Shown: piece after piece, positions 1-64,000 of the stretch | Numbering within the stretch: the first letter of the stretch is position 1 | Layout of the letters: each line of letters opens with the position of its first letter | From: Sphagnum magellanicum | Taxonomy: Eukaryota > Streptophyta > Sphagnopsida > Sphagnales > Sphagnaceae | Length of the DNA: 64,000 nucleotides | Direction of reading: 5' to 3' | Assembly (NCBI GenBank): GCA_021904315.1 | Contig: CM038914.1 | Location: 18,463,065 to 18,527,064 of the forward strand | The notes under the pieces: generated by a model | What the model saw: the letters and a program-made list of their open reading frames with translations, nothing else | Database searches by the model: none | What the model was told of the DNA's origin: nothing | Position numbers and translations under genes: made by a program

Positions 1-608
1 GAAGTCTAAAATTTAGAAGGTCCTCATAACCAGATATCATTAAAGACCTGTAAATCTTTGTTAAGATATTCTCTTATGATAAGCAACTATATTTTAATTT
101 TGTTCTTGAAAGTGATTACTCATAAAACTGAATAGAATAAAACAGAGGTAAGTCTGAGAAAGTCAAATAAGACAGATTCAAGCAGGGGAGCAACCTGAAT
201 ATACAAATGAAGAAAAGTGCCAGTGCTTTATGGATGGGTGTTGACAAACATGGCCATCTAAAAAGGAGGCCTATTGCTGTAGGTTTGGCGGTGTGCAGGT
301 CCCGGGTGGGGCTGTAGGATATCCAAGGGACGAAGATAATACGACGAGAAGTCGCCGAAGTTTACTGCAAATACGCAACATGCACGTGGACCCAAGTTTG
401 GTCATTGGTTGTGCAATCCTTCCCCCTTTGTCTGATCAGCTTCATAGCAGCACCTGTGTATGAATTGGCTGAGAACTTTGTTGCACACACGAAGCACTAG
501 CTTGACGCGAAAGGAATTCAACTCTCAACCCATTTCGACTGCCAAATATTCAACACCTGGTACCAAGCTGAAGCTCCAAACCAGACGATACATCGCAGTC
601 CTAGAATC
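1..608 (+). promoter_or_regulatory. Upstream region of kinase gene A, with G-box
   Basis: This is the 5' flank and probable leader of the receptor kinase gene. It contains a perfect G-box core, CACGTG, at 383-388, followed by G; bZIP and bHLH factors are known to bind this core. No convincing TATA box was fixed. Compared with copy B the region lacks a 10-bp insertion near 310 and a 7-bp repeat near the G-box. The transcription start is unknown. Confidence 0.45.
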
Positions 609-759
609 ATGGGCAGTCGTCGTGGCTTCAAGGACGAGTGCAACACTCCTCAATTGCTCTTGGTCTGTAGACTTCAGCAGCTTCGTCTTGTTACTTATGG
701 TTGCAGCTTCACAAGCGGCGGCGTTATCAAGTATGCTTTGCTGTGTTGGACCTTCTTGA
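460..759 (+). other. Overlapping upstream ORF, 99 codons, copy A
   Basis: An ATG 149 bases before the proposed kinase start opens a 99-codon frame that overlaps the first 150 bases of the kinase coding sequence in another frame. It is intact at the same length in copy B (36462-36761). Its C-terminal part is hydrophobic ([17 protein letters not shown]), partly because it overlaps the kinase signal peptide region. It could be an upstream ORF that lowers kinase translation, or a chance frame. I infer no protein function. Confidence 0.25.
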
Positions 760-3700
760 GCTTGTTCTGCTCATGTCTTACTTCCGCGCTCGCCCCTGCC
801 CCTGCCCCTGCCCCCGCAATACCCCCCTTACCGGTTCCACTAGCCGATCTTCCTGGGAGCTGGAATGTCACGCTTATTGACAGATCTTGGTACTACTATG
901 AGACAAAAGAGGGTATGGGTTTTTTTCATACACTATTTGCTGATGTCGGATCGAAATGTACATGATCAAATATTAAATCAACAATAATGTTAATTCTTAC
1001 CTACTACGCTCAGCAGCTTAGTGTTTTTTCTAGTTTTGGAATGTTGTCAAACTGGAGAGCATTAACTACAAGGTTCTACCAGATTTGGCAACAGTGGAAA
1101 TTTTGCTACTAGAATCTTTAAGAAATCCTTCTATCTTGTGGCTGCCTTGGAGCATATGATAAAAAAAATGATGATTTAAAATATTGAAATCTGACAAATT
1201 TTTGCCATAAAAAAAAACATCCTTGGAATTGCTGGATTTGGTGGTCGGAATTTGATTTGTACAGACAGGGTTATAGCACATTAGTTGTGCTTTGTTCTTT
1301 GTACAATGATTTTCTTTACATATTAGAAAAATAGGCCCAGTTAAGTCTTGGACGTATAATGAATCCTGTGAAGTGGTCAGGAGGTAAGATTTCTTACAAA
1401 ATGGTTTACAAAGCCTGTAATAGGCACTGGTGACATACTTGTAACTAGATTGACAAAAGAAGTTTTTGCTGTGACTAGCAGGAAGTTTTGGACTCTGCCC
1501 CATAGGAAACACATTGGTATCATATTCAGGCCTAAAATTTAGGATTGAACTTGACCCGATGTCTGAGTGACATCTGGAGTACTACCTATGTGTGTATATG
1601 ATGGATGGGGCATGTTCCATTAAAGTGCGTGCATCTATACAAGAAGTTCTAGACCCAGCAAGGAAAGTTTTTAGTTTGAAGTTTGAACCACCATAGAGGG
1701 TAGAGTCATTCTGTGATTAGCTGCTTGTTTTCTCAGAAGCTTATACACAACTTTCGTGTTTTGGTGCAGTGGATGCTATGCAAAGTCTATTGGCACAGTG
1801 GAGCGACACTGGAACTAATTTATTTTCTTACAATTTGCCGGGTTGGACCAGCAAGCCCGACGTCAATTATCCTTGCTTTGAGGATAGTGATTGGCAAGGG
1901 GTTCTTTGCTATGCCTTTGCACAGAGATATAATGGCACTATATTTTTCATTGTAACAGTAGGCTATATGTAAGGACCCTACTTCAAACTTGCCCTCTAAC
2001 AAGCATTAAATGTCTGGGCTGACAGATCATGTCACTTTCTTGACCAGAATGTATCTGTTAAACATGAATTTCCTTATAATTTTGAATCTGCCACCCCAGA
2101 GTTTAATGTCATGGAATGGTCTCGCCCATTATGGTGGGTGTGTCACCTGGCTCACTCTATGGGGCTCACCTGACACCTTACCCAACATAATGAGCAGGGG
2201 CTTGACCATTCCATAGTATGTTGCCACCGCATGAATGAATTCTGAGTATTTTCCAAGCTTGCTGGTTGCTCAAACCACCTACCACCAAGTTTTCTGTTAT
2301 TGGAGCTATTTTCCACCAATTCCCCTTGAATGCCCAGTCTCTTGCTCCAATAATGTCCGATATAGTGATTTATTTTCCTGTGCCTGCTGTTATGTGAAGA
2401 TCAATGTTAAAAAAACAGAACAAAAATCTCTAGCACTTACTACTAATTAGCAACCTTCCATGATTATGGTGCAGAGAATTATCAAGTAGAGGACTTCAAG
2501 GTGGCCTGCCCCCTGCCATTGGGAATCTTTCCAATCTAATAGGCTTGTACGTTTTTCCTTACTTGTTGGATCTTTATGTGATCCTAATCTTAGGGATTAT
2601 GGACCATTGATACTGAAGCATTCAAAGAAATTTCCTAGTGTATTTGGAAGTTGCCTTATATCTAAGAAATATCCTCCCTGAAAAGGAAAGGGAATTCTTG
2701 AGCCTACTTATAAATAGGTGTAAGATCCCACCCACTCTTAAGGAGTAGGAGTAAGAACCCTCCCCCTCCTACATCTCATGATCTACATATGTTTAGGTTA
2801 ATCATAACAATTGCCTTGTGCTTATGATGGGTGGGAGACATTCCCAACATGTGGGGTTGGATTCTTGTATCACCTCATCCTAGCACCTTACTTTGGCTCT
2901 ACACAAATTTGCCAAGTAGTATTCATGACACAGTCATGAGTTACATTGTGTCCAATGGTTGATAATACTTAGATTTGAAACTTTTGGAAATTTGTGGCTA
3001 GTCGTTGCAAGCTCCTCACTAGGTAGTAACAATTTTTAGACCCTGGGAGAGAGCCCATTGATGTTTTTTAAAATGGCATTTTCCTGAAATCACAAGGTGA
3101 TTGAATAAATTTTCACATTGTTGTGTTGTTTGCAGAATCCTGGTAGGGAATCCGAACCTTGGAGGTCCCATTCCAGAGGAGTTGGGAAGTAATGTACGAC
3201 TGTCACTCTTGTAAGAACAATTGTACCCATTGAAAATTGCAAAATTCCCAAGCAAGTTATGTTGACAACTATAACTCACATTCATAGAAGTAACCATGAG
3301 TTTTTCTCCTGCATGCAGTGAGAAAAATCTCCTTAATCTAAAGACTCACCACCAGTATTGCAATACGATGGCAGGGATCTACATGATAACGCTTTTAATG
3401 GGAGCATTCCTATCACATTGGGATATTTGCAAAAGTTGGGACAACTGTAAGTATGATTTCAAGAAAACACCCAATACATCTGACTTTGATTGGTAATCTT
3501 CCTCAGTCTAAATGAACATGGTTACAAGCAATGATATATGTTCCATGGTAGATTAATGCATTTTAAAAAAGGAGGAAATCAAATACAATTTGCAAGTATA
3601 CATTATGGTCTATACTTCACTTGTCTAAACAATGGAAACATATTCCTTGTACTACAAAGATCATAATCCTTCCATTCTTTTCCCCTTTGACTCCAGGGCC

Positions 3701-6700
3701 TAGTTGAAGCAGCAAATTGATTTCAAATTCAAAATCTTGCATCCTTCACTAAAAATAATGTTATTAATTGTTTTATAAGGAGCTAATGATGCTCAATAGA
3801 AGTGCCCATTTTCTTATACTTCCATTTTTTTTTGCCTTCCTCCCCTGTTTTGAGAGGTCAATTGACAATAATGAAGGCCAATTATTCACAATTTGTGTAG
3901 GATATGAGGTGACAAATCCACAATAGGTTGGTATTTTTAGTTAATGAGCTTCACATGGTTTGTTGTCCTAACAATTTCTTTTTATTTTATCAGAGATTTG
4001 AGTGGCAATGAGTTGATTGGATCAATCCCTCCACAACTGGGAAATATAAGCAGGTTACAAACATTGGAGTTGCACAACAATCGTCTCACTGGAACAATTC
4101 CAATTTCATCAACTAATAGTTACAATCTTGGTCTTGATAATTTGACAAGTCTAACGACATTGTGAGTGGCAATGTATAATCTCATCTTTAGGGCCTAATG
4201 ATTTTAAAATTTTCATGTGCATCCAAATGTACTTAAAAATCTCATGTCTCAATCAAAAACATCATGAACATTTGAATAAATGAACTTTCCCAATTTCAAA
4301 CTATATTTGTCATACGAAAATGTCTCACAAGAAAAGGAATGGTCAAGTTAGGTTAGGGGATAAATGGGTATTGTAGGAATTGAAACAAACTTTGGTCTCA
4401 TGTACATGTTATGGTGGAACGGTCCTTGTTGATGACCAATTTTTTTCAATCATATGAATTCACCATCTTATTAAGTTAGTGAATCTCATAGCTTGCCTTC
4501 TTGCGATGCAGGACATTCCAAGAAAATTTGTTAAGTGGAGGACTACCCAATCTTCAAAGTGCATACAATCTTTTAGTATCGTGAGTGCATTGTTAACCAA
4601 AGTCAACATGGCAGTTGGTTTACTTGGCTTATATTTGGAGTTTGCACTTTACTCTAATCGAATGATCTTTGGTCATGCAACATTGGTTGTGTTAATTTTA
4701 GATGACACTACTTTTTACATTGACCATTGTGAACATTGAAAACTTCAACATTCCAAAATATGATGTTTGCTATATATTTTGTAACCAACTAAATGGAAGG
4801 ATACTTAAATTATCAAACTTATAACATGTGTGGGGAAATTGTTCAGGAATTTTAGTTTCAACAACTTGAGCGGGAATGTGTCGATCGATTCAATTTTCAA
4901 TTCAACATCTCCTCTTGGTATTTTGGATTTGTCATTCAATTCTTTCACCGGTGTTCTCCCCAATGTGAACATCTACTCAAATTCATTGCAACATTTGTGA
5001 GCTTTTTTTCTCTTACCTCTTTGAACTTCAACAAACTTATGGCACTTTAACACTAAACCTAGTAAAGTTATTAAAATGGGTATAAATGATGGAAAATTTT
5101 GAACTTTAAGAAGACTTCAAAAACAATGTTGTGTTAGACATTAAAATGTCAAAAATCAATCCCAAATTTCTAAAATTATGTGTTAGTTATATGAAAAAGG
5201 TATCAAAATGGTGTCCTAAAATACTCAAATAAACTTCACATGTTTATTTTTAATGACCTATGATACTTCCACTATAACTTAATTTGATGTTTTAAAAAGT
5301 TATATTTGCAGATTCAAGACTTGTCATTCTACATTATGGTTATAATTGTTAAATTACAATAAAAATTTCACTTTTCTATGGAAAAAGTTTGAATGGTTTA
5401 CAATAGTTACAAAAGTCCTTACTCTAAGCCCCCAAGTAGTTTGGGAAAGCTCAATGCATGTGGGATACGTAGGTTTGTTGAATAGTCCTTGCTTTTGACC
5501 ATAAGAATTACAAGATTCAATTAATTTAGTACAAGATTAAAACAAAAGTTAATGAACACATGTTTAATGTATGTAATTTATTATCTTATAGGTTCTGTCA
5601 ATTATGACATGGGGTGAGACTCAAAATTTGTCTTTTCATTAGGGTTTAACTCTCACTAATCTACTTCAAGGTTTTTCAAAGCAAACCATTGAATGATCGA
5701 TTATTTGCAACATGTAGGGATTTGAGCAATAACCTTTTTGATCCAAGTACATTTTCCCAATCTTGGTTTTCAAACTTCACACATCTAAAAACGTTGTGAG
5801 TATCCACATCAAGTTTTGATACCAATTTCAAATTGAATCTTTTTTGTTTTTTTATTGTAATAATTATTATTTTTGGTCATATTCCTTTGTAGAAAGTGGA
5901 GGATGTCAAATAAAAGTATTAATTAAACATGTGGTTCAGTGCTCCTAGGAAAGTATATATGCATTTTATGTATGGTCAATATCTCATTCAAAATTAAAAG
6001 TTAAAAGTTTACAATATTTAAAAATATAATAGTATGTAGTATTTGTTTTCAGCATAAGCAAGTACAAGAGTTTCCTTATACCATTATGGATAGTTGGACA
6101 AATGTGAAAACTTCAAAATGTGTATATCACTTAAAAGATAACTACACCATAATGCTTCTAAGTACCAACTATTATATAGATCATCATGAAAAAAAAAGTG
6201 AGGAAAAATCTACAAGATCTTCATGTTAATTATGACTTGGCATGCAGAGGGTTGGCAAACATATCTCCACAGTTGTTGGCAAATGTGTTACACAATGGTT
6301 TTATTGAACTTGGTTTTCTTCTTGAAGGGCTTCCGTCATTACAAACCTTGTGAGCATTATCATAGTCCCTTTTAACATGTTGCAATATGGTTAATGAAAG
6401 TTGATACCATGTCAATGGGCATCTGAACCATAAAATCAACCAATTGTGTTGACATGTACAATGGAAATTACAAATTTTTATTGATATCAATTATAGTCAA
6501 TGTATTTTTAATTCAAAAAAATTCATTCCATTCAAGTTTACCATGTTTATGACCAAAAGCATATTAAGAATATATTTGTATAATATGTGTATGAAACCTT
6601 TTTTGAAATTGTTCATCATTTCCAATGTTATATGTAACAATACATGTAAAAAATATATTTAACTAATTTAGTTCAATACGTGAATTTGAATTGCATTTGC

Positions 6701-9700
6701 AGAAGGCTTGACCAAAACAACATCACTGGATCCCTTGATTTGAGGAACATCAATATAAATGGACCATTGAATTTAATAAACCTAACAGGGAATAATATGG
6801 GACCAGATTTCAAAAGTTTTTTATATTCCAATATCTCAAATTTGGTCTCTAGTGGACTTTCTATCATGTGAGTTCCATTTTGCAATATGCATCTTACTTT
6901 TCATTTCATTAAAAGATATCCAACTACTATATATGTTCACTACTTAACTGCATACATTATTAATGACATACATTATTTCAAACTTTTATAATATCACTAT
7001 GGAATAAATGTGTTACCAAATTTTGTCACAACTGAACAAATGGAACATATTGACAGGCTTGGAAACAACCCTTGTTGTGACAACATTTGGAACGATATGT
7101 CCGGGTTGACTTATGTTGAAATCTACTACTTTTGCCATAGTACCCCACCACAACCAAAAAGCAAGTTTTTTTACTTGATCTACCCATATAATTTCAATAT
7201 TTTGAAAAACAATTTGTGTGTTGTTCCTTGTTGTTTAAATAGACTTAGGGTTACTTATGGATCAAATTTTCTACTTGATTACGAAATAAAAATATGGCAC
7301 CTTATCAATTAATTAGTATAGGTCTTATACTACTATATTGTGATTTGACTAGTTATAATTCATCATGAATTAGTCATTAACACATGGTTTACGAATTTGT
7401 CCTTCAGGCAAGAACTTAAATACAATTGCGATAAAAGTTATAATGCCAATGACAGTGGTAATTTTTTTGATAGCAATGGTTGTATTTTTCTTATATTGGT
7501 CAGCACGAAAGGAAAAATATTCTTTGCTACTTCAAATCCAAGAAGGTACATGAAATGATTTAGATTCTTTCAATTGATATTGTTGAATTTTTTTTCATAT
7601 TCATGGGCTTACAATATGAAAAAATAAATTTAATCAAGTTTATCAATAGACTAAATGTTTCTTTTTGCATGTTCAATTATTACATTATGGGCTAAAAATA
7701 TGCAACTAATTTAAGGGTTTTTCTATTTCTATTTTATCTAATAGGTTTATGAAAAATATTTAAAATAATCATGAAATTTGTATTAAAGTTGCATGTATTG
7801 GATTCAGAATTTGCGAAACAAGATGTGCAACCCACATTGTATGCATATCATGATATCAAAATAGCTACTCGAGACTTCCACCCTGACATGAAAATAGGTC
7901 AAGGATCCTTTGGAGTTGTTTATAAGGTATGTGTACATTATTCTTTCATTGTTGTTTTTGGCTATATATTGATGCACCAATCACCTTGAATTATGAATGG
8001 TTGTTAAAACTAATCATATTTTTTGACCTTGCAGGGAATATTACAAGGTGGGGGTGAAATTGCTGTGAAACGTCTATTAACAAATTCACAACAAAGCATT
8101 GATGAATTCCTTAATGAAGTTGTGCTCATTACAAATGTGAAACACAAGAATCTTGTTAAACTCAAGGGTTGTTGTCTCATGGGTGGAGGAGGTGCAAACA
8201 AAAGATTCCTTGTGTATGAATTTGTAGACAACAACAATTTGGCAGAAACAATTTTCGGTAAATTCTTTGACCTATAACATAATTAAAATGGAGTAAGAAC
8301 ATAAATGTCAAATCATGTTGAAAATGGATAGGACTTGCAAAACTTTATTTAGATCTTTAAAGGCTCTTTTAATTTCACATATATATATAATTTACCCAAG
8401 ATGATTTGTCACTATCTAAAATACGTCTACGCAAATTAACATATTATTTACAGGTTATAATTCAATAATTATTCAATTCATATCATAATTTATTTATTTT
8501 TGAAGCTTTAGATTGGGTGATATAATTCTTGAAATTTTTTCCTTCCAAAATAGATAATAAAGGAGGACATAATGTGGATTGGCCAATGCGAAAAAACATA
8601 TGTTTGGGAGTTGCTCGGGGCCTCACCTATCTTCATGAAGATGTTCAACCCTGCATTATACATCGAGATATCAAAGCAGCCAATATTTTGTTGGACAAAC
8701 ATTTTAATGCCAAGATCGCTGATTTTGGGTTGGCTCGACTTTTTCCAGACACGGCCACCCATATTAGTACTTTTCACATTGCTGGGACTATGTAAGTAGT
8801 ATTTACACATGTCATACATTTCATATGGAGTGTACCATCTAGTTTTGTTTATATTGACCTCAAATTTTGAACACAACATGGACAAGTTAATATATGACTA
8901 AACTTTAAGTATTTAACATAGATTCAATATATGTCCATAAATTGTTACATAATTTGTAGATCCCCATTTGTCAAAGATAATACTTATGCAAATACATCTA
9001 ATATCAAAATAATATACTATTTTTCTTTCATGGTTAGGTAAGCCAACTTCTAATTTAAAATAAATGCATAGACCTTTTCATGAAATGTTTTTGAATGTAA
9101 ACCAGATTCTAAACACAAACTCATTCATGAACTTGGAGTTTTTCAATTGCATGCAGGGGTTATGTGGCACCAGAGTATGCTTCTCGTGGCCAACTAAGTG
9201 AGAAGGTTGATGTGTTTAGCTTTGGGGTTCTAGTACTAGAGATTGTGAGTGGAAGGAAGAATATCGAGCCCAACTTAAATGAAGATCAAGCATATCTTCT
9301 TGAATGGGTAAGCAATTTCATAACATTATTCTTTTAACAAATGGAATCATTGTGGCAAATGTAAAAGATTCAACAATATTTAAGATTGTGGAAACATATG
9401 TCAAATTTATAAACTACATCAAGATGAATGAATAACGTGGAATTCAAAATGGAAGTTACATAAGAATGTAGTAATATGGTGAATATATAATATTGAAGTC
9501 TGACTACATTAACTAATCCTTAAGATCTTGAATGATCACTTGATTGGAACTTTCATCTTACATGAATTGGACAACATTCTTCTCTAGTAATGAACATTGC
9601 ATGTGTTTCCAATTCTATAATTTAAAGTGTCAATAATGATCCATAGATTACCATTCCTCAAATATATATTATATGTTGGTATTTTCATCATGAATCAGGT

Positions 9701-10031
9701 TTGGAAATTATTTGAAGAGGCCAAGCTTTTGGAGATGGTGGACCCAAAAGTGAACACCCTCAACCATGAAAAGGACATAATACATGTCATAAACATTGGG
9801 CTTTTATGTGTGCAATCCACAGCCTCAAAAAGACCATCCATGGCTAGAGTAGTGGCAATGTTACAAGGTGATGAAATGGAGATGGAAGTTATAAAAGAAA
9901 CTCCACTAAGAACCATTGACTATGAATCTTTATTCGCAACAATAAATTCTAGTTCTATGAATGAAAGCATGTTAAAAGTATTCCAGAAGAGTAGCCTCAA
10001 AGGTAAAACAATAGAATTGTGTAACAAGTAG
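609..10031 (+). CDS. LRR receptor-like serine/threonine kinase, copy A
   Basis: A plasma-membrane receptor kinase is predicted. Exons inferred by phase: 609-912, 1770-1968, 2475-2546, 3136-3210, 3375-3446, 3994-4161, 4512-4580, 4847-4996, 5718-5795, 6248-6349, 6703-6867, 7057-7160, 7408-7545, 7808-7926, 8035-8257, 8554-8791, 9157-9307, 9699-10031; total 2760 nt, 919 residues, no internal stop. Order: long n-region and hydrophobic signal peptide ending near SALA/PAP (about residue 60), proline-rich linker, N-terminal cap with two Cys (WQGVLC), LRRs about 168-485 on exons of 69-168 nt, a NPCC...YFC cysteine motif, one transmembrane segment (about 528-549), kinase about 590-865. The kinase looks active: GQGSFG loop (596-601), Lys617, HRD 716-718, DFG 736-738, APE 763-765. 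The layout resembles plant LRR-VIII kinases (family knowledge, not searched). The ligand is unknown. The transmembrane exon needs a GC-AG intron. First-exon start choice is the weakest part. Confidence 0.85.
7161..7407 (+). other. Probable GC-AG intron before the transmembrane exon, copy A
   Basis: The exon with the NPCC cysteine motif must join the transmembrane exon in phase 1. The only donor that does this is GCAAGT at 7161, with acceptor TTCAG at 7403-7407. Using the GT four bases further on shifts the frame and removes the transmembrane helix. GC-AG introns with a GCAAGT donor are a known minor class of U2 introns. The same donor is kept in copy B. Confidence 0.65.
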
Positions 10032-11576
10032 ATTAGAAAGTAGGTGACGCCTAGTCATATGGACATTCTCAATTATAATAGTGTATCAAATGTGGTATGG
10101 AGATTCTTTAAAAAGTTAAAGTGGTAGATTATTTTCTTAGAAATCTACTTTCAATTTATTTTGCAAAAACTATGATATTTTTCATATTGTAAAAAGTAGC
10201 TCCTTTTGCATCCATGGGGAACAATTTATGAAATCCAAACACATGGTGCATTCATTAAATGTTTAAGGCATGTTTTACCATGTCCCAAATATAAACTACA
10301 TTTTATATACATTTAAAAAAAATTCTAAACCTTTTAAACCTATTATAAGGGAAATTTATTTTGAAAGGTCTGACATTATCATAATTGAAATATTCAAGTT
10401 CCAAAAGAATTGTATCTACATGCATAGTAGGTCACACATTAATACCACATCATTTGAATTGTTTGATTTAGAAAAAAATTGTATTAGCCAAGATAAACTT
10501 TTGATAGATAAAAATAATTCTATAAGTAAAATTCATGAAGGATCAACATATATGGTTTACTTGATATGTTAGGTACATCCCAAATTTTATAGCATTATGA
10601 AAAGGCATAAAATACAAATAATGACACTAGTGGGCAAACATTAAACAAAGTGGTGAGTAGTGAACATGCTCAAGTGAGCAACAAAAGATCTTTATAGCAA
10701 ATTCCATGTCGCATCATTGAATATTCTCAAGCCACATGGATTCACTTTTTGTGATGTGGCAACATATTCCTTATTAACATGCAAATTATTTTGCCCCATG
10801 GATAAGGGTCTAGTTTCAAAACACACAAAATACTTTCTTTTAGAAGTATTTATGGGTGAAAATGGTGGATTAGAATTGTACCCATAAACCTAGGGTCTTT
10901 TAAAGATTGCAAACCACATTAGAAACAATCATCAAAACAAAAGGGTCATGGTTTGTTTGGGTGGACATTTTTTTATAAGGTATTGTAGTCTTTCAATATT
11001 TTCGAATGCCAAAGTTTTTTTATTCATGCATCATACACATCCATCAACCTTCCCACTTAAACATATGAATTGCACAATATTCTATGTGTCAAGATCTTCA
11101 AACATTAAAACCATATGACACGAAGCATTATTGTACCAACTTTGGGTTCAAATATATGGAAATTATTGGTATTTTATAAAAGGAAGTTATATTTTATGGG
11201 TACTTTGAAAGTATGATACCCCTTTATAAACCATGTGACTATAATTTTGAGAGGATTACTTTCAAACTTAAAAATACATATATAGGGGACTAAAATACAT
11301 CATCTTAAATACATTAGGAATTGATCCCCCCCCCCACCCTCCCCCAATTCACACAAAAATAAGGTATTTTGCTATGTGGACAAAAAATGTAAAATTTAAG
11401 CACATTTTTATGATCCTAGGGGTTCATCAATATATGTAATTGGGCCAATAAAGTAGTCAAAAAATGCATATTGTGTATACATATCAAATTATAATTTTTT
11501 TTCATAACAAAATGGTTGTATTACAATAATTATATACATGTACGAGGTATTTCCTCTATGGGACAACATTTGGTGC
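10032..11576. other. 3' flank of kinase gene A
   Basis: AT-rich DNA shared with copy B at a slightly lower identity than the coding exons. It should contain the 3' UTR, but no poly(A) signal stands out. A run of C (about 11325-11345) differs in length between copies. A frame open for 133 codons in copy B around 46753 is interrupted here, so I do not call a gene. Confidence 0.6.
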
Positions 11577-11830
11577 CACTAGAAGAAAAACATGTATTTG
11601 TGACTAATCTTTGCAACTAAATTTTAGTCGCAAGAGACATTTTACAACTAAAATCCTTTTAGTCGCCTAAGACAAGTTGCATGTGATAAACTAATCACAA
11701 ATGACAATAGTATGAAAGAAAAAGTCAACAAATAGATTTCATCCTTTGACTACATTGTATACATATTGTCACATGCGACTAAGATGTAACTATTTTGGTC
11801 ACAATTAACGACAAATGATGTGCCACCATG
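11577..11830. mobile_element. CACTA-like terminus with subterminal repeats, copy A
   Basis: The sequence CACTAGAAGAAAAAC at 11577 resembles the terminal inverted repeat of plant CACTA (CMC) DNA transposons. It is followed by repeated, self-complementary motifs around GCAACTAAA and TTTAGTCGC, as in CACTA subterminal regions. I found no matching opposite end (TTCTTCTAGTG) and no transposase, so this is at best a solo end or non-autonomous remnant. It predates the duplication, because copy B has it. Confidence 0.4.
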
Positions 11831-12000
11831 TGTCATAATATTTGATTATTTAAATAATAATAATAATTATTATTATTATTTTGAAATAATCTAAGACTTT
11901 CAATTCAAATATTTGGATGACCTTATATTATGACACATGGCCCAATGTAAATATGCCATGTGGCATTAATTTTTTAATTTAATAAATATATTAATATTAA

Positions 12001-12222
12001 GTTGGTAGGTACTTAGGTAGGTACATAAATAGGTGCCTAAAAACCTAGGCTACATACCAACCTACTTACTTAGGTAAAAAAATAGGTAGGTAGGTTTTAC
12101 TTTCCTAGGTAAAAAACCTATTCATATTGGTAGGTAGGTACATAGGTCAACCTAGGTGGGTAAGTCAAACTAGGTACCTACTGAATTAGGTAGATAAGTA
12201 GGTTGGGAAAGTAAGTACTTTA
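12001..12222. repeat. GGTA/TACC-rich low-complexity tract, copy A
   Basis: The tract is dense in GGTAGGTA and its complement TACCTA, with both orientations alternating (for example TAGGTAGGTAGG and CCTACC within 100 bases), so single strands could fold back. It is shared with copy B. Confidence 0.8.
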
Positions 12223-13429
12223 GAACTGTGCATAATTTGTTTTTTTGTTTTGGGTTGAACCTTTTGATTTGCTCATCCCATGTGCACAAATTTTTTAGTG
12301 TGAAATTGGATGACAATACCCCCTTGTTTATATAATGTTCAAAATAAAAATGAAAAACAAATAATATGGGATAAGCTTTGAAGTTGCAATTCCAAAACTT
12401 TTTTCATGCCTTATTTTTTTTAGTTTCTAGATTTCTAGACAATTCAAATACTAAATAATTAGATAATCATTTAATTAATAATGACTAGATTTAAATATAT
12501 TTAAATTATAAATTATAAATTACAAATATTCAGTATTCATTATCAATTACCTATCAATTATTTATGAACAATAATTTCTTAATATTTAATAAACTAGCTA
12601 TCTAGTTATTCACAAGTTATTGATACATGATTCATAAATAATTAAATAACTAAAATATTTAAAAATATTTAATTATTTTTTAGAATCTGATCAAACTAAT
12701 TATAAAATAATTAATGTAAAACTAATTTAATGACTATAATTTAAAACTTAACTATTAAAATATTTATGTTAAAATTATAAGTAATGAATTTATAATTACT
12801 ATTAAAAAGTAAATTCTTAGACATATATTTTAAACATTATTATTCAACTAATTACATTACTTATTGTAAGCTTCGTCAAAATCACTTTATGGATTTTATT
12901 ATAACTACATTTATTGTTGTAAAAATTATTATAGGTCAAGTAGTTTTTTTCTCTTGCTAATTATTAACTATAAATACAATAATTTAAAAACATAACATTA
13001 ATTTTCATAATTGTTGTAAAATTACTATAAATATTTATCATAGATGATTAATCAAAAAATTCATAATAATATATAATAATTTGTGAATCTAAAATCAGTA
13101 AAATAATTATTTTAACTACACTATATTTTTTGAAATTTTTGTTCAGGTTTGAAGTTAGAAATTAAAAAGTGTGAATAATAATGATCAATTAGAAAATAAT
13201 TATGCACATACTAATTAATTCTTATCTGAAATAATTGCGATGATTTTAAATTAATGTCACACATTAATTACATTAATTAATTTCTTCTAATATAGGAATA
13301 TAAATTTAAAAATATAAAAATCTATGTTATAACAATAATTATTAGTGTAACTTAGATTTAATAAACATAATTATTTACAATTATTTATAACAATGATTTA
13401 TTTTGGATAACATTAGTAGGAAAAACCCT
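12223..13429. other. AT-rich intergenic DNA
   Basis: Very AT-rich, rich in ATTAATT and AATAATT words, no open frame or recognisable element. It is present in both copies, with small indels. Confidence 0.7.
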
Positions 13430-13955
13430 TCAAACTCAATCAATAATTTTTTGAATTAAAATATAAATTTAAGATTCCGCAATAGTAGTTTAGAATTCAA
13501 GTATCAATTTTTAGATCAAATAATTTTGTGAAGTTAAATAAAAAAATTTAGAATTGAAATGTCAATTTTCATATTCAAATATTCAAAATTAAAATGTCCA
13601 TTTTAAGATTCAGTTAATAAATTTCTGAATTGAAATATTAATTTTGAGAGTCCAAAATAATAATTTGGAATTCAAATTTCAACTTTCAAGTCAAATAATT
13701 TTTTAAAATTTAAATTTAGAACTTTAGAATTCAAATATCAAATTTCAAGTTGAAATAAAAATATTTAAAACCAAAATGTTGATGTTTAAACTCAATAATG
13801 TTTTTTGAATTGAAATACTAATTTTTAGATTCGAAAATAATAATTTAGAATTTAAATATAAATTTTTAGATCAAAATTTTTTTTTGAATTTAAATAAAAT
13901 TTCCAGAATTGAAATGTCAATTTTCAAATTCAAATAACAATATTCAACATAGTGA
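13430..13955. repeat. Degenerate AT-rich tandem repeat, copy A
   Basis: About eight irregular units of roughly 60-70 bp share a core like GAATTGAAATGTCAATTTT followed by AGATTCAAATAATAA. Units are strongly diverged from one another but align one-to-one with copy B, so the array is older than the duplication. Confidence 0.6.
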
Positions 13956-14214
13956 AAACAATGTCCACATAATTTGTTACACGACACATTTGCTGCTTTA
14001 AAAGTTCAAAAACATTATGCAACTAATTTTAATTACAAAAATGTTTTATGCATTTCATGACATATATAAATTACAATACATATTTGAATTCAAACCATAA
14101 AATATTCAGTCCAATTATCGTGTAACATTATATCAAATTTCATTTTTTGAAAAAAGCAATGTTTGTGACATCCATTTTAGTATAGCGCGCCATGCTTTTG
14201 CCCACCTACAGACC

Positions 14215-16359
14215 TACAATGATAGTAACTCCCAAACTTTCAAAAGAAGGGTGCATTTTTTTAGCTACAAGAGGAAGGCTATTTCAAGTTGCACAAAGGC
14301 ACGACTAAAGGAGGTGTGGGCCCCCTTCAACTTGAGAAACATACTTTTCCAAAATGGGTCTATCAAAAATATGGAACTTGGAGCATAAATATAAAGCCAC
14401 CAAAGCCTAACTCCCTAGAAAGGCAGATGAAGCATAATCCTTTATAAATAAAATGCTTATACCACCAAAAGAGATTAGTAGTTAGGTTTGATGTCTCATT
14501 AAAGTGCCAAGAATAAACTCCCATAACCTTGAACCCATAATGTCCCCACATACCTGCATAATTCTCTTGTCAAAAATTTGTCAAAAGAGATAGGAAGGAA
14601 GAAGGAGGAGGTATTGTTTGAATGAGATAAGAAGGTTGATAAGTGACACATGAGGACATAATGCCCAATGTAACCTATATGTCTCCCAAGATAGGAAGAT
14701 CATCGATATGCATCATGTTTTAAGATAAAACCTCATCTAAAAAATGTGTGACAAAATCTTGAAAACTCGTTGACAAACCCAAAATGTGTAAGCCATCTAT
14801 GACCAAAATGCAGCTTTAAAGAATTTTTATACTTGAAGAGTTCTTTGATGGATTTTAGAGCTTGCAGTTTGACATTTTGACCCTAGTTCAAATAGGGCTA
14901 ATTGGGTCGAAAGGTGGTCAAAAGCAAGGACAATTTCTCTCATAAATCCCATGATGTGTGTATTGTTTGCTAGGGATGGAAAGACACAGCTGTGGGTTCA
15001 CGCAATGGTTTCAAGGAATGTTGGATAATGGGCCAAGCCAAATCAAAGACCTCTTAGGGGGCACCTTGCTTTGTGCTTAGAGTTGATTCAATAATGGTGA
15101 ACCCTTCCTCATGTTGCCCATGTTGGTAATAAAAAAAAGAACGAACACCATAAAACAATTTAGTAAAGAGGACAATGTTTGCTAAAAGTCCTCTAACATC
15201 TTATAGTTCTTTAAAAATAACAGTTCAAAAAATATAATTAAAAACATTTTTGGTGTCGACTTATATCATGCCCCAATCAATGTATAGGTGAAAGAAGGTT
15301 TTGATGTCGAAAGGGATAGCCTCCAAGGGTCAATACTTCAAATTGATGGGGTGAAAGGTGTTTTTAAAATGACATTTGAAGTTGTGAGATAATAAAACAA
15401 CTAATAATCAATGAAAACATTTTGCCTATGGCAATAAGATGAAGACCTTTAGAGTCCCTTGCCATTGCCAACAATTTGTTAGCCCCTAGCATTAAGGCCA
15501 TTGACCTAAAGATATCACCATGGGCAATAACAACAGTGGCTTGGAATAATTCCGAAAACCCTAAGGATGGGTTTTCTAGTATGAAGTAATTTGAAAGATG
15601 CTCATAGACCATCCCATATAGTCCACCTAAAGACAAATGGGGAATAATGGCTAAGGTTTGTGCAAACAAAATCTTATCCATGACAAAGGTGTGCTCAGGC
15701 TAAAAGTGAAAAAAAAGTGAAGGGACATGGTTTAATGGAAAGGGGTGAAGTTGACACAAAGTTGTAACAGTGTCCTTTGAGGAAATAACTAACATCATGG
15801 GTTGAAAAGCCTTAGCAACACGATTGTACTTTCTGGCTCTACCCAAAATGAGCATCAATGAAAACAAATGGTCAAAGAATCATCCAAGGAAGAGTGGGAA
15901 TGGGGAGCATGTGAAGCACAAGAGGACTCCTCCTAAAGAAAAGACCAGTTGCTTACCATAAACCTTCCAAGGTAAGCAAAAACCTCTTGTTGACCTTAAC
16001 GACCTCCTCAATTATAGTGTAAACACCAACATGGCAACAAGAGGAGAAGGAATTATGTTGATTTGTCCATCAAATCTTGAACAATTTGGTCAAGGGGTAA
16101 ATGAAAAGCTTGTTTGATTTTGTCATGAATGGCTTGAGGGATCCTATGACACAAATGAGGGCATGCAAAATGAATTTCCAATAACCTCAAAATGAAGCTA
16201 GATTGAGCTCAAAACCAACCCCAAAAAGCAAGAAGGATAGAACCAGGGTGGAACACATGAGGAAAAAACATTTGCAAATGCAAAACATCTTGGTTAGCTT
16301 GGGAGACGAAGCTAGCATAAAGGTGAGCATTCTTGACATGCCTTGAGAACCGCTTAAAA
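14215..16359 (-). mobile_element. LINE-type reverse transcriptase remnant, copy A, truncated
   Basis: Read on the - strand, fragments match a non-LTR type reverse transcriptase known from plant genomes. They include a zinc-finger-like start near 16330, LLAMARDSKGLHLIAIGK (about 15440-15490), a TIIESTLSTKQGAP-like stretch near 15060-15120, and a later DLPILGD motif near 14690. The reading frame is broken many times, so it is a fossil. The 5' part is missing: the element stops at the duplication edge, whereas copy B continues. Family assignment is from memory of motif patterns. Confidence 0.6.
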
Positions 16360-19300
16360 ACTGAGCAAAGAACTTAGCACCTTGAATGTGTGGTAGTCTG
16401 GAATGTTTTGGGTCATTATTCATGAAAGTTTGCATGAGCAGCTGCTTTCAAGTTTTAAATTGTACAATCTTTCCTTCCTGGGGTGAATGGATCTTGGATC
16501 TAGAGTTACACCAAACTTTGAAGCTGTCAAGTAAAGAGCCTACTTGCAAATGGTCAAACACATCTAGCTGTTGGGTGAAGAGCTTTGTTCACTGGAAGAG
16601 TATCACTGAATCATGTCTTTGTTATGTACAGATTCAAGGAAAATAGGTCGCAACTTCATGCAAATTGTGTCATTGACAAATTGACAAATACATGTGACAA
16701 ATGCATCCACAATCTGTTAATTGCTTTGTTCCTATGGTTGTTTCAATATCTAAGCTTCTAAGACAATACAAACAAAGAAAAGGAGTTACTACAATCAACA
16801 TCCAGTAAATCCATTCTTCCTTTCTATTGAGATTAAAAAACCTTTATATGTTTTTGCACACAAAAAGAAATTATCTAATACATGATTGTGCCAAAAAAAC
16901 TTGAGCTATGAAAGGTCCAAAGGTGCCCATTTCAATAATCACCTTCTTACACAAACAAATCTGAATCAAGCTTCAAAAGGTGCAACCACCTTCCAACTTA
17001 ACGTAATGACCTGTCAAATTTTTCACAGTATATTAGGAGGGTGCATTACATTTGTAAGATTCCCTCTTGGCAGAGGAGGTCATCTATCCATTTTTCTTCA
17101 TGTGCCAGAGTTGGTAGTTCCAATTTTGATTTAAATTCTTTTACTGGCCTTTGAATTTAGATGCACCCACTTACAATTCCCACTTTAATTTGTTTCTTAT
17201 TGTCAGTACTTGAATTTTTTATGTTCTTAATTTCCCTTAGCTATTGAACATCTAAATGTTTTGTTGTACATCCTTATATTCTTTTAGTGCATGTGCATGC
17301 CATGTTCAACACCTTGATTTTTGTTTCATTTTTTTAAGGATGTTTTGAAAATGAAATGCGCAACAAAGGGGTCTTTTCAAAAGATAAAAACGGTGGGCAA
17401 GCATTTTCTCAGGGCAGTTTTTTTGAAAATGGAGAAGTCAGGTTGTAACCCAAAAGAAAGCAACCCACTAAACAGAAATAGAAGAACAAGACTTAAGGTT
17501 ATGTTCATACATTACTATAGTCAACAAGACTCAAAAACTTAGAAGAGAGACCTAGGTCTCTTACTTAGACCTAATCTCAAAAGAACTGAATCCTAAAGTA
17601 GCTACAGCAACTTTTACCATACAATTGAATTTAGCAAGATTTTCTGACACACATCCTAACATTGTTATACATTTCATGTTGCTAATTTGCACATCACTTT
17701 ATGTTTGTTGCAGGTCTAGCCAAAGATTAGATCCCTCAATGTCCATTTAGTCCATTTTGAGCTACTAACATCCCACCCATTGGTATGCAATGCCTTACTA
17801 TGCTTGACTCACTTTAGGATACCCCTACATCAGTCCCCTTCCATCTATGTTGTCATTATGTGGTGCATAGTTTTTATGCAAGTGACAAACATTAGGTCCA
17901 TGCAAAAACCACTATAAGAATGGGCAAAATGTGACAAAAACTAAGGGCATATGGATGTGATTTTCAAGATAATAAAGGCCCAACTTTGACTCACATTCTA
18001 CTTCATTTCATGGATACCTTTGATGGGTTTCTCATGTTCAACACCCCACTCAATATGCCAACTCAAATTGACTACATCCCTTCAATGCTACCCAAACAAA
18101 TGCAAAGTTTTAGGATTTCCAACATGCACAATCTTCTACAACTTAGACCACCTTGTTCCATCATCATGTCTTGGCACCAACCCCTAATACAAAACCACAA
18201 TTACATACACCATTTGTCAGTAAATAGTGCAACTAAAAAGATTTAGCAACTACTAAACACAACGGCAAGCTCTGTACACATTATTAAAACAATTTTGGCA
18301 AATGTATTTTACTTCCTACAAACCACATTTTACATCCACTTTATATTCTCCATGGCATCATCCTTTTTCAAAAACTCCATCAATGTTGCTCTAATCTCCT
18401 CCACCAGCAACTCCAACTTTGTAGAAATAAGCATAGTTCACCTCATTTTAGTTCATAGGGTAATCTCCTATTTTTAGTGGGTTTTTTAAAAAATCACAAA
18501 CTTTCTTGGCATTTTTCTTCCATGGCAGTCTTGTGGAAATGGAGAAATCAAAATGTAACATGAAACCATGTGTTGTGTGAATGTGGCATATATCATGGAT
18601 GAAAACCTAACATGGATGATTTTTTTTAACTGATGAAAAGCACGAAAAGTGCCAAAATAGGTGGCAATTGATGGAGCACTTTCAAAAGGAATAGGGATAA
18701 GCATATTTTGAGTTTCTATGTGTTGTTTGTTTTTTTTTCTTTACATGTGAATTTTGGTGGTTGAATACTTGCAAGATTACAAAGGTTTTTGGATGATTAT
18801 GAATTAAGTGGAGACTCGTTAATTGATGATGGATAGTGTGGTGGCTTAAGTTTGTTGGAAGTAAATCAAGAACGTTGGTTGGTGAAGTGACTAAAAGGTC
18901 AAGAATGTTGGGGCCAAGGAGGAAGGCACACTTGCTATTAAAATATAAGTATTGGTTTTTTTTTTTGATGTGAAGGGAAGTTCTTTTGTTTTGGGAAGGA
19001 GATTGGCGGATTAAAAGTGGTAGATGTGTGTGAATAAGTGGTTGGAGAAGAATGTCCACAATTGTAGTGTGTTTTTTTAAGGTTTCCTAATTTTTCTTGT
19101 TTTCCATTATCCCAAGTATAATGATAGGAGATCATGGCAATATAGTTGGAGACAATAGGGATTATGTGTAGAAATGATGAAAATTAGAGGGGATTACAAA
19201 GCTAGTTGATGGATGGAACAAGACTCTGAAAGTAACTATGCATGGTGGAAAGTTTGTTTTGTGAGGATGTGTATGTTGGTGGGCATTTGATTAGGAATTG

Positions 19301-20794
19301 AAATGAGTACATATGTACATAGTAGTTTCGAATGAAAATTGCCTCATGGACTATTTGGGCTATATGTTGTAGTTTTAAAACCTCAATTTCTAGGGTTTTG
19401 TGTTTGGGTCATTATATTGAAAAAATCAATGATTAGACCAAATGGAGATATTATTGGTTTGAAAATGAATGTATGTGTTGATTATGCCCATTACTCACCA
19501 TGATAGCTCATGAGAGGATTTCAAGAGACCTAATCCACATAAGATCCACAGATTAAAAAGACCAATGATCTCCAACTATTAAACTAAAGTCTATGTAATG
19601 AGACTTTCTATTGATACTTGTTGCTTTGCTTATAGGATTGAAAGTTTTGTATGACATTATGAGTGTAATGTTCATGATATATTGTATTTGATATTTAAGG
19701 TGCATAATATTTGATCTTTTACCCTTCTATAGGAAAACCTCGATTTTGATCTTCCAAGTTTAGGTAAATCAAAATTGTTCAATAATTCTTTCATTGATAC
19801 TTGGTTTTTTGGTTTCACTTTTTACGAACTCTAAAGGTGTCATCAAACTTTGCTATGGATATACTATATAGAACCAATCTCCAGAGGTGTCATGTTCATG
19901 TCATTGGACCTACTTTTGAACTTTGTGTAGCTTGTGGCATGGTTGGTTGTTCCTCATTAATGTCCGTCATTTTGTTTCTTGCACACTCTCTACCTATAGG
20001 TGTGGTTTCCTCTAATTTGTCTTGCTCCAAAGAGCACTCGACTTCACAATTTTTTTCTTTTGTAATTTAGGCTTTAAGGCTTATGTTTTTCCACCATCAA
20101 AATCAAAGTTATTCGATGATGACATATCATAACTATGAGTTTGAAATTTTGAATTCAAATGCAAAATAAACAAACTTGTCCATTGATGGTGAATGGTAAC
20201 AATCAAATATTTGTAGAATGGTGTTTTGATCAAATCCCACATAAAAACAATTCATCATATTTGAAAAAACATTTTTTAATATATGTGGCATTTTGTATTC
20301 AAAACATCAATTAAGGAACACACCTTACATTATTGCATCATCATATGGTATACATGGTAGTACTGATTGAATTTGATTTACATTTGCAAGCACATCATTA
20401 CCATGCATACTATAGTTCCCATAACCATAAAGTTTATAATTTTGAACAAAAACAAGATACGACAATAAGATGTTCTTCTAATTATGTTAATGGCATGATT
20501 GTGTTCCTAGAATTTTTATTTGATACTTGACATTTTTTTTTTTGGTAACATTTGTATTACAAGAATTATTGAACAATGAAACAACATACTCTAACGTGAA
20601 TTCCAATTATTTTTCAAAATGTCCATAAGTGGATAATCAAATTTCATTCCAGTAGAAACCTACAATTAGTGTGAGAATAGGAGTTTGTTGTTTTGTTTGT
20701 TATAAATGAAATGGAAATTCATCCAAATTTATGATCACTTTGGGATCATTTATTTGAAAAACATGCACAGACCTAGGTGCACCATTAAAATAAT
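16360..20794. other. Unduplicated spacer, first part; no gene recognised
   Basis: The first 300 bases (16360-16660) are less AT-rich than what follows and may be a gene or element fragment that I cannot name. The rest is AT-rich with short frames on both strands that show no domain, no splice-compatible partners and no repeats of note. Confidence 0.5.
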
Positions 20795-20990
20795 CCAATG
20801 GTTCAAAATGTTAAAAGCTACAAGTTATATATGTGGGGATAGATTGAAAGTCCATTCCACATTGAGACATTATGTGTTTTGATATTCTATTCCAAATGGT
20901 TCAAAATGTTGAAAGCTACAAGCTATATATGTGGGGATAGATTGAAAGTCCATTCCACATTGAAACATTATGTGTTTTGAATTCTATTCC
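20795..20990. repeat. Two-copy direct repeat, about 97 bp
   Basis: A unit starting TCCAATGGTTCAAAATGTT and running through GTGGGGATAGATTGAAAGT to TATTCTATTCC is repeated immediately, with only a few base changes. It is a recent local tandem duplication. Confidence 0.85.
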
Positions 20991-22759
20991 CAATGTAGGT
21001 TGGACTTTGTAAATATGCATTTATGTAAAAAATTATAGTGAAATCTCCCCCACAAACATCCCCTTGTAACACATTATGCCATTTTTTCACATATTGATGT
21101 TCATTTGTGACTATACCTTGATGCAAATTGAACAAAAAACTTAGATTTCATTTTCAAATGCAACGTTATTTTGCTTTCTTTTGTGTTCAATAATAAACAT
21201 TAACTTAAATGTGTCATACTATTTTGTTTCACTTGAAGAAATGATAATTGATTTTCCAATCAATTAAAGGAATCAAAAAAAAAATTCCCTACTTCATATG
21301 TATATGTTGAAATCAAATGAAAGCCATATGAATGCAATACATGCTCAAATGATGAATCAACAAGAGTTGATGTGAATGTTTCCATTATTATGATTTAATT
21401 AAATGTATGCACATATACATAATCACTCATAGAAACAACATGTGCACACAAATGGCACACAAAATATTTATAGACACCCACACATTCAACAAAAAAAAAG
21501 AAAAAATCAATAACTCCTTGGAAATGAAAAACAATTCAATGTAAAATTATTTATTTTAATTGAAAAATTGCTTTCATTTAAAAACCACTTGCATTGGAAA
21601 ATTACTTTCATAAAAATTTGTCGAAAAAACATGTCAAATTTTTCGACATGTCAAATTCGTAAATTTTTCGACATTTGATGTAAACTAAAGTGTGAGAACT
21701 TTCCATTTCCATGTATGAAGAAATGAAAAATGGTTATATAATAAAAGTTATTCAAGCCAAAAATGTTATAAGGGGAATTTTCACATGTATGGAATATTTT
21801 TATAGGAAAGACAAATATCAAAAGGTCACACAAAAAACTATAAAAAACATTAAGTATTTAAGATGGTTTTTGTGTCAAAGTTGATTTCAATTTATCAAAG
21901 TCAAGCTTGTGTTTCATATTATAATGTACATCGTCACTAGGAACAATTGCCAAAAGAGCAACCAAATCTTCACCATGCAAATTAGCTTTTACTCGTGATA
22001 AATTGTTGAATGTTTTCCTTAATACCAACAAGGGTGGATGTGGGCAACAATTATAATTCACCACAAATGTGAATTGAAATGAAAATTTGAACAAGTTTAG
22101 GATGAATCAAATTTAGGAATGCAAACTTTGTCATATGCACAATTCCTTCAACCCATTTGCCTTCAATAGTTAACAATATGGTTTCATCATTGGTCGATCA
22201 TTGGTCGCAATGGAACCACAAAGAAAGCTTGATTTTTTTTAAAACTTTGATTTTGAATTATAAGCATTATAATTTTGCTATGGGTGTGCCATCTAAAGAT
22301 TTTTAAAACCTGTTTGAAGTGTAAAAACAATAGAGCAATGCAAAAAGATCTTAAGTTCCAAAAGAATATTGTTCCTACATGCTTAAACCAAACACTAACC
22401 CCCTTGACTTCCAAACAATAAATTGCTGAAAGTGGTCAAGGAATCTTGTTCATTCCTTGATTAATTTTAGGAATTTTGTAGCTTTGGATTCACCATGTGG
22501 AACGGTACACAATCTTTTTGGACTTTAGAAGCAATGGAGAAAAGTTTAAAAGATTTATAAAACCTTATCTTTAAGCGTTTATGATAGATTTGGCTTTTAT
22601 GTGCTTAAAGTCCATGTGTTTCTATTTCTAGGAGCATAGTCTTGATATTTTATTTCATATCTTTTGCCCAAAAATTTTCATCCACTATATAAAGGAAAAC
22701 TCTCCTTTTTTAGTTTCACCATAGATAATTATTTATGTAATATGTCCTATACTTGTCAT
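20991..22759. other. AT-rich spacer; no gene recognised
   Basis: There are short frames only. A 78-codon frame on the - strand at 21858-22094 has no recognisable domain. A short repeat of TTTTTCGACATGTCAAATT lies near 21630-21670. Confidence 0.5.
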
Positions 22760-23460
22760 TTTTTTTCCGGCGTCAATTAAAAATCCCTTCACAATTATTA
22801 AGCGATCTTCCACCAAGTTCAAGTGGATAAATGTTTGTGTTTTCTTTTTTTCGAATCGATTAAAAATCACCTAGTGGCTGCCAAATGATTTACCATAAAG
22901 TTTAAGTGGAAAAACACTTAACAACTACAAAGTGAGTTTTGAAAAAACAATTTTAGGTTGAATTAAAAAGAAATCATCTAGGTGTCACCATGCATTTTTC
23001 CATTGGTGGCCAAACTAGGTTTCAAGAACACCTAATGGTCAATTAATAATGTTTATCCACTTGAACCAAAAAAAGGAAAAATTTGGAAAAACACTTAGTT
23101 CATAGGCTCTTTTCACCTTTGTTTTCTTTGATGGGTCAAGTAAAAAAAATCATTTAATAACCACTAGTGTTTTTCCAACTTTTTTTCTTTTTTTCTTGAT
23201 TTGAATGAAAAACTCACCTAGTGGCCAATAGGCATTTTTCCCCCAAACTTTGTGGGAAATCACATGGTGGGCACCAAACGTTTTTCCCCCAACCCTTGTG
23301 GGGAATCAATTGAAGGCTATTGAACTTTGAAAAATCATCTAATGGTCATTAAATTATTAATTTTGGATCAAATGAAAGTTTTTTGGTAGCCACTTTGTGT
23401 TTTTTCATTGGACCCTAGTGGGAAATTACGTGGTGGCCACCAAGCGTTTTTTTCATTAGA
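22760..23460. repeat. Degenerate tandem repeat with TGGCCACCA core
   Basis: Irregular units of about 55-65 bp recur, each with an AATCACCTAGTGGCCA-like start, then AAACGTTTTTCC, then a GTGGGAAAT-like end. Clear examples lie at 23210-23300 and 23400-23450. It looks like an old decayed minisatellite. Confidence 0.5.
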
Positions 23461-26400
23461 AATGAAAAAAATTGAAAAATAATTTTTGATGGAAATGATT
23501 TTGAAAGGACTTTATCTCTTTTAATGAAGGTTGAATATTTGATCATTTGTTATGTAATTGATGAAAATGAGTTCAAATAATTTCATCAATCACCTTAGTG
23601 TAACATTGTGCCTTCAAATATCAATCTCCTTTGGATGTTGTTGCCACATTCTTAACCCTAAACCCTTACACATTGCCATCCATTGTGCTTTTAAAAAATT
23701 ACTCATACTCCATTCTAAAATAATTGCCCATCATGAAAGTTCATATTGGTCAAATTCACCCTTTCCATTTGGAATCATCAATTTTTTTCACCCTTGTTAA
23801 CCTTTTCTCCCCTCACATCAATAATGATGACAACAATGGTAGTAAAATTTTGATTTTAAATAAAGCTTCTTAATTGCTTAATAAAATCCATGTGGAAAAC
23901 ATAATAACCAACTCAAGTTAGAATCCAAGAATTGATGACATAATGGTTGTTGATTCAACTACAATACAACATACATGTCATTTATTTTTAAACCCCTTTT
24001 GGATTCCAATGTTTTTGACATTTTGGTAAAAGTTGTTCATGCATTTCTATATGAAATGATTTCATCTTCAAAGTGATTGTGACTATAGTTGCCATACCTA
24101 TTAATCACCTTTGTTTCAAATACAACATATTTAATTTCAAAATCCAAATCATTGTTTAGCTTCTTTCATTGCAATAATAGACATTGTGCAAAAAATAAAT
24201 AAATAAATAAACCAAAATGAATTTGACAACAAACAAGTGAAGCAACACAACAAATACATTTAGCAAAACACACATTTGTAAAGAAAATAAAAAGAAAAAT
24301 TGAAACGTAGGCTAAACACAATGTGCATTGTATTGAAAAAAGAAAGACCACAAACAATCAATGTTATTTAAATTTTGGGACAAAATACCCAAACCTTAAA
24401 CCCTAATTCTTTACTATTGTTTTCTTTGATCTTAAGTAATTTTGATTATATTTGACTATAATTTAAATCTAAATGATCTTATTCATGACTTGACAATTAA
24501 ATAATGGTCTGATAATGAGCAAGATATCAATAACCCATGTCATCCCACAAGTTTTAATTATGCACCCCATGGTTCACACACAAAACCTAAATCCTTTACT
24601 ACCAAATAATCCTTCAATAGAAGTTCCAAAATGTTTCAATCCCAAAACTTGGCTAGAACGCATAACCCCTAAACCTTTTATTATTGTTTCAACTTTTAAA
24701 AATTATTCTTTTGAATTCTACTTTCACCAAATATATGAAATATTTGGTTACACATCAATTTTGTGATCACATCAAAATTTAAGTCACACAAAAAAGTTAA
24801 AATTTTAGTTGTTTTCCACTTTTGACTATATGTATCATGTGTTTGATTGCAAGCAATATATTGTTTGTTTGATTTTTCTACTCCAAATTGGGGGTTTTTT
24901 GTTGGTGAAATTTCACAATGTTTGGCACCAAAAAAACAACTCCATATTGTACAAAAGATTTATTTTGGAAAAAAATCTTTGAAACTCACCATATGCTAAA
25001 GGAAAAAAAAATTAAAAATTAAAATTCCCATATTTAGACCATAGTGAAGTTTCCCCAAAAAAATCTCCATTTGGGGAAGGTTTTGCATGTTGTGTATCAA
25101 ATGTTTTTTAAAATGTATGTTAAACACTATTGTGACTACTTTTATCATAAATTAAGTATATGATTGCATTATATACAATTTCTTATGAATGCATATGTAT
25201 GAGACAAAAGAAATAATGATCAATGTTTTTCTAGTGGGCCTGATTTGTTTTGCCCAACCTCAAAAAAGGAAACAAAAAGGGGACAAAAAGGTGTGGGTGT
25301 TGCCCAATATTGATTTGGACAAATTTTTAAAACCCAAGAAAAGGGTTGAAAATTTATTGAATGTTCATTGTATATATATATTTTGAACAAAACTTAAGGT
25401 TATATCCATTTAAATAATGAGAAATGAAAATAAATTTTTGAGATGTTATTAGATATGTTGATGTTATATAAAAATGTCAAGTTCTGCCCCCACCCCACCC
25501 AAAAAAAACCCCTTTGAAAATGAAAAATCTCCATGCTGCACATCACCTCATCTCACCTAAACCCAAATTTGAAAAAACCCCCTCCACCCCCACCCAAAAA
25601 AATTCATTGGAAAGAAAAAGAAAAATAAAAAATTCAACCTTTTATCTAAAAATTCCTTTGGAAAGGGGATAAAAAAAACCCAACCCTTCTTTTTCTCTTT
25701 TCCTAAATTTACATTTAATAACCTTACCCCACCCATAATTCACTCTACCTGACCCACCCAACTTTTTTTTAAAAAAAACCTACACCTAAATCTGCAACTA
25801 TATGAATCTATTAAAGCTATTTTAAAAATTATCTACCCCTTTACCACCTTGCAAGAAGTTCCCCCAATGTCTATGTAAGTTAGCCAATAAACTCCAACTC
25901 AAAAGGCAACTCCATTGTTGGCCAACAATTCAACAGCATAGAGCTAAATTTAAAATTTGGATGAGATTTTATACAAAATAGGAGCAAATGGCATGCGCAT
26001 CTAAGCACATGTCCCATTTGTGTAAATTCTTTGCGAAATCTATGTGCCTTGTAAAATTGGACCAACAACAGAAAGCCCCCTTGCAACTACATAGTTCAAA
26101 AGTTGGAAAGAGTATTGTGGCAGACAACTTGGACATACAGTTTGTAGGGATTGGGCATGGATATTAGAAGGAAATCAACCTAAGGAATAAGTAAATAAAT
26201 AAAAGGAAAAACACCCAGCAAGGGAACAAAAAAAGAAAATATAAAGGACCAAAGTAGAAAGGATTAAAGTCCAAATAAAAGACCACACCTAAAAGTGCAG
26301 AACCCACAATGGGAAGCCCAAGGAATGGGTCGGAGTGAATTAGCAACCTTCAATGCACTAGTTTGAGATGAAGCCGTTCAAGCTATTTCGGGAATAATCC

Positions 26401-26748
26401 AAACCCATCCAAGTAGGCAATTTTTATTTTTCACTTCCTTACCCAACATTTTGTAAACCTCCTTCACTCCAGCAAATTTTTTCATACATACTTATTCGTT
26501 GCTACTTACTTACTCTCTATACCTAAACCCTATTAACCACCATAAACCTTAACTTCACTTTCTAAATCCACTACAAGTATGGAACTTTGGAACTCATGAA
26601 ACCTTTGCAACCATGTAAGAGTTGTGGAGAACATAAGAGCTTTGGAGCATTGAAACAACTATAATGTAAGGGTATTTAAACCACTTAGATGGGTTATTTT
26701 GAAACAACCTTGCATGTGGGTATTTTAAGGTTGATTCTTCATTTAAAT
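23461..26748. other. AT-rich spacer; no gene recognised
   Basis: There is no supported gene. A C- and A-rich stretch lies at 25480-25770 (runs such as CCCCACCCCACCC and AAAAAAAACCCC). Short frames near 24166-24357 and 24515-24766 are low in complexity. Confidence 0.5.
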
Positions 26749-27030
26749 TTGCAATACATGCACTTGTACTTACCTTTACCAATAAAAATTTTGGGCCTAG
26801 TTGCAATACTTGCACTTGTACTTACCTTTATCAATTGGATTTTTGGGGTCTAATTGTAATACCTACATTCATATTTACTTCTACCAACTAGAATTTTGGG
26901 GCTTAGTTGCAATACCCACACTTGTATTTACCTTTACTAACTGGAATGTTGGGGCTTAATTGTAATACCTACACTCCTATTTACGTTTAACAATTGGAGT
27001 TTTCGGGCCTAGTTGCAATACTTACATTAA
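26749..27030. repeat. 53-bp tandem repeat, about 5.3 copies
   Basis: Units start at 26749, 26801, 26854, 26907, 26960 and 27013. Each begins TTGCAATAC or TTGTAATAC, continues CTTGTATTTACCTTTACCAA and ends TTGGGGCCTAG or similar. TTGCAAT and TTGTAAT units alternate, which suggests a two-unit higher-order repeat. Confidence 0.85.
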
Positions 27031-27214
27031 GCACTAACATTATCACTATCCTTGTGTTTTTGCATTTCAAATTTTTTTGTTTATTACTTGGAAACAATAA
27101 TAACTTTTGTGGCATATTAGACTTGATGTGTGTGTTAAATGCATGATGTTCAATGAATTTGGGCTATGGTTTCTTCCATACGAAATTGATACTAAAACAA
27201 ATTTCTTAGTACTA

Positions 27215-28530
27215 ATGGCGACAATCGTTATTAATAATTGAGACATCTATTCATGACATTGTTTAGTGCATACATTTGTGTGATTGAATGTTTCAATGTT
27301 TGCCTAGGTGTTTTGGTTGGAATTGGGACTTGTTGAACACCCACCATCCATAATTTTGCAAACATAAACACAATGCACAAGGGTGAATGACATATTACAA
27401 AAGAGTTTTGAATATTAAAGCATGACAAACATTATCACTTACTAAATTGATGGTAATAAGTCCAGAAGTAATTTGTCCATGCATCACCAATCCTATGTTT
27501 GTGAATGTTTTTTCTAATAACAACCCTCCCATGTTCTTTGAAGTCATTAATTGTTTTTCCATGATCAATGGACATATACATCACGTCATGAAGGTCTTGG
27601 AGGATTGCACCCCACATGTCCACATTTTTGACTTCTTTGGTACCATGTAAGCGCCATGCTTTGAGAACATGCCAATAACAAAGGAAGATGGGAACCTTGT
27701 CCATACCCCATACAACCCTAATAGGGTTACATATGCAATAAAATCACCATCAATGGATGGGGTCAATACAACATAAAATGCATTTAAAGTAATTAAGAAT
27801 TTTTTAAAATAATCAAATTTTTTATGAAAGATATTAAAAGAATCCAAGGAAATAAATATAAAATACGTACTAGGTATAGAACTAACCGCAATGCCTTCAA
27901 TTCTTGTGATGCATTGTCAATGTGAAAATATGATGGTTTTTAATTTGGCATGTGTGATAACATCTTTTTTTTAATCGTTTCAACCATTTGATCAAATCCT
28001 CAATTGTTTACCTATTTGTAACAATCCACATTAAAAAGACACCTATGGAATGATCATCAAACGACATCAAGGTGAATTAATGGAGTTTCATGTCATTTGT
28101 GTCAAATGTGGCATCCATAAAAATGGCACCATTGTGGCCATATGATAGCATGGATGTGTTTAAATAACTATGGTAAATAGGACTTGAGTCCTGTTGATTT
28201 CACCATCTTGCAAAAAAAACACGTCTTCTAAATGTTGAAGAACCCAAGATTGAATTAAAAATGTAGGGTTAATGTGTAAACGCCAACTCCCCTTCTTATG
28301 TTTCCCATCCAAATATGCAATGTTTTGAAGCTAAATGAAATCATCTTGTGTCATGTTTTCGTTCGAATTCACACATTCCCACCAAATTGTTTTATGTTTG
28401 TTTGGATGTGTAACCTAAACATAATTGGGCCCATATGTGGTCCTTCAATGTTTGTGACATGTGTGGAGCATAACGAAACATATAAAAAATGGATTTGGGG
28501 TCATGTTCACCATGTGCAAATGACCCATTA
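27215..28530 (-). pseudogene. MULE-type transposase remnant
   Basis: On the - strand, pieces in several frames fit a MuDR/FAR1-like DDE transposase in the right order. First comes AYLDGKHKKGSWRLHINP (near 28300), then GHNGAIFMDATFDTND (near 28110, with the expected first catalytic Asp), IEDLIKWLKRLKK (near 27985), IFLCYWHVLKAWRLHG (near 27660) and WMVGVQQVP (near 27340). The frame is interrupted by several stops and shifts, so it is not functional. No terminal inverted repeats were found. Confidence 0.7.
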
Positions 28531-29119
28531 GGTCATGTATGGGCCTTATGATAGATTGTGATCTCAGCCACATCAAGCTATGTGTATAGACATTTGATTG
28601 AGAATGATGTTAAACATTCTCGTCTAATAGATCGAGTATGGGTTGAGTCTTTCCAATGATCCTTTGGTCCATACTTGCACTAATAATTAGACCAAAAAAC
28701 ACTCGAGATGTAAATGATTACATCTTTGGTATATGAATTTAAGAAATTAAAAATGTTAATGCCATAAATGTTTATTATTTATTCTCAAGGTGGTTTTTGA
28801 TAATTAGTTATTTAACATCCGTTTGGCTTGAAATTTTTTCTAAACATTCCATTCCATGAGGGTGCCCATATCCTTATGTTCACCTTCCAAGAATTCCAAG
28901 ATGCAAGCATATGGAACATCAACAAATTGTTAGTTCACTTTATTTTGCCCTCCATAATGTATCCTAGATGTCCACACCAAATCCTTGTTTGAAAAAGGGG
29001 ACTTGGTGAGGTTTTGGACATGATTGGAATGGGACTTTGGAACCCTTCCCATGATTGAATGGAAGTAGGACAAATTCTTGCACCAAAAGAATTCATAATT
29101 ATAAAAACATTCATCATTG
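28531..29119. other. Spacer between MULE remnant and repeat array
   Basis: AT-rich DNA without a recognisable gene; part may belong to the MULE element's untranslated flank. Confidence 0.4.
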
Positions 29120-29475
29120 AACAAAATCCCAAAATGTAATACCTACATGGATCTTTTAAAATCAACACTATGATTTGGAATTCCCATTGCAATACCATAT
29201 CATGATATAAAATACCTATTGTTTCAATGTACATCACAAACAATACTTGCATTATGAACCCATATACGAAAACAAACTTTGACAATACCCACACTAAGTT
29301 ATTAAACCTTCCATCATTGAAGATGTTCACATATGCAATACTCACATTGTACTTAAAACCCACAATGTTTAAAGCCCCATGTAGCAATACCCACATAATG
29401 ATCATTAATGCACATTTTTTGATGGGTGCAAAATGCAATACTTGCTTTAGGTTATAAAACCCATGTTGGTTATGG
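29120..29475. repeat. Degenerate tandem repeat with GCAATACCCACA core
   Basis: A core of GCAATACC(C/T)ACAT recurs at irregular spacing of about 50-65 bp with ATTAAAAC-like words between. The core resembles that of the 53-bp array at 26749-27030, in the same orientation, on the other side of the MULE remnant. A long - strand frame here is a by-product of the repeat. Confidence 0.55.
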
Positions 29476-30689
29476 GGAATAAATGCATTATTTACATTTG
29501 GGTATTAAAAAATCAAACTGTAAAGAGATATTGAATATGAAATACCTAATTAAAGGTATAAAACTTTTATTTATAGTTGTATACTTAATGAAACTTAACT
29601 CCCATTTTATATCCAATAGTTAGGAAATGAAAAGAGGTTGAATTGTGAAAATATAAACACAAAACAAAAGAAGTCACAAGAGACAAATGCATACCTTTAG
29701 AGATAAAAGATGACAATGCTCCACCAAAGTTTATAGTCTTAATTGAAAATATAACATTAAAAGATCATAATTCATACAAAAGTGGGTTAAAAAATATTGA
29801 TCCCTAACAACTATGGAACATATGGAAACAAAGGAGATTCATAATTATGTTATAGATCTAAACAATTGATAAGATCAAAACCAATATAATGAACAATGTT
29901 TAGAGTATAAACCTTAAGCCCTAAAATATATGAATCAAATTCCTAAACCATAAATCATAAAGCTTAACCTTAAAAATCCAAATGATATTTTGCCATAAGC
30001 CCTATTAAAACCTTAATTATACAAACCCTATCAAAAAATTGTCTTAATGATATATGCCTTAAACCCAAAAAACTACACAAATTATACAAATTATATAATG
30101 AAAAATAAATTATTAAAAAAAGAATATAAAAAAATATTTAGAAATCAAATTTTAAAACTTTTAAACTACAAATATTTATTGAACAAAATAATTAACCTTA
30201 ATTTTCAAAAATAATCAAATAAATTTTGTAAAAAACCAAAAGAAAAAGGTATGTCCCTTACCTTTGTGTGATCTCTCTAAGCTTATTTTCCCCACTTTCT
30301 TTGAAGAAGATATGGAATGAAATTGTTTTGTTTCACATATGTTTAAACCTTAAAAATTTCCGTCCAAATTTAGCTTAGTTTATGTTAATAACTATAGATT
30401 TGTGAAAATTTGGTAATTAATTTATGTGTTGCAAATCCTAAACCTAAACCATAATCCAATAGTACATATAATAATTTCATGAAAAGATGTATTGTAATGT
30501 CCATACCATAAATAAATTAGATAAACAAAATTTAATAAAATATGCATTAACTAAACCAAAATGGTTACAATTATGATATTGTTTCACTATAAATTGTTTG
30601 TAATACCTACATATGGGGACATATGTTCATCATCCATGAACTAAAACAAACCTTAATATTTTGATAGATAGGATTGTGGGGGGGTGGGA
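29476..30689. other. AT-rich spacer; no gene recognised
   Basis: High AT content, short A-rich runs, no credible coding region. A GTAATACCTACAT word near 30600 echoes the neighbouring repeat cores. Confidence 0.6.
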
Positions 30690-31225
30690 TGTGGGAGAAG
30701 TGAATAAATAATTAGTTAGATATTTGGCTATGTAAAAAACATAGATAGGTGAACATAGTGGTAGGTAGGAAAGTGGGTGTATAGGTAAGTAAGTAGGTAT
30801 ATATGTAGGTAGGTTAATAAGTAGAAAGAAAGTTCAAGGAACAAGGTAGATAAGTTATTGAGGTAGGTAGGCATGTAGGTAGGCAAGTTAGTAAGTAGAA
30901 AGGAAGTTACACTAACAAGATAGTTAGGTAGATAGGCAAGTTAATATGTAGGAAAGAAGCTACCTTATCAAGGTGGCTAGGTTTGTAAGGTACTTATGTC
31001 AATAGGGTGGTTGTTTGTATAGTGTTGCTAGTTAGTAAGGTAGTTAGGTTTATAGAGAAGTGAAGTCAATAGCATATGTAGTTAATAAGGTAGTTGGGTC
31101 AGTAGGGTAAGTAGTTAGCATAGTAGCTAGGTTAGGGAGGTAGACATGTTATTATGGGAGTAATTAATAGGATACCAAGGTTAGTGCAATACTTATGAAG
31201 GTAGGAAGGTGAGTAGGGTAGCTAT
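30690..31225. repeat. GGTA-rich low-complexity tract in the spacer
   Basis: Over 500 bases rich in AGGTAGGTA, GTAGTTAGGT and TAAGTAGGT on one strand. It has the same word as the tracts at 12001 and 48052 but no alignable larger unit. Confidence 0.75.
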
Positions 31226-32227
31226 GTGCTAGGTCAGGTCCAAGGAAAAAACAGCCAAGAACGAAAAAAAAAAACCAAAAAAAAAAGTACAGTGATCAGC
31301 AGCCAAAACAAATGGATTGTGAAGAACCCCAACTCACGCCGAATGAAAAAACGCAGCCCATCCAGTGGACAGAACAGGGAACTGGTGCCCGGTAACTGGC
31401 TGGAGGCTCCAGTACTTAGTCCAATGATGAAAGTGAAATTGGCCCACTGTTTTCTGGGTTATGAATAGTCATTCAACGGTTTTCTCCAGTGTTGGGTGCG
31501 TTTTTACTTTGATGAAGAAACTCCAGTTCCAGTTTTAAAAAACAAATTGGAACTGGGTCTATTCCAGTCTGGTCTGGTATATAGGATCAGAATTGACCCC
31601 TGGTTCTAATCACTTTTTTCAGAGACATGTATATATCTCAGTTCCCGTTTTGAGGTCCACACATAAATAGAACATTTGGGTGTTGGTTCTGGGGTTGGAT
31701 TTTTTTTAAAAAAAATCTGGTTCCAATTCTGGTTTTGCTTCTGAAAATCAGACTCAGTATCAGTTGGATACTTACTAACCAGAATCATGGATGGTTACAC
31801 ACAAAGTGGATACCCACCCAACACTGGTTTGCGTCTCCCTTGTTTTTGTAGCTTAGAAAAATCACTACTTTCATAATGAATATGAAAATATTGATTTTTC
31901 TAGCTATAAAAGCAAGGGAGATTCTATCTACCCCTTCACGTCACCCCCTCCCCAAGCTCTGTGGGGCACTTGTTTCGCTTGTTTTATTGCACACACTTTT
32001 CGTCCCTGCATTGTTCTACATGAAATCAGGCAACATGGTTCTTTCTACATGTTTTTTTAATAATTCTGCAAAAGAACTTAGCAATGTTCTATGAATTTAA
32101 GTTCCTTTTTATATCATTTCTGTTTTGCTGCTGTTTAGCAGATTTAAAATTTGAATCTCCCAAGTGTAAACATGGTACTAATGACTGGCATAGATTTCGA
32201 CATTGGAAGAGTGTGGTTTCTTTTCTA
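31226..32227. other. Mixed spacer, possible element fragment
   Basis: A less AT-rich stretch holds an 80-codon frame (31226-31468) with a basic N-terminus and no domain I know. From about 31500 to 31800, words such as GGTTCTGG and CTCCAGTTCCAG recur in both orientations, reminiscent of subterminal DNA of hAT-like elements. That comparison is weak. Confidence 0.3.
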
Positions 32228-32290
32228 TCTTATATATTAAAGCAACAGTGGTGTCTGTCTGTTTGTCTGGGCAGTGCCTGGAAAATTCTT
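32228..32290. other. Helitron-like 5' end motif, site 1
   Basis: TCTTATATATTAAAGCAAC followed by TGTCTGTCTGTTTGTC resembles the 5' ends of some Helitron-like elements. A very similar motif occurs at 52768. No hairpin plus CTRR end was identified, so this is a suggestion only. Confidence 0.25.
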
Positions 32291-32404
32291 CCAGTCACTA
32301 CCCGTTCCCTGTGGAGCTTCCCCAGATGTAACTTCCCCAGATGTAATTGACTCCAGAGAAAAAAGAAATCAGGGGCAGTCTGATTTTTTGAGGCAAAAGA
32401 TTTG

Positions 32405-32800
32405 GTAGACTAGAAAAAAAAATTTAGGCCTTGGACAGCCCAGAATTTTTTTTTTCTTTTTGTATTGACCAAGATTACCTTTTTTTTCTTTTAGCTACTG
32501 TCCGTTTCGATTAAGGGGATAGATGAAATGTCCGTCCGGCTTGATGACGAGACGGATTTAGGGGAAGACCAGAAAAAAATAATTTAGGCCTTGGACAACC
32601 TAGAATCAATTTTTATTTTTTTTTGTATTGACCAAAACTACCTTTTTTTTCTTTTAGCTACTATCTGTCTCGATTAAGGGGATGGATGAAATGTCCGTCC
32701 AGCTTGATGACGGGATTGATTTTGGGGAAGTTTTTTTTCTTTTAGCTACTGCCCGTCCCAATTAAGGGGATGGATGAAATGTTCGTCTGGCTAAATGATC
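32405..32800. repeat. 160-bp repeat, two copies plus a shortened third
   Basis: TTTAGGCCTTGGACA recurs at 32423 and 32583, and TTTTAGCTACT followed by GATTAAGGGGATGGATGAAA recurs three times (near 32490, 32653 and 32741). The third unit lacks the TTAGGCCTTGG half, leaving an 88-bp spacing. Confidence 0.8.
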
Positions 32801-33333
32801 ACCAAATAATAATAAAAATAAAAAACACATAAAAATCAAAAAATCAAAAAGTTAAGAGTTTCTAAAAAAAACTAAAACGCGAACCAAGTTTAAAGAAACC
32901 GGGGGACTTCACAGTGGCCGAAGGTCATGGGCACCCATTAGTTTCAATAACTTTGACAGGGAAGACTTAAAACCCTGGGGCAGAGAGCCTGCGCACAAGA
33001 ACACAATTTCGTACACTCAGCCACAAAAAGTGGCCCTGACAGCCGTTCTTCCGCTCCGCTCAGAGGTCGAAGTGCAAGCCGACTCGCACATCCGCTCTAG
33101 TCAGCTCGTCTGCTCAGCTTTTTCTTGCCAGACTGCCCTATTCAAAAATTGCTATAGCCCACCGTTCCTTTAAGAAAAAAATTGTTACTACCATAGAAGA
33201 CCCACAATCCAAAAAATAATAATGCTCACCCACATGCCCACAACCTCAAAATAAAAACAAAAATTGCGTCCTTACTTAAACACAGTTCTTCTTTTCTCAA
33301 CACGTCTCAATCACCTCCAAAGGATTTTTCTTA

Positions 33334-34264
33334 CATGGGTCTTCTTCTCCATTCTCCTTCACAAGGGTCTCAAGCTACAGGGCTTGCATTACTTGCAAAT
33401 GCATCTGCCATAGCTTGACCAAGTCTATCTCAACGAAGTAGGAGAGATGTGAGGACAATACAATGGTCAAATGATGCTTTGTCAACTTTGTTGGATTTGT
33501 ATGATGAGAAATATTTAGCATTTGGCCATGCGTCTTTTTTAATCAAGGATTGGAAAAACATTCAGAAAAAGTTTGTGACACATATTCTTGCAGAAAATGC
33601 AAGGACGACAACTCAGTGTCGTGACAAATGAGACAAGATGAAAAATATATATTTTCAAGAAAAGACATTAAAAAGTCTTACAAGTTTTGCAACTATTTCA
33701 CGGGTTTGGTTCAATAGGATGAACCAAATTTTGGAGGGCACAACAAAGGTAGATGGCACACCTAATGGATTTAATCAGGGTTATGTTCATGCTAGATTTT
33801 CTCAAGCACCAAACACTTAAGAAGATTTACCAGATGATGATACAAGTCCAAGTCAAGCTGGGAGTCCTCCTCCACAATCTCTTCCATCCACTATTCTTGG
33901 ATTTGGCATTTCTATCGATACATCCAGTATGAACATTCGAGGTAATACTACAACTGAATCGCTTCATACATGTGCAACAAATTTACCTAGTGTTTCTAGC
34001 AAAATTGTGGGAAACAAAAGACATAAATTGAATGGTGACATGGAATTTGCTTTCAAAAAGTTGACTGAATCTTCAAAAAAAATTGTGATTTTGAAGCTTG
34101 AATTGCAAAGGGAAGCAATTGAAACTACAAAGTCCATCGCCCAATTTCTGATTACAATGGAAGAAAGGTCTAGGAAAGGAAGTAGAAAACAAACTTTACA
34201 ATTGACACAAATTTTTGTAGCTAAATTTAGAGCTAAACATCCTCCTGATGTTCAAGAAAATTGA
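33334..34264 (+). pseudogene. Harbinger Myb/SANT-like gene, decayed
   Basis: The frame reads WSNDALSTLLDLYDEKYLA and KDWKNIQKKFVTHI, a SANT/trihelix-like DNA-binding region of the kind that partners HARBI1. WFNRMNQILEGTTKVDG follows, then a long Ser/Pro and coiled-coil-like tail (KLTESSKKIVILKLELQREA, about 34060-34115) to a stop at 34262-34264. At least three in-frame stops interrupt it (near 33415, 33629 and 33818), but the frame is otherwise unshifted, which suggests fairly recent decay. Confidence 0.7.
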
Positions 34265-34389
34265 CAAGAAATTTGCATTTATACTTTGTATGAATATAAT
34301 ATTCATACAAAGTGCAACTATTGTAAGAAACATGAGTTTTATTTATTGAATGATGTGTTTTACATAAAACAACAAAATGTGAATCTACT

Positions 34390-35578
34390 CTCTAACATTA
34401 CATTGTATCTAGGATTTAAATAATGCATTTCACAACTCCTCACCAACAACCTAAGTTCTTTCACCTTCTTGTGAAACTGATATACACATACCAACAAAAC
34501 CCACAAAAGGATATCCTTGTGTTCAAACATCATGAACCACTAGTTCTAGCATACCTTGCAATTGACAAAAATTATGCAACATACAACATGCCAAAGTAAT
34601 CATAGGGGCTTGATCAACATGAACATTAATTTTTTTTGAGAATCTTCCATCGATTCTTTAAAATTCCAAATGCATTTTCAATCAGAACATGACCTTTGTT
34701 CATAGATTGATCAAATTGAATTTGATCTACCATATCATTATTTCAAGGTTTGTAACCTTTGAATAAATATGGTCAAATAGGATGTGTAACATCCCCAAGT
34801 AGGTAAGGTTGAATTTGCACACCTTCAATAATAACAATTAGTTTTTGCAAAATTTGTTTTGATAAAAGAGAACGATACAAAATTGACATTTTGAATTATC
34901 CTTCATCTACCATTCCATCTGGTTGCTAGCACATGCATTCCAAAAAAACATATCACAATCACACACAGCTTGAAACACTATATTATGAAAACGCTTCCTA
35001 TTTATAAATTTTTTCAGTAGAAGATGTGATTTGCTTATTTGGTTTCGCACTTAAAGGAATGTGTGTACCATCAATCACACCACAAATTTGTTTCAAACTT
35101 GTGATGTCATGAAATCATTCAATGATGTGGAACAATTGATCTTTAGTAAGAATGTGAACATAAACTGAAACAACTTGTCACCATTAAACAAAACATCACA
35201 TATAATGTAGGTATATTTCCTAATTGTAAATGCACCTACACCGTACAACACATTCATTTTCTCAGAAGAAATTCCATGTGTTAATCAATATAAAACCATT
35301 TTCACAGCTTTTTTTTAGAGGGATAGGTGTTTTAACAAATTGAATTGCAAATGGATAGATAAATGGTGTTAGTTTTGTAATAAATATTCAAATGCTATGA
35401 ATGTCATCCTATAAGACTGAAGGTATTTCCTATCAAGCATTTTTGGTGTACAATGCCAGACATCACCTTCAATAACATCAAAATGTTTTTTTTGCCGAGG
35501 TTCAACCCACAACATCCTATTCCTTACTTTGTGTCTCCAAGTAAACAATAGAAAGTATGGCATGAACCACTCCAACAA
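34390..35578 (-). pseudogene. HARBI1-like transposase gene, decayed
   Basis: On the - strand, pieces include RKYLQSYRMTFIAFEYLL (near 35400), FQAVCDCDMFFWNACAS (near 34930-34980), PYLLGD-like text (near 34800), IENAFGILKNRW (near 34660-34690) and APMITLACCMLHNFCQLQG (near 34550-34605). These fit the DDE nuclease HARBI1 in order. Several stops and frame changes make it inactive. It faces the Myb/SANT-like gene, as expected for the family. Confidence 0.7.
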
Positions 35579-35600
35579 AAAACTTTTTTAGATTGACAAC

Positions 35601-35994
35601 TGGCATGGCAAGGACTTGAATAGGCTTTGGGGGATGAATGTTGGCAAGGAGCACCAAAAAAATTACAAACATAAGTATTGTGTCATCTTGGGCCATGATT
35701 TTTTTTCACAAGGTCTCAAAAACAAGGTTTGTAAAATTTGGGCTCAAAATACAAAGGATTGAAATTTGTGAGCTTCAAACCCTAAGTGTTAATGAAAAGG
35801 AGAAAAATGATCCTTGCTAAATGATTGATTGACTAGAAACAATTGGTTAAACTTATAGTTAGAAACAAAAGTTGAAAAAGGTACGAATTTAACTTAATTT
35901 GGGTTGGGGTGAATGACTATATTTTTTCTTCCACCAATGAGGGACAAAAATCAAGTCCCACATGCCCACATGGTTTAACAGTGGGAGGCAAAGA
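35601..35994. other. Spacer up to duplication edge
   Basis: AT-rich with no gene seen. It ends where homology to copy A begins, at AAAATTTAGAAGG. Confidence 0.5.
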
Positions 35995-36610
35995 AAAATT
36001 TAGAAGGTCCTCATAACCAGATATTATTAAAGACCTGTAAATCTTTGTTAAGATATTCCCTTATGAAGCAACTATATTTTAATTTTGTTCTTGAAAGTGA
36101 TTACTCATAAAACTGAATCGAATCAAAACAGAGGTAAGTCTGAGAAAGTCAAATAAGACAGATTCAAGCAGGGGAGCAACCTGAATATACAAATGAAGAA
36201 AAGTGCCAGTGCTTTATGGATGGGTGTTGACAAACATGGCCATCTAAAAAGGAGGCCTATTGCTGCAGGTTTGGCGGTGTGCAGGTCCCGGGTGGGGCTG
36301 TAGGATATCCACAGATTACAAGGGACGAAGATAAAACGACGAGAAGTCGCCGAAGTTTACTGCAAATACGCAACATGCAACATGCATGTGGACCCAAGTT
36401 TGGTCATTGGTTGTGCAATCCTTCCCCCTTTGTCTGATCAGCTTCATAGCAGCACCTGTGTATGAATTGGCTGAGAACTTTGTTGCACACACGAAGCACT
36501 AGCTTGACGCGAAAGGAATTCAACTCTCAACCCATTTCGACTGCCAAATATTCAACACCTGGTACCAAGCTGAAGCTCCAAACCAGACGATACATCCCAG
36601 TCCTAGAATC
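35995..36610 (+). promoter_or_regulatory. Upstream region of kinase gene B, G-box lost
   Basis: Homologous to 8-608. The CACGTG of copy A reads CATGTG here (36385-36390), next to a 7-bp repeat (CATGCAA), and a 10-bp insertion (ACAGATTACA-like) lies near 36311. These are the main promoter differences between the paralogues. Confidence 0.45.
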
Positions 36611-36761
36611 ATGGGCAGTCGTCGTGGATTCAAGGACGAGTGCAACACTCCTCAATTGCTCTTGGTCTGTAGACTTCAGCAGCTTCGTCTTGTTACTTAT
36701 GGTTGCAGCTTCACAAGCGGCGGCGTTATCAAGTATGCTTTGCTGTGTTGGACCTTCTTGA
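36462..36761 (+). other. Overlapping upstream ORF, 99 codons, copy B
   Basis: Same length as in copy A, with two residue differences (A to P and A to D). It overlaps the first exon of the kinase in another frame. It may only reflect low divergence of the region. Confidence 0.25.
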
Positions 36762-39700
36762 GCTTGTTCTGCTCATGTCTTACTTTCGCGCTCGCCCCTG
36801 CCCCTGCCCCTGCACCCTCAATACCCCCCTTACCGGTTCCACTAGCCGATCTTCCTGGGAGCTGGAATGCCACGCTTGTTGGCAGATCTTGGTACTACTA
36901 TGAGACAAAAGAGGGTATGGGTTTTTTTCATACACAATTTGCTGATGTCGAATAGAGATGTACATGATCAGTTATTAAATCAACAATAATGTTAATTCTT
37001 ACCTACTACGCTCAGTAGCTCAGTGTTTTTTCTGGTTTTGGGATGTTGTCAAACTGGAGAGCATTAACTACAAGGTTTAACCAGATTTGGCAACAGTGCA
37101 AATTTGCTACTCAAATCTTTGAGAAATCCTTCTATCTTGTGGCTGCCTTGGAGCCTATGGTAAGAATATGATGATTTTAAAAATTGAAATCTGACAAATT
37201 TTTGCCATCAAAAAAAACATCCTTGGAATTGCTCGATTTGGTGGTCTGAATTTGTTTTGTACAGACAGGGTTATAGCACATTAGTTGTGCTTTGTTCTTT
37301 GTACAATGATTTTCTTTTCAATTGTTTCACAAAATATATTAGGACAATAGGCCCAGTTAAGTCTTGGACGTATAAGTGGTCAGGAGGTAAGATTTCTTAC
37401 AAAATGGTTTACAAAGCCTGTAATAGGCACTGGTGGCATACTTGTAACTAGATTGACAAAAGAAGCTTTTGCTGTGACTAGTAGGAAGTTTTGGGCTCTC
37501 CCCCATAGGAAACACATTGGTATCATATTCAGGCGTCAAATTTAGGATTGAACTTGACCCAACATCTGAGTGACATCTGGAGTACTACCTATGTGTGTAT
37601 ATGATGGATGGGGCATGTTCCATAGAAGTGTATGCATCAGCTATACAAGAAGTTCTAGATCCAGCAAGGAAAGTTTTTAGTTTGAAGTTTGAACAACCAT
37701 AGAGGGTAGAGTCATTCCGTGATTAGCTGCTTCTTTTCTCACAAGCTTATACACAACTTTTGTGTTTTGGTGCAGTGGATGCTATGCAAAGTCTATTGGC
37801 ACAGTGGAGCAACACTGCAACTAATTCATTTTCTTACAATTTGCCTGGTTGGACGAGCCAGCCCGACCTCAATTATCCTTGCTTGGAGCAGGCTGATTGG
37901 CAAGGGGTTGCTTGCCAATTCTTTGAAGGCACATATAAGGGCACTACATATTTCATTGTAACAGTAGGCTATATGTAAGGACCCTACTTCAAACCTGCCC
38001 TCTATCAAGCATTAAATATCTCATTAAGTTCTGGGTTGACAGAGCATGTCAATTTCTTGACCACAGTATATGACAGAATCTTCCAGTGACCAGAGTGTAT
38101 CTGTTGAACATAAATTTCCTTATAATTTTTGAATCTGCCACCCCAGAGCTTAATGTCATGGAATGGTCTCGCCCATTATGGTGGGTGTGTCACCTGGCTC
38201 ACTCTATGGGGCTCACCTGACACTTTACCCAACATAATGAGCAAGGGCTTGACCATTCCATAGTATGTTGCCACCACATGAATGAATTCTGAGTATTTTC
38301 CAAGCTTGCTGGTTGCTCAAACTACCTACCATCAAGTTTTCTGTAGTATTATTGGAGCTATTTTCCACCAATTCCCCGTGAATGCCCAGTCTCTTGCTCC
38401 AATAATGTCCAATACAGTGATTTATTTTCCTGTACTTGCTGGTATGTGCAGATCAATGTTAAAAAAAAAGAACAAAAATCTCTAGCACTACTACTAATTA
38501 GCAACCTTCCATGATTATCTCGCAGAGAATTATCAAGTAGAGGACTTCAAGGTGGCCTGCCCCCTGCCATTGGGAATCTTTCCAATCTAAATGCCTTGTA
38601 AGTTTTTCCTTACTTGTTGGATCCGTATGTGATCCTAATCTTAGGGATTAATAATGGACCATTGATACTGAAGCATTCAAAGAAATTTCCTAGTGTATTT
38701 GCAAGTTGCCTTATATCTATGAATATCCTCCTTGAAAAGGAGAGGGAATTCTTGAGCCTACTTATAAATAGGTGTAAATCCCACCCACTCTTAAGGAGTA
38801 GGAGTAAGAACCCTCCCCCTCCTACATCTCATGATCTACATATGTTTAGGTTAATGATAACAATTGCCTTGTGCTTATGATGGGTGGGGAACATTCCCAA
38901 AACGTGGGGTTGGATACTAGTATCACCTCGTCCTGCACCTTACTTTGGCTCTACACAAATTTGCCAATTAGTATTCAGGACACAGTCATTAGTTACATTG
39001 TGTCCAATGGTTGATAATACTTAGATTTGACATTTTTGGAAATTTGTGGCTGGTCATTGCAAGCCACTCACTAGGTTGTAACAATTTTTAGACCTTGGGA
39101 GAGAGCCCATTGATGTTTTTTAAAGTGGCATTTTCCTGAAATCACAAGGTGGTTGAATAAATTTGCACATTGTTGTGTTGTTTGCAGAATCCTGGTAGGG
39201 AATCCGAACCTTGGAGGTCCCATTCCAGAGGAGTTGGGAAATAGTGCACAACTGGGACTCTTGTAAGAACCATTGTACCCATGGAAAATTGCAAAATTCC
39301 CAAGCAAATTATGTTTACAACTACAACTCATATTCATAGAGGTAACCATGAGTTTTTCTTCTGCATGCAGTGAGAGAAATCTCCTTAATCTAAATACTCA
39401 CCACCAGTGTTGCAATAAGATGGCAGGGATCTACATGATAACGCTTTTAATGGGAGCATTCCTATCACATTGGGATATTTGCAAGAGTTGGGACAATTGT
39501 AAGTATGATTTCAAGAAAACATCCAATACATTTGACTTTGATTGGTAATCTTCCTGAGTCTAAATGAACATGGTTACAAGCAATGATATATGTTCCATGG
39601 TAGATTAAAGTGTTTCAAAAAAAGAGGAAATCAAATACAATTTGCCAAGTATATGTTATGGTCTAAACTTCACTTGTCTAAACAATGGAGACATATTCCT

Positions 39701-42700
39701 TGTACTGCAAAGATCATAATCCTTCCATTTTTTTCCCGTTGACTCCAGAGCCTAGTTGAAGCAGCAAATTGATTTCAAATTCAAAATCTTGCATCCTTCA
39801 CTAAAAATAATGTGATTATTTTTTTGTAAGGAGCTAATGATGTTCAATAGAAGTGCCCATTTTCTTAGACTTCCAATTTTTTTTGCCTTCCTCCCCTTTT
39901 TTGACAGGTCGTTTGATGATAATGAAGGCCAATTATATACTATTCGTGTAGGATATGAGCTGAAACCCACAATAGGTTGGTATTTTTACTTAATGAGCTT
40001 CACATGGTTTGTTGTCCTAACAATTTCTTTTTATTTTACCAGAGATTTGAGTGGCAATGAGTTGACTGGATCAATCCCTCCACAACTGGGAAATATAAGC
40101 GGGTTACAAACATTGGAGTTGCACAACAATCGTCTCACTGGAACAATTCCAATTTCATCAACTAATAGTTACAATCTTGGTCTTGATAATTTGACAAGTC
40201 TGCTGACATTGTGAGTGGCAATGTATAATCTTATCTTTAGGGCCTAATGATTTTAAGATTTTCATGTGCATCCAAATGTACCTAAGAATCTTATGTCTCA
40301 ATCAAAAGCATCATGAACATTTGAATTAATGAACTTTCCCAATTTCAAACTATATTTGTCATACGAAAATGTCTCACAAGAAAAGGAATGGTCAAGTTAG
40401 GTTAGGGGATAAATGGGTATTGTAGGAATTGAAACAAACTTTGGTTTCATGTACATGTCATGGTGGAAGGGTCCTTGTTGATGCCCAATTTTTTTCAATC
40501 ATATAAATTCGCCATCTTATTAAGTTAGTGAATCTCATAGCTTGCCTTGTGATGTAGGACATTGCAAGAAAATTTGTTAAGTGGAGGACTACCCAATCTT
40601 CAAAGTGCATACAATCTTTTAGTATCGTGAGTGCATTGTTAACCAAAGTCAACATGGCATTTGGTTTACTTGGCTTATATTTGGAGTTTGCACTTTACTC
40701 TAATTGAATGATCTTTGGTCATGCAACATTGGTTGTGTTAATTTTAGATGACACTACTTTTTACATTGACCATTGTGAACATTGAAAACTTCAACATTCC
40801 AAAATATGATGTTTGCTATATATTTTGTAACCAACTAAATGGAAGGATACTTAAATTATCAAACTTATAACATGTGTGGGGAAATTGTTCAGGAATTTTA
40901 GTTTCAACAACTTGAGCGGGAATGTGTCGATCGATTCAATTTTCAATTCAACATCTCCTCTTGGTATTTTGGATTTGTCATTCAATTCTTTCACCGGTTT
41001 TCTCCCCAATGTGAACATCTACTCAAATTCATTGCAACATTTGTGAGCTTCATTTCTCTTACCTCTTTGAACTTCAACAAACTTATGGCTCTTTAACACT
41101 AAACCTAGTAAAGTTATTAAAATGGGTATAAATGATGGAAAATTTTGAACCTTAAGAAGACTTCAAAAGCAATGTTGTGTTAGACATTAAAATGTTAAAA
41201 ATCAATCCCAAATTTCTAAAATTATGTGTTAGTTATATGAAAAAGGCATCAAAATGGTGTCCTAAAAGACTCAAATGAACTTCACATGTTTATTTTTAAT
41301 GACCTAAGATACTTCCACTATAACGTAATTTGATGTTTTAAAAAGTTATATTTGCATATTCAAGACTTGTCATTCTACATTATGGTTATAATTGTTAAAT
41401 TACAATAAAAATTTCACTTTTCTATGGAAAAAGTTTGAATGGTTTACAATAGTTACAAAAGTCCTTACTCTAAGCCCCCAAGTAGTTTGGGAAAGCTCAA
41501 TGCATGTGGGATATGTAGGTTTGTTGAATAGTCCTTGCTTTTGACCACAAGAACTACAAGATTCAATTAATTTAGTACAAGATTAAAACAAAAGTTAATG
41601 AACACATGTTTAATGTATGTAATTTATTATCTTATAGGTTCTTTCAATTATGACATGGGGTGAGACTCAAAATTTGTCTTTTCATTAGGGTTTAACTCTC
41701 ACTAATCTACTTCAAGGTTTCTCAAAGCAAACCATTGAATGATCGACTATTTGCAACATGTAGGGATTTGAGCAATAACCTTTTTGATCCAAGTACATTT
41801 TCCCAATCTTGGTTTTCAAACTTCACACATCTAAAAACGTTGTGAGTATCCACATCAAGTTTTGATACCAATTTCAAATTGAATCTTTTTTGTTTTTTTA
41901 TTGTAATAATTTATTTTTTCGGTCATATTCCTTTGTAGAAAGTGGAGGATGTCAAATAAAAGTATTAATTAAACATGTGGTTCAGTGCTCCTAGGAAAGT
42001 ATATATGCATTTTATGTATGGTCAATATCTCATTCAAAATTAAAAGTTAAAAGTTTACTATATTTAAAAATATAATAGTATGTAGTATTTGTTTTCAGCA
42101 TAAGCAAGTACAAGAGTTTCCTTATACCATTATGGATAGTTGGACAAATGTGAAAACTTCAAAATGTGTATATCACTTAAAAGATAACTACACCATAATG
42201 CTTCTAAGTACCAACTATTATATAGATCATCATGAAAAAAAAGTGAGGAAAAATATACAAAATCTTCATGTTAATTATGACTTGGCATGCAGAGGGTTGG
42301 CAAACATATCTCCACAGTTGTTAGCAAATGTATTACACAATGGTTTTATTGAACTCGGTTTTCTTCTTGAAGGGCTCCCGTCATTACAAACCTTGTGAGC
42401 ATTATCATAGTCCCTTTTAACATGTTGCAATATGGTTAATGAAAGTTGATACCATGTCAATGGGCATCTGAACCATAAAATCAACCAATTGTGTTGACAT
42501 GTACAATGGAAATTACAAATTTTTATTGATATCAATTATAGTCAATGTATTTTTAATTCAAAAAAATTCGTTCCATTCAAGTTTACCATGTTTATGACCA
42601 AAAGCATATTAAGAATATATTTGTATAATATGTGTATGAAACCTTTTTTGAAATTGTTCATCATTTCCAATGTTATATGTAACAATACATGTAAAAAATA

Positions 42701-45700
42701 TATTTAACTAATTTAGTTCAATACGTGAATTTGAATTGCATTTGCAGAAGGCTTGACCAAAACAACATCACTGGATTCCTTGATTTGAGGAACATCAATA
42801 TAAATGGACCATTGAATTTAATAAACCTAACAGGGAATAAAATGGGACCAGATTTCAAAAAGATTTTATATTCCAATATCTCAAATTTGGTCTCTAGTGG
42901 ACTTTCTATCATGTGAGTTCCATTTTGCAATATGCATCTTACTTTTCATTTCATTAAAAGATATCCAACTACTATATATGTTCACTACTTAACTGCATAC
43001 ATTATTAATTACATACATTATTTCAAACTTTTATAATCTCACTATGGAATAAATGTGTTACCAAATTTTGTCACAACTGAACAAATGGAACATATTGACA
43101 GGCTTGGAAACAACCCTTGTTGTGACAACATTTGGAATGATATGTCTGGGTTGACTAATGCTGAAATCTACTACTTTTGCCAAAGTACCCCACCACAACC
43201 AAACGGCAAGTTTTTTTACTTGATCTACCCATATTTCAATATTTTGAAAAACAATTTGTGTGTTGTTCCTTGTTGTTTAAATAGACTTGGGGTTACTTAT
43301 GGATCAAATTTTCTACTTGATTATGAAATAAAAATATGGCACCTTATTAAATAATTAGTATAGGTCTTATACTACTATATTGTGATTTGACTAGTTATAA
43401 TTCATCATGAATTAGTCATTAACACATGGTTTACGAATTTGTCCTTCAGGCAAGAACTTAAATACAATTGCGATAAAAGTTATAATACCAATGACAGTGG
43501 TAACTTTTTTGATAGCAATGGTTCTATTTTTCTTATATTGGTCAGCACGAAAGGAAAAATATTCTTTGCTACTTCAAATCCAAGAAGGTACATGAAATGA
43601 TTTAGATTCTTTCAATTGATATTGTTGAATTTTTTTTCATATTCATGGGCTTACAATATGAAAAAATAAATTTAATCAAGTTTATCAATAGACTAAATGT
43701 TTCTTTTTGCATGTTCAATTATTACATTATGGGCTAAAAATATGCAACTAATTTAAGGTTTTTTCTATTTCTATTTTATCTAATAGGTTTATGAAAAATA
43801 TTTAAAATAATCATGAAATTTGTATTAAAGTTGCATGTATTGGATTCAGAATTTGCGAAAAAAGATGTGCAACCCACATTGTATGCATATCGTGATATCA
43901 AAATAGCTACTCGAGACTTCCACCCTGACATGAAAATAGGTCAAGGATCCTTTGGAGTTGTTTATAAGGTATGTGTACATAATTCTTTCATTGTTGTTTT
44001 TGGCTATATATTGATGCACCAATCACCTTGAATTATGAATGGTTGTTAAAACTAATCATATTTTTTGACCTTGTAGGGAATACTACAAGGTGGGGGTGAA
44101 ATTGCTGTGAAACGTCTATTAACAAATTCACAACAAAACATTGATGAATTCCTTAATGAAGTTGTGCTCATTACAAATGTGAAACACAAGAATCTTGTTA
44201 AACTCAAGGGTTGTTGTCTCATGGGTGGAGGAGGTGCAAACAAAAGACTCCTTGTGTATGAATTTGTAGACAACAACAATTTGGCAGAAACAATTTTCGG
44301 TAAATTCTTTGACCTATAACATAATTAAAATGGAGTAAGAACATAAATGTCAAATCATGTTGAAAATGGATAGGACTTGCAAAACTTCATTTAAATCTTT
44401 AAAGGCTCTTTTAATTTCACATATATATATAATTTACCCAAGATGATTTGTCACTATCTAAAATACGTCTACGCAAATTAACATATTATTTACAGGTTAT
44501 AATTCAATAATTATTAAATTTATATCATTATTTATTTATTTTTGAAGCTTTAGATTGGGTAATATAATTCTTGAAATTTTTTCCTTCCAAAATAGAGAAT
44601 AAAGGAGGACATAATGTGGATTGGCCAATGCGAAAAAACATATGTTTGGGAGTTGCTCGGGGCCTCACCTATCTTCATGAAGATGTTCAACCCTGCATTA
44701 TACATCGAGATATCAAAGCAGCCAATATTTTGTTGGACAAACATTTTAATGCCAAGATCGCTGATTTTGGGTTGGCCCGACTTTTTCCAGACACGGGCAC
44801 CCATATTAGTACTTTTCACATTGCTGGGACTATGTAAGTAGTATTTACACATGTCATACATTTCATATGGAGTGTACCATCTAGTTTTGTTTATATTGAC
44901 CTCAAATTTTGAACACAACATGGACAAGTTAATATATGATTAAACTTTAACTATTTAACATAGATTCAATATATGTCCATAAATTGTTACATAATTTGTA
45001 GATCCCCATTTGTCAAAGATAATACTTATGCAAATACATCTAATATCAAAATAATATATTGTTTTCCTTTCATGGTTTGGTAAGCCAACTTCTAATTTAA
45101 AATAAATGCATAAACCTTTTCATGAAATGTTTTTGAATGTAAACCAAATTCTAAAGACAAACTCATTCATGAACTTGGAGTTTTTCAATTGCATGCAGGG
45201 GTTATGTGGCACCAGAGTATGCTTCTCGTGGCCAACTAAGTGAGAAGGTTGATGTGTTTAGCTTTGGGGTTCTAGTACTAGAGATTGTGAGTGGAAGGAA
45301 GAATATCGAGCCCAGCTTAAATGAAGATCAAGCATATCTTCTTGAATGGGTAAGCAATTTCATAACATTATTCTTTTAACAAATGGAGTCATTGTGGCGA
45401 ATGTACAAGATTCAACAATATTTAAGATTGTGGAAACATATGTCAAACTTATAAACTACATCAAGATGAATAAATAACATGGAATTCAAAATGGAAGTTA
45501 CATAATAATGTAGTAATGTGGTGAATATATAATATTGAAGTCTGACTACATGAACTAATCCCTAAAGATCTTGAATGATCATTTGATTGGAACTTTCATC
45601 TTGCATGAATTGGACAACATTCTTCTCTAGGTATGAACATTACATGTGTTTCCAATTCTATAATTTAAAGTGTCAATAATGATCCATAGATTACCATTCT

Positions 45701-46089
45701 TCAAATATATATTATATGTTGGTATTTTCATCATGAATCAGGTTTGGAAATTATTTGAAGAGGCCAAGCTTTTGGAGATGGTGGACCCAAAAGTGAACAC
45801 CCTCAACCATGAAAAGGACATAATACATGTCATAAACATTGGGCTTTTATGTGTGCAATCCACAGCCTCAAAAAGACCATCCATGGCTAGAGTAATGGCA
45901 ATGTTACAAGGTGATGAAATGGAGATGGAAGTTATAAAAGAAACTCCACTAAGAACCATTGAGTATGAATCTTTATTTGCAACTATAAATTCTAGTTCTA
46001 TGAATGAAAGCATGTTAAAAGTATTCCAAAAGAGTAGCCTCAAAGATAAAACAATAGAATTGTGTACAAGTAGATTTGAAAGTAGGTGA
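36611..46089 (+). CDS. LRR receptor-like serine/threonine kinase, copy B
   Basis: Paralogue of 609-10031 with every exon the same length except the last. Exons: 36611-36914, 37776-37974, 38526-38597, 39188-39262, 39427-39498, 40043-40210, 40558-40626, 40893-41042, 41764-41841, 42293-42394, 42748-42912, 43102-43205, 43450-43587, 43850-43968, 44077-44299, 44596-44833, 45199-45349, 45742-46089; 2775 nt, 924 residues, no internal stop. Kinase motifs (GQGSFG, AVKRL, HRD, DFG, APE) are all kept. Exon 2 (N-terminal cap) differs at 17 residues, for example [15 protein letters not shown] against [15 protein letters not shown], and the LRR on exon 4 at five. A one-base loss near the end replaces the tail NK with TSRFESR. 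Both copies appear functional by sequence; expression is unknown. Confidence 0.85.
43206..43449 (+). other. Probable GC-AG intron before the transmembrane exon, copy B
   Basis: Donor GCAAGT at 43206 after CCAAACG, acceptor TTCAG at 43445-43449. As in copy A, only this donor keeps the frame into the transmembrane helix. The base before the donor is G here and A in copy A, but the GC itself is kept. Confidence 0.65.
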
Positions 46090-47621
46090 TGCCTAGTCAT
46101 ATTGACACTCTCAATTATAATAGTGTATCAAATGTGGTATGGAGATTTTTAAAAAAGTTAAAGTGGTAGATTATTTTTTTAGAAATCTACTTTCAATTTA
46201 TTTTGCAAAAACTATGATATTTTTCAGATTGTAAAAAGTAGCTCCTTTTGCATCCATGGGGAACAATTTATGAAATCCAAACACATGGTGCATTCATTAA
46301 ATGTTTAAGGCATGTTTTACCATGTCCCAAATACAAACTACATTTTATATACATTTAAAAAAAAAATTCTAAACCTTTTATAAGGGAAATTTATTTTGAA
46401 AGGCTTGACATTATCATAATTGAAATATTCAAGTTCCAAAAGAATTGTATCTACATGCATAGTAGGTCACACATTAATATCACATCATTTTAATTGTTTG
46501 ATTTAGAAAAAAAATGTATTAGCCAAGATAAACTTTTGATTAATAAAAATAATTCTATAAGTAAAATTTATGAAGGATCAACATATATGGTTTATTTGAT
46601 ATGTTAGGTACATCCCAAATTTTATAGCATTATGAAAAGGCCTAAAATGCAAATAATGACACTAGTGGGCAAACATTGAACAAAGTGGTGAGTAGGTGAA
46701 CAGGCTCAAATGAGCAACAAAAAATCTTTATAACATATTCCATGTCACATCATTGAATATTTTCAAGCCACATGGATTCACTTTTTGTGATGTGGCAAAA
46801 TATTCCTTACTAACATGCAAATTATTTTGCCCCATGGATAAGGGTCTAGTTTCAAAACACACAAATTACTTTCTTTTAGAAGTATTTATGGGTGAAAATG
46901 GTGGATTAGAATTGTACCCATCAACCTTGGGTCTTTTAAAGATTGCAAACCACATTAGAAACAATCATCAAAACAAAAGGGTCATGGTTTGTTTGGGTGG
47001 ACATTTTTTTATAAGGTATTGTAGTCTTTTAATATTTTCGAATGCCAGAAATTTTTTATTCATGCATCATACACATCCATCAACCTTCCCACTTAAACAT
47101 ATGAATTGCGCAATTTTCTATGTGTCAAGATCTTCAAACATTAAAACCATATGACATGAAGCATTATCGTACCAACTTTGGGTTCAAATATATGGAAATT
47201 ATTGGTATTTTATAAAAAGAAGTCATATTTTATGGGTACTTTGAAAGTATGATACCCCTTTATAAACCATATGACTATTATTTTGAAAGGATTACTTTCA
47301 AACTTAAAAATACATAGGGGACTAAAATACATCATTTTAAATACATTAGGAATTGATCCTCCCCCGTCCCCCCCCCCCCCCCCCCTCCCCAATTCACACA
47401 AAAATAAGGTATTTTGCTATGTGGACAAAAAATGTAAAATTTCAGCACATTTTTATCATCCTAGGGATTCATCAATATATGTAATTGGGCCAATAAGGTA
47501 GTCAAAAAATGCATATTGTGTATATATATCAAATTATAATTTTTTTTCATAACAAAATGGTTGTATTACAATAATTATATACATGTAAGAGGTATTTCCT
47601 CTATGGGACAACATTTGGTGC
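46090..47621. other. 3' flank of kinase gene B
   Basis: Homologous to 10032-11576. A frame of 133 codons at 46753-47154 is open here but broken in copy A and has no known domain. A C-run of about 18 bases lies near 47367-47384. Confidence 0.55.
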
Positions 47622-47870
47622 CACTAGAAGAAAAACATGTATTTGTGACTAATCTTTGCAACTAAATTTTAGTTGCAAGAGACATTTTGCAACTAAAATT
47701 CTTTTAGTCGCCTAAGACAAGTCGCATGTGATAAACTAGTTGCAAATGACAAAGGGTATTGTATGAAAGAAAAAATCAACAAATACATTTCATCCTTTGA
47801 CTACATTGTATATGTATTATCACATGCGACTAAGATGTAATTATTTTGGTCATAATTAATGACAAATGAT
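47622..47870. mobile_element. CACTA-like terminus, copy B
   Basis: Same CACTAGAAGAAAAAC end and subterminal TTTAGTTGC/GCAACTAAA motifs as at 11577. The opposite end was not found. Confidence 0.4.
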
Positions 47871-48051
47871 GTGTTACCATGTGTCATAATATTTGATTAT
47901 TTAAATAATAATAATAATAATTATTATTATTTTGAAATAATCTAAGACTTTCAATTCAAATACTTGGATGACCTTATATTATGACACATGGTCCAATGTA
48001 AGTATGCCATGTGGCATTTAAAAAATTAATTTAATAAAAATATTAATATTA

Positions 48052-48275
48052 GGTTGGTAGGTACTTAGGTAGGTACATAAATAGGTGCCTAAAAACCTAG
48101 GTTACATACCAACCTACCTATATAGGTAAAAAAAAATAGGTAGGTAGGTTTTACCTTCCTAGGTAAAAAACCTATTCATATTGGTAGGTAGGTACATAGG
48201 TCAACCTAGGTGGGTAAGTCAAACTAAGTACCTATTGAATTAGGTAGATAAGTAGGTTGGGAAGGTAAGTACTTT
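48052..48275. repeat. GGTA/TACC-rich low-complexity tract, copy B
   Basis: Counterpart of 12001-12222 with minor length changes. Confidence 0.8.
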
Positions 48276-49459
48276 AGAAATGTGCATAATTTGTCTTTTT
48301 GTTTTGGGTTGAACCTTTTGATTTGCTCATCCCATGTGCATAAATTTTTGTGTGTGAAATTGGATGACAATACCCCCTTGTTTATATAGTGTTCAAAATA
48401 GGAATGAAAAACAAATAATATGGGATAAGCTTTGAAGTTGTAATTCCAAAACTTTTTTCATGCCTTACTTTTTTGAGTTTTTCGATTTCTAAACAATTCA
48501 AATACTAAATAATTAGATAATCATTTAATTAATAATGACTAAATTTACATATATTTAAATTATAAATTATACATTACAAATATTCAGTATTCATTATCAA
48601 TTATTTATCAATTATTTATGAGCAATAACTTTTTAATATTTAATAAACTAGCTATCTAGTTACTCACAAGTTATTAATACGTAATTCATAAATAATCAAA
48701 TAATTAAAATATTTAAAAATATTTTATTATTTTTTAGAATTTGATCAAACTATATATAATATAATTAATGTAAAATTAATTTAATGACTATAATTTAATA
48801 TTTAACTATTAAAATATTTATGTTAAAATTATAAGTAATGAATTAACAATTATTATTAGAAAGTAAATTCTTACACAGATATTTTAAACATTATTATTCA
48901 ACTAATTACATTACTTATTGTATAACTACATTTATTGTTGTAAAAATTATTATCAGTCCAGTAGTTTTTTTCTCTTGCTAATTATTAACTATAAATACGA
49001 TAATTTAAAAACATAACATTAATTTTCATAATTACTGTAAAATTACTATACATATTTATCATAGATGATTAATCAAAAAATTAATAATAATATATAATAA
49101 TTCGTGAACCTAAAATCAGTAAAATAATTATTTTAACTACACTATTTTTTTGAAAATTTTAATTCAGGTTTGAAGTTAGAAATTATAGAGTGTGAATAAT
49201 AATGATCAATTAGAAAATAATTATGCACATACTAATTAATTCTTATTTGAAGTAATTGCGATGATTTTAAAGTAATGTCACACATTAATTACATTAATTA
49301 ATTTCTTCTAATATAAGAATATAAATTAAATAATATACAAATCTATGTTATAACAATAATTATTTAGTGTAACTTAGATTTAATAAAAATAATAATTTAT
49401 AGTAATTTATAAAAAATGATTTATTTTGGATAACATTAGTAGGAAAAACCCTTAAAACT
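48276..49459. other. AT-rich intergenic DNA, copy B
   Basis: Counterpart of 12223-13429; no gene. A stretch of about 30 bases present in copy A near 12870 is missing here near 48920. Confidence 0.65.
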
Positions 49460-49980
49460 CAATCAATAATTTTTTGAATTAAAATATAAATTTAAGATTC
49501 CGCAATAGTAGTTCAAAATTCAAGTATCAATTTTTAGATCAAATAATTTTGTGAAGTTAAATAAAAAGATTTAGAATTGAAATGTCAATTTTCAGATTCA
49601 AATAATAATATTCAAAATTAAAATGTCCATTTTAAGATTCAGTTAATAATTTTCTGAATTGAAATATTAATTTCGAGAATCCAAAATAATAATTTGGAAT
49701 TCAAATTTCAACTTTCAAGTCAAATAATTTCTTAAAATTTAAATTTAGAACTTCAGAATTCAAATATCAAATTTCAAGTTGAAATAAAAATATTTAAAAT
49801 CAAAATGTTGATGTTTAAACTCAATAAAAAATTTTGAATTGAAATATTAATTTTTAGATTCAAAAATAATAATATAAAATTTAAATATAAAGTTTTAGAT
49901 CAAACAATTTTTTTGAATTTAAATAACAATTTCCAAAATTGAAATGTCAATTTTCAAATTGAAATAACAGTATTCAACAT
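49460..49980. repeat. Degenerate AT-rich tandem repeat, copy B
   Basis: Counterpart of 13430-13955, with the same unit order. Confidence 0.6.
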
Positions 49981-50214
49981 AGTGAAAACAATGTCCACAT
50001 AATTTGTTACACGTCACATTTTGTTGTTTTAAAAGTTCAAAAACACTATGCAACTAATTTTAATTACAAATTTTTTTTATGCATTTTAGTACATATATAA
50101 ATTACAATACATATTTGAATTCAAACCATAAAATATTTAATCCAATTATCATGTAACATTATATTAAATTTCATTTTTTGAAAAAACAGTGTTTGTGACA
50201 TCCATTTTAATATG

Positions 50215-52540
50215 TCGCGCCATGCTTTTGCCCACCTATAGACCTACAATGCTAGTAACTCCCAAACTTTCAAAAGAAGGGTGCATTTTTTTAGCTACAA
50301 GAGGAAGGCTATTTTGAGTTGCACAAAGGCACGACTAAAGGAGGTGTGGGCCCCCTTCAACTTGAGGAACATACTCTTCCAAAATGGGTCTAAAAAAAAT
50401 ATGGAACTTGGAGCATAAATATAAAGCCCCCAAAGCCTAACTCCCTAGAAAGGCAGATAATCCTTTATAAATAAAAGGCCTATACCACCAAAGGAGATTA
50501 GTAGTTAGGTTTGATGTCTCATTAAAGCGCCCTGAATAAACTCCCATAACCTTGGACCCATAATGTCCCCACATACTTGCATAATTCTCTTGTCAAAAAT
50601 TTGTCAAAAGAAATAGGAAGGAATAAGGAAAATGTATTGTTTGAATGAGATAAGAAGGTTGATAAGTGACACATGAGGACATAATGCCCAATGCAACCTA
50701 TGTGTCTCCCAAGATAGGAAGATCATTGATATGCATCATGTTCTAAGATAAAGCCTCATCCAAAAAATGTGTGACAAAATCTTGAAAACCCGCTGACAAA
50801 CCCAAAATGCATAAGCCATTTATGACCAAAGTGTAGCCTTAAAGAATTTTTATACTTGAAGAGTTCCTTGATGGATTTTAAAGCTTGCACTTTGACATTT
50901 TGACTATAGTTCAACTAGAGCTAATTGGGTTGAAAGGTGGTCAAAAACAAGGACGATTTTGCTCATAAATCCCATGATGTGTGTATCGTTTGCTAGGGAT
51001 GGAAAGACACAGCTGTGGGTTCACGCAATGGTTTCAAGGAGTGTTGGATAGTGGGCCAAGGCAAATCAAAGACCTCTTAGGGGGCACCCTACTGTGTGCT
51101 TAGAGTCGACTCAATAATGGTCAACCCTTCCTCATGTTGCCCATGTTGGTAATAAAAAAAAGAACGAACACCATAAAACAATTTAGTAAAGAGGACAATG
51201 TTTGTTAAAAATCCTCTAACATCTTGTAGTTCTTTAAAAATAACAATTCAAAAAACATCATTAAAAGCATTTTTGGTGTCGACTTATATCATGCCTTAAT
51301 CAATGTGTAGGTGAAAGAAGGTTCTGATGTCGAAAGGGATAGCCTCCAAGGGTCAATACTTCAAATTGATGGGCTGAAAGGTGTTTTTAAAATGACACTT
51401 GAAGTTGTAAGATAATAAAACAACTAATAATTGATGAAAACATTTTGCCTATGGCAATAAGATGAAGACCTTTAGAGTCCCTTGCCATTGCCAACAATTT
51501 GTTAGCCCCTAGCATTAAGGCCATCGACTTACGGATATCACCATGGGCAACAACAACAGTGGCTTGGAATAATTTCGAAAACCCTAAGGATGGGTTTTCC
51601 AGTATGAAGTAATTTGAGAGATGCTCATAGACCATCCCATATAGTCCACCTAAAGACAAATGGGGAATAATGGTTAAGGTTTATGCAAACAAAGTCTTAT
51701 CCATGACAAAGGTGTGCTCGAACTAAAAGTAAAAAATAAGTGTAGGGACATGGTTTAATGGAAAGGGGTGTAGTTGACACAAAGTTGTAATGGTGTCCTT
51801 TGAGGAAATAACTAACATCATGGATTGAAAAGCCTTAGCAACACGATTGTACTTTATGGTTCTACCCAAAATTAGCATCAATGAAAACAAATGGTCAAAG
51901 AATCATCTAAGGAACAGTGGGAATGGGGAGCATGTGAAGCACAAGAGGACTCCTCCTAAAGAAAAGACTAGTTGCTTACCATAAACCTTCTAAGGTAAGC
52001 AAAAACCTCTTGTTGACCTTAATGACCTCCTCAATTATAGTGCAAACACCAACGTGGCAACAAGAGGAGAAGGAATTATGTTGATTTGTCCATCAAATCT
52101 TGAACAATTTGGTCAAGGGGTAAATGAAAAGCTTGTTTGATTTTGTCATGAATGGCTTGAGGGATCCTATGACACAAATGAGGGCATGCAAAATGAATTT
52201 CAAATAACCTCAAAATGAAGCTAGATTGAGCTCAAAACCAACCCCAAAAAGCAAGAAGGGTAGAACCAGGGTGGAACACATGAGGAAAAAACATTTGCAA
52301 AGGCAAAACATCTTGGTTAACTTGGGAGACAAAGCTAGCATAAAGGTGAGCATTCTTGACATGCCTTGAGAACCGCTTAAAAGTAGAAGCCAAAGCAATG
52401 TGGACAATGGACATTTTGGACTGATAGAAGATGCAAAGAAGGAGCCATGCAAGACAAAGGGCTATGCCCAAAACACTAGGACGCAAAAAACCTAAGCAAG
52501 GCTCGAAAAAAAGAAAACAAAAAAACTTTTTTGCCATTGC
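50215..52540 (-). mobile_element. LINE-type reverse transcriptase remnant, copy B
   Basis: Same element as at 14215-16359, with GLHLIAIGKMF near 51460, but about 160 bases longer at its 5' side. There the frame reads FKRFSRHVKNAHLYASFVSQ across the duplication edge (near 52340-52385), like a C2H2-type finger. The frame is broken many times. It was in place before the duplication. Confidence 0.6.
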
Positions 52541-53200
52541 AAGAACGTGTCGACGATGGCAGGCCCGAGGCCCACTATTACATTGCCAATAGCCTAGTAG
52601 CCAATGTTTGTTTGTGTTCCGTGCACTATCATTGTGTCATTTGTGAATGGTTCGTGCCTGTTTTGGTGACTCTCCTTTCTCTCTGGTCTCTTTCGTGCAT
52701 CTTCCATTTCTTGGTGCCTCTCTTGTTGCTAGTGGTGGTGGGCTATCAGTTACCAAGCATATCTTATATATTAATTTAGCAAGTCTGTCTGTTTGTCAGT
52801 CAGTGACAGTGACTCCGAACGGTTATTTCACCGCGTCGTTATTTGTAGGGTAGGTAGTAGGTATCTACTAGCCTAGGTCACAGAGCCTGTTGAAACCACG
52901 GAATCATCCTAGGTACCTACCACGCTACCCTAAATCGAACCAAACAGGGCGTCGGAGACAATCAGCCCATCTCTCGAGAACGGCGCCCGGGCTCGACACC
53001 CGAGCCACGGATAGTTGTTTGAAATTTTTTTTAAAAAAAAAAAAACCAAAAACATCAACCAAACATTGTTGAAATAACACATCTGTGCATTATGCACAGG
53101 GTTCACACTAGTATACATAATACACCCAGACCGCCTTGAGAACCTCCGGTTATTTGGTTCCGTTTTTACTAACCGCCACACACTGGATCCGACCCACCTA
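52541..53200. other. Spacer between LINE remnant and SPEN-family gene
   Basis: Less AT-rich DNA. At 52768, TCTTATATATTAATTTAGC followed by TCTGTCTGTTTGTCAGTC resembles a Helitron-like 5' end, as at 32228. GGTAGGTAGTAGGTA lies near 52850. An A-run at 53032-53044 resembles a retroposed tail, but no body was recognised. No gene seen. Confidence 0.35.
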
Positions 53201-53750
53201 CCTACCATGCGGCAAACTGGCGGACGGTTTCACGTTCCACACTTGAGTAGGTACCTACCTTCATCTGTGTTTGTTTCTTGAGGCCTGGATTAGGGTTTTG
53301 ATTTCTGCAATTGCTGGAAACTTGTCGACAGGATCGTTCGAGTTCCGCGATTGGAAAACGCTTCTCGACGGATCGATTGCTCTCACCGTCACGTTTCTGG
53401 ATGTGGGTTGTGGGACAAATTGTGGCAAGCGCAAGGGAATTAATTGAGTTGTTACAAGAGTGAAGCGTAATTTGGTTTTTTTTAGGGTGAAAGAATTTGT
53501 GTATTGTGGTCGTCTTTGAGGAAATGTTTTGTTCTCGGATTGATATGTAAGAGAGTGAGTTGAGGATGTTGTTCTTCAAAAGCTCGAGTAGGAGGAGGAG
53601 CACGACGACGACAGGGAAGAGGAGGATGACGAGAAGAGCAGATGGATGTGATGAAATTAGGTTTTTGGGGTACTTGTGATGAAGGAGTTTTGTTCCTGGA
53701 TTTCTGGGTGAGTGGGGGTTTTTGTGAGAGGAATTTTGCATGAAATCATC
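53201..53750 (+). promoter_or_regulatory. Promoter and leader of SPEN-family gene
   Basis: A reverse telo-box TTAGGGTTT lies at 53290-53298, an element common near the start of housekeeping plant genes. The leader beyond 53580 is GA-rich (AGGAGGAGGAGCACGACGACG). Upstream ATGs open short frames: 53642-53743 (33 codons), 53679-53711 (10 codons), and one from 53740 that overlaps the main start. They may lower translation. A leader intron cannot be excluded. Confidence 0.45.
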
Positions 53751-56700
53751 ATGGCTGGCGAGACAGTTCGTGTGGAGATTCGTCCGGAAATTAGCGATTC
53801 CTCGTCCATCAAAGCTTCGGCGGAAGCAGAATCGAAGCCCCCATCATCAGAGGTCAAACCTGTAGCACGTCATCATCTTCCAGAACAGCAGTCTGGGCTT
53901 GAGGAAGAAGACGAGAAGATGGTGGAGGAGGGGAAGAACACAAGGTCCTTCGGGGAGGGCATTGAACCTCCAGGCCATCTTCAACAAGCAGCAGTGGTGG
54001 CCGAGGCTGAAGACGAGAAAGTCCAGAAGAAGCGCAATAGGGAGGAGATTGTGAGCTTCTACAAAGCTTACAGAAGGGTAAAGATGCGTGTGGCAAGACA
54101 GGATGAATCCCAGAATGTGGGATTTGGCATTGAGAACGATGGTGAAGATGCATATCGCTCCATGCTTGCTCTTTCCAAAGGTTAGGGCAAACTTCTCTTC
54201 TATACTTGAGCTTTTTTCATAAATGCTGATTAGGTGCCCAGGGTACCTTGAACCCTAAGCCCTCTGCAGAAGACATCAGCTCTCTCTTCTCTCCCAGGCT
54301 GTCTGAATTGCAAATCTTGTGGTTCCTGCCTGAGGTCATGTGGTGACATTGCCTCTTGGAGGTACCCTCTGAATTCTTCTGTTGCAGCAAGCATGCCATA
54401 CAAATGTCTCCTTTGCTTCTCGGGACTCATTGCAAACATGAATTCTTTTGGGGTGATTTGTGACTGCAGGTTGTGTAAGTGCACGCCGTATCGCTGCAGA
54501 GCTCATACCTCGTTATGCAATGTTCTGTCCATCAGCTCTTGAGGCTGCTGCAAAGACAACAATACAGCTCTCGGAGTGGAGCTGTGGGCTCCTCCAGCAA
54601 GGAGGTTCCATAGAAGACCCCCTTGTAGGGAAGACTGCAGAAGCATGCTTGGATGGGTTAGTGCACCTTGCTGCGGCTTCTGTAAGTGCTGCAAGCAGTC
54701 TTTTAAGTGTAGGTGGGATTTGTACTGAAGTCTGCCGTACCATTTACACATACTTGCTTCGGCAGCTGAATGGACTTGAACTCTTTCAGTCCAGTGAATG
54801 CAGGATTGGAAAGGCTGAAGTGCAAGAAGAAGCTTCCAATATAGAGAAAGAAAGTGAAACTTTTGCTGAGCGTACAAAGCCAGACAAGCTTGTCAGTTTG
54901 ATAAGTTCAAGTCTGCTGCGAATCATTAAGGGAGATGCAGAGGGAATTCTCTCAGTGTGCTTTGAGTTGTTGTCCCTGGATGCTGAGCACCGCAAAAATG
55001 TACAACACTTTTTGGCACAGATTCTGAAACCTGTTTGGCCATCAAGTCCCAATCTGAAGCTTGAGGATTGGGCACATGGGGAATTTGGTTTTGGAAATGG
55101 AAGTGCAGAGGTTGTTCAGCAGGCCTTGGATGATGTTCCTAGTAAGCAAAGTGAGGAAGAGGCAATGTCATCACCAAAGAGCGAGGTGAAGGCTGTTGAA
55201 GAACAAAAGAGTGGTACTTTGATGACTTTACTTGCCAAAGTGAGCTCCCCTGGGCAGCTTGGGATGGATTTTTGTAAGGTGAATTTGAGTATCATACAGA
55301 TGTCTAAGCCTTGTGACTGTTGAGACTAATTTCTGTGTTTGTGGAGCAGGTTGTGCACACAAAACCTGCTCTTGAGAGATGGCTTGTATCAGTGGTGCGT
55401 CACTTCCGTTGCACAGCAAGCAGCAAAGTGGAGAAAGAGGTGTTCCCTCTCCTCTTGTTGGTTCTCAAGACACTCCCATCCTTCACTCCTGCAGATCTTG
55501 AGCTTGTTGCCTATGATGAGCCTGCTGCTCCAGTCTTTGGGGAGGACAAACAAAGAGATGAAACATCTTACTACAGTAGCTATGTCAACCCTGGCGAAGG
55601 AATCCCTGGGACTCGGTGGAATGATGCTTCTCAATATAGAATGGAGCATCTAGGGTACAGGAAGCACGCTCCAGAGTATTCTAATGCCACTGCAGATAGC
55701 ACTCAATGGTGCTATGGATTGTCAAAACCACCTGGGTATGAGGGAGGGGAATACTCCAATGATCATCCTGCAGAAATGCCCTCAGACTTTCGGAAAACTG
55801 TTCCAATCATACCTGAGGGAGAGACATGGCACAGAGGAGAGGAGTTTGGTGATAGTGAGCCTCGGGTTGCATGCAGTAGTACCGAGGCTGATCACAACTC
55901 CAGACTCATGAGAGGGTCTGAGACTTATAAGCAGGCACCAGAGAGCGATTCCTGGCCAGCTAGGGATCGAGAAGCTGATCCTGGAGTTCCTGGGAATGTT
56001 AAAGGGAAGTTTCATGCAACAACCACATGGGCTCCCAACTGGCGCACTGGAGGGAGGCCTCCAGAGCCACCTCGAGAGCTAGATAAGCCTGCTGACAATG
56101 ACATGGAATCTTGGGGGCAGAGGAAGGATTTTGTGAATGGAGGTCCTCCATGGATTGAGCCAAGTGCAACCAGGTCGGTTATTTTACCTTCTCAGCAGCA
56201 GCCATCAATGGTGCATTTTCAGGTCACCCCCCCAAATCAGATTGGGTGGTGTTTAGATGGAGACCCAACAGCCATGGATGTTTTCCCAGCTTCCCCCCAC
56301 CTTTGGGTAGGATCACTAGGCTCAAATGTAAGTGAAGCTCCCATCAAGTTCCACTTCGAGAAGTATGGTCCTGTTGAAGGGGTGTCAGTTTTTCGGGGCC
56401 GTGACTTTGCAGTCGTGAAGTATCAGAGTGTGCGCAATGCAGTCAAGGCTCGCGAGATTATGCAGGGAGCTGTGCTGTGGGGAAAGCCTTTGCAAATCAA
56501 GTTTCTTGATGCTGGTGGCACTGATAGGCATCTGAGCGGTGGAGGTGCAGTCAGTGTGAGTTGTCATGTGTGGGTTGGAGGGATCTCAAGCCAAAGTGCG
56601 AAAGAAGAGCTTCTTAGGGACATGACAGCAGCAGGGTTGAAAGGGCCCCGTTCTGTACTTGCTTTGGTCAGCGCAAGTGCAATATTGCTGGAATTTGAAA

Positions 56701-59700
56701 CCCCAGAGGATGCTGCTACTGTTACAGCACATGTGCGGCAACAACGTAAAGAGGGTGGTGGTTATCTTTTACCATCAACAACTGATGCAGCCCCAGACCG
56801 GAATACTGTGTCTAGTGTTGTGAATGTGACCTCTGATGTGGTTAATCAAGGTGGCAATCGTCACCTCTGGATCGGGCGGATTGATCCTTCAGTTTGTGAT
56901 GACCAGTTATTGACTGCATTCTCACAGTTTGGGGAACTCACTGGCTGGAAGTTTCTGCGGCAAAATGGCTGTTGCTTCATTGATTTCAGGTAATGCTATT
57001 GCATTCCAACATGTGGGTATGAGTGAGTATTGTTATGGCAGCTTGCCCTACATGTACCTGCAATGGTTTCTTTGATTCTTGTTCCAGGAGGAATCAATTG
57101 GCCTACTCTTGTTGGTTGGGCTGTGTGTAAACTTGGATGTTTCATTAACAGGTTACCAGAGTGTGCTGCTCTTGCAAAAGCCAATCTGAATGGGGCACAA
57201 TTTGGGAATCAGTGCATTAATGTGGAGTACAAAAATGTTCCAGCACAGAGGAGTGCCTCAGGGACGACTCTTCTGAGCTCTCCTCCACCCACGACTGCAT
57301 TGCTTCACACACCCCCTATCACTGGGACTTCCAGCAGTCGAGGACTTAATAATCCAGCTCTTGCAGCTGCTCTTGGAAACATCTCCAACAAGCTTATGAG
57401 CTTCACAAGCGGAGCCCAAGGTGGTGGCTTTGGATTTGGGAGGACACGAGGAGGTTGGGGTCCTGATGGGGTTGGGCGGGAAGCAGCTGAAAGAGTACCT
57501 ACGAATACATTATGGATTGGACTGCCTGACATTGTGGGTCCTAATTTTATGAATGAGGGAGAGCTAAAACATATATTCAATCTTGCAGTAGAGGGGGTTG
57601 GAGGTGTGACAAAAGTGAGGAGTGCTCGCACTAGCCGGGGCCCTTGCAGGTTTGTGGAGTTTGATCGAGTTGAAGCAGCCACTGTTGCCTTGCAGGTGAT
57701 TTCTGGTCGCCTTGATCCAGCTATTCAGATTGAGTACAGGTAATTTTGTTTCCTTTCTCTTGTTGTGTTCCTCTGTCTTCTTGGTTTCCTTGTTCCTCTC
57801 CTCCTTTTAGGTTCTGTTGAATTAACCAGCATTGTGGCTCAATTTTCCCCATTACTGCTGGTCTTCTGAAGGAAATGCTGTATGCTTGTTTGACATTAAC
57901 CTGCCACCCAATGCCAGGAACTTCAGTGGGGGATGATTAGGGTAGGTAGTCAATACCATACATGTTCCTGTCAATTATCAGATTGTCTCTTAATTCTTTT
58001 CAGGTTGATGTAAAACTGTAAGTATTGAGAATTTCTCAGTTGCTAGGAAGGTAATTGTTGAACTAGGCAGCTTCTTAGCTGAGTCTTCCCTGTCACTGCC
58101 AGTCTTGTGACAGAAACTGGGTACACATGAGGACTCACACATATGGCAAGGAGAGGCGTAGAGAGATTCCACATTAACCTTGCCTCTCTCTGATGTATGT
58201 TGGGACTGCAGTAACTCAGCAATATCCTTACAGCAAAGTGAGAACCCATATGTGTATAACCATGGTGGGGGGCCACCACCACCACAGGCCCCACCAGTTG
58301 CTGATTTTCGACGGCGGGGCTGGGACTACTATCATGAGCAAGACCGGCCAGCACTCGGGCACCCACAGCGTGAGTGGGAGAGAGAGAGCAAGGATGGAGA
58401 ATCTCCAAGTATGAAGGACTTTGAGGGTGGTGGTACTTCCATTGGGCAAGGCCAACCAGCTTTACCACCTGGGTGGGGGGGATTGCCTGAGAAAGAGTTT
58501 TCAGAGGATGGTTACAATTATGTAACTTGGTAACTCTCATCCCAAAATTCCATACATGGCAATTTCCCAAACAGTAATTTCCAGTATGTTGCAGAAAGTA
58601 TTGTGAGTGTGTAATGCTTGTCAGTGTTTGTAGCCCAGGAAGTCTGTTGACAGTAGTTCTTTGGTTACTGAGATCCAGTGTGATTGGATGTTGCAGGGAT
58701 CAAAGGAGGTTTAGAAGCCCTGTGACATTTAGAGAAGAGTCTTTCTCTAGGCTGGATCCATCGGGTGTATTTCATGGCAGTGCTGGTGGCACAGCAGGTG
58801 GAGATGCAATGGCAGGTGGTCATGAGAGCAGTCCATTACAATCACAAGGCAGCAGTCACAGTCTGCTGGGACAGAAGCTGATGCTGGAACAACAGTTGAC
58901 GAAGGAGTGTAGCCTTATCAGGCCTCCTCTACCACCTCAGGGTGCTACTTTGGCACCATTGCCAATTCCCAAGCACCCACCTCGCATCCACTTGGAACAT
59001 ATTCCATCCAACAATTCCTGGTCAGGTTCCCTGGGGACTGTTCCATCTTCCCCAGTAGCTCAAGTCTCACCTGCTGCATCCACACCCATTTCAAAGTCTG
59101 GTTTGATGTCACCCATGGGCACTCCCTTGCCATACCGTGGTGCACAAAAGCTCGAGAAAGGTCTGGGCCGTTATGCCCCACCTTTACTACAGTCACCAGT
59201 CACCCCTGTTCTAAGCAGTCTACCATCCCGGCAAGATTCAGAGCATCTTAACCAGGCTCTTGAGCAATTGGATACTGTGGGAGACCTGCTGAGCACATCA
59301 GTTGACCAAATGACTGTGCCTCTAGAGATGATGAACCCTCCATACAAACTCCATTCAGAGATGATGCATCCTCCCCTCCCCCCTCTGCCACCTGCCTCAC
59401 CGCCACCTCCACCACCAAGTGAAACTCCACCCTCCCCGCCTCCTCCTCCCCCACCCTTGTCACCACCCCCATCATCCCCACAATCTTTAAAACCCCCTGT
59501 TCTACCCCCTCCTCCAAGCTCACCTCCTCCTCCGTTACCACCTCCTCCTCAGGAGTTCTTGCCACCGGCCATGGGGACTTGTGACATGGGTCAGGAAGAG
59601 GTTGTAGATTTCACGGCAACAGGTGTGCCTCTTGTGCATGAAAGACATTGGCGGGGCACTCTTTGCAAAAGTGGACTGCAGTATTGTGAGTTATGGGCAG

Positions 59701-60759
59701 TTCGTCAAGATTCATCAGCGTGTTACTATGACCATGGGCCTTATGAGCCCTTCGGGTAATCTCTACTGACCTGACCCTGTTTAGTTGGCAAGTTTACATC
59801 TCCAGGCACGTTGCCTGGGGAAGATGATGTTCTCAGTCATGCTGGCTCTGCTGATGAGCTCAGTGTCCAAAAACATTTTTGGCACCTGCATGCAAGTGAG
59901 AAACACTGCCATGTTGGAAGCTGTTCAAGAGTTCCTCTACTACACATGCTGAAAGTTCCTTTGATGCTTTTGGAGTCTAATGACTATTTCACTTCTCTGA
60001 GCTGTTCTCAAATTTGCTGCAATATGCATACTTGGACAGGTGGCCTGACAAGCTTGATGTAACGAAGCGAGCAGATTTTAAGTCTGTGAAGTCATCTTTT
60101 CTTGCAACACCTCCAAATCAGGTGGTTACTCTGAGCTCTTGAATCTGATCTTGGAGCTGGAAAAGGAAAATAATAATGGAAAGCCTTCTTGTGATTCAAC
60201 TTGCTGCAATTTGCTCTGGATTGGGTGTACTGACATTGTCTTTGTTTTGTGCAGCGTGAGGTCTGCAGGTTATTCCCTGCACCTGAACAACATGAAGGGG
60301 TATGCCCCTCTATTCCAAGCCTCAACAATGACTAATGAAGCCTAATGAAGTGTAGTCTTCAGAGATGAACTCTCCTGAAGTCAGATGTCTCTTGGAAATT
60401 GTGTTGGTCACAAGGGTGTTGGGCCTTGCTGAGGTGCTTGTTCTCTATGTGTGCAGTTCAAGCAGTTTGTCAAAGTCACATATCTGTTAGAAGTGTGTTG
60501 ATCACAAGCCTTGTGCTGGGTCTTGCTGAAGTGTTTGTTCTCTCTATGTGTGCAGTTTGAGCAGTTTGTTGGTTACTTAAGGCAGAGGGACCGTGCAGGA
60601 GTGGTGAAGGTCCCTGCAACCGAGCGACTGTGGCAACGTATGCTTTACATTCTCCCTTGGTCAGCTGACATATGTGCTATGCTAGAAATCTCTCAACAAC
60701 CCACCTCCTGTCTCATAAGCCTGATCTTACCAGCACCCACATGCATGAGCTCAAACTAA
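53751..60759 (+). CDS. SPEN-family RNA-binding protein (4 RRM-like domains + SPOC)
   Basis: A nuclear RNA-binding regulator is predicted. Exons: 53751-54180, 54470-55278, 55350-56989, 57152-57739, 58212-58529, 58697-59755, 60040-60121, 60255-60299, 60556-60759; 5175 nt, 1724 residues, frames all join. The start ATG has A at -3 and G at +4. Order: acidic N-terminus; helical Ala/Leu-rich region (about 115-410, family-specific); RRM1 about 730-800 (LWVGSL, GRDFAVVKY); a weak RRM2 about 818-885 (VWVGGI); RRM3 about 917-990 (LWIGRI, NGCCFIDF), split by intron 3; RRM4 about 1078-1157 (LWIGLP); proline-rich 1486-1550; SPOC about 1580-1715 spread over exons 6-9 (WRGTLCKSG, KLDVTKRADFKSVKSSF, YLRQRDRAGVVKVPA). 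SPOC domains of FPA/SPEN proteins bind partners such as CTD-phosphorylated polymerase or silencing factors. This is a plant SPEN-like protein distinct from FPA; I give no symbol. Exon 8 is only 45 nt. Confidence 0.9.
60380..60573 (+). repeat. Tandem duplication copying the last 3' splice site
   Basis: Units 60380-60474 and 60475-60573 are two diverged copies. Each contains TCACAAG, CTTGCTGA, TTGTTCTC and TATGTGTGCAG before TT(C/T)(A/G)AGCAGTTTGT. The second contains the acceptor and start of exon 9 (60556). The first holds a decoy acceptor (AG at 60455-60456). Splicing there would add FKQFVKVTYLLEVC and stop. Confidence 0.85.
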
Positions 60760-63114
60760 TGTACAAACTTCCTTTTCTCAAATCAGTTCCAAATTTTGAC
60801 ACTGATGCCATCTTTCTCGATTCCTGATGTGTCTGTGAGCAACATCATTCTACACACCCATGTAATGTTTTACTTCAGATCACTAAATCCTTAACAGTCC
60901 TACTATTAGGGAATGTAGTTTGTTTGTTTTGCTTTGTTCATTTTGTCAGATTGAGATTTCCCAAACCACAGGGTCCCTGGCACTGTTCTTGGTACCATTG
61001 GAAAGCCACCACTTGGTGAGGCCCTGCATGCACTGAGGTGATTTTGAAATGTTTAAACTTGCAATGCAGGAGTTATTGAATTTTGAGTATTTTTATTGCT
61101 GAAAATTCAATGAAAGTCAAAATAAAAAAATTTAGGGGAATTCCAACTGGTGGATTCCAACCCTGCATTGGATTTCAACTGTTGAGGAGGACAGTTGCAC
61201 CCAGGTGGTTTCAGACCTCTGGTGCAAGTGTTGTTGAATTCTGAGTAGTTTTTGTAATTGGAAAATCACTGAAAATCAAAAATCAACTTTTGATCTGAAA
61301 TTGTATTTCACACAACAGAACAGTCAAAAACATATATATACTTTATAAAATAATTACATTACAATATCTGAGCATCAGCTCAGGCCAACTACTATGATGA
61401 TTTCAAGTAAGTCTCCATACTTGAAGCACCATAAAATTGTGATTTTGTGAAATACAATAGCTCTCTTGAATTCTTGCATGCTTTTGAAGCAAATTTGATT
61501 TGCAATCAATGCATTGCATTATCTCAATTTGGAAAGTGATAATGGGCATTTGGTCCCCAAGTATATGACACAACCCAAGCATTAAAACCTCTTTAAAAAC
61601 CTCTCAAGCCTTGGTGTGCCTGTGTAGGAGCTTACACCCCTTTTATCCTATTTTCAGATGATGGGTAAATTGTGTTGACCTTTGAAGGTGTGTGCTCGGT
61701 TTTTGTGCTTTACAAAAACAAAATTCCCTTTGCATTGAAGAGTTTCTTTTCTAACTGTTCATATTTACTAGCCTATGCCATTGGCCTGAGTGTGAAGGCA
61801 TTCTTTATTTTTCACATTTTCAGAATTAAAACTTTGTAAATTTGGCAATTGAGGGGTCAACTGATTTTTCCTCCCAAACCCAATTTCTGCAATTTGTTGA
61901 ATTTCCAGCAACAAAGTCCACTTAAAAATCAATATCTTTGACACCTTAGCTCTGAAAATTGCGAAATAAACTCTATTAAATCTGACTGGCTGAGGGCTTT
62001 CCATCAACATCACCAAAAACACCCCCAAATTCCAATGCAGTTTTCAGTTTCAATTTTACTTCGTTTTCATTGAGAAAACGGTTCGATAATCAATAGCTTC
62101 CACACTGTAGCTCCAAACAGTCCCAAACCAAGTCAATGCACCCCTACTCATCAAGAGCTTTCTGAAGGGATACCAAGAGGGTGGCATCGAGCAACGTGGG
62201 TTGGGAGATCCCAATGTGACAAACAAAACAAAACAAAACAAAACAAACTACCTTGCTTCATAGATAGATTAGCACACATTCACCAAACTGTAGCATGATT
62301 CCTAAACTTTTATACTGTTCTCTGTAGCATGGAACCAAAATTGGCTAAGTCCTCTTGTGGATGATTGCCAAGCCACCTATCTCACAAATTTGAAGCAAGA
62401 AAACACTACTCACATACCAAAACTTATTGAATGAGTTAACTAGTTTCCTTTGCAATAATAAAATAGGAAATGAGTCAATTTTCTTGCATAAATCAACATG
62501 AACAAATGTCAAAACGAACAATCCTATCACCATTTGTCCATCATGCTGCATTAGTGACTCTTGGTTCATGCTGGGCCTGGCCTCCCACCTCTCCACCCCT
62601 ATCACCCTTTCTCACACCTGCATGGTAACAATTACCAGACAGGAATGTGTTGTTTAGAAAGGGTTCAAGAGGGAGGAATTACTAAGGATCAACTATTGCT
62701 CTGGGCGATACATAAGCACTTATGTCTCAATCTTGAAGATGGATGGCTGAAAGAAAAGAGATTTCACACACTACAGCATTATGTGTATCAGGATGTGTGA
62801 ACCTGTATTTCAGAATTGTCAGCAATTCCAAAAAATAATCAATTAGTGCCTAACCAGCCTAGGTACTAGGGTCGTTGCCAACATACAATGGCAACAAGGA
62901 GAAATTTGATGGCCTCATAAAATACTGTGGTCCACAATGTGAAAGCCTCACAAAACACACTGAATACGATACATTGTGAAACTAATCTGTGACTTTTAAT
63001 TGATCAATATAATTTGAGTTCGCCATTTTTCATTTACCCCGTGATTGCACATTCATTGCGCACCACATCACACTGAAAATACCCTGTTATCATACTCCCT
63101 CCTGCACACGGAGA
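60760..63114. other. 3' flank and intergenic DNA; no gene recognised
   Basis: This holds the 3' UTR of the SPEN-family gene at its start, with no clear poly(A) signal. A degenerate two-unit repeat lies at about 61035-61295 (GTTATTGAATTTTGAGTA against GTTGTTGAATTCTGAGTA, spacing about 160), and an (AAAAC)n microsatellite at 62220-62247. A 79-codon frame at 62561-62800 has no known domain. Confidence 0.5.
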
Positions 63115-63687
63115 CCCAAGTGGATAACTTATCCAGTCCCTTCATAAGTACATATTTAGTTGCATAATTAGTTGCTTGTCTTGTGGATTAGTGGGCCCCA
63201 GGTAGATAACATACAAGTTCCCTTCATAAGTACATATTTAGTTGTACAATTAGTTGCTTGACTAGTGGATTATTCGGCCCCAAGTGGATAACTTACAAGT
63301 TCCTTTCATAAGTACATATGTAAGTTGCACAACTAGTTGCTTGACTCGTGGATTAGTGGGCCCCAAGTGGATAACTTACAAGTTCCCTTCATACGTACAT
63401 ATTTAGTTGCTCAATTAGTTGCTTGACTCATGGATTAGTGGACCCAAGTGGATAACTTACAAGTTCCCTTCATAAGTACATATTTAGTTATACAATTAGT
63501 TGCTTGACTCCTCGATTAGTGGGCCCCAAGTGGTTAACTTACAAGTTCCCTTCATAAGAACATATTTAGTTGCACAATTAGTTGCTTGACTCATGGATTA
63601 GTGGGTCCCAATTGGATAACTTACAAGTTCCCTTTCGTAAGTGTATATTTCGTCACATAATTAGTTGCTTGACTTGTGGATTAGGGA
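63115..63687. repeat. 82-bp tandem repeat, seven copies
   Basis: Units start at 63115, 63197, 63279, 63362, 63443, 63525 and 63607. Consensus: CCCAAGTGGATAACTTACA, then AGTTCCCTTCATAAGTACAT, ATTTAGTTGCACAATTAGTT, GCTTGACTCGTGGATTAGTG, GG. Units differ by a few bases each; spacing is 81-83. Confidence 0.95.
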
Positions 63688-64000
63688 GCTGAAGGGAAGA
63701 GAGCTTAGGGTGGTGGGCTGTTGAAGGGGTTTTGTTGGATTGCCATTGTCGCATTTCCGAGGAGCGGTTTATAGCAGATGCTTATAGCAACCCTCATCAC
63801 AAGGGTGCATCATTGCCATAAACCATGTCTGCGATGGACTCAATGTCATCACAAGTTGCATTGCCATAAGCTATGTCTGCAGCACTGGATTTTTTTGTTG
63901 CTCTCATCATAATATGTGATTTTCATCATCAATAAAGTTTTTGCTTTTTTCGGCGAGACCTTTTGTGAATGATTTTGTGCGAAGCGTCATGATGAGTTGT
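63688..64000. other. Right end of window; nothing recognised
   Basis: Moderate GC, no open frame of note. Short words such as TTGCATTGCCATAA and GCATCATTGCCATAA repeat near 63800-63870. Confidence 0.4.

Follow-up and report, generated by a model that had tools for sequence, protein, structure and literature searches.

Two neighbouring copies of a receptor kinase gene in Sphagnum magellanicum differ most strongly in one short exon. Does this reflect diversifying selection on the encoded protein surface, or was a foreign version of the exon copied into one of the genes? The genes lie in a stretch of 64,000 nucleotides (C8:18463065-18527064 of the 438,994,042-base genome), here called the window. 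By self-comparison of the window, copies A and B sit in duplicate units of 16 kb, approximately 36 kb apart, with an identity of 93% in their first 2 kb and of 95% in the 14 kb that follow. In each unit lies a receptor kinase gene of 18 exons, many of which encode parts of the LRRs. An initial annotation had reported that exon 2 of the two copies differs at 26 of 199 bases, with 17 replaced and two silent codons, and our recount gave the same numbers (NG86: Nd 23.5, Sd 2.5, dN 0.163, dS 0.064, ratio 2.57). As also described there, the length of exon 2 (199 bases in A and B) and both cysteines are kept, and exon 10 shows four changes, all of them silent (Sd 4, Nd 0). The splice sites of exon 2 are in place in both copies. 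Our preferred reading, to which we assign a probability of roughly 0.7, is diversifying selection on a recognition surface whose versions have been moved around by gene conversion.

The gene family and its receptor class

A DNA search of the genome with exon 2 identified seven LRR receptor kinase copies, five of them close (A–E) and two used as outgroups (F and G) (Table 1). The same seven genes were the best matches in a search with kinase exon 16 (86–100% identity), the remaining genes reaching 82% at most; copy counts from both searches are lower bounds. The exon layout is common to the seven copies, and all paralogues compared come from one genome. Exon 1 of F and G aligns poorly, exon 3 of both was misaligned and hence positioned by pattern, and codon counts exclude codons opposite gaps in A.

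Table 1. Location of the genes, exons and tracts analysed. Intervals are window positions; other locations are given by chromosome.
Feature	Location	Strand	Basis
Receptor kinase gene copy A, 919 aa, 18 exons	609..10031	+	Hand-placed exons with splice sites verified in the alignment of the seven copies; Pfam kinase and LRR
Exon 2 of A, N-terminal LRR cap (LRRNT-like), residues 102-167	1770..1968	+	
Hypervariable second half of exon 2 of A, residues 135-167, YPC..W.GV.C loop to first LRR strand	1868..1968	+	Counts, site models
Exons 3-5 of A (LRRs 1-3); site-model signal; matches the region converted in B	2475..3446	+	
Exon 10 of A, outside the converted tract	6248..6349	+	
Kinase exons 14-18 of A, used as control	7808..10031	+	Pfam; site model
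Gene-conversion tract in B, exons 2-5 (starting in intron 1 or at the end of exon 1, ending in intron 5)	36904..39966	+	Informative sites, permutation test, trees, coordinate mapping
Exon 2 of copy B	37776..37974	+	
Copy C	C8:13.83 Mb		
Copy D	C8:18.56 Mb	opposite	
Copy E	C8:13.69 Mb		
Outgroup copy F	C9:1.19 Mb		
Outgroup copy G	C17:2.63 Mb		

The introns of copy A are GT-AG throughout except for intron 12, a conserved GC-AG intron that begins with GC (window 7161-7162) in six of the seven paralogues and with GT in E. The last exon of B, at an estimated 46.1 kb, has one base fewer than that of A near its end, resulting in altered C-terminal residues; in C and D an in-frame stop falls earlier in the last exon. 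F and G, located on different chromosomes, show a dS of only approximately 0.05 outside exon 2, which suggests a recent inter-chromosomal duplication behind this pair. Self-comparison offsets also revealed a tandem array with a period of approximately 82 bases (window 63113-63687), and a repeat of approximately 175 bases is present in about three copies in each duplicate unit (window 13429-13947 and 49452-49977).

In copy A, Pfam detected a kinase domain (PF07714, 152.2 bits, cut-off 23.1) and LRRs (LRR_1, 28.4 bits, cut-off 20.6), and the closest solved kinase structures are those of BAK1 and other plant receptor kinases. A hydrophobic stretch in exon 13, judged by eye, represents a putative transmembrane segment. 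By these predicted features copy A belongs to the plant LRR receptor kinases, which combine extracellular LRRs, a transmembrane segment and an RLK/Pelle-type kinase. The family LRRNT_2 (PF08263) falls on exon 2 (residues 100-148) with 10.9 bits, which is under its cut-off of 20.7. The exon 2 framework DAMQSLL..W...LPGW...YPCF..W.GV.C...V.V is conserved, and the W.GV.C pattern as well as the cysteines are retained in all seven copies. A PDB search with the cap and the first LRR returned no convincing relative of the cap (five rows, best E 0.0054), and an AlphaFold2 model of exon 2 of A alone was uninformative (mean pLDDT 46.1).

The receptors may be HPCA1-like (LRR subfamily VIII-1). A single collinear match to an HPCA1 chain was obtained (query 20-228 of 247, 39 bits, E 6.5e-9); it covers the C-terminal ectodomain, and many other LRR receptor kinases rank above it, with more or shorter matched stretches. 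The GDPC motif reported for the first cysteine pair of most subfamily VIII-1 members (PMC5380761) is absent, all seven copies having YPC instead. Subfamily VIII-2 is described as carrying a malectin domain between the LRRs and the membrane (PMC5380761), and none of the 12 Pfam matches of copy A is to a malectin family.

Gene conversion between paralogues

Among copies A–E, the grouping of informative sites changes along the gene. Between A positions ~900 and 3917, A is grouped with D and B is grouped with C, while to the right of A 3990, A, B and D are mostly together against C and E. The maximum segment shared by B and C (A 902-3828) comprises 354 polymorphic sites with 66 mismatches and has a score of 126, compared with a permutation mean of 13.6 (z 39); none of 2000 permutations scored as high. 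In FastTree analyses, the trees of intron 1, of exon 2 and of the part running from intron 2 through intron 5 each joined B to C and A to D, but those of both flanks joined A to B. With the second half of exon 2 only, B was still placed with C, and D joined F and G (support 0.78) and not A. Intron differences inside the tract and to its right were 5.8% and 2.1% for A-B, 2.5% and 8.1% for B-C, and 3.5% and 5.1% for A-D. Derived states were shared inside the tract by A and D at 25 sites, by B and C at seven and by A and B at one, and to its right by A and B at 31, by A, B and D at 56 and by B and C at one.

A topology switch at sharp edges together with high local identity to a non-sister copy identifies this tract as a product of conversion between paralogues, and the switch rules out that the A-B divergence arose in place since the duplication. 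The edges in B map to approximately 36.75–36.94 kb on the left and 39.88–40.07 kb on the right, giving a size of about 3 kb; C, which itself or through a close relative would be the donor, lies 4.7 Mb from B. Most likely, the transfer went from C or its close relative to B, because donation from B to C would have left the A-B difference in the tract near 2%. A recent overwriting of A by D was likewise rejected, as the A-D difference inside the tract is not near zero. The B-C difference in the tract and the A-B difference to its right are not significantly different (p=0.43), so that the conversion and the A/B duplication appear to be of similar age. Since further segments were found for A-D (A 187-934) and B-D (A 119-589), both at p=0.0005, and weaker ones near A 554-646 for A-E, B-E and D-E (p 0.0065–0.037), more than one exchange may have taken place among the copies.

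Exon 2 of B is 97% identical to that of C and 87% identical to that of A, since the tract spanning exons 2-5 came from a C-like donor. Judged from these alignments, the A-B contrast in exon 2 is mostly a contrast between A and C and not a local divergence of the tandem pair. The third paralogue that the initial annotation had offered as an alternative source, and had named as a finding that would speak against selection, has thus been found, although it does not give a complete account. The nearby introns are indeed less diverged than exon 2, as had been stated (5.8%, 139/2385, versus 13%; Fisher p=0.0004), but they are themselves raised in comparison with the introns to the right of the tract (80/3753).

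Replacement changes in exon 2

Conversion might also be the whole explanation, exon 2 of B having simply been overwritten by a diverged paralogue with no special selection. The near identity of B and C in exon 2, the drop in their intron difference within the 3 kb tract and the extreme permutation score all agree with this. However, copying of a whole tract should move introns and exon alike. Exon 2 and the introns of the tract have a common history, which makes these introns a fair yardstick, and exon 2 differs two to four times more than they do in nine of the ten A–E pairs (Fisher p 0.003 to 1e-10), the exception being the recently homogenised pair B-C (p=0.64). In those nine pairs, dN divided by intron K ranged from 2.35 to 4.19 with intervals above 1. 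The excess over the local intron rate persists without B, namely in A-C, A-D and C-D and in A, C and D each paired with E, and site models restricted to A, C and D still reject the nearly neutral model (M2a versus M1a, 2dl 12.1, p=0.0023). We therefore regard conversion as the sole cause as unlikely.

For A–E on the tract tree, M2a was strongly favoured over M1a (2dl 30.2, p=2.7e-7), with 17.5% of the exon 2 codons in a class with dN/dS of approximately 14.5. The result was similar when the outgroups were included (A-G; 2dl 31.6, p=1.4e-7), when E was omitted (A-D; 2dl 12.4, p=0.0021) and when the flank tree was used (2dl 35.5). M8 was preferred to M8a (A–E, p=1.9e-8), and the largest 2dl in 85 completed M1a simulations of the A–E data was 9.5. 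A site class with dN/dS above 1 is thus preferred irrespective of tree and taxa. These models were run with a custom script, not PAML, and both multi-base changes and recombination can affect their outcome: between two and 11 replaced codons per pair hold more than one base change, which inflates the site models, and recombination inside exon 2 can mimic selection.

Counts in single pairs were less decisive. Replaced versus silent codons reached significance in none of the ten pairs (p 0.06–0.45), and bootstraps of dN minus dS reached 5% in only two (A-B and B-C). For A-B alone, 17 replaced and two silent codons, taken as one event per codon, give a binomial p of 0.18 at a neutral share of 0.78. 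Consequently, the strength of the A-B case rests on the intron yardstick and on the family, not on the codon counts of a single pair. Diversifying selection, the explanation favoured in the initial annotation, survives in the pairs without B and in the site models, although the A-B difference itself was largely copied in. A dN/dS at or below 1 for exon 2 with an outgroup had been named there as evidence against selection; pairwise values against F are indeed 0.40–0.50 in all five pairs, at an exon 2 dS of 0.59–0.78, so that this distant comparison speaks against selection in the way foreseen there.

Within exon 2, the signal is located in the second half. In A–E, M0 omega was 2.08 for the whole exon (versus 1, p=0.046) and 3.29 for the second half (p=0.0098), where A and B differ by Nd 18.5 and Sd 0.5; the first 33 codons gave no signal (M2a versus M1a, p=0.93). 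Residues of the selected class include 140, 141, 147, 149-151, 153, 154 and 159, and uncorrected posteriors exceeded 0.8 in A–E at 140, 141, 147, 150, 151, 153, 154 and 159. They lie in or after the YPC..W.GV.C segment, ahead of the first LRR strand. By eye, an N-glycosylation sequon in the variable stretch reads NGT in A, D, F and G and NST in E, and is absent from B and C, which have KGT.

Contrary to what had been claimed, the replacement excess is not confined to the cap, since A and B also differ in exons 3-5 by Nd 9.5 and Sd 1.5, and LRRs 1-3 show a site-model signal (p=2.4e-6) at an overall omega of 1.39, which is not different from 1 (p=0.42). Elsewhere, the site models gave p=0.062 for exon 1, p=0.0065 for exons 6-11 and p=0.067 for exons 12-13, and no signal was detected in the kinase exons 14-18 (p=0.38). 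Variable residues in LRRs 1-6 were not significantly enriched on the concave face (8/30 versus 22/123, p=0.31). Exons 12-13 (window 7057-7545), which encode the juxtamembrane ectodomain and the transmembrane segment, are also variable, with an A-D dN/dS of 2.55.

Could the cap merely be under relaxed constraint, in the absence of positive selection? In lineage-specific expanded LRR-RLKs, a global relaxation of selective constraint has been reported (PMC5296948), and for the remainder of the gene dN/dS between A and B is already 0.79. Relaxation cannot raise dN above the intron rate, as is seen in nine of the ten pairs, and both framework residues and cysteines have been retained. These observations rule out relaxed constraint in its pure form, and as an account of exon 2 we consider it highly improbable.

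Distant relatives and known receptor systems

A protein search with exon 2 yielded 35 matches, comprising the seven copies A–G, 13 distant loci on C9 and C16, and 15 weaker matches; the 13 distant loci were taken into the recurrence analysis and the weaker ones left out. A strict LRR pattern was found in none of the 13, while a looser pattern revealed LRR-like exons downstream in all but L041 (12/13). In a joint tblastn of three longer stretches, kinase matches arrived in sets of three. Seven C9 loci with an alignable framework were used for site models, and three C9b and three C16 loci for counts.

In the seven C9 exons, M0 omega was 9.2 (versus 1, p=2e-5) and M2a was supported with p=3.8e-9. 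Pairs differ by 0–2 silent versus 1–25 replacement changes, and the aligned flanks differ by 25–41% in 12 of the 21 pairs, part of which may be misalignment. So few silent changes beside many replacements and diverged flanks suggest that exon 2 of the C9 set was both homogenised by conversion and diversified by selection. A short exchange is visible in L038 (C9:20.035 Mb), whose backbone is L037-like (98/110 sites upstream, 310/324 downstream). Its exon 2 contains a run of 16 sites of the L040/L045 type at 1576-1636. The nearest flanking sites, at 1555 and 1645, are L037-like, corresponding to a conversion of approximately 60–90 bp. The run spans the loop that precedes the first cysteine and some of the inter-cysteine stretch. 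The C9b and C16 sets, with three copies each, were weaker (pN/pS 0.8–1.7), which argues against a uniform pattern across relatives.

Such short exchanges raise the question whether the loops are old variants that were kept and shuffled by very short conversions, so that their divergence would reflect age and not repeated selected changes. The mosaic exon of L038 is of this kind, A and D are separated when only the second half of exon 2 is used for the tree, and NG86 dS of exon 2 exceeds the intron divergence in the seven pairs with D or E (0.08–0.21 versus 0.04–0.07). At four-fold sites in conserved codons, however, only 0–3 of 16–28 differ per pair (highest 3/20, in B-D and C-D), and the C9 exons show hardly any silent changes beside the replacements, the reverse of what age predicts. 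Old loops are therefore a rather doubtful explanation.

Diversifying selection combined with conversion could operate as follows. Exon 2 would form the cap at the N-terminus of the ectodomain of a plant LRR receptor kinase (LRR-RK). The framework of this cap is conserved, and selection would act family-wide on a short stretch that surrounds the second cap cysteine and continues to the first LRR strand. New loop versions would originate by point and clustered changes, and gene conversion would shift them among paralogues, B having received exons 2-5 in this way. The scheme takes up the excess of replacements, its location, the conversion with its most likely direction and the recurrence in a second gene set, all found in the comparisons above. 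From receptor biology, the loop would be expected to contact a variable partner, such as a ligand, a co-receptor, or a molecule of microbial or self origin, and A and B would differ in recognition with the same kinase output. A fast-changing cap loop is what is expected of a surface recognising something variable, and the comparisons point to an exact, swappable stretch of 20–30 residues as the probable seat of recognition specificity. Selection tests on receptor paralogues need prior mapping of conversion: had C and D been missing from the comparison, A and B would have passed for a tandem pair that diverged recently.

Only tentatively do we extend this to a recognition repertoire with interchangeable cap loops, in which a short exon with a fixed scaffold would carry variable loops that selection diversifies and that conversions as short as approximately 60–90 bp transfer between clustered genes, kinase output remaining constant. 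If true, a moss would have a cell-surface counterpart of hypervariable immune receptors. Among the literature titles listed in our searches, none describes this receptor family in Sphagnum. Clusters of plant NLR and LRR defence genes evolve by conversion and diversifying selection. The evolutionary mode is the same here, but in a cell-surface kinase and with variation centred on one cap exon.

Positively selected ectodomains have been reported for lineage-specific expanded LRR-RLKs in land-plant and angiosperm surveys (PMC5296948, PMC4049390, PMC5380761). Those families resemble ours in their recent paralogues, in selected sites in the ectodomain and in the use of M1a/M2a-type tests; no kinase signal was detected here. 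In the surveys, the selected sites of recent paralogues are mainly in the LRRs, whereas here the signal is strongest in the cap exon before the LRRs. Conversion tracts were mapped here; in the main texts of these surveys, the term 'gene conversion' appears once in PMC4049390 and not in PMC5296948 or PMC5380761. The Arabidopsis OAK cluster also consists of tandem receptor kinases with divergence concentrated in one part of the ectodomain, and its authors propose positive selection or gene conversion (PMC3136440). In OAK the variable part is a malectin-like domain and alleles were studied, while in Sphagnum it is an LRR cap that varies among paralogues and for which a likely direction of conversion can be given.
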